Assembly: GCF_000238915.1 (NCBI RefSeq)
Contig: NZ_BAEG01000014.1
Location: 1 to 64,000 of the forward strand
Length of the DNA: 64,000 nt
From: Arthrobacter globiformis NBRC 12137
GTDB taxonomy: Bacteria > Actinomycetota > Actinomycetes > Actinomycetales > Micrococcaceae
Direction: 5' to 3'
In this document: one piece after another, positions 1 through 64,000 of the stretch
How the letters are laid out: each line of letters begins with the position of its first letter
Position numbering within the stretch: the stretch's first letter is position 1
Notes under the pieces: model-generated
What the model was told of the DNA's origin: nothing
What the model saw: only the letters and a program-made list of their open reading frames with translations
Databases searched by the model: none
Position numbers and translations under genes: made by a program

Positions 1-94
1 TCCCCGCGTCTGGGGCGCCTCCGCCGAGGCCGGCCTCGCCGCACGCGTTGTGGAAGCAACCCAGCAGCTCGGCTCCGCCGGCAAGACCTTCTAG
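1..94 (+). CDS. fbaA: Class II fructose-bisphosphate aldolase, C-terminal fragment
   Basis: Only the last 30 codons are in the window, read in the frame that starts at base 2 and stops at TAG 92-94. The peptide starts PRVWGASAEAGLAARVVEA and ends LGSAGKTF, which matches the usual end of class II (metal-dependent) aldolases of the high-GC Gram-positives, in the pattern 'DPR.WGK..EA..A.RV.EAC..LGSAG'. The enzyme cleaves fructose 1,6-bisphosphate in glycolysis and runs in reverse in gluconeogenesis. The DUF3151 gene starts 3 bases downstream, so the two are probably cotranscribed. The catalytic part is outside the window, so the call rests on the tail alone and on the neighbourhood. Confidence 0.75.
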   Translation, partial: PRVWGASAEAGLAARVVEATQQLGSAGKTF

Positions 95-96
95 CC

Positions 97-519
97 GTGT
101 CCGACGAGTTCCGCAAGAACCTGATGGGCCCCGAGCCCACGCTCCTGCCTGCCGAGACCGAGGTGTACCAGCACCTCGCGCTCGGCGCTGAGGCGCTGGA
201 CCTCGTGGAGAAGCACCCGACGTCGTCGCTGTTGTGGGCCGTCCTGGCCGAGGAGGCATGGGCGGAAGGCCGCACCATTGATTCCTACGCCTACGCACGG
301 GTCGGCTACCACCGCGGACTGGACTCGCTCCGCCGCAACGGCTGGCGGGGTGTGGGGCCCATTCCGTGGGAGCACGAGCCCAACCGCGGCTTCCTGCGGG
401 CGCTTTACTCGCTGGGCCGCGCCTCCGCCGCCATCAATGAGGCGGAGGAGCCGGAGCGCATCGAGAAGTTCCTCAACGACTCGGACCCCGGGGCCAAGGC
501 AGCCATCGAGGGCAAGTAA
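97..519 (+). CDS. DUF3151 family protein
   Basis: A 140-residue soluble protein starting at GTG 97, three bases after the aldolase stop. It has the character of the DUF3151 family found only in actinobacteria: an N-terminal PEPTLLPAE segment, a helical middle with SSLLWAVLAEEAWAEG and a conserved YAYARVGYHRGLDSLRRNGW block (about residues 66-85), followed by PIPWEHEPNRGFLRALYSLG. No signal peptide, membrane segment or catalytic motif is visible. The function of the family is not known; its constant position beside fba suggests a housekeeping role. The start is set by the tight spacing to fba. Confidence 0.85.
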   Translation: MSDEFRKNLMGPEPTLLPAETEVYQHLALGAEALDLVEKHPTSSLLWAVLAEEAWAEGRTIDSYAYARVGYHRGLDSLRRNGWRGVGPIPWEHEPNRGFLRALYSLGRASAAINEAEEPERIEKFLNDSDPGAKAAIEGK

Positions 520-553
520 GACAACATCCCCACCGCCTCCCTCGCTTCGCTCC

Positions 554-703
554 GCTCAGTCAGGGAACCCTCGGCGGCGGCCCCGTATACGACGGCGGGC
601 GCTCACCAAAAGGTGAGCGCCCGCCGTCGCTCAGTCAGGGAACCCTCGGCGGCGGCCCCGTATACGACGGCGGGCACTCACCAAAAGGTGAGCGCCCGCC
701 GTC
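554..703. repeat. Tandem duplication of a 75-bp unit containing a hairpin
   Basis: Two direct copies of a 75-bp unit (554-628 and 629-703) differ by about one base in the hairpin. Each carries the motif CAGGGAACCCTCGGCGG followed by a long inverted repeat. Directly downstream (about 705-725) is TTGAGCTTGTCGAGACC, a short sequence of the kind often repeated between genes in Arthrobacter. The unit looks like a duplicated intergenic repeat serving as a double terminator between the convergent DUF3151 and glycosylase genes. Confidence 0.85.
591..628. terminator. Perfect 17-bp hairpin after DUF3151 (first copy)
   Basis: Arms GACGGCGGGCGCTCACC and its exact complement are separated by AAAA. The second copy at 666-703 has one A:C mismatch. 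There is no T-run, so termination would be rho-independent only if the very stable stem suffices; the palindrome could act on both strands. Confidence 0.6.
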
Positions 704-739
704 GTTGGTTGAGCTTGTCGAGACCCCGGAGTGTCTCTG

Positions 740-1372
740 TTAGCTGGACTTCTGCAGGCCGGTGCGGGCCATGGCGTCTGCGTAGGCGAGGTGCATCTCG
801 TCGAGGTACTGCTTCTGCCGCTCGGGGGAGCCGGCGAAGGAACGGCCACTGAGCGAACGGACCTTGTAGGTCTTCAGTCCGCGGCGCCACAGCAGGGGGA
901 CTTCGGTCTTGAGCAGCAGGCCGGCGAGGCGGTTGGCCTCGGTGCCGTGGGCTACGATGACCGAGGCGCGGGGCACCAGGGCCAGGACCTTCAGCAGCGG
1001 CTTGAGGCCGGCCTGGATCTGGTCGGGGGTGAACTTGCCGTTCGGCTCGCCCGGCGTGTGCCACGGGTGCACGTTCCACGGCATGATGTATTCCGGCCGC
1101 AGGCCCAGCTTCCACTGGAGGCCCAGCATGCGGGTGGCGGCATCGTCGTCGCCCGGCATGATGAAGCCGGTGGGCGATGCCGCGCCAATGTTGGAGAAGA
1201 GGCTGATGATGCGGCATTCGTCGACGTCGTGAGCGGGGTCGACGTACGGCACCTGGGTGCCCGGCTTGGCGCTCTGCAAGGTATCGCAGAGCTCATTGAC
1301 AGCGGCAACGTTGGGCTCGTAACGGCGCTTTAGAAGCTGTTCATGGAAGGATTCGGTAGCCAGAGCGGTCAT
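740..1372 (-). CDS. Uracil-DNA glycosylase family protein
   Basis: A 210-residue protein. The open frame extends upstream, but the start at ATG 1372 (MTALATESFHEQ) is where protein-like sequence begins. The middle carries YIMPWNVHPWHTPGE (around residues 90-104), which resembles the uracil-recognition region of the glycosylase superfamily, and later PRASVIVAHGTEANRL (around 133-148), which resembles the DNA-intercalation and histidine motif region. Proteins of this superfamily excise uracil or related damaged bases. The match is to the superfamily, not to a defined family such as Ung, so substrate specificity is open. It is monocistronic; the next minus-strand gene ends 220 bases upstream, and that gap shows nothing clear. 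Confidence 0.6.
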   Translation of the reverse strand: MTALATESFHEQLLKRRYEPNVAAVNELCDTLQSAKPGTQVPYVDPAHDVDECRIISLFSNIGAASPTGFIMPGDDDAATRMLGLQWKLGLRPEYIMPWNVHPWHTPGEPNGKFTPDQIQAGLKPLLKVLALVPRASVIVAHGTEANRLAGLLLKTEVPLLWRRGLKTYKVRSLSGRSFAGSPERQKQYLDEMHLAYADAMARTGLQKSS

Positions 1373-1592
1373 ATGGTGCTGTGTCTCCTGCAGGTGGGTC
1401 GCGCCGCCGCGCCGCAGGCCGGCACGCCGCAGGCGGGCCGAACGCGGCGTGGAGTGAAATGAGGTGTGGACCGGTTCCTGACCGGTCCTTCCCAGTTTAG
1501 CAAGGCGTCCGACCCGCTGGGCCCCGCCCCCGCGTGCCGCCGCGGCGGAGTCGCGCAGGAGGGGGCCCGTAGGACAGCGAGTGAGGGCTAAA

Positions 1593-2804
1593 TCACTTCC
1601 AGAGCCGTTTGGTGGCGAGGCGTGCGCCCTCCCCGAGGGCCTCGAGTTTCGCAACGGCGATCTGCGGGTGGACGCGGCCGCCGAGGCCGCAGTCGGTGGA
1701 GGCGATCACGCTCTCGCGTCCCACGAGCCTGGCGAAGCGTTCGATCCGGTCCGCCACCAGTTCCGGATGCTCCACCACGTTGGTCGCGTGCGAGACAACA
1801 CCGGGAATGATGACCTTGCCCTCGGGAAGCCTCGTGCCTTCCCACACGCGCCATTCGTGCTCGTGCCGGACGTTGGCTGCCTCGAACGAGTATCCGCCTG
1901 CATTGATTTGCAGGACGGAGCCGATGATGTCGGCAAACGGGATGTCCGTGGTGTGGGGGCCGTGCCAGGATCCCCAGCAGACGTGCAGCCGGATCTTTTC
2001 CTCGGGCAGGTCGCGGAGGGCCCAGTTCGTGGCCTCGACCCGGAGCTGGATGAAGTTGAGGTAGTCCTCGAGGCTGGGTTCCGGGTTGATCTGGTCCCAG
2101 CTCTCCGCCAGCGACGGGTCATCGAGCTGAACGGTCAGCCCGGCGTCGATGATTGCCTTGTACTCCTCCCTCATGGCATCGGCGCAGGCGTAGACCAGTT
2201 CTTCCTCGGTCTTGTAGTAGTCGTTGGCCACCCGTGCGCAGGAACCGGGGGACAGCGACGCGACGAATCCCTCGGTGAGGCCGGCTGCCTGCAGGCCCTT
2301 CTTGAGGTTGGTGACGTCCGACGCCACGAGGTCCTGCCCGGTATAGGTCAGCGGGCCGGCAATCTTGGGCTGTGCCACGCTCTTGCGGTGGGCGAGGATC
2401 CCGGAGGAGGGGTCGTTGTAGGCGTCATTGAACTTCTGCCGGTCCCGGCGGTCAGGGAACGAGGTCAGGACGATATTGCCCGGCGTGGAACGGTGCACCT
2501 CGGCATCGGCCCAGCGGTCCACGGTGGTGGGCTCGAGGCCGCCCAGGCGGGCAAACGAGTAGTTCCACCAGGCGCCGTAGTCCACGCTGTTAGACATCGC
2601 GTGCCCGTATTCGCCGTCGTTCGGGATGTCGATGCCCAGGTCCTTTTGGCGCCGGACGATGTCCACCACCGAGGTCTCCAGCAGGTCCAGGAATTCGGGT
2701 GTGATGCCGTCGGCTTCCCTGGCTGCGTTGGCGGCGATGAGCTCCGGGGTGCGCGGCAGGGAGCCGGCATGGGTGACGCGGATGTGGTCGGTGTTCAGTG
2801 ACAA
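1593..2804 (-). CDS. MetE-core (cobalamin-independent methionine synthase C-terminal domain) methyltransferase
   Basis: 403 residues that correspond to the catalytic half of cobalamin-independent methionine synthase, without the N-terminal half of full MetE (about 750 residues). It begins with THAGSLPRTPEL (about 11-22). The zinc ligands expected for activating a thiol acceptor are visible: His and Cys in RLHVCWGSWHGPHTTD (near residue 265) and a Cys in ASTDCGLGGRVHPQ (near 375), with acidic residues between. Known relatives are archaeal core methionine synthases, bacterial folate-independent methionine synthases and epoxyalkane:CoM transferases. The methyl donor cannot be the standard polyglutamyl methyl-folate route of MetE if the missing half is required, so donor and acceptor are open. 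No SAM, SAH or B12 riboswitch is recognisable in the 258-bp gap before its start. Confidence 0.75.
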   Translation of the reverse strand: MSLNTDHIRVTHAGSLPRTPELIAANAAREADGITPEFLDLLETSVVDIVRRQKDLGIDIPNDGEYGHAMSNSVDYGAWWNYSFARLGGLEPTTVDRWADAEVHRSTPGNIVLTSFPDRRDRQKFNDAYNDPSSGILAHRKSVAQPKIAGPLTYTGQDLVASDVTNLKKGLQAAGLTEGFVASLSPGSCARVANDYYKTEEELVYACADAMREEYKAIIDAGLTVQLDDPSLAESWDQINPEPSLEDYLNFIQLRVEATNWALRDLPEEKIRLHVCWGSWHGPHTTDIPFADIIGSVLQINAGGYSFEAANVRHEHEWRVWEGTRLPEGKVIIPGVVSHATNVVEHPELVADRIERFARLVGRESVIASTDCGLGGRVHPQIAVAKLEALGEGARLATKRLWK

Positions 2805-2977
2805 GACAGGGTCTCCTCAGCCGCTCGGGATGGTCCACTCTCACTTAATTGGATGGTTTTTCGGCGGGCAAGCTGAGGCTTATTTGTGTCGCTGTATAAC
2901 GGCCGGACCCAGGAGCGCCGGGTGCTCCTCAAATCCATCGATTTGACTTTGACCTGCGCAAATGATGAGTTGAAGCC

Positions 2978-3031
2978 AATCGGATTTTGGGGGAAATACC
3001 GATGCTCCCCCCTATGCGCATCCGATTTTTT
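2978..3031 (+). promoter_or_regulatory. Terminator-like hairpin in the leader of the SipW operon
   Basis: An outer stem AATCGGA (2978-2984) pairs with TCCGATT (3021-3027), which runs straight into a T-tract ending at 3031. Inside it GGGGGA (2989-2994) can pair with TCCCCC (3006-3011). This is an intrinsic-terminator geometry placed 33 bases upstream of the ATG at 3064. The sequence TTTGGGGGAAATA at 2986-2998 is repeated exactly at 3051-3063, where it is the ribosome binding site, so the C-tract has two possible partners. The switch model is inference. Confidence 0.6.
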
Positions 3032-3063
3032 CACTCGGGACACATCTAAATTTGGGGGAAATA

Positions 3064-3765
3064 ATGGTTGCTTCAACCAGCGCTGAGCCGCGCGCAAAAG
3101 CTACGAAAGTCCGGGCCATTCTGGCGGCCGGACTTGTCCTGGGAGTCGGTGCGGCCTTCACGCTCGCTGCCTGGACTGACAATGAATGGGTTTTCGGCCA
3201 AAGCGGCAACGGCGGCGGCCCGGGAACGAAGACCTATCACATGCAGCAGAACACCTGGACTGGGACCGGAGGCGCAGCCGCCTGGGGTGATAAGGACGCG
3301 GCGCCCGGTGGTGCCCTCACGTTCAGCGTCAACGCGGACAACCTGGTGCCCGGCAGTACCGTCTACGCTCCCATGCAGCTGCGCGCAGCGGCCGGTTCTG
3401 AGGCGCTGGTGGCCCGACTGACGCAGGCTGTGCAGTCCACGCCCATCGACTCGGTGACCAACTCCTCGGTTCTCTACTCCGAGCTGAGGTACGAGGCGAA
3501 ACAGAACGTGGACAAGGCGCTGTGCAACGCCACAGGCTTCGCGGCTGTTGGAACCAGCATCGTTCCTGCAGGATCCCCGCTGGGCACCATTTCCGAACCC
3601 GGGGCGGCTAACAACATCGTTCTCCCGGCGGCGGGTGACACAGTGACGGACGGTGCCGCCGTCGATATCTGCTTTGCGCTCACGCTCCCGTCCACTGCCG
3701 CAGATACTCTCCAAGGGCTGAAGACAGTTCCGCTCTGGAAATTCACGAGCACCGTCGGCTCGTAG
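3064..3765 (+). CDS. Alternate-type signal peptide protein (SipW substrate)
   Basis: 233 residues from ATG 3064, with the ribosome binding site GGGGGA five bases upstream; a TTG at 3052 is in frame but has none. The N-terminus has basic residues, a hydrophobic core (AILAAGLVLGVGAAFTL) and then AAWTDNEWV, the hallmark of actinobacterial alternate signal peptides cut by SipW-like peptidases (TasA/camelysin type). The mature part (about 200 residues) is Thr/Ala/Val-rich, predicted beta structure, with two cysteines (in DKALCNATG and VDICFALTL) that could form a disulfide. The signal peptidase gene follows 10 bases later. The role is likely a secreted fibre or surface-layer component; this is inference from the family. 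Confidence 0.8.
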   Translation: MVASTSAEPRAKATKVRAILAAGLVLGVGAAFTLAAWTDNEWVFGQSGNGGGPGTKTYHMQQNTWTGTGGAAAWGDKDAAPGGALTFSVNADNLVPGSTVYAPMQLRAAAGSEALVARLTQAVQSTPIDSVTNSSVLYSELRYEAKQNVDKALCNATGFAAVGTSIVPAGSPLGTISEPGAANNIVLPAAGDTVTDGAAVDICFALTLPSTAADTLQGLKTVPLWKFTSTVGS

Positions 3766-3774
3766 CCACTGGCC

Positions 3775-4344
3775 ATGCCGGAAGTAATGACCGGGCAAGG
3801 ATCTCCGTCCCGTGCGGCCTCGGTGCCGCGCGGGGCGGTGGTCCCGCCGGTTCTGGTGCGCGTCCTGAAAATCGTCCGTGAAGTTGCCCTGACACTGGTG
3901 GCCGTTCTGGGGCTGCTGTGCATTCTTGCCCTGATCCTCGGTTTCGTCTTCAAAGCGTCCTTCGTGGTCTTCCGGACAGGCTCCATGGAGCCCCAATATC
4001 CGGTGGGGGCTTTGTCCCTGACAGTCCAAGTCAAGGCGGAAGACCTGGTACCGGGCGACGTCGTGTCCGTAAAGCGTGCGGACTCCAGCGTGCTGATCAC
4101 CCACCGCGTGGTTGCCGTGACGTCACCTCAACCAGGAGGGGACAGAACATCGCTGATTCTCAAAGGCGATGCGAACAGCTCCCAGGACCCCTTGCCCTAC
4201 GAAGTTGCCACAGCCCAGAAAGTGCTGGTGACAGTGCCCGTTATCGGCTCATGGCTGATGACGGTGAGGGGTTCGGGGTTCATTGCCGGAGCAACACTTG
4301 CCCTGGCCGCGCTGGTGCTCTGGGCGTACTGGCCAAGGCAGTAG
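3775..4344 (+). CDS. sipW: Signal peptidase I, ER/SipW type
   Basis: 189 residues with one N-terminal membrane segment (about 38-60), the catalytic serine in FRTGSMEP (Ser70) and, in the place where bacterial-type enzymes have lysine, a histidine in LITHRVV (His110). The later KGDAN box is also present. The Ser/His dyad marks the ER/SipW class. A second hydrophobic segment lies at the C-terminus (about 163-186). Its likely substrates are the proteins at 3064 and 5284, whose signal peptides share AAWTD(N/D)EWV. It lies inside a four-gene operon with very short spacings. Confidence 0.9.
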   Translation: MPEVMTGQGSPSRAASVPRGAVVPPVLVRVLKIVREVALTLVAVLGLLCILALILGFVFKASFVVFRTGSMEPQYPVGALSLTVQVKAEDLVPGDVVSVKRADSSVLITHRVVAVTSPQPGGDRTSLILKGDANSSQDPLPYEVATAQKVLVTVPVIGSWLMTVRGSGFIAGATLALAALVLWAYWPRQ

Positions 4345-4399
4345 TCTCCCGAGCCTGGTTCCTGACGAAGCCGTGCGATCGCCCAAGGAGGTGGACGGA

Positions 4400-5287
4400 A
4401 TGCCGTGGTGGAAGATATCTATGATGCGTGGCGGCACCACGTGCGCGGCTGTCCTGTTGGCAATATTCGCTGTCCCAGGTGCTGCCGTCGCCGCCGAAGA
4501 CCTGGTTCCGGTGCCCGAAACCGGGACGCCGGGATTGTTGTCACTCTCATCCTCCGTTTATCCGTTGACACTGCCCGTCCTTGAGCCGGCCGAGTCCTTC
4601 AGCTGGCAGATCGGCTTGAAGGTGACGGAGCCGTTGGCAACGGCCACGCTGCAGGTGTCCGCAGCGGGGGAAATCGCCGCAACCGATAGATACCTCGTCT
4701 CGGTGGAGGAATGCGCTGAGCCGTGGCAGGGGACCAGCGGACTGAACGGGAGCTTGGGTTGCCCGTCCGGTTCGATCTCCAGGATCGCACCGACATCACT
4801 GGTGGCGCTTCGCCAGGATGTCCAGGTTCCACTGAGCGATCTTCGGGCCGGAACGGAGCCCTATCTTGGGTTCAGCCTTTCCCGTCCCGCCGGGACTGTT
4901 GATTCGGGCGGCACTTCACTCACGCTGGGCATCGGGGTAAGCGCCATGGGGGAGGGCACAGGCGGGGCCTCGATTCCGGACCCAGACCCATCGCAGGACC
5001 CGGGCCAATCGCAGGGGCCAGACCAGCCGACCGAGCCAGGCCAATCGCCGATGCCAGACCACTCACGGCCGCCCGGCCAGCCGGGGGACGCCACCCGGCC
5101 GGTGGCCACCGACACCAACCGCTCAGACACCAGCCAGGAAGCCGCGGGCTGGGGAGACACCGGCCTGGGTGATACCGGCGCAGCACTTCTGCCGGCTCTG
5201 TTTGCAGGTGGCGCCCTGGTGCTGCTGGGCACCGCGGTTGTTGTGACGCTCCGTCGGCCACGCACCTCCCCGAAGATCAAGCCATGA
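4400..5287 (+). CDS. Secreted protein with Pro-rich stalk and C-terminal membrane anchor
   Basis: The start ATG 4400 follows AAGGAGGTGG at 4385-4394, an excellent ribosome binding site; the frame is open further upstream, but that overlaps sipW. The 295-residue product has a conventional signal peptide (MMRGGTTCAAVLLAIFAVPG...AVAAED), a globular domain of about 170 residues with two cysteines (VEECAEP, SLGCPSG), a low-complexity Pro/Gln/Asp stalk (about 193-245) and a C-terminal hydrophobic helix followed by RRPR. This is the layout of a wall-spanning anchored protein, but there is no clear LPXTG; LGDTGAALL is the nearest. It is cotranscribed with sipW and overlaps the next gene by four bases. 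It may present or anchor the SipW substrates. Confidence 0.75.
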   Translation: MPWWKISMMRGGTTCAAVLLAIFAVPGAAVAAEDLVPVPETGTPGLLSLSSSVYPLTLPVLEPAESFSWQIGLKVTEPLATATLQVSAAGEIAATDRYLVSVEECAEPWQGTSGLNGSLGCPSGSISRIAPTSLVALRQDVQVPLSDLRAGTEPYLGFSLSRPAGTVDSGGTSLTLGIGVSAMGEGTGGASIPDPDPSQDPGQSQGPDQPTEPGQSPMPDHSRPPGQPGDATRPVATDTNRSDTSQEAAGWGDTGLGDTGAALLPALFAGGALVLLGTAVVVTLRRPRTSPKIKP

Positions 5288-6954
5288 GGGCGAGCCTGAA
5301 AAGCGTGGCACGGGTCATCGTCGGAACGCCGCGGCACTCGCTGTTGGTTGCCGCGGCTGCGGCCATCTCACTCGCCGCCGGGACCACGATTACCACCGCC
5401 GCCTGGACCGACGACGAATGGGTGGGCAGCGCCGTCGGCGTCGGCACTCCCGGCGGCTGCACCACCAACAGCCTGTTCACCACCCAGTCGTGGGCCCGGC
5501 AGCTATCCGGCAGCGTTTTGAATACGAGTCTGGACTCCACCGCCGGCGTCGAGGGTCTCACCGTTACTAACAACGGAACCACGGCGTCGCCAGTGCCTGT
5601 CACCGCCACCCCGGTGCCCGGCACAGCGGACGCCTTCGTCAGCAAACTGCCCGTCACCGTCCTGGGCGGGACTGTTGTTGAGGCGGCGCTGGGGCTCGGT
5701 GTCCCCGTCGGCGGGATCGGCAGCTACACCCAGTGGGCGCAGGCAAGGGGGAGCGGGCAGTCGCGTGGCGCCTCCGGTCTGGTCTCGGACCAGTCGGGCG
5801 CAACTGACGTGGGCGGAACCGCAAACGGTGCCGCCACGGCGCCGAAGGCCGCAAGCATTTCGCTCGGGAATATCCTCCCCGGTTCGCTTGCCGGTGCAAC
5901 GCTCGACGTCGGTGCTGTTGTTTCGTCTGCCGCTCTGGACGGGTGCGTGATGACGAACGGCTGGCCGACTCCGGACGCTACGCCCACCGTGCAGCGCGAC
6001 TACGGCATCGCCAGCCTGGACTTGAACGCTAAAGTGCCTGCCGTTGAAGCCGTGGCACCGCCCGTGAACGCTGCCCTGAACGGGCTTCCGACCACACTGG
6101 ATGACCTGGAGAGCAACCTCGTCCAGTCCCTTACCAGCGACGTCGAGAACATCCTCGACAGTCTGGGCGTAGTGACCGCCACGACTACTGCATCACTGAG
6201 TGGACTGAACCTTGAGCCGGTTCGAGACATATTGCGGAAACCGCAGTCCGAAGGCGCCGTAACCGTCACTCTGAATACAGGTGAGGTCCGCGTCGATCTG
6301 ACAAAGCTGCCGGGAGGCGCATCCATCAGCAAGGACCTGCGGCCGAACAGTCCAGTGGTCCTCACCGCGGAGAACATTGCTCAAATGGAGAGCGACGTCG
6401 GCCTCCTGATTCGTCGCATCATGACCCAGTTGCGTGCGGCACTGGACGCCGTAACGCTCGAGGCTACCGTGAGGGCGAACGTGCGCGTTCCCCTCACGGG
6501 CATAGCCATTGGCAGCGCGGAGATCACGATCAGGGGAACGTTGGGGCAGTTTCGGGCGGGAACCGCGCCGCCCCCGACCACCGCGGCGGTCGGGCTGGAT
6601 GTCACCGCCTTGCTTTCTTCGCTTACGACCACAGCCGTCGGCACCGTGGCCGATGCGGTAGTGGCACCCACTGATGCCATCGTGTCCAGCTTGCAGGCCA
6701 CATTGGATCCACTGAAAGTGACCGCCAGGTCTGCCGTCGGATCCGTCCTCGACACGGTCGGTTCGCTCGTGGCCATAAACGTCAACGTCCAGCCCGACCA
6801 GCCCTGGCCGGGTACCAAACCCGCGGACGTCACTGCGGCTGCCGGAGAGTACAAGGTCTCGGCGGTGAGAGTGGGGCTGATCGACAACGCCGGGCTTCTC
6901 AGCCTGTCCCTTGGAAACTCCTCGGCCGGCCCTGTGGCGCTGCGTGTCCCGTGA
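5284..6954 (+). CDS. Choice-of-anchor G family protein with alternate signal peptide
   Basis: 556 residues, ATG overlapping the stop of the previous gene (ATGA). The N-terminus has a hydrophobic stretch and then TTITTAAWTDDEWVGS, nearly the same cleavage-region motif as the 3064 product, so it is probably processed by the same SipW. The mature protein is rich in Ala, Thr, Val and Leu, has repeated helical segments (TLDDLESNLVQSLTSDVENI; LRAALDAVTLEATVRANVRV) and ends without a membrane anchor. This architecture corresponds to the choice-of-anchor G family, which is associated with alternate signal peptides. A surface or matrix role is inferred from the operon. Confidence 0.75.
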   Translation: MRASLKSVARVIVGTPRHSLLVAAAAAISLAAGTTITTAAWTDDEWVGSAVGVGTPGGCTTNSLFTTQSWARQLSGSVLNTSLDSTAGVEGLTVTNNGTTASPVPVTATPVPGTADAFVSKLPVTVLGGTVVEAALGLGVPVGGIGSYTQWAQARGSGQSRGASGLVSDQSGATDVGGTANGAATAPKAASISLGNILPGSLAGATLDVGAVVSSAALDGCVMTNGWPTPDATPTVQRDYGIASLDLNAKVPAVEAVAPPVNAALNGLPTTLDDLESNLVQSLTSDVENILDSLGVVTATTTASLSGLNLEPVRDILRKPQSEGAVTVTLNTGEVRVDLTKLPGGASISKDLRPNSPVVLTAENIAQMESDVGLLIRRIMTQLRAALDAVTLEATVRANVRVPLTGIAIGSAEITIRGTLGQFRAGTAPPPTTAAVGLDVTALLSSLTTTAVGTVADAVVAPTDAIVSSLQATLDPLKVTARSAVGSVLDTVGSLVAINVNVQPDQPWPGTKPADVTAAAGEYKVSAVRVGLIDNAGLLSLSLGNSSAGPVALRVP

Positions 6955-7150
6955 GTGTGCCGCGACAAGGGAGAAACCGGTTCAATCCGCTAAACTTGGG
7001 TGGTAAGAGCCCCTGAACTCTTGCGTCGCTGTGCTGCCCCGCGGTCCGGCGAAGGCTCGTATGTTCGGGGCATTCTCATGAACGGCGCCGCGGAGGCTTT
7101 CCATTTCGGTGGAGAAACCTGGGCGGCCCGAACGAATGGGGGAGGATCCC

Positions 7151-8440
7151 ATGCCAGCAATCGTGATCGTCGGCGCCCAGTGGGGCGACGAAGGAAAAGG
7201 TAAGGCCACCGACCTGCTTGGCGGCCGCGTCGACTACGTAGTGAAGCCGAACGGCGGCAACAACGCCGGGCACACCGTCGTCGTAGGCGGTGAGAAGTAT
7301 GAGCTCAAGCTCCTTCCGGCCGGCATCCTCAGCCCCAACGCCGTCCCCATCATCGGCAACGGCTGCGTCGTCAACCTCGAGGCACTTTTCCAGGAGATCG
7401 ACGGCCTCGAAGCCCGCGGCGCGGATACCTCCAAGCTGCGTGTTTCCGCCAACGCACACCTCGTCGCGCCGTACCACCAGGTACTGGACAAGGTCACTGA
7501 ACGCTTCCTCGGCAGCCGTGCCATCGGCACCACCGGCCGGGGCATCGGCCCGGCCTACATGGACAAGGTGGCCCGCCTGGGCATCCGTGTCCAGGACGTC
7601 TTCGACGAGTCCATCCTGCGCCAGAAGGTGGAAGGCTCGCTGCGCCAGAAGAACGAGCTCCTGGTCAAGGTCTACAACCGCCGCGACATCGAGGTGGAGG
7701 AGATCGTCAGCTACTTCCTCTCCTTCGCGGACCGGCTGCGGCCCCTGGTCGTCGACAGCACGTTCGTCCTGAACAAGGCCCTGGACGAGGGCAAAGTGGT
7801 GCTCATGGAGGGTGGGCAGGCCACGTTCCTCGACGTCGACCACGGCACGTATCCGTTCGTCACGTCCTCCAACCCGACAGCCGGCGGCGCCTCGGTGGGC
7901 TCCGGCATCGGACCCACCCGCATCTCGCGGTCCATCGGCATCATCAAGGCCTACACCACCCGCGTCGGCGCAGGCCCGTTCCCCACGGAACTCTTCGACG
8001 AGATGGGCATGTACCTGCAGAAGACCGGCGGTGAATTCGGCGTCAACACCGGGCGCCCGCGCCGCTGCGGCTGGTACGACGCCGTGCTGGCCCGCCACGC
8101 TTCCCGCGTCAACGGCTTCACGGACTACTTCGTCACCAAGCTTGACGTCCTCACCGGCATCGAGCAGATCCCGGTGTGCGTGGCCTACGACGTCGACGGC
8201 GTCCGGCACGACGAGATGCCGATGACGCAGACCGAGTTCCACCACGCCAAGCCCATCTTCGAGTACTTCGAAGGCTGGACCGAGGACATCACCGGCGCCC
8301 GGACCCTGGAGGACCTCCCGGAGAACGCCCGCAACTACGTGCTGGCCCTCGAGAAGCTGTCCGGCACCCGCTTCTCCGCGATCGGCGTGGGACCGGACCG
8401 CGACCAGACCATCGTGGTCAATGACCTGATCAACGACTGA
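7151..8440 (+). CDS. purA: Adenylosuccinate synthetase
   Basis: 429 residues, the normal length for PurA. It makes adenylosuccinate from IMP and aspartate using GTP, the first step from IMP to AMP. Visible motifs are the GTP-binding QWGDEGKGK with the catalytic Asp (about residues 10-18), GGNNAGHTV with the catalytic His, [11 protein letters not shown] in the IMP-binding region (about 128-138), [20 protein letters not shown], and [11 protein letters not shown]. The start ATG 7151 follows GGGGGAGGA, and upstream in-frame codons are not protein-like. In other actinobacteria purA and fba lie close together; here the SipW cassette and two minus-strand genes separate them. Confidence 0.97.
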
Positions 8441-8482
8441 CGCCGGAAGCGTCCGGCAACAACAGTTCAGCAAGCAGTTCCC

Positions 8483-8527
8483 GACGGCGGCGGGTCACCT
8501 CACGGTGGCCCGCCGCCATCGTCTTTT
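8483..8527 (+). terminator. Intrinsic terminator of purA
   Basis: GACGGCGGCGGG...CCCGCCGCCATCGTC hairpin with TCAC near the loop, followed by TTTT, 43 bases after the purA stop. Confidence 0.85.
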
Positions 8528-8581
8528 AATCCGCTGTTTCTGGGAAGAGCATGCCCGTCTGAAAAAAGTTTCCGGAACCGC

Positions 8582-8609
8582 GTAACCTCCCAGCCCGTCC
8601 CGGCGATTA
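8582..8609 (+). promoter_or_regulatory. Putative ECF-type promoter A (GTAACC-N16-CGATTA)
   Basis: GTAACC at 8582-8587 and CGATTA at 8604-8609, spaced by 16 bases, with an A-rich AAAAAAGTTT stretch about 15 bases upstream. The same two hexamers with the same spacing and a similar upstream A-tract occur at 10804-10831, on the other side of the sigma factor gene. AAC in the -35 and CG in the -10 fit promoters of extracytoplasmic-function sigma factors in general. Assignment to the sigma factor encoded at 9330 is inference. Confidence 0.6.
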
Positions 8610-8622
8610 CGTATATGTAAGC

Positions 8623-8662
8623 GCCGGGACGGCGGTTGTCCCCCATCGGCCGCCGTCCCGGC
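8623..8662 (+). ncRNA. Leader hairpin with C-rich loop (copy A)
   Basis: A perfect 13-bp stem (GCCGGGACGGCGG at 8623-8635 against 8650-8662) closes the loop TTGTCCCCCATCGG. The loop core TTGTCCCCCATC is identical to the loop of the hairpin at 10844-10885, while the stems differ in sequence. Here there is no T-run after the stem; the RNA continues into the gene starting at 8691, so this is probably a structured 5' leader. The exposed five-C loop recalls the C-rich loops of actinobacterial 6C-type RNAs, but with only one hairpin. Confidence 0.55.
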
Positions 8663-8690
8663 CTTCAATCAACCAAAGGATTTTTTTCTG

Positions 8691-9227
8691 ATGAAGAGTG
8701 TTAGCAAGACCACCAAGATTGCTGTCGCAGCCGCCATCGTCGCTGTCGGAGGTTTCTCCAGCATCGGACTGGCCAACGCCGCCCAGGTGTCCGGCTCGCA
8801 GCATGCAGAGGTGACCCCCGCTACGCCCGCCGCCCCGGCCGTTCCTGCCACCGAGGTCCCGGCAGTGCCCGCTGTCCCGGCCACCCCGACGGTTCCGGCC
8901 GCCCCCGCCGCCAAGGCCAAGGCTGCCGGCGAAGCTGCGGACGCAGCCGATGCCGCAGTGGAAGCTGACAAGGACAACGCCGCCGCCAACGCCAACGTCT
9001 CCGCCGGGGACAAGGCTGCCGGCGCCGACGTAACCGCAGCAATCCCCGCCGTTCCCGCTGTTCCCAATGGCGCCGGCGTTCCCGCTGCCCCGGCCGTTCC
9101 CGCCGTTCCTGCCGCCCCGGCTGTGCCGGATGTAACGGACCACGTCGCCAAGCCGGCCGCGCCGTCCGCCGCTGCAGACGCTGACGTCAAGGCTGACGCT
9201 GCTGCCGACCTGCCCACCGGCAAGTAG
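8691..9227 (+). CDS. Secreted Ala/Pro/Val-rich protein, unknown function
   Basis: 178 residues from ATG 8691, with AAAGGA at 8676-8681 as ribosome binding site. A typical signal peptide (MKSVSKTTKIAVAAAIVAVGG...GLANAAQ) is followed by two blocks of PAVPAVPATP-type repeats (about 45-75 and 120-150) and, between them, an acidic Ala/Asp/Lys helix (AADAADAAVEADKDNAA). There are no cysteines and no enzyme motifs. It sits just upstream of an ECF sigma gene and behind promoter A, so it may be a target of that sigma factor. The Pro-rich composition resembles the C-terminal part of the gene product at 9875. I do not recognise a family. Confidence 0.75.
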   Translation: MKSVSKTTKIAVAAAIVAVGGFSSIGLANAAQVSGSQHAEVTPATPAAPAVPATEVPAVPAVPATPTVPAAPAAKAKAAGEAADAADAAVEADKDNAAANANVSAGDKAAGADVTAAIPAVPAVPNGAGVPAAPAVPAVPAAPAVPDVTDHVAKPAAPSAAADADVKADAAADLPTGK

Positions 9228-9270
9228 TCCACAGCACGCGAAACAGGGCGTTCCCCGAATAGGGGCGTGA

Positions 9271-9305
9271 GGTGTGCGGCGGTAGGCTTACTACCGCCGC
9301 GCACC
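9271..9305 (+). promoter_or_regulatory. 15-bp hairpin just before the sigma factor gene
   Basis: GGTGTGCGGCGGTAG pairs with CTACCGCCGCGCACC around the loop GCTTA. No T-run follows. It ends 7 bases before the purine-rich ribosome binding site of the sigma gene, so it could be a weak terminator for the upstream gene or a translational control element. Confidence 0.55.
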
Positions 9306-9329
9306 TGCAGTAAAGGGAAGGACAGCTCC

Positions 9330-9878
9330 TTGGCAGCTCAGCTGACCGATGACGAATTGTCAGCAGCCCTTTCTGGCGACCCCTCCGGCTTCAGCGCTGT
9401 CTACAGCGTCATTTCCCCCGCCGTCCTGGGCTATTTCCGGGCCCGGGGCGTGGACGACGCCGAAGCCCTCACACAGGACGTCTTCGTGGATGTCCTGCCC
9501 AAGCTCAGCAATGTCAGGGGCGGCCACTCCGGGCTGCGGACATTCATCTTCTCGGTGGCGCACGCCCGGCTCGTGGACTACCACCGCCGGTCCGCGAGGA
9601 CGCCGCATTTCACCGAATTCGATCCGCTCGAGGACCACAGGCGGTCGAGTTCCGCCGAGGATGAGGTCCTGGGTTCGATGGGCGGAATCACATCTGCCCT
9701 GGCCACGCTCAATGACGACCAGCGGGAAGTGCTGGTCCTGCGGATCGTTGCGGACCTGTCGGTTGAACAGGTCGCCGGCATCATGGACAAAACCCCCGGG
9801 GCCATCAAACAGCTCCAGCGCCGCGGGCTCATCGCCCTGCGCGAACTCGTCAAGGAAAAGGACCACGCAGCATCATGA
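9330..9878 (+). CDS. ECF-type RNA polymerase sigma factor
   Basis: 182 residues from TTG 9330, preceded by AAGGGAAGGA; the open frame upstream is not protein-like. Region 2 is seen in SVYSVISPAVLGYFRARGV and DAEALTQDVFVDVLPKL (about residues 25-65), with the aromatic-rich promoter-melting segment LRTFIFSVAHARLVDYHRRS (about 70-90). Region 4 is the C-terminal helix-turn-helix LNDDQREVLVLRIVADLSVEQVAG... and TPGAIKQLQRRGLIALRELV (about 130-175). It directs transcription of a limited regulon, and its gene overlaps the next by four bases, the usual sigma/anti-sigma arrangement. Two matched promoter-like sites at 8582 and 10804 flank the pair. Confidence 0.9.
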   Translation: MAAQLTDDELSAALSGDPSGFSAVYSVISPAVLGYFRARGVDDAEALTQDVFVDVLPKLSNVRGGHSGLRTFIFSVAHARLVDYHRRSARTPHFTEFDPLEDHRRSSSAEDEVLGSMGGITSALATLNDDQREVLVLRIVADLSVEQVAGIMDKTPGAIKQLQRRGLIALRELVKEKDHAAS

Positions 9879-10402
9879 GTGTCACGCCGGCAGGCCGCGA
9901 AGAAGGAGAGATCCAGGCGATCCTCCTGGATTCCGGGCTCGAAGACGACGCCGATCTCCGCAGGTCCCTCGAAGAACTGCGCGGGTTCGCCCATGACTCC
10001 GCACCCCAACCCCGGGCTGAACTCGCCGCGCTGCTCGTTCACGGCGCATCCGCTTCAGGCGTACTGGCCCACGGCGAGACCCCTCAAAGCATGCCCATGC
10101 GGCGCGCCTCCAACATCGCCAGCCTCGAACTGCACCGCCGCAACCGGCAGCGGCGAATGGGCTTTGTGGTGGGCGCGGCAGTGGTCGGTGCCATGGGCCT
10201 GGGCGCCGGTGCTGTCGCTGCAGCTTCCAGCGAGGACTTCCGCAACAGCGTAGGCCATACGGTGGTCCGGATCTTCCAGCCGACCAGCGATACGACGGCG
10301 CCGACGCCGATGCCCACATCGCCCGCCGACGTTCCGGCTGCTCCGGCGCCGTCGGGTGCTGCGACCAAACCATCGGTCACCGACACCGCCCCGTCGCCGT
10401 AG
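9875..10402 (+). CDS. Probable membrane anti-sigma partner, truncated by an in-frame amber codon
   Basis: 175 residues from ATG 9875, overlapping the sigma gene (ATGA). A cytoplasmic segment of about 90 residues, a basic stretch (LHRRNRQRRM) and one membrane helix (GFVVGAAVVGAMGLGAGAVAAA, about 91-112) are followed by an outer Pro/Ala/Thr-rich tail. The layout fits a one-pass anti-sigma factor, though I see no canonical zinc-binding (HxxxCxxC) anti-sigma domain. The frame ends at TAG 10400-10402 but stays open for 84 more codons to TAA 10655-10657, in the same Pro-rich style (KLPAKPLPAVPTLPGG...VPAKPVPGTP). So the intact gene was probably about 260 residues, and this copy is truncated or uses readthrough. 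Confidence 0.7.
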   Translation: MSVTPAGREEGEIQAILLDSGLEDDADLRRSLEELRGFAHDSAPQPRAELAALLVHGASASGVLAHGETPQSMPMRRASNIASLELHRRNRQRRMGFVVGAAVVGAMGLGAGAVAAASSEDFRNSVGHTVVRIFQPTSDTTAPTPMPTSPADVPAAPAPSGAATKPSVTDTAPSP

Positions 10403-10669
10403 GCACCGGCGACGCCGGTCCAAACGGATCCGGCCTCCTCCAACGGTTCGTCGAACTCATCCGCTGCGAACGGTTCCTCGGATTCCCGTGGAGCGACGAA
10501 GAAGCAGACTCCGCTGCCCGCCGGGCCCGGCCACCTGCCCACGGTCCCCGGATCGGGCATCGCTCCGAAGCTTCCGGCCAAGCCGCTGCCGGCGGTGCCG
10601 ACGCTTCCTGGCGGCATGCCGACCGTTCCGGCCAAACCGGTCCCCGGCACGCCCTAAAGGCAGCAGCCC

Positions 10670-10732
10670 GAGTTTTGTATACTTATTGGCCCCAAACGGC
10701 CGGGCAAAGGCGCGGTACGTGTACAAAAACTC
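10670..10732. repeat. 63-bp palindromic element, copy 1
   Basis: Begins GAGTTTTGTATAC and ends GTGTACAAAAACTC, an imperfect long inverted repeat, with an inner GGCC...GGCC hairpin. A second element of exactly 63 bp with the same ends and a different inner stem is at 22831-22893. It lies 12 bases after the TAA that would end the full-length 9875 gene. No T-run and no target-site duplication are seen. Confidence 0.65.
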
Positions 10733-10803
10733 CTGAGGAGCGGGGCGGGATGCGCCGATTAACCGGGCGGCGAAAAAGTTTTTGAAAAAGTTTTGGAATC
10801 GGC

Positions 10804-10831
10804 GTAACCCTTTCGGGTGTCCCGTCGATTA
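10804..10831 (+). promoter_or_regulatory. Putative ECF-type promoter B (GTAACC-N16-CGATTA)
   Basis: GTAACC at 10804-10809 and CGATTA at 10826-10831, the same hexamers and 16-base spacing as at 8582, again behind an A-rich GAAAAAGTTTT tract. Transcription would start about 6-8 bases later, directly before the hairpin RNA at 10844. Confidence 0.6.
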
Positions 10832-10837
10832 CCCAAG

Positions 10838-10890
10838 TGAGAGTGTCGGGCTGGAAGTTGTCCCCCATCAAATTCCAGCCCGGCATTTTT
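10838..10890 (+). ncRNA. Candidate ~50-nt sRNA: single terminator hairpin with C-rich loop (copy B)
   Basis: A 13-bp stem (10844-10856 with 10873-10885, one G:U pair) encloses a loop containing TTGTCCCCCATC and is followed at once by TTTTT at 10886-10890. With promoter B just upstream, the transcript would be about 50 nt and consist of little more than a terminator hairpin with an exposed five-C loop. The loop core is the same as in the leader hairpin at 8623, but the stem sequence is different, which argues for selection on the loop. A C-rich loop could pair with G-rich ribosome binding sites. It has not been assigned to a known RNA family by any search here. Confidence 0.55.
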
Positions 10891-11000
10891 CATGCCTTCG
10901 GTACGGCAGCTGTACTGTTCGTTCATCACTGCCGCTGTCCCGTTCGGCATCCACATATTCGGAAAAGGCCGCCAAATTACCGCGGGAGTAGAGTTGAGGT

Positions 11001-11426
11001 ATGGCTCACGAGAACGATCCGGCGGTTATTGACCGCCTCATGCGAACGAAGGGCACCTGGGCCATTGTCGGCCTGACCCGGAATGAGTGGCGCTCGGCGT
11101 ACGACGTCTCGCTGTATGTCCGCGACCGCATGGGCATGGAGATTATCCCCGTAAACCTGCGGGGTGACGACGTGCACGGGGAGAAGGGCTACCGCACCCT
11201 CGCCGAGATCCCGGCGGCAAAGCACCCTATCGACGTCGTGGACTGTTTCGTCAATTCGCAGAAGGTGGGGGCCGTCATCGACCAGGCCATCGCCGTCGGC
11301 GCCAAGGCGGTGTGGCTGCAGCTGGGCGTGTTCGACGACGCCGCCGTCGAACGGGCAAAGGCCGCCGGGCTGGACGTCGTAGTGAACTCGTGCCCCGCGC
11401 GCGAAGGCTGGCGGGTGGGCATTTAG
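11001..11426 (+). CDS. CoA-binding domain protein (YccU-like)
   Basis: 141 residues, start ATG 11001 behind GTTGAGGT. The sequence TWAIVGLTRNEWRSAYDVSLYV (about residues 18-39), followed by MEIIPVNL and VVDCFVNSQKVGAVIDQAI, is the Rossmann-like CoA-binding domain found in stand-alone YccU-type proteins and in acyl-CoA synthetase subunits. The C-terminus KAVWLQLGVFDDAAVERAKAAGLDVVVNSCPA is also typical. The binding partner and role are not established for the stand-alone form. The 3' end overlaps the convergent oxygenase gene by four bases. Confidence 0.85.
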   Translation: MAHENDPAVIDRLMRTKGTWAIVGLTRNEWRSAYDVSLYVRDRMGMEIIPVNLRGDDVHGEKGYRTLAEIPAAKHPIDVVDCFVNSQKVGAVIDQAIAVGAKAVWLQLGVFDDAAVERAKAAGLDVVVNSCPAREGWRVGI

Positions 11427-12469
11427 CCTGTCCGGGGCTCCAGGTCAGGGCTCAGTTCGGGGTAGTGGCGTTCGGTGACATCCGGGTGGGCACGCATCCG
11501 GCCCTTGAGCATGTTCAGGCCGAACGAGGGGAGCATGGGGTTGGACGGATTGTCCGAGATGCCGCGCGCCTGTGCCTTCAGTTCTGCGGGGAGGGGGACC
11601 GGATCGATCACCGCGTCGAGCCGGGGTGACCAGAAGAACGGCACGGAGTAACGGTCCACGCCGGGCGGCGGGGCCTTGACCCGGTGGATGGTGGCGGCAA
11701 GGTAGCCCTCGGTGGCCACTTCCAGCATTTCACCGAGGTTCACCACCAGCGCTTCAGGGATGGGCTCCACGGGGACCCACGCACTGGCGCCCGGCGGCAG
11801 CACTTCGAGCCCGCCCACCTCATCCTGGAGGAGGAGGGTCACAAATCCGTAGTCCGCGTGGGAGCCCACTCCCTGGTCGCCCGCCGCTTCAACCACTCCG
11901 CCGACGTAATGGACCAGCTTGCCCATCCATGCCGGAGTGTCCCTGAACGGTTCCTCGAAATAGGTCTCCGGCTGCTCGAGGGACACAGCGATGGCCCGCA
12001 TGAGCTCCGCGCCCACCTTGGACATGAGCGCAGCCCAGGCCATGGCCGCCTCCTTCAGCTCCGGCATCGACTCATCCGGCCACAGGTTATGGCCCTGGAG
12101 GAGCCAGTACGGCTGCTCGGGCGGATAGTCCTTCACCGGCTCCCGGTCGGGTGAGTAGTCGATCTGCTCGCGCGCATCCGCCCTCCCCTGTGTGACCTCC
12201 GTGCCCATCCGCGTGTAGCCGCGGAAATGCGGTGACAGCCGGTTGTCGAGTTTCATGCGTTCTTCGAGGGGCAGGTCGAAAAAGCGCCTGATCGTCGTAA
12301 GCAGCCCCTTCGCCTGGCCGGGGGCGCCGCCGTAGCCGATGACCTGGAAGAAGCCGACGCGGTGCGTGGCGTCGCGGAGCTCTTCAATGAACTCCGGGTT
12401 GAACGAACCGTCGGCCCGGCGTGCGGAGCCGAGATCCAGTACAGGTATGGTCTCCCGGGCAGCTGCCAT
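11423..12469 (-). CDS. Isopenicillin N synthase-like Fe(II)/2-oxoglutarate oxygenase
   Basis: 348 residues. It has the N-terminal DIOX_N-type region (IPVLDLGSARRADGS..., RRFFDLPLEERMKL at about 75-88) and a C-terminal double-stranded beta helix with iron ligands HADYGFVTLLL (His and Asp, around 203-205) and the distal His in ATIHRVKAPPP (around 260), then RYSVPFF, whose Arg and Ser bind the co-substrate carboxylate. Members oxidise small metabolites in many pathways; the substrate here is unknown. It is monocistronic and divergent from the YjbR gene by about 45 bases. Confidence 0.85.
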   Translation of the reverse strand: MAAARETIPVLDLGSARRADGSFNPEFIEELRDATHRVGFFQVIGYGGAPGQAKGLLTTIRRFFDLPLEERMKLDNRLSPHFRGYTRMGTEVTQGRADAREQIDYSPDREPVKDYPPEQPYWLLQGHNLWPDESMPELKEAAMAWAALMSKVGAELMRAIAVSLEQPETYFEEPFRDTPAWMGKLVHYVGGVVEAAGDQGVGSHADYGFVTLLLQDEVGGLEVLPPGASAWVPVEPIPEALVVNLGEMLEVATEGYLAATIHRVKAPPPGVDRYSVPFFWSPRLDAVIDPVPLPAELKAQARGISDNPSNPMLPSFGLNMLKGRMRAHPDVTERHYPELSPDLEPRTG

Positions 12470-12514
12470 GTTCGCAGACTAGCACCGCCCGGAAAGGGTT
12501 TGTAGGCTCGCAGC

Positions 12515-12919
12515 ATGGACCCAGCCGACCTGAGAAAAATCTGCCTGTCGTTTCCGGGCACTTTCGAAGACTTCCCCTTCGGTCCCGAAACGTCGGTGTT
12601 CAAGGTCAGGGCCGCCGTGTCCGGCGGGGCCAAGCAGGAAGCCAAAATGTTCGCGGCGTCCGCCATGGATCCTGACGACTGGTCGGTAAGCCTCAAATGC
12701 GAGCCTGCCCTGGCCGAACAGCTCCGGGCCGTGCACCCGGAGATCACCGGCGCGTGGCACATGAACAAGACGCACTGGAACGGCGTCCGCCTGGACGGGA
12801 ACCTGCCCGACGACATGGTGCGGGACATGGTGGAGGACTCCTACGACCTCGTGGTTGCATCGCTGAGCCGGAAACAGCGGGAGCAGCTTGGCTGGGCCAG
12901 AGAGGTGGGCAATGAGTGA
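12515..12919 (+). CDS. MmcQ/YjbR family protein
   Basis: 134 residues beginning MDPADLRKICLSFPGTFEDF. The FPGTFEDFPFG segment, the SLKCEPALAEQLRA block and the MNKTHWNGVRLDG motif (about 88-100) are those of the YjbR/MmcQ family, small proteins with a double-wing fold often described as DNA-binding. Biological role unknown. It is the first gene of a run of short overlapping or closely spaced genes up to 14446. Confidence 0.85.
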   Translation: MDPADLRKICLSFPGTFEDFPFGPETSVFKVRAAVSGGAKQEAKMFAASAMDPDDWSVSLKCEPALAEQLRAVHPEITGAWHMNKTHWNGVRLDGNLPDDMVRDMVEDSYDLVVASLSRKQREQLGWAREVGNE

Positions 12920-13460
12920 GAAGCGCCTGGCGAGGGGTGTCCTCAACTATCCGGAGGTCGGTGCCACCGAGCACGGCCGGTCTCCGGCGGGGTACCGCCG
13001 CGTGGCTTCCCGCACCTATCTCGGCGAGGGGGCGGATGTCTACTTCCGGGTGGCCCAGGGGATCCTCGCCTGGGAACTGCAGCGGCGGTCCGGACTGCGG
13101 GTCCGGACCGCCTCCGGCGTCGTCGTTCCCGGCGCACGCGTGGTGAGCGGATTCGGCGTCGGGCCATTCCGTCTCAAAGTTCCCTGCGAGGTCGTGTGGG
13201 TGCACCGCCCTGTTCCGGGCGGCGGACCGCAGTCCGCCGGCTTCGGCTACGGCTCCCTGCCGGGCCATCCGGTGCGCGGCGAGGAGTCGTTCGAGGCCGA
13301 GATCGATGCCCAGGGCCGGGTCTACCTCAGCATCACAGCATTCAGCCGGCCGTCCAACTGGTTCTACGCCGCAGGCGGCGCGCTGGCCCGCCGTGCGCAG
13401 CGCCTCATGACTTCCCGATACATTGAAGGTGCACGCCAACTCGCCGCAGGTGAAAGCTGA
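12912..13460 (+). CDS. DUF1990 family protein
   Basis: 182 residues from ATG 12912, overlapping the previous gene by eight bases. Contains LNYPEVGATEHGRSPAGYRR near the start and GFGYGSLPGHPVRGEESFEAE (about 110-130), the central signature of DUF1990, followed by SRPSNWFYAAGGALARRAQ. The family has a START-like (polyketide-cyclase related) appearance and no known reaction. The translational coupling suggests coexpression with the YjbR-type gene. Confidence 0.85.
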   Translation: MSEKRLARGVLNYPEVGATEHGRSPAGYRRVASRTYLGEGADVYFRVAQGILAWELQRRSGLRVRTASGVVVPGARVVSGFGVGPFRLKVPCEVVWVHRPVPGGGPQSAGFGYGSLPGHPVRGEESFEAEIDAQGRVYLSITAFSRPSNWFYAAGGALARRAQRLMTSRYIEGARQLAAGES

Positions 13461-13473
13461 TCAGGAGAGGTAC

Positions 13474-14124
13474 ATGCTGGACCAAAAGAGCCTTGACCTT
13501 TTGTGGAACTTCGAGGATGCGAAGCTGTCCGAGCAGCGCTTCCGGGACGCGCTCGCCGACCCCCGGTACGATGCCGACGAACGCGCCGAACTCGCCACGC
13601 AGCTGGGGCGGGCCATCGGGCTCCAGGGCCGCTTCGAAGAGGCTGACGCGCTGCTCGACGCGATTGACGGGGACGAGCCGACGGTAGGTGTCCGGATCCT
13701 GCTGGAGCGCGGGCGGGTCCTGAACTCAAGCGGGCACGCGGCCATGGCGGTGCCCCTGTTTGAGCAGGCGGCCGAGCTCGGCGACCATCTTGGCGAGGAG
13801 TTCCTTGCGGTGGACGCGCTCCACATGCTGGCCATAGCCGACTCCGCCCACGCGGAGCTTTGGACCCGCAGTGCGCTGGAGTACGCCTCCACCGTCCACG
13901 ACGAGCGCACAAAGCGCTGGATGGTGGCCCTGCACAACAACCTGGGCTGGACCCTGCACGGCGCGGGCCGGCTCACCGAAGCGCTCGTGGAGTTCCAGCT
14001 GGCCGAGCAGTGGGCCGAGCGCGTCGGAACCCCGGCCCAGCAGAAGTACGCCCGCGAGGCCATTGAAGAGTGCGAGCAGGCGCTGGCGTCCGAACAGGAC
14101 GCAAAAACCCAACGAAAGGCATAG
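13474..14124 (+). CDS. Tetratricopeptide-repeat-like protein
   Basis: 216 residues from ATG 13474, 4-7 bases after AGGAGAGG; an earlier in-frame start at 13423 would overlap DUF1990. It is all-helical with TPR-like pairs (LATQLGRAIGLQGRFEEADALL, about 40-61; VRILLERGRVLNSSGHAAMAVPLFEQAAEL, about 70-100; VALHNNLGWTLHGAGRLTEALVEFQLAEQW, about 148-177). No signal peptide. Probably a cytoplasmic scaffold or binding protein; partner unknown. Confidence 0.75.
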   Translation: MLDQKSLDLLWNFEDAKLSEQRFRDALADPRYDADERAELATQLGRAIGLQGRFEEADALLDAIDGDEPTVGVRILLERGRVLNSSGHAAMAVPLFEQAAELGDHLGEEFLAVDALHMLAIADSAHAELWTRSALEYASTVHDERTKRWMVALHNNLGWTLHGAGRLTEALVEFQLAEQWAERVGTPAQQKYAREAIEECEQALASEQDAKTQRKA

Positions 14125-14128
14125 CCCC

Positions 14129-14446
14129 GTGATATTCATCGTCGTCAAGTTCAAAGTCAGGCCGGACTGGTCGGAGAAGTGGCTCGGACTGGTGGCCGAC
14201 TTCACCGAGGCCACCCGCCAGGAGCCGGGCAACCTATGGTTCGACTGGTCCCGCAGCGTGGACGACCCCAACGAGTTCGTCCTGGTCGAAGCGTTCAAGG
14301 ACGATGCCGCCGGCGACCACGTCAACAGCGCCCACTTCAAGAAGGCCATGGCGGACATGCCGCAGGCCCTCGCCGAGACCCCCCGCATCATCAGCCGCCA
14401 GCTCGACGGCGAAGGCTGGGACACGATGGGCGAACTCAGCATCTGA
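14129..14446 (+). CDS. Putative quinol monooxygenase (ABM domain)
   Basis: 105 residues from GTG 14129, five bases after the TPR gene. The ferredoxin-like ABM fold is recognisable from VKFKVRPDWSEKWLGLVADF, EPGNLWFDWSRSVDDPNEFVLVEAFKDD (about 32-60) and HFKKAMADMPQ. Small proteins of this family (YgiN-type) oxidise quinols or related phenols without cofactor; many are uncharacterised. It is likely the last gene of the 12515-14446 run, since an intergenic repeat follows. Confidence 0.8.
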   Translation: MIFIVVKFKVRPDWSEKWLGLVADFTEATRQEPGNLWFDWSRSVDDPNEFVLVEAFKDDAAGDHVNSAHFKKAMADMPQALAETPRIISRQLDGEGWDTMGELSI

Positions 14447-14448
14447 AC

Positions 14449-14500
14449 CCCCATCGGCTGCTCCGTAGCCGCCCTTTTGGGCGCCCCAAACGGCCGTGGG
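14449..14500. repeat. Intergenic repeat related to the ATCGATTGCTCCGTAA family (diverged copy)
   Basis: CCATCGGCTGCTCCGTAGCCGCCCTTTT aligns with the left halves of the repeats at 14875 and 15403. The right half has diverged and the arms no longer pair well. Confidence 0.5.
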
Positions 14501-14576
14501 CCCACGCCGGCAGGGTTCCCTGGCCGAGCTTGCGAGGCGAGGGAACCGGCGGGGAGCACTCGATAGCATTGACGGC

Positions 14577-14870
14577 ATGTGGATCGGCTGGATTGAGTTC
14601 GACATCCTTCTCGGCGACGTGCACAGCCTCAAGGAGAAGCGGTCCGTGGTGCGGCCGCTCCTGGCTGAGCTGAAACGGCGGTATGAGGTCTCCGTGGCCG
14701 AGGTGGGGGACCACGAGCAGTACCGCCGCACAAGGATCGGTGCCGGTCTGGTCGCCGCGGACCGCGCGCACCTCGTGGAGGTGCTCACCGCCGTCGAACG
14801 CTTCGTGGCCTTCCGCCCTGAACTGGAGCTGCTGAGCGCCCGGCAGCGGGAGATCCACAGCGAGGACTAA
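14577..14870 (+). CDS. DUF503 family protein
   Basis: 97 residues from ATG 14577. MWIGWIEFDILLGDVHSLKEKRSVVRPLL is the characteristic start of DUF503 (YlxP-like) proteins, small ferredoxin-like proteins. YlxP genes often lie near infB and rbfA, but here the gene stands alone between two repeats. Function is not established. The longer open frame upstream is not protein-like. Confidence 0.85.
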   Translation: MWIGWIEFDILLGDVHSLKEKRSVVRPLLAELKRRYEVSVAEVGDHEQYRRTRIGAGLVAADRAHLVEVLTAVERFVAFRPELELLSARQREIHSED

Positions 14871-14874
14871 ACCC

Positions 14875-14934
14875 ATCGATTGCTCCGTAAGTGCCCTTTT
14901 GAACCCTGAAAACGGCGGTTACGGAGCAATCGAT
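14875..14934. repeat. Hairpin repeat ATCGATTGCTCCGTAA, copy 2
   Basis: Perfect 16-bp arms (14875-14890 and 14919-14934) with a 28-base centre. The core TGCTCCGTAA(G/C)TGCCCTT is shared with 15403-15420. It lies directly after DUF503 and could act as its terminator. Confidence 0.8.
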
Positions 14935-14988
14935 CGATGCTGTGGATAACTCCAGCGGGGCGGGAGTCCTTTCTGCTCTTATGTAGCC

Positions 14989-15397
14989 ATGAAGACCGCA
15001 CGCCCGCTGTTGAATAAGTTCCAGGACCGGCCGTTCACCGTCGGTGAGGCCGGCCGCGCTGGCATTACCTCGAAGCGGCTCCGGCACCGCTCGCTCATTC
15101 CGTTGGGCAGGGGCATCCGTGCAGAAGGCCCGACGGCGGGACTCCCGGACGTGGTTGGATCTCCACCATGAGCCGGATCTGTCCTACAAGGAGTACCGGA
15201 TCGGCATCGAGTATGAAGGCGAGCATCACGGTGACGAACTGCAGATTGAGCGGGACATCGCGCGGTCGGAACGGTACGTCGTTTTGAGCTGGACGGAAGT
15301 CCGCATCTCCAAGCGTCACATGTTGAATGACGGCAAGGCGGCCGTAGCCAAGGTCCGCAGCGCGCTGGTCCGGGCCGGATGGCGTCCCGGCCGTTAA
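14989..15397 (+). pseudogene. Decayed AbiEi-like / DUF559 endonuclease-domain gene
   Basis: Two coding fragments in different frames look like the ends of one larger gene. The first (from ATG 14989) has FTVGEAGRAGITSKRLRHRSLIPLGRGI, a winged-helix start like that of AbiEi-type antitoxin-domain proteins. The second, ending at 15397, has YRIGIEYEGEHHGDELQIERDIARSE and VLSWTEVRISKRHML, the C-terminal endonuclease-like (DUF559/Vsr fold) domain. Intact relatives are roughly 300 residues, so a central part of about 150-200 codons is gone and the junction near 15120-15160 is out of frame. Hairpin repeats flank it on both sides. It is most simply a remnant. Confidence 0.7.
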
Positions 15398-15402
15398 ACG
15401 AA

Positions 15403-15450
15403 TGCTCCGTAACTGCCCTTCTGACGGGTCAAAAGGGCAGTTACGGAGCA
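15403..15450. terminator. Hairpin repeat TGCTCCGTAACTGCCCTT, copy 3, between convergent genes
   Basis: Perfect 18-bp arms (15403-15420 and 15433-15450) with a 12-base loop, located between the pseudogene and the 3' end of purL. It probably stops transcription from both sides and belongs to the same repeat family as 14875-14934. Confidence 0.75.
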
Positions 15451-15463
15451 ATCGATGGGGGTG

Positions 15464-17773
15464 CTAGCCGAAGTACTTCGGCAGGGTGGCCTCGTGGGCT
15501 TCGCGGAGGGCGTCCAGCGAGAGGGTGTCCACGCCGTTGATCTCCAGCTGTCCGCTGGCTGCATCCACCACGCCGATGCGCAGATGCTCGAAGCCGCGGG
15601 CGGTGCACATGTCCTTGAAACGGACTTCCTCGGAGCGCGGCACGCTGACGACAGCGCGGCCCTGGGTCTCGGAGAACAGCGCCGTGAAGAGGTCAACGCC
15701 GTCGCGGTCCAGGACATCCTGCAGCGCGATCCGGGCACCCACGCCGTAGCGCAGCGACGATTCCACGAGGGCCGCCGCGAGGCCGCCTTCGGAGAGGTCG
15801 TGGGCCGAGTCCACCATGCCGTCGCGGGACGCGTTGATCAGGATCTCGCCCAGCGCGCGTTCGGCCTCGAGGTCAACCTTGGGAGGCAGGCCACCAAGGT
15901 GGCCGCGCAGGTTGGACCACTCCGAGCCGTCCAGCTCGGCAGCCGTGGTGCCCAGCAGGTAGATGGCTGCGCCGTCTTCCCGCCAGCCCGACGGCGTGCG
16001 GCGGGCGACGTCGTCGAGCTTGCCCAGCACTGCCACCACGGGGGAGGGATGGATCGGCGTGGTGCCGGTCTGGTTGTACAGGGAGACGTTGCCGCCGGTC
16101 ACCGGGATGCCCAGCACCATGCAGGCGTCGGAGAGGCCACGGATGGCTTCGGCCAGCTGCCACATGACGTCCGGGTCCTCGGGGGAACCGAAGTTCAGGC
16201 AGTCGCTGACGGCCATCGGAACCGCGCCGGAGGTGGCCACGTTGCGGTAGGCCTCGGCCAGTGCCAGCTGGGCGCCGTGGTACGGATCAAGGTAGGTGTA
16301 GCGGCCATTGGCGTCGGTGGCCAGGGCAACGCCCAGGCCGGATTCCTCGTCCACGCGGACCACGCCGGCGTCGTCCGGGAACGCCATGGCGGTGTTGCCG
16401 CCGACGTACCGGTCGTACTGGTTGGTGATCCAGGACTTGTCGCACATGTTCGGCGAGGCAACGAGCTCGGTGACGGCTGCGGCCAGTTCCGCCGGGGCGG
16501 AGGGGCGGCCGGCGTCCTGCACGGAACCGGTGAACTTATCGGCCTGGACCGTGTCCTGCCACTCCGGACGGGCGAATGGACGGTCGTAGACCGGACCGTC
16601 ATGAGCCACGGTGCGCGGGTCGACGTCGACAATGACTTCGCCTTCCCACGTGATGATCAGGCGGCCGCTGTCGGTCACCTCACCCAGCCAGGCGTATTCC
16701 ACGGCCCACTTGTCCATGACGGCTTCGAAGGCCTCGACGTTCTCCGGGGTCACCACGGCCATCATGCGTTCCTGGGACTCGGACATCAGGATCTCGCCCG
16801 GAGTCAGGGTGGGGTCGCGCAGCAGGACAGAGGTCAGTTCGACGTTCATGCCGCCGTCGCCGTTGGAGGCGAGCTCGGACGTGGCGCATGAGATGCCGGC
16901 GGCACCGAGGTCCTGGATACCCTCAACCAGCGAACCCTTGAACAGTTCAAGGCAGCACTCGATCAGGACCTTCTCGGCGAACGGGTCGCCCACCTGCACA
17001 GCCGGCCGCTTGGACGGCTTGGTGTCGTCGAAGGACTCGGAGGCGAGCACGGAGGCGCCGCCGATGCCGTCGCCGCCGGTGCGGGCACCGAACAGCACCA
17101 CCTTGTTGCCCTTGCCGGAGGCGTTGGCCAGGCGGATGTCCTCGTGGCGCATGACGCCCACTGCCAGGGCGTTGACCAGCGGGTTGCCCTGGTAGACGGA
17201 GTCGAAGACCATCTCGCCGCCGATGTTCGGCAGGCCGAGGGAGTTGCCGTAGCCGCCGATGCCGGCGACCGCGCCGTGCATGACGCGGGCCGTGTCCGGG
17301 TGGTCGATGGCGCCGAAGCGCAGCGGATCCATCACGGCCACGGGGCGGGCACCCATGGAGATGATGTCGCGGACGATGCCGCCGATGCCGGTGGCGGCAC
17401 CCTGGTACGGCTCAACGAACGACGGCGAGTTGTGGGACTCGATCTTGAAGGTCACGGCCCAGCCGTCGCCCAGGTTGGTGACGCCGGCGTTCTCGCCGAT
17501 GCCCACCAGCATGTCCTTCTTCATCTCGTCGGTCACCTTCTCGCCGAACTGGCGCAGGTGGTTCTTCGAGGACTTGTAGGAGCAGTGCTCGCTCCACATC
17601 ACGGAGTACATGGCGAGTTCCGCGCCGGTCGGGCGCCGGCCCAGGACCTTGACGATCTCGTCGAACTCGTTGCGCTTCAGGCCCAGCTCGGCCCAGGGCA
17701 GCTCGGTGTCCGGCGTCTTGGCCGCGTTCTCGACGGTGTCGATGTTGAACTTCTTGGTGGTTTCCGTGGTCAC
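15464..17773 (-). CDS. purL: Phosphoribosylformylglycinamidine synthase subunit II
   Basis: 769 residues, the length of small (PurS/PurQ-dependent) PurL. It converts FGAR to FGAM with ATP and ammonia supplied by PurQ, step four of purine synthesis. Motifs seen: [16 protein letters not shown] near residue 55 with the catalytic His, [20 protein letters not shown] (about 110-129), [41 protein letters not shown] (about 530), and [16 protein letters not shown] (about 665). Its start overlaps the purQ stop by four bases, which implies translational coupling. The order on the minus strand is purS, purQ, purL. Confidence 0.97.
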
Positions 17774-18543
17774 TTGTCGCCTCCCACAATCTTGTTCAGT
17801 ACCGAGGTGAAGAGACCGAGGCCTTCGGTGTCGGACCCGCCGATACCGTCCAGGGACTCGGGGCCGAAGCCCACTTCCACGGCGTGCTCCGGGTGCGGCA
17901 TGAGGCCCACCACGTTGCCGGCGGCGTTCGAGATGCCGGCGATGTCGCGGCGGGAGCCGTTCGGGTTGAATCCCACGTAGCGAAACACCACGCGGCCCTC
18001 GGCCTCCAGGGCGTCGAGGGTCTTCTCGTCCGCGATGTACTGGCCGTCCTGGTTCTTCAGCGGCACCGTGATTTCCTGGCCCGCGGCATAGTCCCCGGTC
18101 CAGTAGGTGCTGTTGTTCTCGACGCGCAGCACCTGGTCGCGGCAGATGAACTTCAGGTGGTCGTTCTTGATCATGGAGCCGGGCAGCAAGTGCGACTCGG
18201 TCAGCAGCTGGAAGCCGTTGCAGATGCCGAGCACCGGCAGCTTGGCGTCCGAGTTGGCGGCGTCGATGATCTTGGACATCAGCGGGGCGAAGCGCGCGAT
18301 GGCGCCGGCGCGCAGGTAGTCGCCGTAGGAGAATCCGCCCGGCAGGATGACGGCGTCGACGTCGCCCAGGTCGGAGTCTCCGTGCCAGAGCTCCACGGGC
18401 GTGCCGCCCGCGAGCCGGACCGCCCGGGAAGCGTCCCGGTCATCCAGGGTTCCGGGGAAAGTGACGACGCCGATCTTCGCGCCTGCCAGGCGCGGCTCGG
18501 CGGCGACGGCGACTGCCTCGCCGATCAGGGGAAGTTCAGTCAT
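17770..18543 (-). CDS. purQ: Phosphoribosylformylglycinamidine synthase subunit I (glutaminase)
   Basis: 257 residues. Class I glutamine amidotransferase that releases ammonia for PurL. The nucleophile is Cys108 in [15 protein letters not shown], and the His/Glu pair lies in [11 protein letters not shown] near the C-terminus. [13 protein letters not shown] and [19 protein letters not shown] are typical PurQ segments. An N-terminal extension of about 20 residues precedes the usual start at [12 protein letters not shown]; the ATG at 18543 lies one base after purS ends, which favours it. Confidence 0.96.
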
Positions 18544-18544
18544 C

Positions 18545-18796
18545 TCAGGCCTCGACGACCTCGACGTTCACGACGTCCTCGATCACCGGGTTGGACAGCA
18601 GGGTTTCGGCGGCATCGCGGGCCTGGGCCAGGATGTCCTCGGTCACCTCGCCGTCAACGGTCAGTTCGAAACGCTTGCCCTGGCGTACAGAGCTAAAGCT
18701 GGTGAAGCCCAGGCGGGGGAGTGCACCCACGATGGCCTTCCCCTGCGGGTCCAGAATCTCGGGCTTGGGCATGACGTCGACAACGATCCGGGGCAT
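18545..18796 (-). CDS. purS: Phosphoribosylformylglycinamidine synthase subunit PurS
   Basis: 83 residues from ATG 18796, which has AGGAG about nine bases upstream; an in-frame ATG further upstream at 18820 lacks one. [22 protein letters not shown] and the C-terminal [12 protein letters not shown]-type strand are those of PurS, the small subunit that forms the PurLQS complex. It is the first gene of the operon. The 265-bp gap to the divergent gene at 19062 must hold its promoter; I see no purine riboswitch there. Confidence 0.94.
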
Positions 18797-19061
18797 CCGG
18801 TAACTCCTGTGCGTGTGCATTGGGTAAGGGCGCAGCGGAGTGGTGCCGTCTCACGCCATTCCTGAAGTTGCCTGCCGGTTCAAATGGCAGGGCATTCAAA
18901 TGGCATGGTGTGGACGGGCGCTCCGCGAGCTTGCATGCCTATTCTACCGGCCGCGGCGCACCACTCCGTATTCGGTGCCGCGGACGTCCGGCGGACGCCG
19001 CGGGAAAGGAAGAACGACGCCGGCTCTGGCCCGCCGCGGGCGGCCTCAGTAGGATTGCGGA

Positions 19062-19307
19062 ATGGCTGAGAAACCGAAATCTGTCCTGCTGCCGGTAATG
19101 GCCGTCGCCGTGTTCGCCGGTCTCGGGAGGATGGTGATCCAGAAGATCAGGGCGGACCGTGCCGCCCGCCAAAACGGCACTGGCCAGGCCGGGGTCGGGC
19201 GGGGGCGTGCCGGGCGGCGCGCAGCCGGGCAGGACCGGGTGGCCGGCCCGGTGGACGAGAAGACGCGCCAGTGGATCAGCGACGTGGTCCGTACGCCCCG
19301 GCAGTAG
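19062..19307 (+). CDS. Small single-pass membrane protein
   Basis: 81 residues: a short N-terminus, one membrane helix (SVLLPVMAVAVFAGLGRMVI, about 6-25), then a very basic Arg/Gly segment (KIRADRAARQNGTGQAG...RAGRRAAGQ) and a short C-terminal part, DEKTRQWISDVVRTPRQ. No family recognised. It is divergent from purS and followed by a good terminator, so it is probably a single-gene unit. Confidence 0.55.
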   Translation: MAEKPKSVLLPVMAVAVFAGLGRMVIQKIRADRAARQNGTGQAGVGRGRAGRRAAGQDRVAGPVDEKTRQWISDVVRTPRQ

Positions 19308-19343
19308 ATCGCCGGCAATAGCTCCGCAATCTTTAGCTCCCCT

Positions 19344-19378
19344 GCGGCGGGTTCCTTTTCGGGCGCCCGCCGCTTTTT
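19344..19378 (+). terminator. Intrinsic terminator after the small membrane protein
   Basis: GCGGCGGG (19344-19351) pairs with CCCGCCGC (19366-19373), followed by TTTTT. Confidence 0.85.
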
Positions 19379-19574
19379 CATGCCCGTGTCGAATGCCATG
19401 ACAAAAAAGTAAATTCTGGTTTGTGGCCTATGTCATATGCGGCTCTCAGTAGGTACTGTGGGGATCGGTCGACGATTGCTGGGATCGACAGGACCTGTCA
19501 TCTTCACGTGTCGTTGCCGCCTGCGCCCGGCAATGTAGCCGGGGCCGTTCCTTTATGAAAGGTTCAAACCACTC

Positions 19575-22500
19575 GTGAAATCTGCAGGAAAAAGCTTCTT
19601 CCGAAGCCGGGGGGCCCGGAAAGCAGCGGCACTGGTTGTCGGCTTGCCTTTGCTCCTTTCGTCAGCCGGCGCGCTGCCGGCAGCCGCGGCGCCGTCGCAG
19701 CTTGCGGCCCCGGCCGCACAGCAAAAGAACGTCGACCCCAACGACTACTCCGCCGGCCGCTATATCGTGGTGCTGACCGAGAAGCCCGCCGCCACCTACG
19801 AGGGCGGCACGCCGGGCCTGCAGGCCACGAAGCCGCGGTCCGGCCGCAAGCTCGACGCCGACCGGGCAGAGGTCCGCCGGTACCAGGCCCACCTGGAGGC
19901 GAAGCAGGCCGCGCTGGCCGAACAGGAAAACGTGCAGATCCGCCGCAATTACACGGCGGCACTCAACGGCTTCACCGCCACGCTCACCGCCGACCAGGCC
20001 GTGAACCTCGCCAAGAACCCGGGGGTCCTCGCGGTGGCGCCGGACACCCAGCAGGCCCCGGACTACTCCACCACGGACTTCCTCAAGCTCAGCGGCACTA
20101 ACGGCACGTGGAACAAGCAGTTCGGCGGCAAGGCGGGCGCCGGCAAGGGCGTTGTGGTGGGCATCATCGATTCCGGCTACACGCCTGGCAGCAAGTTCTT
20201 CGCGGGCCAAGACGTTGCGCCGCTCAAGGGCAATCCGCAAGTTGGCGTTCCCTACCGCACCGCCGGCGGCAGCATCGCGATGCTGAAGGCAGACGGCAGC
20301 ACCTTCGAGGGCGAGTGCCAGAAGGGTGAAAAGTTCAACGGAACGGCCTGCAACTCCAAGGTTCTCAGTGCCAGGTACTTCTCCGACGCCTTCGAGGATT
20401 CCGTGGCCACGCAGGACCGGGCGCCTGAGGAGCTCATTTCGCCCGTGGACGTGGGAAGTCACGGCACCCACACGGCAAGCACCGCCGCCGGCAACGCCGA
20501 CGTCGAGACCTTCGTCGACGGCCGCAGCTTCGGCCTGACCGGCGGCATCGCACCGGCAGCCAAGCTCTCCATCTACAAGATCTGCTGGGAGGACAACGAC
20601 CCCAACACCGGCGGCTGCTACACCTCGTCCGCCGTGGACGCCATCAACCAGGCCGTACTCGACGGTGTGGACGTCCTGAACTATTCGATCTCGGGCACCA
20701 CCTCCACCACCACGGACCCGGTGTCCATGGCATTCCTGTCCGCCGCCTCGGCCGGCATCTTCGTGGCCACCTCCGCGGGCAACTCCGGCCCTGAAGCCAG
20801 CACAGTGAACCACGGCGAGCCATGGGTCACCACCGTTGCGGCCAGCAGCTTCTCCCAGGAACTGCAGGGCACTGTCGAGTTCTCCGACGGCAGCAAGTTC
20901 CGCGGCGCCAGCATCATGAACCGTGAAGTTGCCGGCGCAGGCATTGTGCTCGCCGCCAATGCAGCATCCGGACAGGCCGCCGATCCTGCGCTGTGCGCCC
21001 CCGGCTCACTCGATCCGGCCAAGATCGCCGGCAAGGTGGTGGTCTGCGACCGCGGCGTCTACGACCGGGTGGCCAAGAGTGCCGAGGTTGCGCGGGGCGG
21101 CGGCGTGGGCATGATCCTCGTCAACCTGGCGGCATCATCGCTCGATGCCGACAAGCACTCCGTCCCCACAGTGCACCTGAATCCGCCTGCCACGGAAACC
21201 ATCAAGGCCAAGGTGGCGGCGAACCCGGCCATCACGGTATCCCTGATCAACAAGGACACCACGGGACTGCCCGCCGAGGCGCAGCCGCAAATTGCCGGCT
21301 TCTCCTCCCGAGGACCGCTCCTCGCCACCGATTCGGACCTGCTGAAGCCCGATGTCGCCGCACCCGGCGTGGCTGTCCTGGCCGGTGTTTCGCCGATCGG
21401 CGCCGGCGGCGACGAATTCGGTTTCATGTCCGGGACGTCGATGGCGTCACCCCACGTGGCCGGCTTCGGTGCCCTCATCCTGGGCAAGAACCCCACCTGG
21501 TCCCCTGCCGCCGTGAAGTCTGCCATGATGACCACCGCCGGCGACGTCAAGCTCGCGGACGGCAGCAAGAACACGGACGTGCTGGCCACCGGCGCAGGGC
21601 AGGTCGATCCCGCCCGCGTCCTGGATCCGGGGCTCGTGTACGAGGCCAGCACCGACGACTACCTGCGGTTCATCCAGGGAACCGGCGTCGACCTCGGCAT
21701 GCCCGGCCTCGGCAGCACGCGGCCCCGTGACATGAACGTCCCGTCCTTCTCGCTCGGGAACCTGGCCGGCAGGATCGAGGTCACCCGCACGGTGACGGCA
21801 CTGGCGCCGGGCGTCTACAGCGCCAAGGCCAGCGTGCCCGGGGTGAAGGTGACGGTCACGCCGTCGGTCCTGTCCTTCGCCGCAGCCGGCGAGAAGCGCA
21901 CGTTCAAAGTGGCCTTTGAAAACCAAAGCGCCACGCTGGGTCAGTTCGCCGCCGGTTCGCTGACGTGGCAGGGGGCCGGAAAGACCGTGACATCACCGAT
22001 CGCGGTCCGGCCGCAGTCGGTGGTGGCTCCCAAGAACATTTCGTTCACCTCCCAAGGTGCCAATGGTTCCGGGAACATCAGCATCGTCTCGGGTTCGAAC
22101 TCGCCCACGAACGTGACGCTGGACGGCCTGTCGAAGGCGGACTCCTCGGCCATCGAACTCGTCCCCGGGCCGTTCCGTTATGAGGCGGATGCCTCCAACT
22201 TCGTCAAGACCGTGGAAGTTCCGGCCGGCGTGCCGCTGGCCAAGCTGTCCGTGATTTCCGCTGATGAGAACGCCGACTTCGACATGGTGGTCATCACCCC
22301 GGACGGTCAGGGAATCGTCGCCGCCACGGCCTCAGCGAGCGAGTCGGTCTCGATTCCGAACCCTGCCGCGGGCACCTACCGGATGTTCGTGAACCTCTAT
22401 GACAGTCCCGGCCAACAGGCAACCAAGGCCTCCGTGGATGCTGCGGTCCTGGGAGCAAACGAGGGCAACGCCACCGTGACGCCTGATCCGGTCCGCCTTG

Positions 22501-22730
22501 TGAACGGGCTCGGCGGGAAGCTTGCCCTCACCTGGAAGAACCTGGCTCCCGGCTCCTATATCGGACGGATCACCTTCGACGGGGCCAGTTCCCCGACGTT
22601 CGTGAACGTTGTGGTGGCGGAGGGCGGCGCCGTCGCGGTTGCACCGGCTTCGGAAGATCCGAAGAAAAAGAAGGAACAGGGGAAGGTCCAGAACGAGGAC
22701 CTGACGCGGTCACCGGATAACTCCATCTAG
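19575..22730 (+). CDS. Secreted subtilisin-like serine protease (S8), long form
   Basis: 1051 residues from GTG 19575. Signal peptide (KAAALVVGLPLLLSSAGALPAAAA), an I9 propeptide (RYIVVLTEKPAATYEGG... to about residue 155) and an S8 domain with Asp199 in GIIDSGYTP, His296 in GSHGTHTAST, the oxyanion Asn in TSAGNSGPEA and Ser622 in GTSMASPHVAG. A protease-associated (PA) domain is inserted between His and Ser (about 450-560; PAKIAGKVVVCDRG). After the catalytic domain comes an Fn3-like cucumisin-type domain, then an extra region of about 250 residues that its neighbour at 25166 lacks, ending in KKKKEQGKVQNEDL. No wall anchor. Together with 25166 it is one of two paralogues bracketing SSI-like genes. 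Confidence 0.93.
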   Translation: MKSAGKSFFRSRGARKAAALVVGLPLLLSSAGALPAAAAPSQLAAPAAQQKNVDPNDYSAGRYIVVLTEKPAATYEGGTPGLQATKPRSGRKLDADRAEVRRYQAHLEAKQAALAEQENVQIRRNYTAALNGFTATLTADQAVNLAKNPGVLAVAPDTQQAPDYSTTDFLKLSGTNGTWNKQFGGKAGAGKGVVVGIIDSGYTPGSKFFAGQDVAPLKGNPQVGVPYRTAGGSIAMLKADGSTFEGECQKGEKFNGTACNSKVLSARYFSDAFEDSVATQDRAPEELISPVDVGSHGTHTASTAAGNADVETFVDGRSFGLTGGIAPAAKLSIYKICWEDNDPNTGGCYTSSAVDAINQAVLDGVDVLNYSISGTTSTTTDPVSMAFLSAASAGIFVATSAGNSGPEASTVNHGEPWVTTVAASSFSQELQGTVEFSDGSKFRGASIMNREVAGAGIVLAANAASGQAADPALCAPGSLDPAKIAGKVVVCDRGVYDRVAKSAEVARGGGVGMILVNLAASSLDADKHSVPTVHLNPPATETIKAKVAANPAITVSLINKDTTGLPAEAQPQIAGFSSRGPLLATDSDLLKPDVAAPGVAVLAGVSPIGAGGDEFGFMSGTSMASPHVAGFGALILGKNPTWSPAAVKSAMMTTAGDVKLADGSKNTDVLATGAGQVDPARVLDPGLVYEASTDDYLRFIQGTGVDLGMPGLGSTRPRDMNVPSFSLGNLAGRIEVTRTVTALAPGVYSAKASVPGVKVTVTPSVLSFAAAGEKRTFKVAFENQSATLGQFAAGSLTWQGAGKTVTSPIAVRPQSVVAPKNISFTSQGANGSGNISIVSGSNSPTNVTLDGLSKADSSAIELVPGPFRYEADASNFVKTVEVPAGVPLAKLSVISADENADFDMVVITPDGQGIVAATASASESVSIPNPAAGTYRMFVNLYDSPGQQATKASVDAAVLGANEGNATVTPDPVRLVNGLGGKLALTWKNLAPGSYIGRITFDGASSPTFVNVVVAEGGAVAVAPASEDPKKKKEQGKVQNEDLTRSPDNSI

Positions 22731-22769
22731 GAAGGTCCCGGAACCGGGCTCCCGAAAGGACCCCACACC

Positions 22770-22816
22770 GAAGGCCGGCGGGCGTGGCACACAATGCCAG
22801 GGTCCCGCCGGCCTTC
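22770..22816 (+). terminator. Terminator-like hairpin after the long subtilase
   Basis: Perfect 13-bp stem GAAGGCCGGCGGG (22770-22782) with 22804-22816 and a 21-base loop. No T-run, but the stem is very stable and 40 bases after the stop. Confidence 0.65.
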
Positions 22817-22830
22817 GCTGCATTTGGCTG

Positions 22831-22893
22831 GAGTCTTTGTACAGACAAGGGGCGCTAATCGCCCCGCAAGTGACGATAGGTGGACAAAAACTC
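22831..22893. repeat. 63-bp palindromic element, copy 2
   Basis: Begins GAGTCTTTGTACA and ends GTGGACAAAAACTC; the inner hairpin is GGGGCG...CGCCCC. Same total length and same ends as 10670-10732. It lies between the terminator of the long subtilase and the convergent inhibitor-like gene. Confidence 0.65.
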
Positions 22894-22935
22894 TTCGTGG
22901 ACGGCGCGTTGGGAAGCTCGCAAAGTCCTGGCAGC

Positions 22936-23334
22936 TCAGATGGCGCCCGTGGACCCGGCCACTCCGCCCAGCAGCGGGGACAGCGCCCGCCAGCGCGCAA
23001 TTTCACAGCCGTCCGTCAGGGAAAACCGGGAGTTCACGGCGCGGCCGTTGAAGGTGCCGGTGACCACCGCAACCTGGGGGCCGCCGTACTGCTGGGTGCA
23101 CAGCTTGGGCGGGCCGGGTTCGGGGAAAAAGATCCGTTCGCCGAAGCGGCCGACGGCGGCAATCGCCGCCGCCGGATCCGGCAGTGTCGATTCCACCACC
23201 TGGCCGGAACGGCTGACGAGGGCAAAGACGTGTTCCGGGCCGCCGGGCGAGTGGGTGAGGATGACGGTCAGTTCGACGTCCGGGTCCGGAGTCAGGCCGG
23301 GGTCCCGTGGCGGGGAGGCAGGTGTGTCGCTCAC
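22936..23334 (-). CDS. SSI-like (subtilisin inhibitor family) protein without signal peptide
   Basis: 132 residues from GTG 23334, overlapping the stop of the upstream gene by four bases (GTGA). The C-terminal half (LCTQQYGGPQVAVVTG...NGRAVNSRFSLTDGCEIARW) matches the reactive-site half of Streptomyces subtilisin inhibitor (SSI, family I16): Cys, reactive loop, YGGP, and the partner Cys about 31 residues later. The first SSI disulfide is lost: the corresponding segment is VFALVSRSGQ, without cysteine. There is no signal peptide or lipobox, so the product should stay in the cytoplasm, where a disulfide-dependent inhibitor would not be expected to form normally. It may be a domesticated paralogue of the lipoprotein at 24292. 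Confidence 0.7.
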   Translation of the reverse strand: MSDTPASPPRDPGLTPDPDVELTVILTHSPGGPEHVFALVSRSGQVVESTLPDPAAAIAAVGRFGERIFFPEPGPPKLCTQQYGGPQVAVVTGTFNGRAVNSRFSLTDGCEIARWRALSPLLGGVAGSTGAI

Positions 23335-24287
23335 CGTTCGTCCTCCGTCCCGAGGCTGTCGAGGAGCGGTGCGAGGGCGGCCATCAGCCGGCCGCGCAGC
23401 TTCTGGGCCTCGGCCGAGAAGGCCCGCTGCTGCTCCACATAAGCCGCCTTGCCGTCGGGGGTCTCAATCGGAATGGCCGGGTAGCCCCAGTCTGTGAGGT
23501 CATAGGGGGAGGCCTGCATGTCCATGGCCCGTACCCGCCACGACAGCTCGAAGCAGTCCATCACGAGTTCGCTCGGCAGGGCCGGCGAGAGCTTGTACGC
23601 CCACTTGTAGAGGTCCATGTTGGCGTGCAGGCACCCGGGCTGCTCCATGGTGCGCTGGTTCTCCCGGCTGGGCGACAGCTCGTTCAGGGGCACGGCGTCG
23701 GGTGTGTAGAACCGGAACGCGTCGAAGTGGGAGCAGCGGATCCTGTTGTCCTCAACCACCTTGTCCGTGCCCGCGCCGCCCAGCCGCAGCTTGAGGTACT
23801 CGTGGCGCAGCTCGAACTTCTCCTGCCGGTAGACCATGGCCCACTCATGCAGGCCGAAGCAGCCGAACTGCGCGGGCCGCGCGGCTGTTCCGGCCAGGAT
23901 GATCCGGGCAAACAGGAGCGCGTCGCGCCGTTCGGCCAGGAATGCCTCCCGATCGAACGCCACCGCGGTGCTGCCCGCCGGGAGGCCCACGCTGGCAAGC
24001 TCACCGCCGTCGAGCGCTGTGTAGTATTTCCAGTCCCTGCGGGCGGCAGCCTCCGTCCCGGAGAGGACCACGCCGTCCCCGGGATGCCAGCGCAGCAGCT
24101 GGCCTGGCTTTTGCGTGTAGTACGTGAAGAGGAAGTCCTCCACGGGATGCTTCCGTCCCGCGGAGCGCCGGGCAAGGTAGGGATCGGCGTAGCGGCGCAC
24201 CCTGCGCACGTGGGCGGTTTCCCGTTCCCTCCAGTCGGCGGGGGAGAGGACCCTGGCAACGGGGATCGTCAAAGCAGTGCCTGCCAC
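23331..24287 (-). CDS. Conserved protein labelled '3-methyladenine DNA glycosylase' in relatives
   Basis: About 318 residues; the start is uncertain (GTG 24287 or TTG 24272), both just after the stop of the lipoprotein gene. Conserved segments are HPVEDFLFTYYTQKPGQLLRWHPG (about 55-80), RPAQFGCFGLHEWAMVYR (about 150-168), NRIRCSHFDAFRFYTPDA and QPGCLHANMDLYKWAYKLSP. These define a conserved actinobacterial family often annotated as 3-methyladenine glycosylase, but I see no helix-hairpin-helix or other glycosylase signature, so the label should be treated as provisional. The Cys/His-rich conserved blocks suggest an enzyme. It sits between two SSI-like genes in one operon. Confidence 0.65.
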   Translation of the reverse strand: MAGTALTIPVARVLSPADWRERETAHVRRVRRYADPYLARRSAGRKHPVEDFLFTYYTQKPGQLLRWHPGDGVVLSGTEAAARRDWKYYTALDGGELASVGLPAGSTAVAFDREAFLAERRDALLFARIILAGTAARPAQFGCFGLHEWAMVYRQEKFELRHEYLKLRLGGAGTDKVVEDNRIRCSHFDAFRFYTPDAVPLNELSPSRENQRTMEQPGCLHANMDLYKWAYKLSPALPSELVMDCFELSWRVRAMDMQASPYDLTDWGYPAIPIETPDGKAAYVEQQRAFSAEAQKLRGRLMAALAPLLDSLGTEDER

Positions 24288-24291
24288 AGTG

Positions 24292-24924
24292 CTAAAGCGC
24301 CCCGCCTGCAGCGCCGAGGATGTCCTTGGCGGCGTTCCAGGCACCGATCTGGCAGCCGTCCCGCAGGGCGAAGGAGGTCTCCACCGGGGTGCCATTGACT
24401 TCGCCGGTCACGGTGGCCACCTGCGGCCCGCCGTACTGCTGCGTGCAGGAGATGCCCTTGGGCGGAGCAGCGGGGTTCACGATGGCTGCATTGTTCTTCA
24501 GAGCCGTGCAGCCTGCGGCAGCGTTGGGGTGCTGGCTTTCCGCCATCGGCGCGCCGTCTTTGCAGACCAGCGTGTAGTTGACGGCCTTGCCGTCCTTGGA
24601 CGCTTTGACAGTGATGGACAGTTCGGCATCGCCGGCGCCGGGGCCGGACGGCAGGGGAGAAGCGGCAGGGGGTGCGGGCGCTGGGACTGTCGTTTCGGCG
24701 TCGGGCGGTGTAGAGCCGGGCGCCGGGGTACTGGGGGTGCCGGGGGTTCCAGTGCCCGGAGTCTGGGTGCCGGGGGTTTCGGTGCCCGGGGATTCGGTCC
24801 CCGGCGAGCCGGTGGTGGTCCCGGGGGTGGCTGAAGGCTGGCCGGGTCCGGTGCTCGGGGTGCAGGCCGCGAGACCGCCCGTCGCCGCGAGGGCGAGCAG
24901 CACAGAAATCAGTTGCTTGCGCAT
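24292..24924 (-). CDS. SSI-family protease inhibitor lipoprotein
   Basis: 210 residues from ATG 24924 (GAGGAG upstream). A lipoprotein signal peptide ends in the lipobox GLAAC with lipid Cys21. A Gly/Thr/Pro-rich linker of PGT repeats follows (about 22-90), then an SSI-like domain with four cysteines in the SSI pattern: LVCKDG...AAGCTAL (first disulfide) and ISCTQQYGGPQVATVTG...LRDGCQIGAW (reactive-site disulfide). By alignment with SSI (CPMVYDP) the P1 residue would be Gln, which is unusual for the family. It is probably tethered to the outer face of the membrane, where it could restrain the two secreted subtilases encoded on either side. Confidence 0.8.
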   Translation of the reverse strand: MRKQLISVLLALAATGGLAACTPSTGPGQPSATPGTTTGSPGTESPGTETPGTQTPGTGTPGTPSTPAPGSTPPDAETTVPAPAPPAASPLPSGPGAGDAELSITVKASKDGKAVNYTLVCKDGAPMAESQHPNAAAGCTALKNNAAIVNPAAPPKGISCTQQYGGPQVATVTGEVNGTPVETSFALRDGCQIGAWNAAKDILGAAGGAL

Positions 24925-25165
24925 GCCGGGTCTCCTCAAGTTTTTCCCATTCTACCGTCGGGGCCCCGGGCCGTCCGGTACAGGCGGATAACGGTACCCG
25001 GCAATTGCTAACGGAAGGGTATCGATTCTTGCGGGCGTCCGCGGTATCTTTCTGACATCAACGGGTGCGCGGCATAACCACATAGTGATGACGCCCATGG
25101 GGGGCAGAGCGTCCAGTTCGTGGGACCGAAGGTCTACAGGTCCTGAACCAAGGAAGGCATCCCCC

Positions 25166-27610
25166 ATGATCCCTCAGCAATCCACTACCCGCCCCGGACA
25201 TAGCAGAAGGCTGCCGGCCATCTTCGCCGTGGCCCTTGCCATGGTCATTGGCCAGGGCCTCGCCGGTCCAACGGCGGCGGCTCCTGCACCTGCATCGGCG
25301 CAGCCAGCCGGTGCCCAGCCTGCGGCCGCGCAGCCGGCGGCGTCCCCGCTCGACGACGGCCACTACATCGTGATGCTCAAGGACAAACCGCTGGCCACAT
25401 ACTCCGGCGGCGTCCCTGGCATCCCCGGCACGGCCGTGCCGAAGGGGAAGAAGCTGAACCCCTCCGGCCCCAACTCGCGCAAGTACGATGCCCACCTGAA
25501 GGCCAAGCAGCGGGAGGCCGCAGCGTCCACGGGCGTGACCATCAACAGGAGCTACACCCTGGCTCTCAACGCCTTCAGCGCAGTTCTCTCCGCCGCCCAG
25601 GCGAAGGCGCTCGCCGGTGACACCGACGTGCTGGCCGTGGTCCCGGACAGCATCCGCAAGCCGGATTACTCAAGCACGGACTTCCTCGGACTGCCCGGCG
25701 GCGACGGCGTGTGGGACCAGCAGTTCGGCGGCAAAGATGAAGCGGGCAAGGGCATCGTGGTCGGCATGCTGGACACCGGCTACACGCCCGACAACCCGTT
25801 CTTCGCCGGGGACACCGTCGATCCGCTGTCCGGCACCCCGGACGTGGGCGTGCCATACCGCCTCCAGGGCAACGTGATCGCCATGCGCAAGGCCAACGGC
25901 GGGACCTTCGTGGGCGACTGCGTGGCCGGCGACGCGTTCGACGGCACGGAATGCAACAGCAAGGTCATCGGCGCCAGGTTCTACGACAAGGCGTACAAGG
26001 CAGCGGTTCCTCCGGAATTCCGGTCACCCAGTGAGAAGTTCTCGCCGCTGGACGTAAACGGCCACGGATCCCACACCGGCAGCACCGCGGCCGGAAACGC
26101 CGACGTCACCCAGACGGCAGGCGGGCGCGACTTCGGCAAGAGCTCAGGCGTTGCGCCGGCGGCCAAGATTGCCGTCTACAAGGTCTGCTGGGAAGGCGCC
26201 GTTCCGGAGGCCACCGGGTGCGTTGAATCAGACATTCTCAACGCTATCCAGGATGCCGTCCTCGACGGCGTCGACGTGCTGAACTTCTCCATCTCGGGAA
26301 ACAACAACTCCACAGTCGATGCCGTTTCCCTTGCGTTCCTTAACGCCGCGGCCGCAGGCATCTTCGTGGCTGCGTCCGCCGGCAACTCCGGCCCGACTGC
26401 CTCGACCGTCAACCACGCCGGCCCCTGGATCACCAGCGTGGCAGCCTCGACATTCGACAACACGCTCCGCGGAACCGCTGAACTGTCGGACGGAAGCAAG
26501 TTCGCCGGTGCCAGCGTCATGAGCAGCGAGGTGGACGCCAAGCCGATCGTGCTGGCCGTGGACGTGAAGGCGGCCGCGGCCCTGGCTACGGATGCGGCGC
26601 TATGCGCGCCGAACTCCCTGGACCCGGCAAAAACTGCAGACAAGATCGTGGTCTGCGACCGCGGTGTTGTGGCACGCGTTGACAAGAGCGCCGAGGTTGA
26701 GCGCGCCGGCGGCGTGGGCATGGTTCTGGTCAACCTGACGCCCGGCTCGCTCGACGCCGATCTGCACAGCGTGCCCACGGTCCACGTAGACGACCCGAAG
26801 ATCAAGGACCTGGTAGCGGCGACCCCGGGCATGACGGCAAACCTCAAGGCGACCGACACCACGGGGGCCGAACCCCCGCCCGTGCCGCAGATTGCGGAAT
26901 TCTCCTCACGGGGGCCCACCCTGGCAGCAGACGGGGACCTGCTCAAGCCTGACGTGACGGCTCCGGGTGTGGCAGTGCTGGCCGCCGTTTCGCCGGTCGG
27001 CTTCAACGGCGAGGACTTCGGTTTCCTGTCCGGCACGTCCATGGCGTCGCCGCACATCGCCGGCTCTGGTGCGCTGCTCCTGGGCAAGAACCCGCAGTGG
27101 TCCCCGGCGGCCGTGAAATCCGCCATCATGACCACGGCCTATGACCTGGTCAACGCGACCGGCACCGACGTGCATGACGTCTTTGCCCAAGGCGCCGGCC
27201 ACGTCGATCCGGCCCGGTTCGACTCCCCGGGGCTCGTTTACGACGCCGGCATCGGAGACTGGATGGGCTTCCTCCAGGGACAGGGAATCGACCTTGGTGT
27301 CGCCCCCATCGCAGCCAAGGACGTCAACCTCCCCTCGGTGGCACTGGGCGCCATGTCCGGCAGCCAGACCGTCACGCGGTCGGTCACGGCGGTGACGGCG
27401 GGAACCTACCGGGCAGCGATCACCCTTCCAGGCATCACCGCCACCGTCAGCCCGGCAGAAGTGACGCTGGCCGAGGGTGAAAGCGCCACGTTCACGATTA
27501 CGTTCACCACCGCAGGGGCGCCGCTGAACGCATACTCCACCGGATCCCTGACGTGGACGTCGGGCGACAACACCGTCCGGTCACCGGTGGCGGTGCGGCC
27601 GGTGGCATAG
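25166..27610 (+). CDS. Secreted subtilisin-like serine protease (S8), short form
   Basis: 814 residues from ATG 25166, with AAGGAAGG upstream; the frame is open earlier but has no better start. Signal peptide (RLPAIFAVALAMVIGQGLAGPTAAA), I9 propeptide (HYIVMLKDKPLATYSGGVPG to about residue 155), S8 catalytic residues Asp203 (GMLDTGYTP), His300 (NGHGSHTGSTAAGN) and Ser625 (SGTSMASPHIAG), a PA domain between His and Ser, and an Fn3-like domain ending the protein at VRSPVAVRP. It is a clear paralogue of the 19575 protein but ends where that one continues for about 250 residues. Its promoter region is shared, divergently, with the SSI lipoprotein gene (25 to 165), so joint regulation is plausible. 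Confidence 0.93.
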   Translation: MIPQQSTTRPGHSRRLPAIFAVALAMVIGQGLAGPTAAAPAPASAQPAGAQPAAAQPAASPLDDGHYIVMLKDKPLATYSGGVPGIPGTAVPKGKKLNPSGPNSRKYDAHLKAKQREAAASTGVTINRSYTLALNAFSAVLSAAQAKALAGDTDVLAVVPDSIRKPDYSSTDFLGLPGGDGVWDQQFGGKDEAGKGIVVGMLDTGYTPDNPFFAGDTVDPLSGTPDVGVPYRLQGNVIAMRKANGGTFVGDCVAGDAFDGTECNSKVIGARFYDKAYKAAVPPEFRSPSEKFSPLDVNGHGSHTGSTAAGNADVTQTAGGRDFGKSSGVAPAAKIAVYKVCWEGAVPEATGCVESDILNAIQDAVLDGVDVLNFSISGNNNSTVDAVSLAFLNAAAAGIFVAASAGNSGPTASTVNHAGPWITSVAASTFDNTLRGTAELSDGSKFAGASVMSSEVDAKPIVLAVDVKAAAALATDAALCAPNSLDPAKTADKIVVCDRGVVARVDKSAEVERAGGVGMVLVNLTPGSLDADLHSVPTVHVDDPKIKDLVAATPGMTANLKATDTTGAEPPPVPQIAEFSSRGPTLAADGDLLKPDVTAPGVAVLAAVSPVGFNGEDFGFLSGTSMASPHIAGSGALLLGKNPQWSPAAVKSAIMTTAYDLVNATGTDVHDVFAQGAGHVDPARFDSPGLVYDAGIGDWMGFLQGQGIDLGVAPIAAKDVNLPSVALGAMSGSQTVTRSVTAVTAGTYRAAITLPGITATVSPAEVTLAEGESATFTITFTTAGAPLNAYSTGSLTWTSGDNTVRSPVAVRPVA

Positions 27611-27647
27611 CGCCGCTGATCTGGGAGCGCCGCTGACCTGGGGGCGG

Positions 27648-27689
27648 ACGACGCCGGGACTCACCGCTTGTGGTGGGTCCCGGCGTCGT
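27648..27689 (+). terminator. Terminator-like hairpin after the short subtilase
   Basis: ACGACGCCGGGAC and its complement GTCCCGGCGTCGT enclose TCACCGCTTGTGGTGG, itself partly paired. A pyrimidine-rich CTTCTC follows. Confidence 0.7.
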
Positions 27690-27801
27690 GCTTCTCCCGG
27701 CCTAGCGCCGGGCGGGGCGGCGAACAGGGACCCAGATCGTTAGTGCACGAATCGTTCGGTATCATTGGTAGTGGCACTAGTCTCGAAATGGAGTGGATAC
27801 C

Positions 27802-28026
27802 GTGGCAAAAGAGAACGGCGCGCAGCGGTTCATGCGGGCAACCGGCAAGCTCAGGGCGGTTTTTGGACCCGCCAACAGGAGTTCGCTGGTCCACGACATG
27901 ACCGAGGAGAACCGCAAACTGCTCGCCCAGCGTGAGGCCGAGACGCAGCAGTGGGAAACGGTCACGCGCCCGGACGGCAGCACATACGTTGTGCCCCGCA
28001 ACCCCGACGATAAGTCCCTGCGCTAG
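27802..28026 (+). CDS. Small conserved-type protein, paralogue of the next gene
   Basis: 74 residues from GTG 27802, eight bases after GGAG; GTG 27793 is in frame but overlaps that site. The sequence has RFMRATGKLRAVFGPANRSSLVHDM at the start, an acidic/basic helix (TEENRKLLAQREAETQQ) and a C-terminal VTRPDGSTYVVPRNPDD. The neighbour at 28162 shares the layout: FM..T.(K/R)LR.VFGPA, then ...ET.(P/S)DG..Y.V. No membrane segment or catalytic motif. Function unknown; it ends at its own terminator. Confidence 0.7.
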   Translation: MAKENGAQRFMRATGKLRAVFGPANRSSLVHDMTEENRKLLAQREAETQQWETVTRPDGSTYVVPRNPDDKSLR

Positions 28027-28045
28027 CAGCCGCTGGATCATTTCG

Positions 28046-28077
28046 CCGGTCGGACTACTGCCGGCCGGGTTCTTTTT
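28046..28077 (+). terminator. Intrinsic terminator after the first small paralogue
   Basis: CCGGTCGG and CCGGCCGG around ACTACTG, followed by TTCTTTTT. Confidence 0.8.
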
Positions 28078-28161
28078 CGGGGTCCCGGCGTAAAATAAGG
28101 GCACTGGCAACCCGAAGGGCAGACGCTCTGACGCCTTCAAGCAGGGAAGGGGGTGGGACTT

Positions 28162-28371
28162 GTGGCACATGTGCTCAGTGGCTTTATGAACCTGACGGAC
28201 AGGCTCCGGTTCGTATTCGGCCCTGCCGCCGTAGGCGATTCAGCTGCGCCGGTGGTTCACCTGCATGACGATTATGAGCATGCTTCCGAAGATGATTTGG
28301 CCCAGTTCGAAGTCGAGACCGACTCGGACGGGCACCACTATGCTGTCCGTAAGAGCGACCTGGAAAAGTGA
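28162..28371 (+). CDS. Small protein, paralogue of the previous gene
   Basis: 69 residues from GTG 28162, about eight bases after GGAAGGGGG. MAHVLSGFMNLTDRLRFVFGPA aligns with the start of the 74-residue neighbour, the middle is acidic (HLHDDYEHASEDDLAQ) and the end VETDSDGHHYAVRKSDLEK aligns with its end. Two such paralogues in tandem, each with its own terminator, suggest duplication with separate expression. Function unknown. Confidence 0.7.
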   Translation: MAHVLSGFMNLTDRLRFVFGPAAVGDSAAPVVHLHDDYEHASEDDLAQFEVETDSDGHHYAVRKSDLEK

Positions 28372-28390
28372 CAGCGCCTTTATTCAAGCC

Positions 28391-28426
28391 GAAGAAGCCC
28401 GGTGCGTGAACGCACCGGGCTTCTTT
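28391..28426. terminator. Bidirectional terminator between the small gene and lysC
   Basis: GAAGAAGCCCGGTGCG pairs perfectly with CGCACCGGGCTTCTTT around the loop TGAA; A- and T-rich ends allow function on both strands. Confidence 0.9.
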
Positions 28427-28489
28427 CTGCGCTGGCTATGTCAGCGCTGCCTCTGACTCGCTGTCTCTGACGGCGCTGGGGCAGGCGGC

Positions 28490-29848
28490 CTAGCGGCCGG
28501 TGCCGCCGTAGACGGTGGCAACAGCTTCGCTGTCCAGGTCGAATGCCTTGTGGATGGCGCGGACAGCGTCATCGAGCAGGTCAGCGTGGGTCACCACGGA
28601 AATGCGGATTTCCGAAGTGGAGATCATGTTGATGTTGATGCCTGCGGCGGACAGGGCCTTGAAGAACGTGGCCGAAACGCCCGGGTGGGAGCGCATGCCG
28701 GCGCCGATCAGTGACAGCTTGCCGATCTGCTCGTTGTACTCGATGCTTTCGAAACCGATCTCGGCCTGCGCGGCACGGAGGGCGGCAAGGGCATCGGCGC
28801 CCTCGACGATGGGCAGCGTGAAGGAGATGTCGGTCCTGCCGGTGCCGTGCGTGGAAACGTTCTGGACGATCATGTCAATGTTCGAGTGCGCGTCCGCGAT
28901 GACCTGGAAGATCGCGGCAGCCTTGCCGGGGATGTCCGGAACACCGACGACGGTGACCTTTGCTTCCGAGCGGTCGTGTGCAACACCGGAGATGATTGGC
29001 TGCTCCAAGGCAACTCCCTCTTGAGTCGTGATCTTGTCATCGGCGCCGGGCAGGACCCAGGTGCCTTCGTTCTGGCTGAATGAGGAACGGACGTGCAGCG
29101 GCACGCCGAACCGCCGGGCATATTCGACGCACCGGAGGTGGAGGATCTTGGCGCCGGAGGCGGCCAGCTCCAGCATCTCCTCGCTGGAGATGCGGTCGAT
29201 TTTCTGCGCTGACGGAACGACGCGGGGGTCCGCGGTGTAGATGCCGTCAACGTCGGTGTAGATCTCGCAGACGTCTGCCTCGAGGGCGGCGGCGAGGGCC
29301 ACCGCCGTAGTGTCCGAACCGCCACGGCCGAGGGTGGTGATCTCGTTGGTGGAGCGGCTCATGCCCTGGAAACCGGCGACGATGGCAATGTGCCCCTTGT
29401 CCAGGGCAGTGCGGATGCGGTGCGGGTCGACGTCGATGATCCGGGCTTTGCCGTGGATTCCGTCCGTGATCATGCCGGCCTGGGAACCCGTGAAGGATTG
29501 CGCGGACGCACCGAACTTGTTGATGGCCATGGCCAGCAGGGCCATGGAGATGCGCTCACCGGCGGAGAGGAGCATGTCCATCTCGCGGGCCGGGGCTGAG
29601 TCGGTGACCTGGGCGGCTAGGTCAAGGAGCTCGTCGGTGGTGTCACCCATGGCGGAGACGACGACGACGACTTCGTTGCCGGCCTTCTGGGCGTCGACCA
29701 CGCGCCGGGCCACGCGCTTGATGCCGTCAGCGTCAGCCACCGAGGAGCCGCCGAACTTCTGCACAATGAGCTGCGTGGTGACAGCAGCATCTGCGGGCAG
29801 CTCCTGCGGCTGCGGTTCGGTTTTCACATCGGTACTGGGCATACTCAT
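28490..29848 (-). CDS. lysC: Aspartate kinase
   Basis: 452 residues. Phosphorylates aspartate, the first step to lysine, threonine, methionine and diaminopimelate. The kinase domain has [12 protein letters not shown] (about residues 28-39), [31 protein letters not shown] (about 195-213) and [13 protein letters not shown]; two ACT domains follow ([36 protein letters not shown]) and confer feedback inhibition. Compared with the usual 421 residues there is an N-terminal extension of about 28 ([20 protein letters not shown]), so a start nearer [12 protein letters not shown] is possible. An internal start producing the separate beta subunit is common in this family. asd, often the next gene, is not downstream here. 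Confidence 0.95.
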
Positions 29849-29963
29849 GCGTGCACCCTCACTGGATCAAATTGGAGTTCTGGAGGCCAGGCGGCCTTGT
29901 GGCACGGCGGCCTACCCAGTTTATCGCTGTGGTCCGCCCGCTGTGGAATTGTGACCCTTACTG

Positions 29964-30563
29964 TCAGCTGAGGGCATTCCGGCGGCCCTCGAAGGCCCTG
30001 CCCAGGGTGACTTCATCCGCGTACTCAAGGTCGCCGCCCACGGGCAGCCCGGACGCGAGACGGGTGACCGCGATCCCGATGGACTGCAGCATGCGCGCCA
30101 GATAGGTGGCGGTGGCCTCACCCTCAAGATTCGGGTCGGTGGCGATGATGATCTCCTGGACGGCGCCGTCACTGAGCCGGTTGAGGAGCTCGCGGATCCG
30201 GAGCTGCTCCGGGCCGACGCCGGCAATGGGGTTGATGGCGCCTCCGAGCACGTGGTAACGGCCCCGGAATGAGCGGGTGCGCTCCACGGCCAGCACGTCC
30301 TTGGACTCCTCCACGACGCAGATGACGGCGGGATCCCGCCTCGGATCCCGGCAAATGTTGCACAGTTCCTGCTCGGTCACGTTGCCGCACGCGGCGCAGA
30401 ACTTGACCCGCTCCTTGACGGTGGTGATGGCCTCCACCAGCCGCTTCATGTCCTGGGGGTCTGCCTCCAGGATGTGGAACGCCAAGCGCTGCGCGGACTT
30501 CGGTCCCACACCGGGAAGGCGTCCGAGCTCGTCGATCAGCTCCTGAACTGCACCCTCGTACAC
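29964..30563 (-). CDS. recR: Recombination mediator RecR
   Basis: 199 residues, the standard length. Helix-hairpin-helix start ([25 protein letters not shown]), the zinc-finger region with [22 protein letters not shown] (about residues 56-77) and the Toprim domain ([51 protein letters not shown]). With RecO it loads RecA at single-strand gaps. GTG start with GAGGAAAAA directly upstream. It follows dnaX on the same strand with a 130-bp gap and no ybaB gene between them, which is unusual. Confidence 0.95.
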
Positions 30564-30693
30564 TTTTTCCTCGATTGCTTGGTTGAAAGATGGCCGGTGC
30601 CACCAGACGGGGCACCGGGACGTCGCGGGGCGGCCTGCCCGGCCCCCGGGTCCTCGCCTCGGGCGGGAGCCGCTTCAGGGCCGGTGCCGCCGG

Positions 30694-33600
30694 CTAGAAC
30701 CGGGGCATCAGGGGGCTGCCGTCCAGCGACCGTTCTTCGATGAGCTTTCCGCCCAGAATACGCTCGACGGCGGCACGGCCAAAGACGCCCGACTCCTCAA
30801 TGGTTTCGTCATCCGCGCTGGGGATGTCCTGCACGTATTGTGCCGGTTCCTCGAGGCTCCGCGCTGGCGCCTTGGCCCGGCCTGCCTCGGCCTCCGGGCT
30901 GTTGGAGAGCCTCTGGTAGAGGCTCAGCTTGCCTCTGGCGGGAGTCTCCGGTGCAGGTGCCGGTGCGGTGGCACGGGCAGCCGCAACCGAGGGTCCCGCC
31001 TGGACTGACGGTCCCGCATTAACTGCTGGTCCTGGCTGGACTGCTGGTCCGGGCTGGACTGCGGGTCCGGGGCCGGGTGCGAATACGGGAACCCGGACCG
31101 GGACGGCGTCGGCGGCTGCAGTCACGGCGGGTGGGCGGACGCCCTGGGTGGTGGGTGCACCGTAATCGTGGCTGGCAGCTGCCGGGGCGGATGCCATGGC
31201 GTAGGCGCGCTCGAGCTCAGAGGCGCCGCGCTCGGCAGTTTCCGGTCCGTTCTCAGCAGGGGCGCTCCAACCCGGGGCGCCATCACCCGGGGCGCCATCA
31301 CCCGGGGCGCTCCAACCCGGCTCAGATCCACCCTGCTCAGGTTCACCCTGCACAGTTCCAGCCGGCGCAGTTCCACCCGGCCCGGTGGACGGCTGGCCTT
31401 CGGTGACGGGACCGCCAGGGTGCGGCGGCTGGGCGGCGGCCGGCGGGTACACCGGTGCGGCCGACCCGGTTGACTCCTCGTCGCGCCCATTGGCAGCTGC
31501 TCCGGGGTATTTGCCCACATTGCTTTCGGAAGCGAGAGCCCACACGCCAGGTGTCTGCTCGACAGCGCGGGACCACGGATCAGCCGAAGTGTCCGGAGCA
31601 GGCTGGCGCTGCGCCTGTGCCGGCGCGGCAGTATTTGCAGGGGTCTGCGCAGCCGACGGTGCGGACCTGACAGGCCGGGTTACTTCCGGCGCCTGAATCT
31701 TCGGCGACTGTATCTCGGGCCCCGTTATCTCCGGTGCAGGCGATGGCGCAGGGCTGCTCTGCCACCGGCGCGACGGCTCCCAATCCATGGGAGGCTCTTC
31801 TTCCAGCGGAGGTGCGTCCTCGTCGAGCGGAGGGCCCCAGTCGTCATCCGGATAGGAATAGTCGCCGGCGTGCTGCTGCGGCCCACGGGCAACGGGGCCG
31901 TGTGATGCCGCCGGTTCCGTGGCCGCCGGCTGTGCGACGGGTTGCCGGGACGACACGGACGGTGCATGGCCGGATGCCCCAGCAGCGCTTCCGACGCCGA
32001 CAGGCACGGCGGGGGCAGCGGGTGCGGTGGTGGTTGATGTGCCAGCAGCGCCTCCGATGCCGGCGGGTGCTTCGATGTCCGACCGGGGCGCCGTGATGGT
32101 TGGTCCGGACCCCAGCGGCGCGGAAACCGCCGGGGCCTCCGGCGAAGAGGGAAGGACATGCCCGGCGGCGGGCGCGGTGGCCGAATCCGGCGACTCCGGA
32201 GCCGCGCCTGTTGCAGCAGGGCGGGCCGCGGCGGGCTCCGGCTGCCCGGGGCCACCAGCGGGTGCCAGGCCCCAATCTGCGTCGGTGGTGGTAGCCGGAA
32301 TGTCCCGGCTAGTAGGCGCTTTTGGGTTTGGCTCAGAGCTCGCTGAGCTGCCGGCGCCTGCCACGGCGGTGATCTGGCAGTCGATGCCGATGGTTTTGTG
32401 GATGGCCTGGCGCAGATTCTCGGAGTGGTCGGCCCTGCCGAAGGCTCCGGCCAGCCCGGAGGTGGTGAAGATGAGCGTCAGGACCTGGCCGTCAAACTGG
32501 CCGACCTGGGCATTGGGCTCCACGAGCGCCCATGTGCTCCGCTTGATTCTTGCCAGGGTCTGCAGGACCTCGGGCCAGGCGCGGCGGAGTACCTCCACGT
32601 CGGCATGCCCACCGGCCGGGGCTGCACCGGCAGAGGCTGTGCTCGAAGGGGCTGTGTTCGACGGGGCTTGGGCGCGGGACTGCGGAGCGGGGGCCGAAGG
32701 TGCCGCCTGCGCCGCCACCGGCTCGGGGCTTGGGGCCTGTTGGCGCTGGGCCGGTTCAGGCCGCGGGGCGGACTCCGGTGCCTGCGAAGCCGCGGGACGC
32801 TGTGGCACGGACTCCCGGCCCTGGCCGTCGGGTGACTCCGGCGCCGGGCGGCGGTCGCGTGCGGCGGCGTCATCCATGGGCCAGTCACCCGTGGTGATCC
32901 GCGGTGCTGCCAGGGCTTCCCGTCCGGGTGCGTCCTGTGCCGCTGGTGCGTCCTGGATGCTGGGTGGGCCCACCCGCGGCCCGCTCTGCGCCGGAGCCTG
33001 GGCCGGAGCCGGAGCGGGCGGCGTTGGCGTGGACGCCGGAGCCGCCTCTGCCGGGGCAGGCGAAACCGGTGAAGCCGCAGCGGGAGCAGGGGCCGACGTG
33101 GCAGCAGGGGAAACAGCGGGCCCGGCTGCGGCAGGCGCCGGCACGGCCGGCGCACCCGCGGCGGGAGCACCGGCGTCGGACCCTCCATAGTTCAGGCGCC
33201 GCTCCACGCGGTCGATCCTGGCGGCGATGCCGCGTTCGGTCTGCTCGGAACTGGGCAGCAGGATGCGGGCGCAGAGCAGTTCCAGGTGCAGCCGCGGCGA
33301 CGTGGCACCCGTCATCTCTGTCAGCGCGGTGTTCGTGACGTCGGCGGCGCGGGACAGCTCGGCTGCGCCGAGATTGTGTGCCTGGCTTTGCATCCGTGCG
33401 ATCTGGTCGGCCGGCATGCCGCGGAGGATGGCCTGTGCGCTTTCCGGCATGGCCTGCACGATGATGAGGTCGCGGAAGCGTTCGAGGAGATCCTCCACGA
33501 AGCGGCGGGGGTCGTGCCCCGTCTGGATGACGCGGTCCACGGCGCGGAAGACCGTGGCAGCATCGGAAGCGGCGATGGCCTCGACGACGTCGTCCAGTAG

Positions 33601-34353
33601 CGAGGCGTGTGTGTACCCGAGGAGTGCCACGGCGAGTTCGTAATCGAGGCCATTGGGTCCGGCGCCTGCCATGAGCTGGTCCAGCACGGACAGCGAGTCC
33701 CGCACGGACCCCGCACCCGCACGGATCACCAGCGACAGCACGCCGGGGGCCACCGGGACGTTTTCCTGCTGGCAGAGCTGCTCGAGGTAGGCCATGAGCG
33801 GTTCCGGCGGTACGAGCCGGAAGGGGTAGTGGTGCGTGCGGGAGCGGATGGTTCCGATGACCTTGTCCGGCTCGGTGGTGGCGAAGATGAACTTGATGTG
33901 TTCCGGCGGCTCTTCGACGATTTTCAGCAGGGCGTTGAAGCCCGCCGAGGTGACCATGTGGGCTTCGTCAATGATGAAGATCTTGTAGCGGTCCCGCACC
34001 GGAGCGTAGGTGGCGCGTTCCCGGAGGTCGCGGGCGTCATCCACGCCGCCGTGGCTGGCGGCGTCGATCTCGATGACGTCGAGGGAGCCGGCGCCGCCGC
34101 GGGCGAGTTCGACGCAGCTGGGGCAGACGCCGCACGGGGTGTCCGTGGGGCCCTTCGCGCAGTTGAGGCAACGCGCCAGGATGCGCGCAGAGGTGGTCTT
34201 GCCGCAGCCGCGCGGGCCGGAGAAAAGGTAGGCGTGGTTCACACGGTTCTTGCGCAGCGCCGTCATCAGCGGCTCCGTGACGTGTTCCTGCCCGATAACG
34301 TCCGCGAACGAGTCCGGGCGGTACCTGCGGTAAAGGGCAGTTGTAACAGTCAC
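30694..34353 (-). CDS. dnaX: DNA polymerase III subunit gamma/tau
   Basis: 1219 residues. Clamp-loader ATPase. Walker A GPRGCGKT at residues 46-53, the zinc module with Cys65, 74, 77 and 80, DEAH at 129-132, and the clamp-loader domain III up to about residue 390. A low-complexity Ala/Pro/Gly linker of roughly 230 residues leads to a short folded segment (VEVLRRAWPEVLQTLARIKRSTWALVEP, about 595-625, tau-like domain), and a second unstructured stretch of more than 400 residues follows before the C-terminal LSLYQRLSNSPEAE... and FGRAAVERILGGKLIEER. DNA repeats encode PGWSAP/PGDGAP units near 31260-31330 and QPGPAVQPG units near 31010-31070. Actinobacterial DnaX proteins are often long, but this is at the high end. 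Confidence 0.95.
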   Translation of the reverse strand: MTVTTALYRRYRPDSFADVIGQEHVTEPLMTALRKNRVNHAYLFSGPRGCGKTTSARILARCLNCAKGPTDTPCGVCPSCVELARGGAGSLDVIEIDAASHGGVDDARDLRERATYAPVRDRYKIFIIDEAHMVTSAGFNALLKIVEEPPEHIKFIFATTEPDKVIGTIRSRTHHYPFRLVPPEPLMAYLEQLCQQENVPVAPGVLSLVIRAGAGSVRDSLSVLDQLMAGAGPNGLDYELAVALLGYTHASLLDDVVEAIAASDAATVFRAVDRVIQTGHDPRRFVEDLLERFRDLIIVQAMPESAQAILRGMPADQIARMQSQAHNLGAAELSRAADVTNTALTEMTGATSPRLHLELLCARILLPSSEQTERGIAARIDRVERRLNYGGSDAGAPAAGAPAVPAPAAAGPAVSPAATSAPAPAAASPVSPAPAEAAPASTPTPPAPAPAQAPAQSGPRVGPPSIQDAPAAQDAPGREALAAPRITTGDWPMDDAAARDRRPAPESPDGQGRESVPQRPAASQAPESAPRPEPAQRQQAPSPEPVAAQAAPSAPAPQSRAQAPSNTAPSSTASAGAAPAGGHADVEVLRRAWPEVLQTLARIKRSTWALVEPNAQVGQFDGQVLTLIFTTSGLAGAFGRADHSENLRQAIHKTIGIDCQITAVAGAGSSASSEPNPKAPTSRDIPATTTDADWGLAPAGGPGQPEPAAARPAATGAAPESPDSATAPAAGHVLPSSPEAPAVSAPLGSGPTITAPRSDIEAPAGIGGAAGTSTTTAPAAPAVPVGVGSAAGASGHAPSVSSRQPVAQPAATEPAASHGPVARGPQQHAGDYSYPDDDWGPPLDEDAPPLEEEPPMDWEPSRRWQSSPAPSPAPEITGPEIQSPKIQAPEVTRPVRSAPSAAQTPANTAAPAQAQRQPAPDTSADPWSRAVEQTPGVWALASESNVGKYPGAAANGRDEESTGSAAPVYPPAAAQPPHPGGPVTEGQPSTGPGGTAPAGTVQGEPEQGGSEPGWSAPGDGAPGDGAPGWSAPAENGPETAERGASELERAYAMASAPAAASHDYGAPTTQGVRPPAVTAAADAVPVRVPVFAPGPGPAVQPGPAVQPGPAVNAGPSVQAGPSVAAARATAPAPAPETPARGKLSLYQRLSNSPEAEAGRAKAPARSLEEPAQYVQDIPSADDETIEESGVFGRAAVERILGGKLIEERSLDGSPLMPRF

Positions 34354-34391
34354 AGGGAAAACCTACCTATAGGGACTGACATTAAATAAGA

Positions 34392-34480
34392 GACCCCTCA
34401 TGCACCCGCCAGAGCCCATCTACCCTTGCTACCTTCCGGTCCTGGGGGAGTTCAACAGGATGACGCCACATGAGGGGCCG
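34392..34480 (-). ncRNA. ffs: Signal recognition particle RNA, small bacterial type
   Basis: On the minus strand the conserved apical region reads GTTGAACTCCCCCAGGACCG followed by GAAGGTAGCAAGGGTA, with the GGAA tetraloop and asymmetric internal loop that Ffh binds. Outer arms CCCCTCATG...CATGAGGGG close the helix. This is the ~90-nt 4.5S-like form used by many actinobacteria. It lies directly upstream of dnaX, a frequent position. Confidence 0.92.
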
Positions 34481-34554
34481 TCAGATACTTTACCCGAACT
34501 TTGGGCGTGGCTCGAATCGGCTCCGGTGGGGCGGTGGCGGGTGCCGCCGTCGTC

Positions 34555-34878
34555 TTAGCGGTGCCCGTTCACGGGCCAGCTCATGAACGCCGGCTCCTCG
34601 TAGGGGTGGGCCCGCCGCAATCCCTGCACAACGGCGTCGAGCACGTCCGCTTCCACGATGCACTCGATCCGGATTTCGGAAACCTCCTCTGGCTCGCCGG
34701 CGGTGCCGATGTAGGGGCGGGCTCCGGGCAAGGGGGTAAACCGTCCAGTGCCCGGCGACGTGAAGGAGCAGTGTGAGTAGTCACCCAGCCTGCCTGCGCC
34801 GGCATCTCCAATGGCGGTGAGCACCGCCTCGGCATGGGATTCGGGGACGTAAACCACGAGTGAATGCAGCTGGACCAT
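34555..34878 (-). CDS. YqfO/NIF3-C-like small protein
   Basis: 107 residues: [40 protein letters not shown]...GRFTPL.GA.P.IG..G..E.V.E.RIE, then HPYEEPAFMSWPV. This is the PII/CutA-like domain that is inserted in NIF3-type proteins (YqfO) and also occurs alone. A metal-binding or scaffolding role is suggested by the fold family only. Single gene downstream of tRNA-Ser on the opposite strand. Confidence 0.75.
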   Translation of the reverse strand: MVQLHSLVVYVPESHAEAVLTAIGDAGAGRLGDYSHCSFTSPGTGRFTPLPGARPYIGTAGEPEEVSEIRIECIVEADVLDAVVQGLRRAHPYEEPAFMSWPVNGHR

Positions 34879-34954
34879 GGCACCATTTTCGGCCGATTGG
34901 GAGATGCCGGAAAGTTCAGGTATTCTAGTATCTGCTTTTGGTTCAAGAGCAGCT

Positions 34955-35042
34955 GGAGAATTCGCCTAGCGGCCTATGGCGCACGCCTGGAACGCGTGTT
35001 GGGTTAACGCCCTCGGGGGTTCAAATCCCCCATTCTCCGCCA
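34955..35042 (+). tRNA. tRNA-Ser (anticodon GGA)
   Basis: Acceptor arms GGAGAAT (34955-34961) and ATTCTCC (35032-35038), discriminator G and encoded CCA. The anticodon arm CACGC-CTGGAAC-GCGTG gives anticodon GGA, a long variable arm follows (TTGGGTTAACGCCCTC), and the T arm is CGGGGGTTCAAATCCCCC. The long variable arm and G discriminator are those of serine tRNAs; it reads UCC and UCU. Confidence 0.96.
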
Positions 35043-35109
35043 TCGGAAAACCCGGTTCTGACATTGTCAGGGCCGGGTTTTCTGTTTCCTGCGTTGAGTA
35101 CGGGCGGGG

Positions 35110-36018
35110 TTAGGTTACGCCCAGCCTCTGGAGCCGTTCGCGCGCGGCTAGCTGGCTGGGGCTGGCCGGGCCCAGTGCGCTGCGTACGACGGCGAGAGTC
35201 ACCCTGGCGGCCGCCCTCACCGGCAGCGGCAGGGGGCCCAGCCGGGCAGTGCGCAGCCCAAGCAGCCGGCGGTAGCCAGGCTCCAAGCTCAGGACGGCGG
35301 CCTCGAAAAGCACTCGGTAACCCGGTTTCAGCAGCGGATGCAGGGGCGGATTCCTGATGAAGGCGACTGTTTCGGCCACCCGTTCGTCGCAGCGAAGAGT
35401 GCCTCCGCCGAGCCATTCCCCAAGCTCCCGGTTGAGGGCGGCCTTGCTCTCTGGCGGAAACTCCACGCCCATGAGCCTGCCCGCCTGAGCCCATTCGCGC
35501 ACGTAGGCATCCGGGCCTCCCGGGATGGGGCCGCCCCACAGCTCATGAGCGCGGAGGAACGAATCCGTGAACGTGATGTGCACCCAGCGGAGCAGTTCAG
35601 GATCGTTGGCGGAGTACTGCCGGACGTTGCCGCCGCCGTCGACGTACTCGCCGTTGACGGACTCATGCAGCCGGCCCACCCTGCCCGTTGCCGCCTGGGC
35701 TTCAGCCGTGGATCCGTACGTGAGGGCGTGGATCCACGCCGTGGTCCGGGCCAGCCTGCCCAGCGTATCCTCGCGGAAATTCGAATGGTCGTGGACGCCG
35801 GCGAGGACTGCGGGGTGCAGTGTCTGCATCAGCAGGGACCGGATGCCGCCAACGATGGTCGCCACGCCGCCATGGACGGCCCAGACCGCAGAGCCGGGGA
35901 GGAAATACCCGGGGTCGTCACCCTGGGCAAACTTCCGGGACCAGTCCGGCAGCGCATCCGGGCTGCCTGTCAGCGTGCGCTTCAGTTCCGCCTGCCATTC
36001 CGTCAGGAAAGTACCCAT
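35110..36018 (-). CDS. MpaB-like oxygenase (DUF2236)
   Basis: 302 residues. GGIRSLLMQTLHPAVLAGVHDHS (about 55-77), RLARTTAWIHALTYGSTAEAQAA (about 87-110), GEYVDGGGNVRQYSANDPELLRWVHITFTDSFL (about 122-155) and GPIPGGPDAYVREWAQAG are the blocks of the DUF2236 / rubber-oxygenase-like (Lcp, MpaB) family. The His residues in HPAVLAGVHDHS and VHITFTDS are candidates for haem ligation. Substrate unknown. Single gene. Confidence 0.8.
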   Translation of the reverse strand: MGTFLTEWQAELKRTLTGSPDALPDWSRKFAQGDDPGYFLPGSAVWAVHGGVATIVGGIRSLLMQTLHPAVLAGVHDHSNFREDTLGRLARTTAWIHALTYGSTAEAQAATGRVGRLHESVNGEYVDGGGNVRQYSANDPELLRWVHITFTDSFLRAHELWGGPIPGGPDAYVREWAQAGRLMGVEFPPESKAALNRELGEWLGGGTLRCDERVAETVAFIRNPPLHPLLKPGYRVLFEAAVLSLEPGYRRLLGLRTARLGPLPLPVRAAARVTLAVVRSALGPASPSQLAARERLQRLGVT

Positions 36019-36177
36019 GTTTCATTCTCGCGCGCCAAGGCCGGCCGGTTAAGCCTATGACACTGCACGCGCTGGCCCCCCAGTTTTAGGGGTACCGCCC
36101 TGCTTTGGCCTGTGGCCACAATGGAGGACACGCTCGTCGAGATAGGAGTTTGGCGGGTACTGAACCAGGAGAATTCT

Positions 36178-37722
36178 GTGGCAAATAATGGGGGACACAA
36201 GCACGCACCGGGGGTGACCGGCCCGGGACGGACCGCCCTGCGGAGCCTATCCGCGGCGGTGGTTGTCGGCTTCTCCGTCTTTTCCTTCGGGTTCCAGGGG
36301 CCCGCCGCCACGATCCAGCAGCCCGTGGGTGCTGCCGTCCCGGTTGCTCCTCCCTCGGGAGTTGTCGGGCCGGAGCTCCTTGATCCAGACACCACCCCGC
36401 CCGGGTACCCGATCAGCGGCTCCGGCATCGCCGCCCCGGCGAAGGCTCCCACCGGACGCACCGTGTCGAATACCGCCGTCAAGGCAACCAAGACGGGCAC
36501 CCCCAAATCTCCCGGTGTGGCTTCCAGCGCGCTGAAGCGGCCCGGGGCGGGCTTCCTCATGGCACCCCTGGAGGTGCTGACTCCCAGTTCCCCGTTCGGC
36601 CTGCGGCACAGCCCGATCACCGGCGAAGCTGGAGAGTTTCACTGGGGCCAGGACTACGCCGCCGCCTGCGGCACCCGCGTCTACGCTGCCGACGCCGGCG
36701 TGGTCCGGGCTGCCGGATGGCATCCCTGGGGCGGCGGCAACAGGGTGGAAATTGACCACGGCAATGGCCTGATCACCACGTACAACCACCTGCAGGGCAT
36801 CGCCGTCGAAAAGGGCGACCATGTGCGGGTAGGCGAGATCATTGCGGAGGTGGGCACCACCGGATCCTCCACGGGCTGCCACCTGCATTTCGAGGTGATC
36901 AAGGACGGTCAGCATCAGGACCCGATGAAGTGGACCCTGCTGCCCATCCGGCAGACCGACCAGCTGACACCTGCCGTATATACCAGCTACGAAGGCGGCG
37001 CCGCCAACACGTACGCGTGGGCCATCCCCAACATTCCCGGCAACAGCGGGCCGGGCAACACTGACGACGGCCTGACGCCGGTCACCGCAGCCGCCGTGGC
37101 TAACCCGCGCAGCGGTCCGTCAGCCTCGGCGGGAACCACCCTGGTTGCCAGCTCGTCGACCTCCGGTTCCACCTCGTCCCGTCCAGCGACCTCCAGCCCG
37201 ACGGCGACTCCGACTGTTACGGCAAGCCCCAAGCCGACGTCGCCGAAGCCTCCCGCGCCGGCCAAGCCCAAGCCCACCCCGACGCCGACCCCCACCCCGA
37301 CGCCGACCCCCACCCCCACCCCGACGCCGACCCCCACCCCGACACCCACCACGCCGCCGGCGGACCCGGCTCCGGCTGACCCGGCTCCCACCACGCCGCC
37401 GGCGGAGCCAGCGCCCACCGAGTCCGTGCCGCCGGCACCCACCGAGCCGGTCGAACCCTCCGCGCCGATCACGAGTTCCACACCTGCCCCTACGGATGTT
37501 GCCCCCGTCGAGCCCGCTCCGGCGCCTGTGCCGGATCCGGTCCCCACTCCGGCGGACCCCGTAACCACGGTTCCGGCCGCGCCGGCACCGGCGCCAGTTC
37601 CCACGTCGGAACCGGCAACCGCGACTTCGCCAAGCGCCGCACCAACCGGGGATGCCGCCGCGGCACCAGCGAATGCCACAGCAGAAGCTGTTCCGACAGC
37701 GGAGTCCACGGCGGCGCCCTAA
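36178..37722 (+). CDS. Secreted M23 family peptidase with Thr-Pro repeat tail
   Basis: 514 residues from GTG 36178, five bases after AGGAGAA. A signal/anchor segment (ALRSLSAAVVVGFSVFSFGF), a 75-residue linker, the M23 (LytM) domain from SPFGLRHSP (about 138) with zinc-site residues His155 and Asp159 in FHWGQDYAAACGTRVYA and HLHFE at about 235, then a tail of about 240 residues made of Ala, Pro, Thr and Ser, including about 14 consecutive Thr-Pro pairs. It should act on peptidoglycan cross-bridges as an endopeptidase, or as a non-catalytic regulator; the zinc residues appear intact. The bases at 36188-36197 (ATGGGGGACA) are the exact complement of the loop of the RNA hairpins at 8638 and 10860. 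Confidence 0.9.
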   Translation: MANNGGHKHAPGVTGPGRTALRSLSAAVVVGFSVFSFGFQGPAATIQQPVGAAVPVAPPSGVVGPELLDPDTTPPGYPISGSGIAAPAKAPTGRTVSNTAVKATKTGTPKSPGVASSALKRPGAGFLMAPLEVLTPSSPFGLRHSPITGEAGEFHWGQDYAAACGTRVYAADAGVVRAAGWHPWGGGNRVEIDHGNGLITTYNHLQGIAVEKGDHVRVGEIIAEVGTTGSSTGCHLHFEVIKDGQHQDPMKWTLLPIRQTDQLTPAVYTSYEGGAANTYAWAIPNIPGNSGPGNTDDGLTPVTAAAVANPRSGPSASAGTTLVASSSTSGSTSSRPATSSPTATPTVTASPKPTSPKPPAPAKPKPTPTPTPTPTPTPTPTPTPTPTPTPTTPPADPAPADPAPTTPPAEPAPTESVPPAPTEPVEPSAPITSSTPAPTDVAPVEPAPAPVPDPVPTPADPVTTVPAAPAPAPVPTSEPATATSPSAAPTGDAAAAPANATAEAVPTAESTAAP

Positions 37723-38256
37723 ACGGTGGCGGGCAGCCGACGTCGGGCTGTCCGCTCACCGGGAACGCCACGTGGTGAGGAGGTCCAGGGAATGCAACAG
37801 AGGCCAAAGCCGTTGTCATTAAAGACAGCCATGCACCCGGCGAGAGAGCACGATGTGACTTTCCTCCAAAAGATTCCGCCGACACCCGACGGAACGCACC
37901 CGGGTTTCGGCTGCCCTCCGGGCGATGCAGTGCCGGCGGCGGATGCGTCCGCCGACGACGGCTGTACAGGCTGTACCGGTAAGCCGGGCACTTTCCGGAA
38001 GAGCATTCCGCCCGGAACTGTCCGGGGGAGTTCCCCCTGCTTCTCTGCGGCGAAGCTGCCGGGCGCATAGCCCACTGTCCGTCAGGTTCGGCGGAATGCG
38101 GCAAACCCAACAATGCGGCAACTAATGGAGCGGTCATCGGGTGATGACCGAGCGAGGAAACGAAAGCGAGGAAGGTAGCCTGAAAGCAGTGGCGGTGTTG
38201 TAATTTTTCAACATGCCAACTCCCGTTTCCCCCTAGTTCGCTTTTTATCTGGTTGG
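37723..38256. other. 534-bp intergenic region without a confident gene
   Basis: Open frames exist on both strands (for example 37726-38070 plus) but composition, poor start context and lack of family resemblance argue against them. The sequence has several local inverted repeats: CCGGGGGAGTTCCCCC near 38020, GCGTCCGCCGACG near 37945, CGGTCATCGGGTGATGACCG near 38130-38150, and GTTGTAATTTTTCAAC near 38192. The last 40 bases contain the promoter region and AT-rich sequence before the phosphodiesterase gene. No known riboswitch or RNase P motif was recognised. Confidence 0.5.
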
Positions 38257-39228
38257 ATGGAACGTACTGAGAGGGACACAGGAGGCGCCCGCTTCCTAAC
38301 TACCGCGAAGGCAGCAATGGAGCTCATCGAGGCCGAGCATCCCCGGCCACGCCATTTTCTACTCCACCTGAGTGACACCCATCTGTTGGGAGGTCCGGAC
38401 CCCCTCTACGGCGCAGTTGACAGCGAAGCCCGCCTGATCCAGCTCTTCGATGAGGTTCAGGCCTCCGGCGCGCGCCCGGAAGCCGTAATTTTCACCGGCG
38501 ACCTGGCGGACAAGGGCGACCCCGAGGCCTATGCCAAGCTCCGCGCTGTCGTGGAGCCCGCATGCCGGGACCTCGGCGCCCAGGTCATCTGGGCCATGGG
38601 CAATCACGACAACCGCGCCAACTTCCGCGCGGGCCTGTTCGACCAGCACGGCAACGACGACCCCGTCGACCACAGCTACTACGTCAACGGGCTGCGGGTC
38701 ATCACCATGGACACGTCCGTGCCCGGATACCACCACGGCGAACTCAGCGACAACCAACTGGACTGGCTCGCCGGGCAGCTGGAGACCCCCGCGCCGGACG
38801 GCACGATCCTGGCCCTGCACCATCCGCCGGTTCCGTCGGTGCTGGACCTGTCGGTGCTGGTGGAGCTCCGCGACCAAGCGTCCCTGGCGGCCGTGGTGCG
38901 CAACTCGGATGTGCGCAGCATCCTTGCCGGCCACCTGCATTACTCCACGACGGCGAGCTTCGCCGGCATCCCTGTGTCCGTGGCCTCGGCGACGTGCTAC
39001 ACCCAGGACCTGAACGTTCCGGTAGGCGGCACGCGCGGCCGCGACGGCGGACAGGCCTTCAACCTGGTGCACGTTTATGAGCACACGGTGGTGCATTCAG
39101 TGGTGCCGCTGGGCGCAACTCCGACTGTGGGCGAGTATGTCAGCCCGGAGGAAACGGAACGGCGCCTGGCAGCAGCCGGAATCCGCATCCCGGAAGGGGC
39201 CAAACGCCCGATGCTCACGCGGAAATAG
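38257..39228 (+). CDS. Class III (calcineurin-like) phosphodiesterase
   Basis: 323 residues from ATG 38257; ATG 38317 (MELIEAEHP) is an alternative. All metal-site motifs are present: HLSDTHLLG (about 42-50), FTGDLADKG (about 80-88), [11 protein letters not shown] (about 112-122), LHHPPVPS and [10 protein letters not shown]. This arrangement is that of CpdA-type and related cyclic-nucleotide or phosphodiester hydrolases; the true substrate (2',3'- or 3',5'-cyclic nucleotides or other) cannot be read from sequence. A strong terminator follows. Confidence 0.88.
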
Positions 39229-39262
39229 AGGGCTCACGCGGAAGCAGCGTCAGTACACACGG

Positions 39263-39294
39263 AAACCCCGCCGGAGCCTGATCCGGCGGGGTTT
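39263..39294. terminator. Bidirectional terminator between phosphodiesterase and Stealth genes
   Basis: AAACCCCGCCGGA pairs with TCCGGCGGGGTTT around GCCTGA, with A- and T-ends on either side. Confidence 0.9.
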
Positions 39295-39308
39295 CTGCAT
39301 TGTGACGC

Positions 39309-40895
39309 CTACTTTTCCCAGGGCGCCTTGATCGGGAAGTACTTCTCCAGGAAGTCCGTAACCAGCTCCGCACGTTCGCCGGCCGGAACCTCCGGGAAAC
39401 TGCCGTCATTGAGGCAGAAGAAGTCCATGTTGCGCTTGGTCAGCAGCTTGGGCAGGTACTTCAGTCCCGACCGGAGTGTGGTGTCCACGTAGCGTACCTT
39501 GGCTGCCGTCTGGGTGACGGCCCGCCCGGTCAGCAGCGCGTAGTAGTGGTAGAAGGAATTCGTGACGGAGATGTTGTCCGCGGCCCTGAACGTGCTGGCG
39601 GCAGTCTTCGCGAACTCCGCGGGGAACTCCTGCTCCATCTGGGCAACCAGGCTGCGCCGCAGCGGTGCCGCCGTGTGCTCCAGGTGGCGGGTGGTGATCC
39701 GGCCGAAGCGGTTCCAGAGCAGTTTGCGGTTGACCCGCGCCGCGTTTTCGAAGCCGCTGCGTTCGGCGTCGTTGTCGCCGAGGCCGATGCGGGTCTCCGC
39801 CTCGATGAACTTGGTGATGCCACCCGGAGTGAAGAACATGTCCGGCCCCACAGGCCGCCCGAAGAACATGTCATCGTTGGAGTACAGGAAGTGCTCGGAG
39901 AGGCCCTCGATGTGGTGCAGCTGGCACTCCACGGCCTGCGAGTTGTGCGTGGGCAGCACCGACGGGTCGGCGAAGAACTCCTCGCTCCGGACAATGGTGA
40001 CGGACGGGTGGTCAGCCAGCCATTCCGGCGCGGGGGAGTCCGTCGCGATGAAGATGCGGCGGACCCACGGTGCGAACATGTACACCGACCGGAGCGCGTA
40101 CTTGAGCTCGTTGATTTGCCGGTAGCGCGCCTCGTGGTCATCGCCTTCGCCAAGGACGGCTCCCGCCATCCGGGCACGCCGGGCGGCGATGTACTCCGGG
40201 GAGGTGCCGTCCACCCAGGAGAAGACCATGTCGATATCAAAGCTGATATCGCTCGCGTGGTCAGCGAACATGTTCTCGATGGTGGGCCAGGTGTGCCCAT
40301 ACCGCTCAACCGTTCCGCGGACGGCATCGTGCGCCATCATGGTGCGGCGGGTCAGGGAGTTCTCGATCGGCAGGATTACTTCGTTGCCCAGGAAGCTCCA
40401 CAGCTCCACCTGGACGCCGGCGGAGGCCCCGAATTCGAAGCCGCCGTTGGGCTCCACCCGCGGGCGGTACAGCCGGAAGATGCGTGCCTGCCGGTTGACG
40501 GAGAGTTCGCCGTCGGCCACCAGGACGGACGTCTTCTTCTTCGCGTCCACGGTCATGGAGTAGAACGGCTCGCTCCGGCAGGCGTCAACGAGGGCGGACC
40601 GCAGCTTCTTGCGGTCCTTCCAGTCGAGGGCGACCACCGGACGGTCGTTGTTGCCCCGCACCAGCAGGTAATCCAGCCCGGCCCCGTCCAGCACATTCCG
40701 CAGGAAGAGCAGGTCCTCGACCATGGCCTGGTAGGGCGTCCGTGTGTCGTTGATCAGCGCATAGCGGCCTGACCGGCGAACGACGTCGGGGCGGTGCTTG
40801 AGGCGCGCCACAGCCGCCGGCGACGTTGCTTCCGCGAGTGCGGGTACGTCCTCGGATGCCTGACCGCCGTAGTAGATGTCATCCTGAACAGTCAC
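39309..40895 (-). CDS. Stealth family sugar-phosphate transferase
   Basis: 528 residues. The four conserved Stealth regions are visible: CR1 DIDMVFSWVDGTSPEY (about 222-237), CR2 ELKYALRSVYMFAPWVRRIFIATDS and AVECQLHHIEGLSEHFLYSNDDMFFG (about 265-350), CR3 HTAAPLRRSLVAQMEQEFP (about 410-430) and CR4 near the end, MDFFCLNDG. Family members (CpsY, XcbA, human GNPTAB) transfer hexose-1-phosphate from a nucleotide sugar to an acceptor glycan. About 215 N-terminal residues precede CR1. No other capsule or polysaccharide polymerising gene lies beside it, so the acceptor is unknown. Single gene. Confidence 0.9.
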   Translation of the reverse strand: MTVQDDIYYGGQASEDVPALAEATSPAAVARLKHRPDVVRRSGRYALINDTRTPYQAMVEDLLFLRNVLDGAGLDYLLVRGNNDRPVVALDWKDRKKLRSALVDACRSEPFYSMTVDAKKKTSVLVADGELSVNRQARIFRLYRPRVEPNGGFEFGASAGVQVELWSFLGNEVILPIENSLTRRTMMAHDAVRGTVERYGHTWPTIENMFADHASDISFDIDMVFSWVDGTSPEYIAARRARMAGAVLGEGDDHEARYRQINELKYALRSVYMFAPWVRRIFIATDSPAPEWLADHPSVTIVRSEEFFADPSVLPTHNSQAVECQLHHIEGLSEHFLYSNDDMFFGRPVGPDMFFTPGGITKFIEAETRIGLGDNDAERSGFENAARVNRKLLWNRFGRITTRHLEHTAAPLRRSLVAQMEQEFPAEFAKTAASTFRAADNISVTNSFYHYYALLTGRAVTQTAAKVRYVDTTLRSGLKYLPKLLTKRNMDFFCLNDGSFPEVPAGERAELVTDFLEKYFPIKAPWEK

Positions 40896-41034
40896 GTCGG
40901 TAATGGTGTTTCTCCCAAGCTGCTAGGGGTGAAGTCTTACTTGCATGATAGTCCTGCCGGTAAAACTTGCCGGGCAGGCGGCTTGGTGGTGGGCCGGGCC
41001 TCTAGGCCCCGCCCCCTGTGCCGCGGCAGCGGGC

Positions 41035-41964
41035 TTAGCCCAGCAGCGCCTGACGCCAACCCGCCAGGAACGCTGCCCCGGCGTCGTCGTGAATGACCGT
41101 TTCCGGCAGGCCAAGGTCGGCGGCGGTGAGAACGTTATAGGGCTTGGCCGGGACGCCGTCCGCGGGGCGGACGTCGACGTGTTTCACGGCGTGGTCGTTG
41201 TGGTGCAGCCAGTCGGCCATGGCGTAGTCGGTGCGGGAATCGCCCACCGTCCGCCAGGCCTGCGGGGTGATTCCCTGGGCCGCCAGCAGCTCCACCGCGC
41301 GGCTCGCGCCAAGGTCCTTGCCCAGCCGGACGGACTCAATGTCCGTGGAAATGATGGTGGGGTCCACGCGGTAGTCGATCTCGTCGTCGGAGTTCGGCGC
41401 GTGGTGCTCCAGCCGTACGACGCCGAAACCGTGGCGTTCCATGAGCTCCAGCGCCTCGGCATCAAACAGCTTCTGCTCGGCGAGGTATTCACTGTTGGGC
41501 ACCTCGATGTGCTGCTCCACCGACACCATGGCGCGCTTGGTTTCATCGAAGAACATGTGGGACGCGTAGTCCTCAGCCACCATGCGCCGGATATCGTCGC
41601 CGTAGGCCGCCGGCACGGCAAGCTCGTGGTCCACGTGGATGGGGCCGGGGCCGGCAGCGGTGTAGCTGAACCACACGGCGCCCTTTTCGCAGATGGCGTG
41701 GATCAGGGTTCCGCCGGGCATTCCGGCTGCGATCATGGGCGCCATGACCTGCTCGCGGATGAACGCATCCGAGCGCCCGGTGTTGAAGATGACCGGTATT
41801 CCGGCGTTCGCGAGGGCCACCAGATCGGCAATGATTTCCGGTTTCACATCCCTGGTCACCGGGCTGGCGACAGGGCCGTCGACGTCCAGGAGAAGGGCCA
41901 GGGCGGGTGCCGACGGAGTGTGGGGGCCGAACCCGGTGGCGGGGTTCGCTGAAGGTGCAGTCAT
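41035..41964 (-). CDS. HAD superfamily phosphatase (Cof/IIB-like)
   Basis: 309 residues. Motif I LLLDVDGPVASP with nucleophile Asp near residue 26, motif II IPVIFNTGRSD (about 53-63), and motif IV VGDSRTDYAMADWLHHND (about 245-262), with a large cap between. The layout is that of HAD type II hydrolases such as sugar phosphatases (Cof, MPGP, SPP). Substrate unknown. Only about 140 bp separate it from the upstream Stealth gene end, same strand, possibly but not clearly coupled. Confidence 0.8.
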   Translation of the reverse strand: MTAPSANPATGFGPHTPSAPALALLLDVDGPVASPVTRDVKPEIIADLVALANAGIPVIFNTGRSDAFIREQVMAPMIAAGMPGGTLIHAICEKGAVWFSYTAAGPGPIHVDHELAVPAAYGDDIRRMVAEDYASHMFFDETKRAMVSVEQHIEVPNSEYLAEQKLFDAEALELMERHGFGVVRLEHHAPNSDDEIDYRVDPTIISTDIESVRLGKDLGASRAVELLAAQGITPQAWRTVGDSRTDYAMADWLHHNDHAVKHVDVRPADGVPAKPYNVLTAADLGLPETVIHDDAGAAFLAGWRQALLG

Positions 41965-42112
41965 GGCTCCATTCTGTCAGCCGGCACCGGCCAAACCGCC
42001 CGCACAGCGGGTCGCGGCCAGCATGTGACACATAGTTACTGTTTGGCTACAACCTTCCGCGGCGCGCTGATTCCACATTCCCTAGAACCGGCCAGTTGCT
42101 TACGCTTGCAGG

Positions 42113-42412
42113 GTGATATTCAAAGCTGTGGGCGAGGGACGCCCTTACCCCGACCATGGTTTCAGTACCCCCAAAGACTGGGCGGCGCTTCCGCCCCGTC
42201 CCGTGCGGCTGGATGAACTTGTGACCACCAAGCGGACCCTGGACCTTGAAGCGCTCCTTGCCGAGGACTCCACTTTCTTTGGCGACCTGTTTCCCCACGT
42301 GGTGCAGTACCAGGGCACCCTCTACCTGGAGGATGGCCTGCACCGGGCGGTAAGGACGGCACTCCACCAGCGCACCGCCATACATGCAAGGGTGCTCGTG
42401 ATCGATGGCTAG
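42113..42412 (+). CDS. Small conserved protein (labelled VapB-like antitoxin in relatives)
   Basis: 99 residues from GTG 42113. RPYPDHGFSTPKDWAALPPRPVRLDELVTTKRTLDLEALL is followed by DSTFFGDLFPHVVQYQGTLYLEDGLHRAVRTALHQRTAIHARVLVIDG. The last block, 'LYLEDGLHRA...A', resembles ParB/sulfiredoxin-type domains. Relatives are commonly labelled antitoxin, but no toxin gene lies beside it; instead its stop overlaps the start of a LytR_C membrane protein by eight bases, a stable pairing that suggests a shared cell-envelope or division-related job. Function unknown. Confidence 0.7.
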   Translation: MIFKAVGEGRPYPDHGFSTPKDWAALPPRPVRLDELVTTKRTLDLEALLAEDSTFFGDLFPHVVQYQGTLYLEDGLHRAVRTALHQRTAIHARVLVIDG

Positions 42413-43079
42413 AAAACCCAAAGACCTGACCGTTCTCCACGGTCACCGCGTCATTACCGGCCCCGAGCTCAGGGCCACGTTCGTCGACGACGACGAACAT
42501 GCGGAGAACCCCGGCCGGCTCCGCCGCCGGATCCTGCACGGTGTGGTGCTCGTGCTGCTGCTGGGCCTCATTTTCGCAGGAGTCATGGGGGCTATGGGTG
42601 TGATGAGCGGGCAGATCAAGTTTCCGTCCGCCATCCAGGCGCAGGAGAACTCCTCCGTCTGCCCCGCCACAACCTTCGACTACACTCCGCCGGCCAAGGT
42701 GAAGGTGAACGTCCTCAACGCCACGAGCCGCAACGGCCTGGCCAAGGCGGCAGCCAATGAATTCAAAGCCCGGAAGTTTGTTGTTGGCAACGTGGCCAAC
42801 ACCCAGACCGGATACCGCGGCGTGGCGGCAATCGTCTCGGGTGCTGCCGGACAGTCGGCGGCTTTCACCGTGCAGCGGAACCTGCCGGGCTCCGATTATT
42901 TCCAGGACGGGCGCAAGGATGCCAGCGTGGATGTGATCCTGACCAGCGACTACCGCGGCCTGGTCAAGCCGCAGCTTGTTGACCAGACGCCCGGCCAGCT
43001 CAGCTGCCCGCGTGAAAGCCGGCGCGTGGCCGACGACTCGCAGTGGCCTGTCATGCCCACCCAGGGCGCCAAGCCCTGA
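42405..43079 (+). CDS. Membrane protein with extracellular LytR_C domain
   Basis: 224 residues. A cytoplasmic N-terminus of about 45 residues (TVLHGHRVITGPELRATFVDDDEHAEN), one membrane helix (GVVLVLLLGLIFAGVMGAMGVM, about 46-67) and an outer LytR_C domain, KVKVNVLNATSRNGLAKAAANEFKARKFVVGNV (about 98-130). The domain is shared with LytR-CpsA-Psr wall-polymer ligases, but the catalytic LCP domain is absent. Mycobacterial relatives (Cei type) affect envelope integrity. Overlaps the previous gene, so the two are cotranslated. Confidence 0.85.
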   Translation: MARKPKDLTVLHGHRVITGPELRATFVDDDEHAENPGRLRRRILHGVVLVLLLGLIFAGVMGAMGVMSGQIKFPSAIQAQENSSVCPATTFDYTPPAKVKVNVLNATSRNGLAKAAANEFKARKFVVGNVANTQTGYRGVAAIVSGAAGQSAAFTVQRNLPGSDYFQDGRKDASVDVILTSDYRGLVKPQLVDQTPGQLSCPRESRRVADDSQWPVMPTQGAKP

Positions 43080-43158
43080 TGTTCAGCGCCGGCCGGGTCC
43101 TGCCGCTGGCTTGCCCTTAGCCGGCCGGCTGATCCCGCCTGCTCCTTAGCCGGCCTCC

Positions 43159-43809
43159 TTAGCCGGCCGCAGCGGCCGGCGGCTGCAGGCGCAGGGGGTG
43201 GCCGCCGTCGTCGAACCTTGCCCCGGCGCCCAGCTGGATGAAGCGGACGGTCCGGGAGATCCTGTCCTCCAGATCTTCGTCGGCGTCGCCGCCGCGGGCG
43301 GCGCTGGAGGAGAGCGTGCCGTGGATCAGCTGCGCCTGCTGCAGGGGATCGGCCTTGGGGAAGTAGCCCTGGTCCATGCCGTCGCGCAAAATGTCCTGCA
43401 GCATGTCATTGAGCCCGCCCACGTGGTCCGCCAGCTTGGCGAACGACGCCGGCGAGAGGACTGAGCCCATGGCCGGACCCGGGGGCAGATGGCGCCGGCT
43501 GAGATCCTCCACCTGGGCACGCACGTACAGGGCCAGCTGCGCCACCGGATTGTCCAGCCGGGCCAGCGACTCGCGCAGCCCCGTCATGAACCGTTCCGTC
43601 TCCACGAGCGCGTAAGCGATCAGGAGCTCTTCGATGTCGGCGTAGTAGTTGTAGACAGCCGTGCGGCCAATCCCTGCATGCCGGGCGACGTCCGTCATGG
43701 TGAGCCCGGGCAGGCCGTGGGAGAAAAGGAGCTCACCGAAGGCGTTCAGGATGCGGCGCTGGGTCTCGGCGCGTTGGGCAGCGTTGCTGGGGGCCGAGAT
43801 CCGTGGCAT
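43159..43809 (-). CDS. TetR family transcriptional regulator
   Basis: 216 residues. N-terminal helix-turn-helix AQRAETQRRILNAFGELLFSHGLPGLTMTDVARHAGIGRTAVYNYYADIEELL (about 11-63), with a helical ligand domain behind it. Ligand and targets unknown. About 45 bp upstream, on the same strand, ends the DsbA-like gene, so the two may be coexpressed. The short stretch before its 3' end (about 43117-43165) contains four copies of TTAGCCGGCC. Confidence 0.88.
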   Translation of the reverse strand: MPRISAPSNAAQRAETQRRILNAFGELLFSHGLPGLTMTDVARHAGIGRTAVYNYYADIEELLIAYALVETERFMTGLRESLARLDNPVAQLALYVRAQVEDLSRRHLPPGPAMGSVLSPASFAKLADHVGGLNDMLQDILRDGMDQGYFPKADPLQQAQLIHGTLSSSAARGGDADEDLEDRISRTVRFIQLGAGARFDDGGHPLRLQPPAAAAG

Positions 43810-43855
43810 AGGGACACTTTACCGCCATCTGTCACCAAACCGTTCAGGACAAGCC

Positions 43856-44548
43856 TCAGACGGGGCAGCCGTCCGGACCGCACGCTTCGGCGTCGCCGGC
43901 CATCACCAGCGGGTGCGACTCCTGCCAGGCCTGCTCGAGGGCCATGGTGAAGCTCGCCGCAGGCTGGGCGCCGGACAGTCCGTACTTGCGGTCGATCACG
44001 AAAAACGGAACGCCGCTGATGCCCAGGGCGCGGGCTTCGGCGAAGTCGCGGCGGACGTCGTCGGCGTACCTGTCGGTGCTGAACAGCTCGGCAACGTCAC
44101 CTGCGCCGAGCCCAAGATCTGCGCCGACCGAGGCGAGGTAGTCGGGGCTGCCGATGTCCTTGCCGTGCTCGAAGTGGTCGCTGAGCAGCCGCTCCTTGGC
44201 CGCATCCTGCTTGCCGTGCACCGCAGCCAGATGGATCAGCCTGTGGGCCGTAAAGCTGTTGGCAACCACGACGGCGTCAAACCGGTAGTTGAGGCCCTCA
44301 CCTTTGGCCTGGGCTGCTACATGCTCGAACATCTGCGTGACCTGGGCGGGGGCGAGGCCCTTGCGTGTGCTGAGGTAGTCCAGTTCGGTGCCGTCGTAGT
44401 GTTCGGGCAGGGTCGGGTCCAGCTGGTAGCTGCGCCACTGCACCTCCACCTGGTCGCGGTGCGGGAACTCGGCAAGGGCGGCCTCGAACCGGCGCTTGCC
44501 GATGTAGCACCAGGGGCACGCGACGTCTGACCAGATCTCAATCTTCAT
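43856..44548 (-). CDS. DsbA family oxidoreductase (FrnE-like)
   Basis: 230 residues from ATG 44548; the open frame runs on upstream but that part is antisense to the glycosyltransferase gene. A thioredoxin-fold start KIEIWSDVACPWCYIGKRRFE with redox motif CPWC (residues 11-14), the cis-Pro region GISGVPFFVIDRKYGLSGAQP (about 180-200), and a C-terminal CGPDGCPV that adds a second cysteine pair. No signal peptide, so it acts in the cytoplasm, as in FrnE and 2-hydroxychromene isomerase-like proteins. Confidence 0.9.
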   Translation of the reverse strand: MKIEIWSDVACPWCYIGKRRFEAALAEFPHRDQVEVQWRSYQLDPTLPEHYDGTELDYLSTRKGLAPAQVTQMFEHVAAQAKGEGLNYRFDAVVVANSFTAHRLIHLAAVHGKQDAAKERLLSDHFEHGKDIGSPDYLASVGADLGLGAGDVAELFSTDRYADDVRRDFAEARALGISGVPFFVIDRKYGLSGAQPAASFTMALEQAWQESHPLVMAGDAEACGPDGCPV

Positions 44549-44726
44549 GCCTGCGACAACTCCCGGGCCCTCCTGGGCATTCCTGCGGAGGCAGTTGCTT
44601 TGGTCACGCCGGCCGGACGCTGTTCTCTGGTAGCCAGGCTTCCCGCAGCCCTTGTCTGGCGGCGGGTCCGGCCATATTGTTTGGACTAACTCCCGGCGGT
44701 CAGGCCGTACATTCGTGGGAGGCAAC

Positions 44727-45767
44727 ATGCGCATTGGACTGATATCGGCCCCATGGATCCCGGTTCCGCCGCCCGGGTACGGCGGCACCGAACGGGTGGT
44801 GGACAGCCTTGCGCGCGGGTTCGCCGCGGCCGGGCATGAGGTCCTGCTGGCCGCCCCGTCGGACAGCACCTGCCCCGTTCCCCTGGCTCCACGGATGCGT
44901 CCCTCGGAACCGGCGGATATGGGTTTGGCATTGTCGGAGCTGAGCCACATCATCCGGGCATACGACGGCATGGCAGGCGTCGACATCATCCACGACCACA
45001 CCATGACCGGACCGCTGTATCCCCACCGGCCGGCCGGAGTTCCGGTGGTCACCACCATCCACATCCGACTGGCACCGCAGGCCCTGGACCTGTACAGCGC
45101 CATAGGCAAGACCGCCGGCATCATTGCCATCTCCCATGACCAGGTCAGCCGGTCCCCGCAAGTCCCGGTGACGAAGGTGATCCACCATGGCATGGACGTG
45201 GCGTCGGTCCCGGTGGGCCAGGGGAACGGCGGTTACCTGTGCTTCGTCGGACGGATGTCCCCGGACAAGGGCATCCTCGAAGCAATCCACATCGCACGTG
45301 CCGCAGTAATCCCCCTGCGCATCAGCGCCCGGATCCAGGGACCCGAGGAGCAGGGCTATTTCGACGACGTCGTCAGGCCGGCGCTGGGACCTGATGTGGA
45401 GTTCACGGGGCCGCTGTCCGACGCCGAAAAATACGAACTGGTGGGCGGCGCGCTGGCGTTCCTGAATCCGATCCAGTGGCCGGAACCATTTGGACTCGTG
45501 ATGATTGAGGCGCTGGCTACCGGAACGCCCGTTGTGGGGACTCCCGCCGGTGCGGCTCCCGAAATCGTGCAGCACGGGATCACGGGTTACCTCGGCGGGG
45601 TCGACCAGCTCGCTGGATTCGCCGCCCAAGCCGGAGGCCTCAGCCGGGCGGCCTGCCGCGCCTCGGTGGAGCATCGCTTCAGCTCGGCCCGCATGGTGGC
45701 GGACCACCTGGCGCTCTATGAAGAGATTGTGGGCGGACATGCCGCGGAGCGCCGGCACATCACCTAG
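44727..45767 (+). CDS. Glycosyltransferase family 4
   Basis: 346 residues from ATG 44727 (GGGAGG upstream). GT-B fold: N-terminal MRIGLISAPWIPVPPPGYGGTERVV with the glycine-rich acceptor loop, DIIHDHT (about 90-96), and C-terminal donor motifs GYLCFVGRMSPDKGILEAI (about 170-188) and WPEPFGLVMIEALATGTPVVG (about 251-271, the EX7E motif). It transfers a sugar from a nucleotide sugar to an unknown acceptor. No other biosynthetic glycan genes adjoin it. Confidence 0.88.
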   Translation: MRIGLISAPWIPVPPPGYGGTERVVDSLARGFAAAGHEVLLAAPSDSTCPVPLAPRMRPSEPADMGLALSELSHIIRAYDGMAGVDIIHDHTMTGPLYPHRPAGVPVVTTIHIRLAPQALDLYSAIGKTAGIIAISHDQVSRSPQVPVTKVIHHGMDVASVPVGQGNGGYLCFVGRMSPDKGILEAIHIARAAVIPLRISARIQGPEEQGYFDDVVRPALGPDVEFTGPLSDAEKYELVGGALAFLNPIQWPEPFGLVMIEALATGTPVVGTPAGAAPEIVQHGITGYLGGVDQLAGFAAQAGGLSRAACRASVEHRFSSARMVADHLALYEEIVGGHAAERRHIT

Positions 45768-45808
45768 CTATATTGACCCAGCTGGCAGTGATCCGGGACT
45801 GCACAGTT

Positions 45809-46837
45809 TCAGTCATTGGGGGTCCCTTCCTGGGCGGCGTCGTACTTGAGGCCGATCTGGCGGCGGATCTCGTCCATCGCGGCCATGACAGCCACGCTCT
45901 CGTTCGGGGGAAGAACAATGCCCGCGGTGAGGCCGGCCCCGATGAGGCGTTCCATCTCGGCCGCTTGGTACTGCATCCCCCGGCTGGTGACCCTCTGGTC
46001 AAACTTTTCCAGGACATTGCCCGCAGTGTCGAACCGGGTGAAGGGCGTCGGGTTGTACCAAGTGGGTTCGATGTCGATCCACCCCTCAGTCCCAATGATG
46101 GCGGCGCGGTTGTTTGAGGCGGTGTCCAGGGCACAGTCCACGAGAGCCTGCTGCCCGTCCGCGTACTCGAAGATTGCTGCCGTTTGCCTGTCCACGCCCG
46201 TGGCCGTCATCGCGGCGCTGGCCCGGATGGTGTCCGGTGTGCCGAGGACGTCCAGGACAAAGGACACCGGGTAGACGCCGAGGTCCAGCAGCGCACCGCC
46301 GCCCAAGGCAGGATCGTTGAGCCGGTGCGTGGGATCCTTGGGAAGGTTCTGGTTGTGGCTGGCCGTGACCTTCCGGATCTGTCCGAGCGAGCCCTCCGCG
46401 ATGATCTCGCGGAGCCGGATCATGTGGGGGAGGAAGCGGCTCCACATGGCCTCCAGTGCCACGAGCCCCTTGGCCTCAGCCAGCGCAAAGATTTCCTGCG
46501 CTTGCCGGGCGTTGATGGTGAACGGCTTCTCCACCAGCACGTGCTTTCCGGCGTTCAGGGCGAGCAGCGCGTGGGCATGGTGGTACGTGTGCGGCGAGGC
46601 AATGTAAACGACGTCGACGTCCGGGTCCGCAACCAGTGCTTCATAGCTTGCATGTGCGGTGGGAATGGCGAACTTTTCACTGAACGCCTTGCTCGATTCT
46701 GCGTTGCGGGAGCCGACGGCCTGCACAGTGAAGCCGTTCTCGGCAAGGTCCTGCGTTTGCAGGCCCGCGATGAATCCCGTGCCGAGGATTCCCCAGCGGA
46801 TGTGTCCGTCGGAAGTGCCATTGGGGTGGTTGGTCAC
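45809..46837 (-). CDS. Gfo/Idh/MocA oxidoreductase 1
   Basis: 342 residues from GTG 46837. Rossmann start WGILGTGFIAGLQTQDL (about 15-31), VVYIASPHTYHHAHALLALNAGKHVLVEKPFTIN (about 75-108, with the EKP motif containing the catalytic Lys), and the C-terminal beta domain GGGALLDLGVYPVSFVLDVLG (about 175-195). It uses NAD(P) to oxidise or reduce a sugar or polyol, possibly of the dimeric dihydrodiol-dehydrogenase subgroup. A broken TolB-like gene ends four bases upstream, so the two were once in one operon. Confidence 0.85.
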   Translation of the reverse strand: MTNHPNGTSDGHIRWGILGTGFIAGLQTQDLAENGFTVQAVGSRNAESSKAFSEKFAIPTAHASYEALVADPDVDVVYIASPHTYHHAHALLALNAGKHVLVEKPFTINARQAQEIFALAEAKGLVALEAMWSRFLPHMIRLREIIAEGSLGQIRKVTASHNQNLPKDPTHRLNDPALGGGALLDLGVYPVSFVLDVLGTPDTIRASAAMTATGVDRQTAAIFEYADGQQALVDCALDTASNNRAAIIGTEGWIDIEPTWYNPTPFTRFDTAGNVLEKFDQRVTSRGMQYQAAEMERLIGAGLTAGIVLPPNESVAVMAAMDEIRRQIGLKYDAAQEGTPND

Positions 46838-46840
46838 TGC

Positions 46841-47467
46841 TCAGTCCTTTGCGGGGTTGGAGTTGGCGAGCGGGTACGCGACGTACGCGAACCGGGTGGA
46901 ATCGGGCGCCCAACTGTTGACGTTCAGTGTTCCCAGAGCCATTCTCCCTCGGGCGAGTACTCGGGGCCGTCGCAGTGCCCGTCACCGGTGTCGAACCACG
47001 ACGGCGGCCCGCCGCCAGCGGGCAGGGTCAGGAGCCGGCCGGGCTGCGTGAAGTTTCCGGCCTCGATACCCACATAGGCGAGCTCGCCGCCGTCGGGACT
47101 CACTCCGTGCAGGAAGTGGAAGAAGCCGTCGTCGGCCGTGACCCTCCGGCCCTCTCCGCCGCCGAGCAGCGCATGGTAAATGTGACCGTCGTTTGCCGAT
47201 AGGAAGATGCCTGTCCCGTCGGGCGCCAAAACGTGGTCGTTGTTGAGCTCGGGGATGCCGCTGAGGGGAACCTGGCTGAGCTGGCCGCTGCCCCGGCTCG
47301 AACCGCCAGAGCGCGCCGTCCCCGTTGAGGATGAGGGCCGAGCCGTCGAGAGTCCAGTTGGGCGCTTCGAGGAGGAGTTCGTCGGACCTGAACACCAGCT
47401 CGCGGTCGCCAGTGACGGACGCGATCCAAACCTCGCAGCGCTGGCCCGGCTGAAGGGTCCGCAACAT
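46841..47467 (-). pseudogene. Broken TolB-like beta-propeller gene
   Basis: Begins at ATG 47467 (MLRTLQPGQRCEVWIASVTG, AAGGAG upstream). After ALWRFEPG the frame breaks at a run of four G (plus-strand CCCC 47291-47294) and the protein continues in another frame as GQLSQVPLSGIPELNNDHV, LAPDGTGIFLSANDGHIYHA and GVSPDGGELAYVGIEAGNFT to EGEWLWEH, then stops at 46926. The expected C-terminal end, NVNSWAPDSTRFAYVAYPL, appears immediately beyond in a third reading, ending at TGA 46841. So there is one single-base frameshift and one internal deletion, estimated at 60-75 codons by comparison with the repeat pattern of TolB-type proteins. Such proteins sit beside Gfo/Idh genes in sugar loci, role unclear. 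Confidence 0.8.
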
Positions 47468-47574
47468 TTCCAGAGCTCCTTGATTTCAAATGTTCCGCCA
47501 CCGGCATTGTGCGCCCTGTCCCCACCGGGCTTCGCCGAACACGGCGTCGTTGTGATGTGGCGGGTGCCTGCCGG

Positions 47575-48576
47575 TCAGTCTTTGGTGCTGAAGGCGGCGT
47601 CGAAGCTGGTCTGGGAGGCGGGGAAGTCGAACTTCTTCAGCGCGGCGAGGGCTTCGGGGGCGCCGTGGAGGCGGTCCATGCCGGCGTCTTCCCATTCGAT
47701 GCTGATGGGGCCGGTGTAGCCGATCGCGGTGAGGGCGCGGAAGGAGGATTCCCAGGGGACGTCGCCGCGTCCTGCGGAGACGAAGTCCCAGCCGCGGCGG
47801 GGGTCGCCCCAGGGCAGGTGGGAGCCCATGACGGTGTTTCGGCCCGTGAACCGGAGCTTGGTGTCCTTGCAGTCCACGTGGTAGATCCGGTCTTTGAAGT
47901 CCCAGATGAAAGAGACGGGGTCGATGCCCTGCCACATGAAGTGGGAGGGGTCCCAGTTCAGGCCAAACGCTTCGCGGTGGCCGATCGCTTCGAGGGTGCG
48001 GACGGTGGTCCAGTAGTCGTAGGCGATCTCGGACGGGTGGACTTCGTGGGCGAAGCGGACGCCGCATTCGTCGAAGACGTCCAGGATGGGGTTCCAGCGG
48101 TCCGCGAAGTCCTGGTAGCCGGCATCGATGACCTTTTCCGGGACGGGCGGGAACATGGCGACGTACTGCCAGATGGAGGAGCCGGTGAACCCGACGACGG
48201 TGTCGACGCCGAGGGCTTTGGCGAGCCGGGCGGTGTGCTTCATTTCCTCGGCGGCACGCTGTCGGACGCCTTCGGGGTCGCCGTCGCCCCAGACTTTGGA
48301 TCCCACGATGGCTTCGTGCCGGAAGTCGATGGGGTCATCGCAGACGGCCTGGCCCTTGAGGTGGTTGGAGATCGCCCAGACTTTGAGGTTGTACTTGTCC
48401 AGGATGGCGAGTTTGGCTTCGACGTAGCCGGGTTCGTCCCACCGCCAGGCGTCCAGATGGTCGCCGGAGACGGCGATTTCGAGGCCGTCGTATCCCCAGC
48501 CGGAAGCCAGCCTGGCGACTTCCTCGAACGGGAGGTCGGCCCACTGGCCGGTGAACAGGGTGTACGGGCGGGGCAT
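47575..48576 (-). CDS. TIM-barrel sugar phosphate isomerase/epimerase-like protein 1
   Basis: 333 residues from ATG 48576, one base after the upstream gene's stop (AAAGGAG ribosome binding site within it). Xylose-isomerase-like TIM barrel: SGWGYDGLEIAVSGDHLDA (about 26-44), VVGFTGSSIWQY, RFAHEVHPSEIAYDYWTT (about 190-207), GLNWDPSHFMWQGIDPV, and RIYHVDCKDTKLRF. The Glu, Asp and His residues in EVHPSE, DPSH, DCKD and SIEWEDAG are the expected divalent metal ligands. In levoglucosan and other 3-keto sugar pathways such proteins catalyse beta-elimination or hydration after a Gfo/Idh oxidation; that role here is inference. Confidence 0.88.
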   Translation of the reverse strand: MPRPYTLFTGQWADLPFEEVARLASGWGYDGLEIAVSGDHLDAWRWDEPGYVEAKLAILDKYNLKVWAISNHLKGQAVCDDPIDFRHEAIVGSKVWGDGDPEGVRQRAAEEMKHTARLAKALGVDTVVGFTGSSIWQYVAMFPPVPEKVIDAGYQDFADRWNPILDVFDECGVRFAHEVHPSEIAYDYWTTVRTLEAIGHREAFGLNWDPSHFMWQGIDPVSFIWDFKDRIYHVDCKDTKLRFTGRNTVMGSHLPWGDPRRGWDFVSAGRGDVPWESSFRALTAIGYTGPISIEWEDAGMDRLHGAPEALAALKKFDFPASQTSFDAAFSTKD

Positions 48577-48577
48577 G

Positions 48578-49777
48578 TCAGGCTCCTTTGGTCGGTGTGG
48601 CGCCGGTGGGCTGGACGAGTTGGATGGTGGCGCTTTTCGCTGCCGCGGACTCCTCGACGGCGGCCAGCACGCGCTGGACGGCGAGGCCCTCTTCGAACGC
48701 CGGCGACGGCGCCTCGCCGGCGCCGATCGCGGACAGGAAGTCGCGGATCTCGTGCGTGAAGGTGTGTTCCCAGCCGATGATGTGGCCCTGCGGCCACCAG
48801 GCATCCAGGTAGGGGTGGTCGGGCTCGTTGACCAGGATCCGGCGGAAACCCTGCTCCCGCACCGGAGCGGTGGCGTCCAGGAAGCCGAGCTCGTTCAGGT
48901 TCTCGAGGTCGAAGAGGATGGTGCCCTTCTCGCCGTAGACCTCCAGCTTCAAGGAGTTCTTCTGACCGGTGGCCACCCTTGATACTTCGATGGAGGCGAT
49001 GGCCCCGGAGGCGAGGGACAGTGTGGCCCAGGCGGCGTCGTCGACCGTCACGGCCTCCGGCCCGTGCTGTCCGGGCCGGACTGTCGTGAAGGTGTGCAGC
49101 CGGCCGGAAACCTCGGTCACGGAGTCCCCGAGGAGGAACAGGACCTGGTCGATCGCGTGGGAGGCGATGTCCCCGAGGGCACCGGACCCGGCGGTTTCCT
49201 TGTTCAGCCGCCAGGTCATTGGTGATTCCGCGTCCGCGAGCCAGTCCTGCAGGTATGCGGCACGCACATGCCGCACGGCGCCGACGCGGTCCTCCGCGAT
49301 CAGTTGCCGGGCCAGTGCCAGTGCGGGCACTCGGCGGTAGTTGAATCCGACCATGGACTGCACGCCCCTGGCCCGCGCCGCCTTGGCAGCGTCGGTCATG
49401 GCCTCGGCCTCCGCGAGGGTGTTGGCCAGCGGCTTCTCCACGAGCACATGCTTCCCGGCTTCGAGGGCGGCGATGGCGATCTCGGCGTGCAGCCAGCCTG
49501 GGGCACAGATGTCGACGATGTCGATGTCGTCCCGTTCCAGGACGGAGCGCCAGTCCGTCGCGGACTCGGCCCAGCCATACTTTGCCGCTGCCGCGGCGAC
49601 CTGGCCGGCGTCCCGGCCCACGAGCACTTTCTGCTCGAAGACCGGAACGTCAAAGAAGCTGGCCACGTTCCGCCACGCGTTCGAGTGGGCCTTGCCCATG
49701 AAGGCGTAACCGATCATCGCCACGCCCAAAGGGCGGCTGGCTACGGACGGTGTGCCGGGTGATTCGCGGGAAGTCAT
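48578..49777 (-). CDS. Gfo/Idh/MocA oxidoreductase 2 (levoglucosan-dehydrogenase-like)
   Basis: 399 residues. LGVAMIGYAFMGKAHSNAWRNV (about 17-38), VDICAPGWLHAEIAIAALEAGKHVLVEKPLANT (about 88-120), and the segments MVGFNYRRVPALALARQLI, RAAYLQDWLADAESPMTWRL and GSGALGDIASHAIDQVLFL (about 145-225). These blocks closely follow those I recall for levoglucosan dehydrogenase of Pseudarthrobacter, which oxidises C3 of the sugar with NAD. The substrate of this copy may be levoglucosan or another glycoside; sequence reading cannot decide. Confidence 0.85.
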   Translation of the reverse strand: MTSRESPGTPSVASRPLGVAMIGYAFMGKAHSNAWRNVASFFDVPVFEQKVLVGRDAGQVAAAAAKYGWAESATDWRSVLERDDIDIVDICAPGWLHAEIAIAALEAGKHVLVEKPLANTLAEAEAMTDAAKAARARGVQSMVGFNYRRVPALALARQLIAEDRVGAVRHVRAAYLQDWLADAESPMTWRLNKETAGSGALGDIASHAIDQVLFLLGDSVTEVSGRLHTFTTVRPGQHGPEAVTVDDAAWATLSLASGAIASIEVSRVATGQKNSLKLEVYGEKGTILFDLENLNELGFLDATAPVREQGFRRILVNEPDHPYLDAWWPQGHIIGWEHTFTHEIRDFLSAIGAGEAPSPAFEEGLAVQRVLAAVEESAAAKSATIQLVQPTGATPTKGA

Positions 49778-49785
49778 TGGTATTC

Positions 49786-50907
49786 CTAGAGAGTGAGGGC
49801 GGTGGGGTTCCAGTCCTCGGGGAGGGCTGCGGACGCGGGGACGGAGCTTTCGACGTCGACGAACGTTCCCGATTCCACGGATTCGGAAATCGAGACCATG
49901 GTGTCCAGGACGTGGTAGGCGAGGTTGCCGGTGGCGCGGTGCGGAACTCCGGCGCGGATGGAGCGTGCCATGTCCAGCACGCCCATGCCGCGTCCGTTGG
50001 CCGGGCCGGTGGCCGGGATGACCGTCCAGTCTTCGTCGCCGGTGCGCCAGAGCTTGATGTCGCCGTCGAAATTATTGGGGTCCGGAAGTGAGATGGTGGC
50101 GTCGGTGCCTGTGATCTCCACGAATCCCATCCGCAGGCGCGGCGACTCGAACGAGAAGACGCTGTGCGAGGACTGGCCACCCTCGAACTGGGCCATCGCG
50201 GAGACATGGGTGGGGACATCCACGGTGAATTCCTCGCCGGCCTTGGGACCGGAGCCGATGACGCGGACTCCCTTGGCCTTGGACCCGACGGCGGCGACCT
50301 TCCGGACCGACCCGAACGTCTGGACGAGGGCTGTGAGGTAGTACGGGCCCATGTCGAACAGCGGCCCTGCACCGTGCTGGAACAGGAAGGCCGGGTTCGG
50401 GTGCCAGGACTCCGGCCCGGGGGTCTGGAACGTGGTCATGGCGGTGAGTGGGGTGCCGATGTCGCCGCGTTCGATGAGCCTGCGGGCAGTCTGCAGTCCC
50501 GCTCCGAGGAACGTGTCCGGCGCGGTGCCGAGGCGGATTCCCGCCGCGTCGGCCGTCTTCAGCAGCCCCAGTCCCGATTCGCGGTCCAGCGAGAAGGGCT
50601 TTTCGGTCCAGACATGCTTGCCGGCGTTGACGGCGGCGGTGGCCACCTCCACGTGCGCCGCCGGGATGGTCAGGTTCACGATGATTTCGACGTCAGGATG
50701 GTTCAGCGCGGCATCCACGCCGCCCCACTCGGGGATGCCGTACTCCTTGGCGCGTGCCTCGGCAGCCTCCTCGAAGAGGTCAGCGATGATGTGGACCTTG
50801 AGGTCCGGGAAGACGGTCAGGTTGTCCAGGTACTGCTTGCTGATGTTACCGGCGCCGATGACGCCGACACCGACGGGGCCGCGGTGGGCGAATGCGCCGC
50901 CGCTCAT
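49786..50907 (-). CDS. Gfo/Idh/MocA oxidoreductase 3
   Basis: 373 residues from ATG 50907, overlapping the upstream gene by four bases (ATGA). VGVGVIGAGNISKQYLDNL (about 11-29), VNLTIPAAHVEVATAAVNAGKHVWTEKPFSLD (about 76-107), and HGAGPLFDMGPYYLTALVQTFG (about 176-197). A third dehydrogenase in the same operon, of a different subgroup from its neighbours; likely part of the oxidation/reduction steps of one pathway. Confidence 0.85.
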   Translation of the reverse strand: MSGGAFAHRGPVGVGVIGAGNISKQYLDNLTVFPDLKVHIIADLFEEAAEARAKEYGIPEWGGVDAALNHPDVEIIVNLTIPAAHVEVATAAVNAGKHVWTEKPFSLDRESGLGLLKTADAAGIRLGTAPDTFLGAGLQTARRLIERGDIGTPLTAMTTFQTPGPESWHPNPAFLFQHGAGPLFDMGPYYLTALVQTFGSVRKVAAVGSKAKGVRVIGSGPKAGEEFTVDVPTHVSAMAQFEGGQSSHSVFSFESPRLRMGFVEITGTDATISLPDPNNFDGDIKLWRTGDEDWTVIPATGPANGRGMGVLDMARSIRAGVPHRATGNLAYHVLDTMVSISESVESGTFVDVESSVPASAALPEDWNPTALTL

Positions 50908-51662
50908 GCCTGTGCTCCTCCGGTGGTCTTTGCGGAGCCGGAGTTCAGGAAGCTGAGCGACTGGGTGATGCCGTCGAAGATGTCACCGGTGTAGTCGTCG
51001 AATTCCACGACGCCCACTTCCAGGGACTTTGCCGCGCCGATGACGTCCCATACCGGGATCCTGCCTTGGCCCGCCGGCTGCTGGGCCTTGGTGTCGGTGT
51101 TCAGCGGTCCGTCCTTGATGTGGATGAACTTCACCCGGTCGCCCAACTTGGTCAGGATCTCCACCGGGTCCTGGCCGCCCACGGCAACCCAGTACGTGTC
51201 CACCTCCAGGACCAGCTCGGGATCCAGCAGCCCTTCGAAGTACTCCAGGGCTGTCCTGCCGTCGATGGTGGACTCCAGTTCCCAGGCGTGGTTGTGGTAA
51301 CCGACGCGAATGCCGTATTCGGCGCCCTTCTTGGCGGCGGCGTTGAGCTTTGCTGCGGTCGCCTGGATGTCCTCGGCCTTCTGCCAGTGCTCGGCGGTGA
51401 TGTACGGCTCGATCACCGTGCCGATGCCGAGTTCCCTGGCGGCGGCGAAGATCTGGTCCTGGTCCTGGCTCAGCAAGGGAGCGTGGCCGGACGGGGCGGT
51501 CAGGCCGTTCTCCTTCAGTGCGGCGCCGAGCTCCTTGGCCGTGGTCACGAAGTTGTAGGGCTCCACCTGGGTGAAACCGATCTCAGCTACCTTCCGGATG
51601 GTGCCCGGCAGATCCTCCTGGATGGCGTTGCGGAGGGTGTACAGCTGGAGGGAATACGACAT
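50904..51662 (-). CDS. TIM-barrel sugar phosphate isomerase/epimerase-like protein 2
   Basis: 252 residues. SYSLQLYTLRNAIQEDLPGTIRKVAEIGFTQVEPYNF (about 2-38), GYHNHAWELESTIDGRTALEYF (about 128-149), LEVDTYWVAVGGQDPVEIL and VKFIHIKDGPL (about 185-195) are the standard metal-site strands. First gene of the minus-strand operon 51662-47575 (possibly to 45809). Its start is 136 bp from the divergent ROK regulator gene, with the operator palindrome between them. Confidence 0.87.
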   Translation of the reverse strand: MSYSLQLYTLRNAIQEDLPGTIRKVAEIGFTQVEPYNFVTTAKELGAALKENGLTAPSGHAPLLSQDQDQIFAAARELGIGTVIEPYITAEHWQKAEDIQATAAKLNAAAKKGAEYGIRVGYHNHAWELESTIDGRTALEYFEGLLDPELVLEVDTYWVAVGGQDPVEILTKLGDRVKFIHIKDGPLNTDTKAQQPAGQGRIPVWDVIGAAKSLEVGVVEFDDYTGDIFDGITQSLSFLNSGSAKTTGGAQA

Positions 51663-51707
51663 GGCGCTCCTTTGCGGATTCTGTCTGGTTATTGCTCAAC
51701 CTAGGAT

Positions 51708-51735
51708 GACTTTTGCCGTTCGTCAAGCAAAAGTC
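51708..51735. promoter_or_regulatory. Operator palindrome between ROK gene and sugar operon
   Basis: GACTTTTGC (51708-51716) and its exact complement GCAAAAGTC (51727-51735), separated by CGTTCGTCAA. Nine-base perfect arms in a short AT-richer divergent promoter region, 45 bp from the operon start and 63 bp from the ROK start. This is the expected place and form of a binding site for the adjacent ROK repressor, possibly autoregulatory. Confidence 0.75.
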
Positions 51736-51798
51736 GGAAAGTTATCGACAAGCTTTTTGAGGTGTGACACGCAGAAGCAATCGTGCTTCACTGATCCC

Positions 51799-53010
51799 AT
51801 GAGTCGAACTGGGCATGCGGAACTGGCCTCCACGGACAACATCGGAAGTCTCTCGCGAGCCGGCGACCTGTTTCAGCTGCTTCGCGATGGGAAGGCCCGA
51901 ACCCGCGCTGAGCTCGCGTTGACCACGGGGCTCGCCCGCTCCACGGTGGCCTCACGCATTGACGCACTGATTGCCTCCGGACTGGTCGGTCCCGCGGGTG
52001 AGGCGACATCGAGCGGCGGCAGGCCGCCGTCGCGCTTTGCCTTCAAGCCGGCTGCCCGGGTAGTGCTGGCTGTCGACGTCGGTGCTACACACGTGATCAT
52101 CGCTGTCACTGACCTGGGCGGAAAGATCCTCAGTGAACGGCGGTTGGCCCAGGACGTGGCCGAGGGGCCGGAAGCCGTGCTGGGGCGGATCATCACCGAT
52201 GCGACGTCACTGCTGGCGGTGACGGGGAGGACTTCGAAGGACCTTGCTGGTGTGGGGATCGGCCTCCCGGGACCCGTGGAGCATGCCACCGGTATGCCCG
52301 TGAAGCCGCCCATCATGCCGGGTTGGGACGGGTTTGATGTGGTCCGCCACGTCCAGGGCTCGTTCCCTGTTCCGGTACTGGTGGACAACGACGTCAATAT
52401 CATGGCGCTGGGTGAACGTACAGCCCACTGGCCGGAGCACGACAATTTCCTGTTCATCAAGGTGGCCACGGGCATTGGCGCCGGCATCATCAGCAGCGGC
52501 CAACTGCAGCGCGGCGCCAACGGCACGGCGGGGGACCTGGGCCACGTCCGCGTGCCGCGGGGCGATGACGTTCTGTGCCGGTGCGGCAACTATGGCTGCC
52601 TTGAGGCGCTCGCGTCGGGCCCGGCTGTGGCGCGGGCACTGGCGGCGCAGGGCGTTCAGGCGGAGAGCGGAGCCGACGTCCTCAGCCTGGTGGCCGGCGG
52701 CAACCTGCAGGCGATCCAGGCCTTGCGCCAGGCAGGACGGGACGTGGGTGACGTGCTCGCCACGGTGGTGAACCTGCTCAATCCCTCCGTCATTGTCGTT
52801 GGCGGAAGCCTGGGCCAGGCGGGCGAACACCTCATGGCGGGCGTCCGGGAAGTGGTTTACCGAAGGTCCCTGCCCCTGGCCACCACGCACCTGCGCATTG
52901 GCCTGTCGATGGCGGGCGGCCAGGCTGCAGTGCTGGGCGCGAGTCAGATGGTCACCCAGCACGTCCTGTCCCCGGCCGTCATCGAGGCCAGCCTGCAAGC
53001 TGCGGGGTAA
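51799..53010 (+). CDS. ROK family transcriptional regulator
   Basis: 403 residues from ATG 51799; the earlier in-frame starts run through the operator and are unlikely. N-terminal winged helix (AGDLFQLLRDGKARTRAELALTTGLARSTVASRIDALIASGLV, about 20-63), then a ROK domain with VVLAVDVGATHVIIAVTDLGG (about 90-110), GVGIGLPGPVEHATG, VLVDNDVNIMALGE (about 193-206), and the zinc motif CRCGNYGCLEAL (about 257-268). Such regulators bind a sugar or derivative and release DNA. It is divergent from the sugar operon and codirectional with the Gfo/Idh-ThuA pair, so it probably controls both. Confidence 0.9.
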   Translation: MSRTGHAELASTDNIGSLSRAGDLFQLLRDGKARTRAELALTTGLARSTVASRIDALIASGLVGPAGEATSSGGRPPSRFAFKPAARVVLAVDVGATHVIIAVTDLGGKILSERRLAQDVAEGPEAVLGRIITDATSLLAVTGRTSKDLAGVGIGLPGPVEHATGMPVKPPIMPGWDGFDVVRHVQGSFPVPVLVDNDVNIMALGERTAHWPEHDNFLFIKVATGIGAGIISSGQLQRGANGTAGDLGHVRVPRGDDVLCRCGNYGCLEALASGPAVARALAAQGVQAESGADVLSLVAGGNLQAIQALRQAGRDVGDVLATVVNLLNPSVIVVGGSLGQAGEHLMAGVREVVYRRSLPLATTHLRIGLSMAGGQAAVLGASQMVTQHVLSPAVIEASLQAAG

Positions 53011-53059
53011 CGGCCAGCACGCACCCCAACATCCAACTGAAGTGAAACGGAGACTTGAA

Positions 53060-54154
53060 TTGAGCAAGTATAAATCGGCGCCCCTGCGGGTCGGCGTCGT
53101 TGGCATCGGCTGGGCCGGCCAGCAGCACATCGAGGCCTACAAGAACCTCGACGGCGTGGAGCTGGTTGCGGTCGCCGCGATGGAAGAGGACCTGCTTAGG
53201 AGCATCAAGGACGAGTACAGCGTCCCCCACACGTTTGCCCGCTGGGAGGACCTGATCGAACTCGACGGGCTCGACGCCGTCAGCGTAGCCGTGCCGACCT
53301 TCCTGCACGCCCCGATTGCCATCGCGGCGCTTGAACGGGGACTGCACGTCCTGAGCGAAAAGCCCCTGGCACGCAACGGCGAGGAAGGCCTCCAGATGGT
53401 GGAAGCGGCGCGTAAAGCCGGCCGCGTGCTGGACGTGGCCTTCAACCACCGCCGCCGCGGTGACATCCAAAAGCTGAAAGGCATCATCGACGACGGCGAA
53501 CTCGGCCGGCCGTACTACGCCAAGGCTTCGTGGCTCCGCCGGCAGGGGATCCCGATGCTGGGCAGCTGGTTCACCAACCCTGCCCTGGCGGGCGGCGGCC
53601 CGCTCGCCGACATCGGCGTCCACGTCCTGGACTATGCCCTGCACCTGCTGGGCGAACCCAGGGTCATCTCCGTCTCGGCGTCGACGCATTCCGAGCTGGG
53701 CCCCCGCGGCCTGGGCGGCAACGCCCGCTACACCGCCATGAAGTCCTCCCACAAGTTTGAGGTGGAGGACTTCGCGTCGGCGTTCATCCGTCTTGAAGGT
53801 GGCGGCACACTGGTCCTCGAAGCCGGCTGGGCAGCCTACCGGGACGAGGAAGACCTGATGGACTTCACCGTTTACGGGACAGACGGCGGAGCGGAACTCC
53901 GCGCCGTCGGGGCCTCCAACGTTCCTGTCGCAGATGTCCGGATCTTCAAGGAAAAGGACGGCGAGAACGCCGACTACGTGGTGGTCGCCGAGCCGGGCCG
54001 GGCGCACCAGGCTGTGGTGGAGGACTTTGTGGAAGCCGTCCGCGGTGGCGAGACCGTGTGGGGCGCCCACGACGGCTCGCTCGCCCTGACCCGTGCCCTG
54101 GTGCTCGACGCCTGCTACCAGTCCGCCCTCGAACAGCGCGAAGTGAGGCTCTGA
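53060..54154 (+). CDS. Gfo/Idh/MocA oxidoreductase 4
   Basis: 364 residues from TTG 53060 (GAAACGGAGA upstream). [22 protein letters not shown] (about 10-31), [34 protein letters not shown] (about 75-108), [20 protein letters not shown], and [23 protein letters not shown] (about 177-199). The stop is one base from the ThuA start. A Gfo/Idh plus ThuA pair is the arrangement of rhizobial thuB-thuA, which handle 3-keto derivatives of trehalose and related sugars. Confidence 0.87.
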
Positions 54155-54155
54155 C

Positions 54156-54905
54156 ATGACCGGCAAACTCAACATCCTGGTATGGAACGAAGGTGTCCAT
54201 GAGGCGAACAACCAGCCGGAAACCATGGCTGAGATGTACCCCAAGGGCATGCACGGCGCCATCGCCGACGGACTCAAGGGTTTCTACCCCGGCTCCGGCA
54301 TCACCACCGCCACGCTGGCCGACGCGGAACACGGCCTGTCCGAGGAGACCCTCGCCGCCACCGACGTGCTCCTGTGGTGGGGGCACGTTGCCCACGGCGA
54401 GGTCAGCGACGACGTGGTGGAGCGGGTCCAGCGCCACGTTCTGGGCGGCATGGGTCTTGTGGTGCTGCACTCCGGGCACTTCGCCAAGATCTTCACTAAA
54501 CTGCTCGGCACCACATGCTCCCTGAAGTGGCGGAACGAGGGCGAGCGGGAACTCGTGTGGACGGTGAAGCCGTCGCACCCGATCGCCGCCGGCGTGGAAA
54601 GCCCCATCGTGATCCCGAAGCAGGAGATGTACGGCGAGCTCTTCGACATTCCCGAGCCCGACGACCTCATCTTCATCAGCTCCTTTGAAGGCGGCGAGGT
54701 GTTCCGCTCGGGTGTGACGTTCACGCGCGGCAAGGGCCGGATCTTCTACTTCAGCCCGGGCGACCAGGAGTACCCCGTGTACCACCAGCCGCAGATCCAG
54801 CAGGTGATCGCCAACGGCGTGGGGTGGGTGGCGCAGCCGGGCCGGTTCCGCGAGGCACCGGGCGTCAGCAATGCCCCGCGGGACTGGTTCCTGCAGGCTC
54901 CCTAG
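54156..54905 (+). CDS. ThuA-like protein
   Basis: 249 residues. [36 protein letters not shown] (about 4-39), [21 protein letters not shown] (about 68-88), [14 protein letters not shown] and the C-terminal [19 protein letters not shown]. This is the ThuA subgroup of class-I-glutamine-amidotransferase-like folds without the Cys nucleophile, linked to catabolism of oxidised disaccharides. Coupled to the dehydrogenase upstream. A 32-bp tandem repeat follows directly. Confidence 0.88.
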
Positions 54906-54908
54906 GAC

Positions 54909-54979
54909 CCCGCCGGTCCAGCGCGAACGCACACTTGGGACCCGCCGGTCCAGCGCGAACGCACACTTGGGACCCGCCG
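54909..54979. repeat. 32-bp direct tandem repeat, 2.2 copies
   Basis: Units 54909-54940 and 54941-54972 are essentially identical (CCGCCGGTCCAGCGCGAACG ... CACACTTGGGA), followed by a third partial CCCGCCG. Located between ThuA and the MFS gene. Confidence 0.85.
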
Positions 54980-55065
54980 TCTTTCCGCCCTTGGGGGCGC
55001 CGCATGATAGCAATAAGGGTGATGAAACCCCTTGCACGCTCCCAGCACACTGACGTCCGCGCCCT

Positions 55066-56259
55066 ATGAGGGGCGGCACCGGAACGAAGGTTCCCCGCAG
55101 CTGGATCCTGCTCGCGTGCATCGGACTCATCGCCCTCAACATGCGGGGCCCCTTCGTGGCGGTGGCACCGGTACTGGGTCCAATGCAGCGGGAGCTGGGT
55201 TTTTCACCCGTTGAGCTGGGCCTGCTGACCGGGATTCCGGTCCTGTGCTTCTCGCTCGCGGCGCCGCTTGCCTCGCTGGCCGGGCGCCGGTTCGGGGCGG
55301 AGCTGGCCATCACCCTCACGCTGGCGGGCGTCCTCGCCGGTGTGGCGGTCCGTTCGGCCGGCGGCGGGGCCATGGTGATGGCGGGAACGGTCATCCTGGG
55401 CCTGGCCATCACCGTGGGCAACATCGCCGTGCCGCTGATCATCCGGCGGGATTTCTCATCGCGGCGCCAAGGGACCGCCATGGGCATCTACACGGCTGCA
55501 CTGAACGTCGGCTCGTTTGCCACGTCCGTGGTTACGGCGCCGCTGGCGGAGCTGGCCGGCTGGCGGGCTGCCATTGCGGGCTCTGCGGCCTTCGCCATCG
55601 CGGCCGTCGGCGTCTGGATTTTCGCCTCCGGCCGCCGGGCCTTCATCCCCGCGGCCGACGACGGCACGGGCGGCCCGCCGGCAGCCGGCCGCCCGGCGTC
55701 GCGATGGATCACGGTGGGTCTGACGGTCGGTTTCGCCGGCCAGGCCATCTCCTATTACGGCGTGACCGCCTGGCTGCCCACCCTGCTTTCCGATGAACTC
55801 GGCATGACGCCGGCAGCCGCCGGGGCAGGGTCCTCCCTGTTCCAGATCATGGCCATCGCGGGCGGCCTGGGTGTGCCGCTTGCGGCCCGGTTCATGAGCA
55901 CGACGGCGGTGGCGGTCACCTTGGGTGCCATGTGGCTGACCGTTCCGCTGGGGCTGCTGTTCGTTCCCCAGTTGTGGTGGCTGTGGTCCTCGCTCGGGGG
56001 AGTGGCGCAGGGCGGAGGCATCACACTCATCTTCATCGCCATCATCAAGCTCGCCCGGGACCAGGCGTCCGCGGGCCGGATATCGGCGATCGTCCAGGGT
56101 GTGGGCTACGGCGTAGCGGCGCTGGCCCCGACTGTGGTGGGCTACGTCCACAGCACGTCGGACACCTGGTCCATGCCCCTCCTGGTGATCCTCGGGTCCG
56201 TGCTGGCGTTCGTCATTTCAACCACGCTGTCCGTACGGAAGGTGCCCCGCCAGCGCTAG
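55066..56259 (+). CDS. MFS transporter, CynX/NimT type
   Basis: 397 residues with about 12 membrane helices. The start LLACIGLIALNMRGPFVAVAPVLGPMQRELGFSPVELGLLTGIPVLCFSLAAPLASLAGRRFG (about 10-73) has the charged loop between helices 2 and 3, and VILGLAITVGNIAVPLIIRRDF and GVAQGGGITLIFIAIIKLARD are like the cyanate/nitroimidazole (CynX/NimT) subgroup. Substrate unknown; it is not clearly linked to the sugar locus despite proximity, since an intergenic repeat separates them. Confidence 0.87.
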   Translation: MRGGTGTKVPRSWILLACIGLIALNMRGPFVAVAPVLGPMQRELGFSPVELGLLTGIPVLCFSLAAPLASLAGRRFGAELAITLTLAGVLAGVAVRSAGGGAMVMAGTVILGLAITVGNIAVPLIIRRDFSSRRQGTAMGIYTAALNVGSFATSVVTAPLAELAGWRAAIAGSAAFAIAAVGVWIFASGRRAFIPAADDGTGGPPAAGRPASRWITVGLTVGFAGQAISYYGVTAWLPTLLSDELGMTPAAAGAGSSLFQIMAIAGGLGVPLAARFMSTTAVAVTLGAMWLTVPLGLLFVPQLWWLWSSLGGVAQGGGITLIFIAIIKLARDQASAGRISAIVQGVGYGVAALAPTVVGYVHSTSDTWSMPLLVILGSVLAFVISTTLSVRKVPRQR

Positions 56260-56296
56260 CTGCGGTCCCGCCGTCGTACATTCCTTAAACCTCAAA

Positions 56297-56358
56297 GCGC
56301 GAACTGGCAGCTAACGCCCTCAAACGTGGGTTTTGGGTCATTAGCTGCCAGCTCGCGC
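56297..56358. repeat. Long hairpin between convergent MFS and aceB genes
   Basis: GCGCGAACTGGCAGCTAA (56297-56314) pairs with TTAGCTGCCAGCTCGCGC (56341-56358), 17 of 18 bases, with a 26-base loop that contains GGGTTTTGGGT. No T-run. Convergent location suggests a bidirectional terminator or a dispersed repeat. Confidence 0.75.
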
Positions 56359-56466
56359 TGCAAGGTGGTTCCGCTGCCGGGCCGCCTCCCCGGCCTTCGG
56401 GGGTGCCTGTTGCGAAGGGCGTGGCGGCCCGGCGGGCGGAAGTGTGAGACGGTTCAGGGGCGATGC

Positions 56467-58137
<1,671 letters not shown>

Positions 58138-58361
58138 TTCAGTCTCCTTAAAGACGAAAAGGGAAGTTCGACGGCGGGTAGCGGCACTGCGGCAACTAAC
58201 GCACAAGCCGACGGTCCGGGCATCCGGCAGCCTGCGTAAAAGGGGCCCTGTGCCCGCCCCCGACCGAGTTCTACGAGGTCATGGGGCCGGCATGGGGAAT
58301 AGCAGGCAGAGGATCGTCCGGTCCGCCGGCGGACGCAAGCGCCGCCGTCGAACGCTAAGAG

Positions 58362-59678
58362 TTAGTGGAACTGGCCCTCTTCGGTCGATCCGACCAGGGC
58401 GAGGGTGGATGCGTTCGGGTTGAGCGCAGTGGAGATGTCGTCGAAGTAGCCGGTGCCGACTTCGCGCTGGTGCTTGGTTGCGGTGTAGCCGCGGGACTCG
58501 GAGGCGAATTCCTTTTCCTGGAGTTCGACGTAGGCGCTCATGCCTTCGCGGGCGTAGCCGTGGGCGAGGTCAAACATCGAGTAGTTCAGGGCGTGGAACC
58601 CGGCCAGGGTGATGAACTGGAACGTGAAGCCCATGGCGCCGAGTTCGCGCTGGAACTTGGCGATGGTGGCGTCGTCCAGGTGCTTGCGCCAGTTGAACGA
58701 CGGCGAGCAGTTGTAGGAGAGCATCTGGTCCGGGAACTCGGCCTTGACGGCTTCGGCGAACTTCTTGGCAAGCTCGAGGTCCGGGGTTCCGGTTTCCATC
58801 CAGATCAGGTCCGAGTACGGGGCGTAGGCCTTGGCGCGGGCGATGCAGGGTTCGATGCCGTTGCGGACCTTGTAGAAGCCTTCCGGGGTGCGTTCGCCGG
58901 TGATGAATTCCTGGTCGCGTTCGTCGACGTCGGAGGTGATCAGGGTGGCTGCCTCGGCGTCGGTGCGGGCGATGACGACGGACGGGGTGCCGGCGACGTC
59001 GGCGGCGAGGCGGGCCGCGTTCAGGGTCCGGACGTGCTGCTGGGTGGGGATGAGGACCTTGCCGCCGAGGTGGCCGCACTTCTTCTCCGAGGCGAGCTGG
59101 TCCTCCCAGTGAACGCCCGAGGCGCCGGCCTGGATCATGGACTTCATCAGCTCGTAGGCGTTCAGAGGACCGCCGAAGCCGGCCTCGGCGTCGGCGACGA
59201 TTGGCACCAGCCAGTCCTCGACGGTCTGGATGCCTTCGGAGAACTCGATCTGGTCGGCGCGGAGCAGGGCGTTGTTGATGCGGCGGACCACCGTGGGAAC
59301 AGAATTCGCCGGGTACAGGGACTGGTCCGGGTAGGTGTGGCCGGAGTTGTTGGCGTCGGCGGCCACCTGCCAGCCGGAGAGGTAGATGGCGCGCAGGCCC
59401 GCCTTGACCTGCTGGACGGCCTGGTTGCCGGTGAGGGCGCCGAGGGCGTTGGTGTACTTGCCTTCCTTGTGCTCCTCGGTGAGCTGCTTCCACAGCTTCT
59501 CGGAGCCGCGCTTGGCAAGGGTGTGCTCTTCGGAGACGCGGCCGCGGAGACGGACGACGTCGGCGGCGGAGTAGTCCCGAGTGACGCCTTCCCAGCGCGG
59601 GTTGGCAGCCCACTCGAGCTCCAGTGCGGCGGCCTGCTGCTCGGGCGTCTGCTGGTTGGGCTCAAATGCTGCAGTCAT
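58362..59678 (-). CDS. aceA: Isocitrate lyase
   Basis: 438 residues from ATG 59678. Splits isocitrate to glyoxylate and succinate. Catalytic KKCGHLGGK with Cys201; [30 protein letters not shown] (about 94-123), [22 protein letters not shown] (about 161-182), [20 protein letters not shown], and the C-terminal [25 protein letters not shown]. Divergent from the RamB/ScfR-type regulator with a 162-bp promoter region between them. Confidence 0.97.
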
Positions 59679-59807
59679 CTTTGTCTCCTTGTTAGCTCCC
59701 GGGCCATTCCGGGAAGTTTTTCCGGGCTGACCGTCCCTGCGCCTTTGCAGGTCCGGCCAGTTTCCGGAGGGGGTTTTCCTTCGTGACACCTACTTTTCTG
59801 CACTTCC

Positions 59808-59851
59808 AAAGCGCTTTCTAGAGGAAAAAGCTGGAAAGAAATGCGTTTCTT
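59808..59851. promoter_or_regulatory. Palindromes in the aceA-regulator promoter region
   Basis: AAAGCGCTTT at 59808-59817 is a perfect 10-base palindrome, and AAGAAATGCGTTTCTT at 59836-59851 is an inverted repeat that overlaps the regulator's possible ATG at 59841. Both lie in the AT-richer divergent region where a RamB-type repressor of aceA would be expected to bind. Assignment to the regulator is inference. Confidence 0.5.
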
Positions 59852-61355
59852 CGCGTATTCTTCAGAAATGTCGCCTTCAAGCTGGAACAGGGAAGTTTCG
59901 CAGCCGCCGTCGTCCCCGCCGGCAGCCGAACTGGACGTCATTGCGCTGGGCCGCCGGGTGCGCCACCTGCGCAAGCAGGCGGGCCTGACACTCGATGACC
60001 TGAGTGCCGCCGTCGGGACTGCACCGAGCCAGCTGAGCCTCATTGAAAACGGCAAGCGGGAACCAAAACTCGGGCTGCTGCAGCACCTGGCCGGGGCGCT
60101 CGGCGTGGGCATTGACCAGCTGCTGGGAGCCGAGCCGCCCAGCCGCCGGGCGGGCCTGGAAATCGAGCTCGAACGGTACCAGCGCGGACCGCTGTACGAG
60201 TCCCTGAACCTGCCCAAAATCCGCATCAGTTCGCGGTTGCCGATGGATGTCCTGGAGGCCCAGGTGGGACTGCTGCACGAGCTCGAACGCAAGATGAACG
60301 AGCAGGTGGCGACGCCGGAGGAAGCCCGCCGCGCGAACGGTGAACTGCGGGCCATGATGCGCGAACGCGGCAACTACTTTCCGGAGTACGAGGCCGAGGC
60401 GCAAAAGGTGCTCAAGGAGGTCGGTTACACGACCGGACCGCTGAGCCAGCACGTCATCGCAGACATCGCGGAGCACCTCGGATTCACCCTCCACCATGTG
60501 GGTGACCTGCCGCATTCCACCCGTTCGGTGACGGATTTGAAGAACCGCAGAATTTACCTGACGCAGAGCGAGCGGCAGGACCATGACCCGCGCTCCGTGC
60601 TGCTGCAGGCCCTGGGCCACTACGTCCTGGGGCATGAGACGCCCCGGAACTACGGTGATTTCCTGGCCCAGCGGGTGGCTACGAACTATTTCGCAGCGGC
60701 GCTCCTGCTGCCGGAGCAGGCCACCGTGGAATTTTTGCAAAAAGCCAAATCGGCGAAGGAGATCGCGGTGGAGGACATCCGCGACGCCTTCGCCGTGTCG
60801 TACGAGACGGCCGCCCACCGATTCACCAACCTGGCCACCAAACACCTGGGCATCACCACGCATTTCCAGAAGACCCACCAGAGCGGGATCATTTACAAGG
60901 CCTACGAGAACGACGGCGTCAACTTCCCGCAGGACCACACAGGGGCCATCGAAGGGCAGCCGTCCTGCAAGGCCTGGACCTCCCGCGCCGTGTTCGACGT
61001 CCCGGACAAGTTCAGCGCCTACAGCCAGTACACCGACACGCCGTCAGGCACGTACTGGTGTACGGCGCGCACGGACCGGTCGGCCACCGGGCAGTTCTCG
61101 CTGAGCATCGGGGTCCCGTACCAGCACGTGAAGTGGTTCCGCGGCCGGGAGACGACGGCCCGGGCAACGTCCAACTGCCCCGACCCCAACTGCTGCAAAC
61201 GGCCCCCGGCGGCGCTGACATCCGAGTGGGCGGGCAACGCCTGGCCGTCCGCGCGGGCCCACTCCCACCTGCTGGCCGCCATGCCCCCGGGCGCCTTTCC
61301 CGGCGTGGACGAGACAGAGGTGTACACGTTCCTGCAGGCCCACTCGGGAAGCTGA
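59841..61355 (+). CDS. XRE regulator with IrrE-like and ScfR domains (RamB/MccR type)
   Basis: 504 residues from ATG 59841; ATG 59868 is an alternative and would place the second palindrome in the leader. Helix-turn-helix LGRRVRHLRKQAGLTLDDLSAAVGTAPSQLSLIENGKREP (about 36-75), a central helical part, an ImmA/IrrE-like region in which the metal motif has decayed (LQALGHYVLGHE, about 255), and a C-terminal short-chain fatty-acid regulator domain with Cys pairs (CTARTDRS; NCPDPNCCKRPP). In corynebacteria and mycobacteria RamB represses or activates glyoxylate-cycle genes on acetate; the position here, divergent from aceA, fits that. Confidence 0.88.
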   Translation: MRFFAYSSEMSPSSWNREVSQPPSSPPAAELDVIALGRRVRHLRKQAGLTLDDLSAAVGTAPSQLSLIENGKREPKLGLLQHLAGALGVGIDQLLGAEPPSRRAGLEIELERYQRGPLYESLNLPKIRISSRLPMDVLEAQVGLLHELERKMNEQVATPEEARRANGELRAMMRERGNYFPEYEAEAQKVLKEVGYTTGPLSQHVIADIAEHLGFTLHHVGDLPHSTRSVTDLKNRRIYLTQSERQDHDPRSVLLQALGHYVLGHETPRNYGDFLAQRVATNYFAAALLLPEQATVEFLQKAKSAKEIAVEDIRDAFAVSYETAAHRFTNLATKHLGITTHFQKTHQSGIIYKAYENDGVNFPQDHTGAIEGQPSCKAWTSRAVFDVPDKFSAYSQYTDTPSGTYWCTARTDRSATGQFSLSIGVPYQHVKWFRGRETTARATSNCPDPNCCKRPPAALTSEWAGNAWPSARAHSHLLAAMPPGAFPGVDETEVYTFLQAHSGS

Positions 61356-61867
61356 CCGGCGCTCTGTCCGATCAGGCGGGTTTTCCACGACCCTCTCGCA
61401 GTTCCTGCAGCGCATCCCGGAACGCTCTCTCAGCCGTCAGTCCAGGAAGGGCAACCCAAGGCCGTTCTCCGTCCGCCACAGCCTGGCCTCCTTGACCGCA
61501 TTCTTGGCGTCTCGCCGGTGCAGCTTTTTTGCGCCCAATGCGGGAAGGTAGGGAGTCCCCAGCGCGCTAGCAGTCCCGCGTCAGGCTGGGCGCGGGCCGT
61601 TCTGGGTGACAAATGACTACTGCCACGTGGCTGGGAGCTGAGCGTCACGCATGACAGGTTTATAGCGGGCATCCCCATTTGGAAGCCCGGAAATCCGCGG
61701 ATCCCCCTGCCCCAACAGCCCAAGAACTTGCTGTACGTGACGCCATGAGGCCGGCGAAAAGCCCTTCACCGTCGTCGTTCCCGTCCAAGAGCTGAAACCC
61801 CCGCCAAGGTGAGCGGACTATATTGGCCCTTGTCAGCCCACCAACCTGATTGCGGGAGCGTGCACCC
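61356..61867. other. 512-bp region before poxB, no intact gene
   Basis: On the minus strand, two overlapping out-of-frame peptides near 61372-61510 have a protein-like look (...ARLWRTENGLGLPFLD ending at 61437, and LTAERAFRDALQELREGRGK ending at 61372), which could be remains of a lost gene, but neither has a start or recognisable family. The rest (61600-61867) should contain the poxB promoter. GAGCGTGCACCC immediately before the poxB ATG is a weak ribosome binding site. Confidence 0.4.
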
Positions 61868-63616
61868 ATGGCCAAGGAACTTGCCACCCAGCTCATCGAA
61901 CAACTCCAGGCCGCCGGCGTCCAGCGGATCTACGGAATCGTCGGGGACAGCCTCAACCCGATCGTCGACGCCGTCCGTCAGACCGGCGGATCGCAGCAGG
62001 GCGGCATCGACTGGATCCATGTCCGGCACGAGGAGGCCGCAGCCTTCGCCGCGGCAGCCGAAGCCCAGCTGACAGGAAAACTCGCCGTGTGTGCCGGCTC
62101 CTGCGGCCCCGGCAACCTTCACCTCATCAACGGCCTGTACGATGCAAACCGCTCAGGGGCACCTGTTCTGGCCATCGCCTCGCACATCCCGAGCAAGCAG
62201 ATCGGCAGCGGCTTCTTCCAAGAAACCCATCCTGACCGGATCTTCAACGAATGCTCCGTCTACTCGGAGCTCATCGGCACTGCGGAACAGGCTCCCCGGG
62301 TAATGCACAGCGCCATCCAGCACGCCGTCGCGTTGGGCGGCGTCGCCGTCGTCACCGTTCCCGGCGACATCGCCGGCCTGGAGGCAACCGGTGAGACTCC
62401 GATGCCAGCAAACTTCCGGCCGGCCACTCTGACACCGGCGCCGGAAAGCGTCCAGGAACTCGCCGATGCCATCAACGCTGCCGGCAAGGTTGCCATCTTC
62501 GCCGGGGCGGGCACGCAGGGCGCCCATGATGAGGTCATTGCGCTCGCGGAACTGATTGGCGCGCCGGTCGGCCACACCCTGCGGGGCAAGGACTTTCTGC
62601 AGTACGACAACCCCTATGACATCGGGATGACCGGCCTGCTCGGCTACGGAGCGGCCGCCGCAGGCATTGAGGACGCGGACCTGCTGATCCTGCTGGGCAC
62701 CGACTTTCCCTACGACCAGTTCCTGCCCGGCACCCGCACCGCCCAGGTGGACCGGGCCGCCCACAGGCTGGGCCGGCGGACCGACGTCGACATCGCCGTC
62801 CATGGCGACGTGCTGCCCACGCTCACGGCACTCATGCCCTTGCTGGAACGCAAGAAGAACCGCCGCTTCCTCAACCAGATGCTCAAGAAGCACGACAAGC
62901 TCATGAACAAGGCCGTCGGCGCCTATACCCGCAAGGTGGAAAAGAAACAGCCGATCCACCCGGAATATGCCGCGTCGCTGCTGGACCAGGTAGCGGCGGA
63001 GGATGCCATTTTCACCGCGGACACGGGCATGTGCAACGTGTGGACCGCCCGCTACATCAACCCGCTGGGCACCCGCCGGCTGATCGGCTCCTACCTGCAC
63101 GGCTCCATGGCCAACGCACTGCCGCACGCGATCGGCGCGCAGCTGGCGTACCCCGGACGCCAGGTCATTTCGGTTTCGGGTGACGGCGGACTGTCCATGC
63201 TTCTCGGTGAGCTCATCACCGTGGCGGCGCACCGGTTGCCGGTCAACGTGGTGGTCTTCAACAACTCCACCCTGGGCATGGTCAAGCTGGAGATGCTCGT
63301 GGACGGGCTGCCTGATTTCGGCGTCGATGTGCCGGACGCCAACTATTCTGCGGTCGCCCGTGCCCTCGGCTTCCATGCCGTCCGCGTCACGGATCCTGCC
63401 CGGATCGAGGATGCCTACCGTGGAGCCTTCGCCCATCCGGGCCCTTCGCTGGTGGAGCTGATCACGGATCCGAAGGCGCTGTCGATTCCGCCGAAAATCA
63501 CTGGCTCGCAGGTCCTCGGGTTCGCCACCGCCATGTCGAAGGTGGTCCTGAACCGCGGCGCCGGCGAGGCCGTGAGCATGGCGCGCAGCAACGTCCGGAA
63601 CATTCCGCGGCGGTAA
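61868..63616 (+). CDS. poxB: Pyruvate dehydrogenase (quinone) / pyruvate oxidase
   Basis: 582 residues from ATG 61868. ThDP- and FAD-dependent oxidative decarboxylation of pyruvate to acetate with electrons to the quinone pool. N-terminal YGIVGDSLNPIVDAVRQTGG (about 24-43), the catalytic Glu in IHVRHEEAAAFAAAAEAQLTG (about 53-73), GSCGPGNLHLINGLYDANRSGAPVLAIASHIPS (about 78-110), and the C-terminal ThDP motif SVSGDGGLSMLLGELITVAAHRLPVNVVVFNN (about 436-467). It provides acetate that could feed the adjacent glyoxylate genes. A peripheral-membrane C-terminal helix is expected in the family. Confidence 0.93.
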   Translation: MAKELATQLIEQLQAAGVQRIYGIVGDSLNPIVDAVRQTGGSQQGGIDWIHVRHEEAAAFAAAAEAQLTGKLAVCAGSCGPGNLHLINGLYDANRSGAPVLAIASHIPSKQIGSGFFQETHPDRIFNECSVYSELIGTAEQAPRVMHSAIQHAVALGGVAVVTVPGDIAGLEATGETPMPANFRPATLTPAPESVQELADAINAAGKVAIFAGAGTQGAHDEVIALAELIGAPVGHTLRGKDFLQYDNPYDIGMTGLLGYGAAAAGIEDADLLILLGTDFPYDQFLPGTRTAQVDRAAHRLGRRTDVDIAVHGDVLPTLTALMPLLERKKNRRFLNQMLKKHDKLMNKAVGAYTRKVEKKQPIHPEYAASLLDQVAAEDAIFTADTGMCNVWTARYINPLGTRRLIGSYLHGSMANALPHAIGAQLAYPGRQVISVSGDGGLSMLLGELITVAAHRLPVNVVVFNNSTLGMVKLEMLVDGLPDFGVDVPDANYSAVARALGFHAVRVTDPARIEDAYRGAFAHPGPSLVELITDPKALSIPPKITGSQVLGFATAMSKVVLNRGAGEAVSMARSNVRNIPRR

Positions 63617-63670
63617 GGGTGGCGCGCACCATCGCAAAGCGGACGGCGGGTGTGCCCTCCGTCGTCCGCT

Positions 63671-63698
63671 CCCGCCGTCGTACGCGTTCGACGGCGGG
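63671..63698. terminator. Hairpin between poxB and the convergent DUF1801 gene
   Basis: CCCGCCGTCG (63671-63680) pairs with CGACGGCGGG (63689-63698) around TACGCGTT. No T-run. The same GACGGCGGG/CCCGCCGTC module occurs in the hairpins at 591-703. Confidence 0.6.
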
Positions 63699-63713
63699 TG
63701 GTACAGACTGCGG

Positions 63714-64000
63714 TTATTGCACCCGGCGCTCGGCGGCGAGAAGCGCCGCCGTCCGTTCGATGAGTCCGTAGGGGAGCGGCTTGCCTAGCGGGAATTTAGC
63801 GTGCCCTTGGCGGCCCGGAAGGGCGCAACGTCAGCCTGGAAGGCGTCATCGCCGGACGGCACCGGGTAGACCGAAATATGCCGCGCCCAGCCCGCGAAAT
63901 ACACCACATACTTGCCGCCGAGCGTGACCGTGGGGATGCCGTAGCTGATCTTTTCGCCGGAACCCGGTACAGCCGCACGGCGCCTGCGCCGGACCTCCTG
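63714..64000 (-). pseudogene. DUF1801 / YdhG-type protein, frameshifted and cut by the window edge
   Basis: Read from the window end, the frame gives VPGSGEKISYGIPTVTLGGKYVVYFAGWARHISVYPVP...FRAAKGTL and then stops at 63785. The usual continuation, KFPLGKPLPYGLIERTAALLAAERRVQ, is present in the next frame and stops at 63714. One base is missing near 63793-63796 (within CTAAATTC). Proteins of this family (iron-chaperone frataxin-like fold) are about 115-145 residues. Either a recent inactivation or a sequencing error; the N-terminus is outside the window. Confidence 0.75.

What the first reader, a model, noticed from the sequence alone, without database searches (positions are those of the whole stretch)
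8555..10890. Two matched promoter-hairpin modules bracket an ECF sigma factor; loops conserved, stems not
At 8582-8662 and 10804-10890 the same design occurs: an A-rich tract, GTAACC, exactly 16 bases, CGATTA, then a 13-bp hairpin with the loop core TTGTCCCCCATC. The stems have different sequences but keep their pairing, so the loop appears to be what is conserved. The second module ends in a T-run and would make a stand-alone RNA of about 50 nt; the first is a leader of a secreted Ala/Pro-rich protein. Between them lie the sigma factor (9330) and its probable membrane partner (9875). The simplest reading is a sigma regulon that includes a tiny C-loop sRNA able to pair with G-rich ribosome binding sites, in the manner of actinobacterial 6C-type RNAs but with one hairpin. 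The regulon link is inference.
Basis: partly seen in the sequence, partly recalled or inferred. Interest (0 to 1): 0.8.

Follow-up and report, generated by a model that had tools for sequence, protein, structure and literature searches.

The report
Sigma-factor-linked C-loop hairpin RNA
Soil bacteria of the Arthrobacter family carry, next to one particular sigma-factor gene, a tiny hairpin whose loop keeps a run of five to seven Cs while its stem changes freely, which makes it a probable new small regulatory RNA that may act on genes with G-rich start signals.

Summary
GCGTAACC-N16-CGATTA occurs about once per genome in 56 of 61 same-genus genomes (61 sites; reversed pattern: 2). That search asked for no hairpin, yet all 30 loci fetched from it have a C-rich loop behind the promoter. 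Across 74 distinct hairpins from seven genera, 11 of 13 stem pairs change on both sides (0 of 500 shuffles as high) and every loop has C5-C7 followed by A (rows chosen partly by the loop). The promoter, loosely defined, lies within 1 kb upstream of this ECF sigma gene in 73 of 80 named loci. The exact promoter plus C-run was found in 0 of 361 genomes of other families of the order. No Rfam family matches, 6C included.

Best reading: an autoregulated BldN/SigD-like sigma factor drives a RNA of about 50 nt (one hairpin, up to four in relatives) that works like 6C, sX13 or RepG, its C-loop pairing with G-rich mRNA sites. Autonomy is supported by copies away from the sigma gene in Sinomonas and by one genome without the adjacent sigma gene. 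Transcription, sigma dependence and targets are inferred; a limited target search found no conserved one.

The parts
8561..8572 (+). A/T-rich tract upstream of promoter 1 (UP-element-like)
   Evidence: Sequence; across 90 non-redundant promoters A+T is 0.69 in the 20 nt at -30 to -11 before GTAACC against 0.36 further upstream
8582..8609 (+). Promoter 1: GTAACC-N16-CGATTA
   Evidence: Exact; the pattern occurs in 56 of 61 same-genus genomes
8617..8664 (+). Leader hairpin 1: inferred start G8617, stem 8623-8635 / 8650-8662, loop 8636-8649 (TTGTCCCCCATCGG)
   Evidence: Fold z -6.1; R1 63.8 bits (the sequence is in R1's training set); T7-G8 after CGATTA in 89 of 90 promoters suggests the start
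8691..9227 (+). Secreted-looking Ala/Pro-rich protein (178 aa), gene behind hairpin 1
   Evidence: ORF; no Pfam family; homologues follow the same promoter in relatives
9330..9878 (+). ECF sigma factor, TTG start, BldN/SigD/ShbA-like
   Evidence: Pfam region 4 over cut-off, region 2 just under; best NCBIfam TIGR02952, below its cut-off; PDB hits include a sigma-D region 4
9875..10402 (+). Probable anti-sigma partner, one likely membrane span; cut short by a TAG here (175 aa, against 233-258 aa in seven relatives' loci)
   Evidence: no Pfam match for this protein and no meaningful PDB match
10770..10795 (+). A/T-rich tract upstream of promoter 2
   Evidence: Sequence
10804..10831 (+). Promoter 2: GTAACC-N16-CGATTA
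   Evidence: Exact
10839..10890 (+). Stand-alone hairpin RNA 2 (about 52 nt): inferred start G10839, stem 10845-10857 / 10872-10884, loop 10858-10871 (TTGTCCCCCATCAA), tail ATTTTT
   Evidence: Fold z -7.9; R1 67.1 bits (in R1's training set); covariation

Best explanation
A BldN/SigD-like ECF sigma factor, probably held by its membrane partner, recognises the promoter AAAA..TTT-cGCGTAACC-N16-CGATTAC at its own locus and starts RNA at the G 8 nt after CGATTA. The product is a RNA of about 45-55 nt that is almost only one hairpin. The stem may end its own transcription, and the loop holds out C5-C7 followed by A. The RNA acts in trans, without an extended single strand, by pairing its loop with G-rich sites near ribosome binding sites of mRNAs, as 6C/B11, sX13 and RepG do. 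It would be the noncoding, repressing arm of the sigma response. In part of Arthrobacter the unit serves as 5' leader (1 to 4 tandem hairpins) of a secreted Ala/Pro-rich protein gene. SHOWN by sequence: promoter, hairpin, covariation, loop constancy, link to the sigma gene, occurrence away from it. INFERRED: transcription, use by this sigma factor, start site, termination, pairing, direction of the effect.
For: Promoter search without any hairpin requirement: 56 of 61 genus genomes, 61 sites, reversed control 2. Of those 61 sites 30 were fetched, and 30 of 30 have a C-rich loop behind the promoter (24 by exact TGTCCCCCAT within 80 nt; the other 6 by reading, partly borne out by the folds). Exact promoter and/or an R1 hit over 60 bits in 60 of 61 genomes, all but G010. 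Covariation: A1, 10 of 13 pairs with two-sided changes, 34 cells against 7.4 shuffled, 0 of 500; 74 distinct hairpins of seven genera, 11 of 13 pairs, 129 cells against 26.7, 96.7% paired, 0 of 500. Sigma homologue within the fetched 3 kb in 30 of 30 loci and in 57 of 59 further loci (many are the same genomes as). Promoter (GTAAC-N16-18-CGAT) within 1 kb upstream of the sigma gene in 73 of 80 named loci; 4 of the 7 misses have under 500 nt upstream. The seven genera with the element are all among the 10 of 32 genera with the sigma factor. T7 and G8 after CGATTA in 89 of 90 promoters point to a start site. Trans action: in four Sinomonas genomes a copy with two tandem hairpins lies away from the sigma gene, promoter exact in three of them; one genome (L093, G292) has promoter and hairpin but no adjacent sigma or partner gene. 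The promoter resembles the reported BldN site CGTAAC-N16-CGTTGA (PMC2375139, passage).
Against: No transcript, start site or sigma dependence has been measured, and the paper searches showed no RNA-seq that settles it. No conserved target was found: GATGGGGGACA sites that recur among 17 genomes are inside coding genes; four single-genome sites lie at possible gene starts (L331, L347, L355, L361) and none of them recurs. Pairs under 11 nt, G-U pairs and other registers were not searched. In part of Arthrobacter the hairpin is a leader of a protein gene. In Sinomonas one of the two-hairpin copies has a variant promoter and a broken C-run in its first loop (L178), and another has only C4 in its second (L179). 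Five g8 loci beside a second sigma paralogue have the promoter but no C-loop hairpin. Many stand-alone copies end in CTCTTT-like tails that are weak as terminators. A sigma factor with one strong site per genome is unusual.
Confidence: 0.55

Rival explanations
1. Cis-acting leader/attenuator: the hairpin is the 5' UTR of an autoregulated sigma (or Ala/Pro-protein) mRNA; it partly stops transcription or stabilises the 5' end, and its loop binds something that tunes read-through.
For: In loci without the Ala/Pro-protein gene the promoter lies about 160-375 nt upstream of the sigma match, same strand. In the window lineage hairpin 1 is followed at once by a ribosome binding site and gene. Tandem hairpins lie in the leader of the Ala/Pro-protein gene in relatives.
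Against: The second window copy lies downstream of the sigma operon, likewise in 8 of 80 named loci, all close relatives of the window (L197-L204). Copies lie away from the sigma gene in four Sinomonas genomes. Promoter and hairpin are present where the sigma gene is missing (L093; one genome). A separate SigA-like -10 seems to lie between hairpin and sigma gene (read by eye; not tested).
Confidence: 0.2
2. Protein-binding RNA (sponge): the C-loop is a binding site for a RNA-binding protein, and tandem copies titrate it, in the manner of CsrB.
For: Loop constant, stem free; number of hairpins varies from 1 to 4, as in sponges with repeated loop motifs (general knowledge, recalled).
Against: No candidate protein was looked for or identified; the loop flanks differ between genera (TTGT/ATCA, TTAT/AACG, GTTT/AACG) and only the C-run with the A after it is constant, which suits pairing with G-runs.
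Confidence: 0.13
3. A remodelled descendant of the actinobacterial 6C RNA that lost one hairpin and came under sigma control.
For: 6C is found in 8 of 39 genomes of the order, all in other families, and in 0 of 61 genus genomes. 6C hairpins there have C-run loops and GC stems of similar layout. Loops in several genera have 6-7 Cs.
Against: No match to RF01066 in the window, in 8 loci even at E up to 5, or in 61 genomes. Only 3 Micrococcaceae genomes were, and both 6C searches ring in only one of 14 control genomes, below its cut-off, so absence is weak. One hairpin in the commonest form; different neighbourhood.
Confidence: 0.1

Closest known systems
6C RNA / B11 of Actinobacteria (Rfam RF01066)
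   Same: C-run loops on GC stems; in M. abscessus either of B11's two C-rich loops can repress a target whose 5' UTR has six Gs (PMC10470900, passages)
   Different: RF01066 not matched; usually one hairpin, C5 in Arthrobacter; sigma-linked promoter; other neighbourhood (in mycobacteria the regular 6C gene sits near Ms1: PMC9569102, passages)
RepG of Helicobacter pylori
   Same: A C/U-rich loop of a terminator hairpin pairs with a G-repeat in an mRNA leader, and is reported to be sufficient for repression (PMC8295292, passages)
   Different: Unrelated bacterium; RepG has a further stem-loop; no sigma link known to me; our target is unknown
sX13 of Xanthomonas
   Same: Loops with 4C/5C act on G-rich motifs near start codons; independent of Hfq (PMC3771888, abstract and passages)
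   Different: Three stems; no sigma link known to me; unrelated lineage
BldN (Streptomyces) / SigD (mycobacteria) ECF sigma factors
   Same: Best profile TIGR02952; a sigma-D region 4 among the PDB matches (organism recalled); promoter CGTAAC-N16-CG, as for BldN
   Different: Below the BldN equivalog cut-off (81.9 of 206.45 bits); -10 CGATTA instead of CGTTGA; proposed output is a hairpin RNA
Sigma-E-dependent sRNAs of enterobacteria (MicA, RybB; recalled, not searched)
   Same: An envelope-type sigma factor with an sRNA as repressing arm
   Different: Single hairpin with C-loop; actinobacterial; no Hfq-type seed seen

Membership tests
6C RNA (RF01066) | Match to the covariance model | tested here: not met
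   Window at gathering score: none; 8 loci at E up to 5: none; 61 genus genomes: 0 (strict filters; only 1 of 14 control genomes rang, below cut-off)
6C RNA (RF01066) | Two hairpins, each with a C-run loop (definition recalled; PMC10470900 speaks of B11's two C-rich loops) | tested here: not met
   Both window copies are single hairpins; two or more only in some relatives
6C RNA (RF01066) | Runs of six or more Cs (recalled) | tested here: not met
   C5 in the window; C6-C7 in some other genera
6C RNA (RF01066) | Loop pairs with G-rich mRNA sites | not testable with these tools
   Search for exact 11-nt complements gave no conserved start-site target; needs experiment
ECF sigma factor | Sigma-70 regions 2 and 4 only | tested here: met
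   PF04545 43.2 and PF08281 36.4 bits over cut-off; PF04542 23.7 against 24, just under; TIGR02937 66.7 against 42.9
BldN equivalog (TIGR02952) | Score over the curated cut-off | tested here: not met
   81.9 against 206.45 bits
C-loop antisense sRNAs as a working class (RepG, sX13, B11) | C-rich apical loop kept while the stem varies | tested here: met
C-loop antisense sRNAs as a working class (RepG, sX13, B11) | Discrete small transcript | not testable with these tools
   No RNA data at hand; promoter and start-site conservation only

The most novel reading that the evidence does not exclude
In Micrococcaceae an ECF sigma factor has, as its one strong-consensus output, a minimal single-hairpin C-loop RNA. 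Sigma factor and RNA form a compact module that took the place of 6C RNA in this family, and its strength evolves by multiplying the hairpin (one to four loops) and by attaching the array to a protein gene.
Probability: 0.3. Interest if true: 0.85.

Novelty: new variant of a known kind. Interest (0 to 1): 0.72.

Why it matters
If right, it is a regulatory RNA family without a match in Rfam 15, built from almost nothing but one hairpin, and the first sRNA that I know of (recalled; the searches listed none) with this tight a genomic link to an actinobacterial ECF sigma factor. It gives a clean test system for how C-loop RNAs choose targets in GC-rich bacteria without a long single-stranded seed, and a natural series of 1, 2, 3 and 4 loops in which to test dose. 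It also gives a group of BldN/SigD-like sigma factors a concrete candidate promoter and product.

Tried and rejected
Ordinary terminator of purA: rejected; a terminator-like hairpin lies at 8486-8517, and in relatives the C-loop hairpin lies up to nearly 800 nt behind purA.

Chance resemblance: rejected (reversed-pattern controls 0, 2 and 0).

Weak R1 hits: one search reports 49 of 245 family genomes at E up to 0.001 in 12 of 32 genera, but many of these are weak. Of 38 weak places that I fetched and printed, 30 are plain GC terminators without a C-run loop; 5 are real and lie beside the sigma gene (g20, L398-L402); 1 is a Sinomonas second site (L410); 2 have CCCCCAT loops but no promoter and no sigma gene (L407 of g10, L416 of g22; a third such is L117 of g10) and are left open.

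Wider regulon: own genome with up to 2 mismatches shows no excess over control (95 against 100).

Conserved targets: 69 printed sites of GATGGGGGACA were read (a few are the RNA's own locus or the same place twice) and clustered by flank similarity. Clusters seen in three or more genomes number seven; all lie inside long open frames, away from a start, the largest being gpsA (name recalled). Four single-genome sites lie at possible starts (L331, L347, L355, L361).

Partner as a known anti-sigma family: no Pfam match for the window protein (two families with one weak chance match each among the 10 members of A3) and no meaningful PDB match.

Labels in the tree come from a crude script (for example L203, L230 and L236 are labelled); I use the tree only to say that the element is spread over several sigma clades and that one paralogue clade mostly lacks it. 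A4 was filtered before counting: of 131 matches 77 had CCCC in the loop window, 74 of them distinct; 54 were dropped, 52 of which are the mirror-strand copies of the same hairpins. The 90 promoters were likewise kept only if a C-run hairpin followed.

Not examined: the sigma loci of g19, g24 and g27.
Full report
WHAT IS THERE. Two modules of the same build lie at 8561-8664 and 10770-10890, on the + strand. Each has an A/T-rich tract, GTAACC, 16 bases, CGATTA, and a hairpin with TTGTCCCCCATC in the loop. The hairpins fold with z -6.1 and -7.9. Between them lie a gene for a secreted-looking Ala/Pro-rich protein (8691), an ECF sigma factor (9330) and a probable membrane partner (9875); purA lies upstream and a CoA-binding-domain gene downstream. 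The sigma factor's best profile is the BldN family, under its cut-off, and its PDB relatives include a sigma-D factor. By sigma identity the nearest named relatives are Arthrobacter sp. ISL-65, sp. AFG20 and A. ipis (95-96%).

IS IT MORE THAN CHANCE? A search for CGATTA plus loop found 36 of 61 same-genus genomes, reversed control 0. A search for the promoter alone (GCGTAACC-N16-CGATTA) found 56 of 61 genomes with 61 sites, reversed control 2. That search did not ask for a hairpin. Thirty of the 61 sites were fetched: 24 have TGTCCCCCAT within 80 nt, and the other 6 have one to four hairpins with C-rich loops (read by eye, partly borne out by the folds). A covariance model from 28 sequences (R1) hits 53 of 61 genomes at E up to 0.001; I count 49 of 61 with a hit over 50 bits. 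Weak hits are mostly plain terminators: 30 of 38 that I printed. Only G010 of the 61 has neither exact promoter nor model hit.

THE STEM VARIES, THE LOOP DOES NOT. In alignment A1 10 of 13 pairs have changes on both sides (34 cells, shuffled mean 7.4, 0 of 500). With hairpins of seven genera (74 distinct rows, kept because they have CCCC in the loop window) it is 11 of 13 pairs and 129 cells against 26.7, with 96.7% of cells paired. All 74 loops have 5 to 7 Cs followed by A, while the flanking letters change by genus. The row choice and the model favour C-loops, so the less biased evidence for the loop is and the promoter-found loci. There all nine g32 loci and all four g31 loci beside the sigma gene have a C5-C6 loop, and in the four g32 loci away from it (L166, L167, L169, L174) I saw none. 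In the same call two g8 loci beside one sigma paralogue have a C7 loop, and five g8 loci beside a second paralogue have the promoter and an Ala/Pro-rich gene but no C-loop hairpin, which counts against the hairpin being obligatory.

PROMOTER AND START. Ninety non-redundant promoters, kept because a C-run hairpin follows, give AAAA..TTT (A+T 0.69 against 0.36 further upstream), cGCGTAACC, 16 nt, CGATTAC, and then T at 7 and G at 8, each in 89 of 90. I infer the start at that G: 8617 and 10839. The motif is close to the BldN site CGTAAC-N16-CGTTGA reported in PMC2375139 (passage).

LINK TO THE SIGMA FACTOR. A sigma homologue lies in 30 of 30 loci and in 57 of 59 loci (L093 and L117 lack it; many of these are the same genomes as). 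Of 80 named loci found by the sigma protein alone, 73 have GTAAC-N16-18-CGAT within 1 kb upstream, 59 of 80 with a hairpin that my script detects, and 8 (L197-L204, the window's close relatives) with a second module downstream. Four of the seven misses have less than 500 nt of upstream sequence; the other three are L249, L267 and L276. In 245 family genomes the sigma factor (E up to 1e-35) is in 75, in 10 of 32 genera; the seven genera in which I saw the element (g1, g7, g8, g18, g20, g31, g32) are among them. In the order, exact promoter plus C-run occurs in 13 of 396 genomes, all 13 among the 35 Micrococcaceae and none among 361 others; that exact pattern would miss variants such as the CGATGA of g20.

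CIS OR TRANS? In most relatives the order is purA, promoter, hairpin, sigma gene, partner gene, which would also suit a sigma leader. Four facts favour an independent RNA. The second window copy lies behind the operon. In four Sinomonas genomes a copy with two tandem hairpins lies away from the sigma gene (L177, L178, L179 = L411, L410); its promoter is exact in three and a variant in L178, and both loops have C5 in L177 and L410, while L178 has a broken run in the first loop and L179 C4 in the second. In L093 the sigma and partner genes are missing from their usual place but promoter, hairpin and tail remain (one genome, whose only sigma hit lies elsewhere). And the inferred start sits directly before the stem. 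Against it: in the window's lineage and sister lineages the hairpins are leaders of the Ala/Pro-protein gene.

HOW IT MAY WORK. A run of 5-7 exposed Cs on a stable stem recalls the working part of B11/6C (PMC10470900, passages), sX13 (PMC3771888, abstract and passages) and RepG, where the terminator loop is reported to suffice (PMC8295292, passages). I therefore propose pairing with G-rich sites near start codons. The targets are unknown. In 17 genomes the exact 11-nt complement recurs in three or more genomes only inside coding genes; four single-genome sites lie at possible starts; shorter or wobble matches were not tested.

KNOWN OR NEW? Rfam 15 has no match in the window beyond SRP RNA and a tRNA. 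In eight loci at E up to 5 it gave four matches below their gathering scores, none at a hairpin. 6C was not found in 61 genus genomes but was in 8 of 39 genomes of the order, all of other families (3 of the 39 are Micrococcaceae). Both 6C searches ring in only one of 14 control genomes, below its cut-off, so I hold the absence lightly. The paper searches (listings) showed no description of this RNA. One paper on A. oxidans KQ11 names four sRNAs on plasmid regions (PMC6696678, passages); I could not compare their sequences. The library holds open-licence papers only; the 6C papers of Mai 2019 and Pahlke 2016 are not held and were seen as reference titles only. Other papers seen as passages: PMC9569102, PMC6789036, PMC12306157.

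VERDICT. A real, conserved, sigma-linked element restricted, as far as searched, to Micrococcaceae; very probably transcribed; most probably a minimal C-loop antisense RNA. It is a new variant of a known kind, not a member of 6C by the tests run.

Noticed in passing
window 10400-10402: The partner gene is cut by an in-frame TAG (175 aa), while seven relatives' loci read 233-258 aa; the outer tail is lost here, or it is a sequencing error.
   Followed up: partly
L193, L194, L195 (G019): One genome has three exact promoter copies; two lie without the sigma gene in the fetched stretch and carry multi-hairpin arrays, one of them followed by the start of an Ala/Pro-protein gene that breaks off into other sequence.
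   Followed up: partly
L145, L137, L193: Tandem arrays repeat a unit of about 50 nt; several units include the GTAAG start region, as if the whole RNA unit had been copied (read by eye).
   Followed up: no
L231, L236, L239, L241, L255: A second sigma paralogue has a variant promoter (GTAACTTTCCC..CGAT) about 0.9 kb upstream and no C-loop hairpin that my script saw; g8 genomes show a similar split with an Ala/Pro-rich gene.
   Followed up: partly
L416 (g22), L117 and L407 (g10): Hairpins with CCCCCAT loops but without the GTAACC promoter or the sigma gene; hits of the same score occur in three g22 genomes.
   Followed up: partly
L101:1625-1639: In one Sinomonas the sigma gene's own start region reads ATGGGGGAAACCGTG, which begins with the complement of UCCCCCAU of the loop; I did not see this in the Arthrobacter loci printed beside it.
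   Followed up: no
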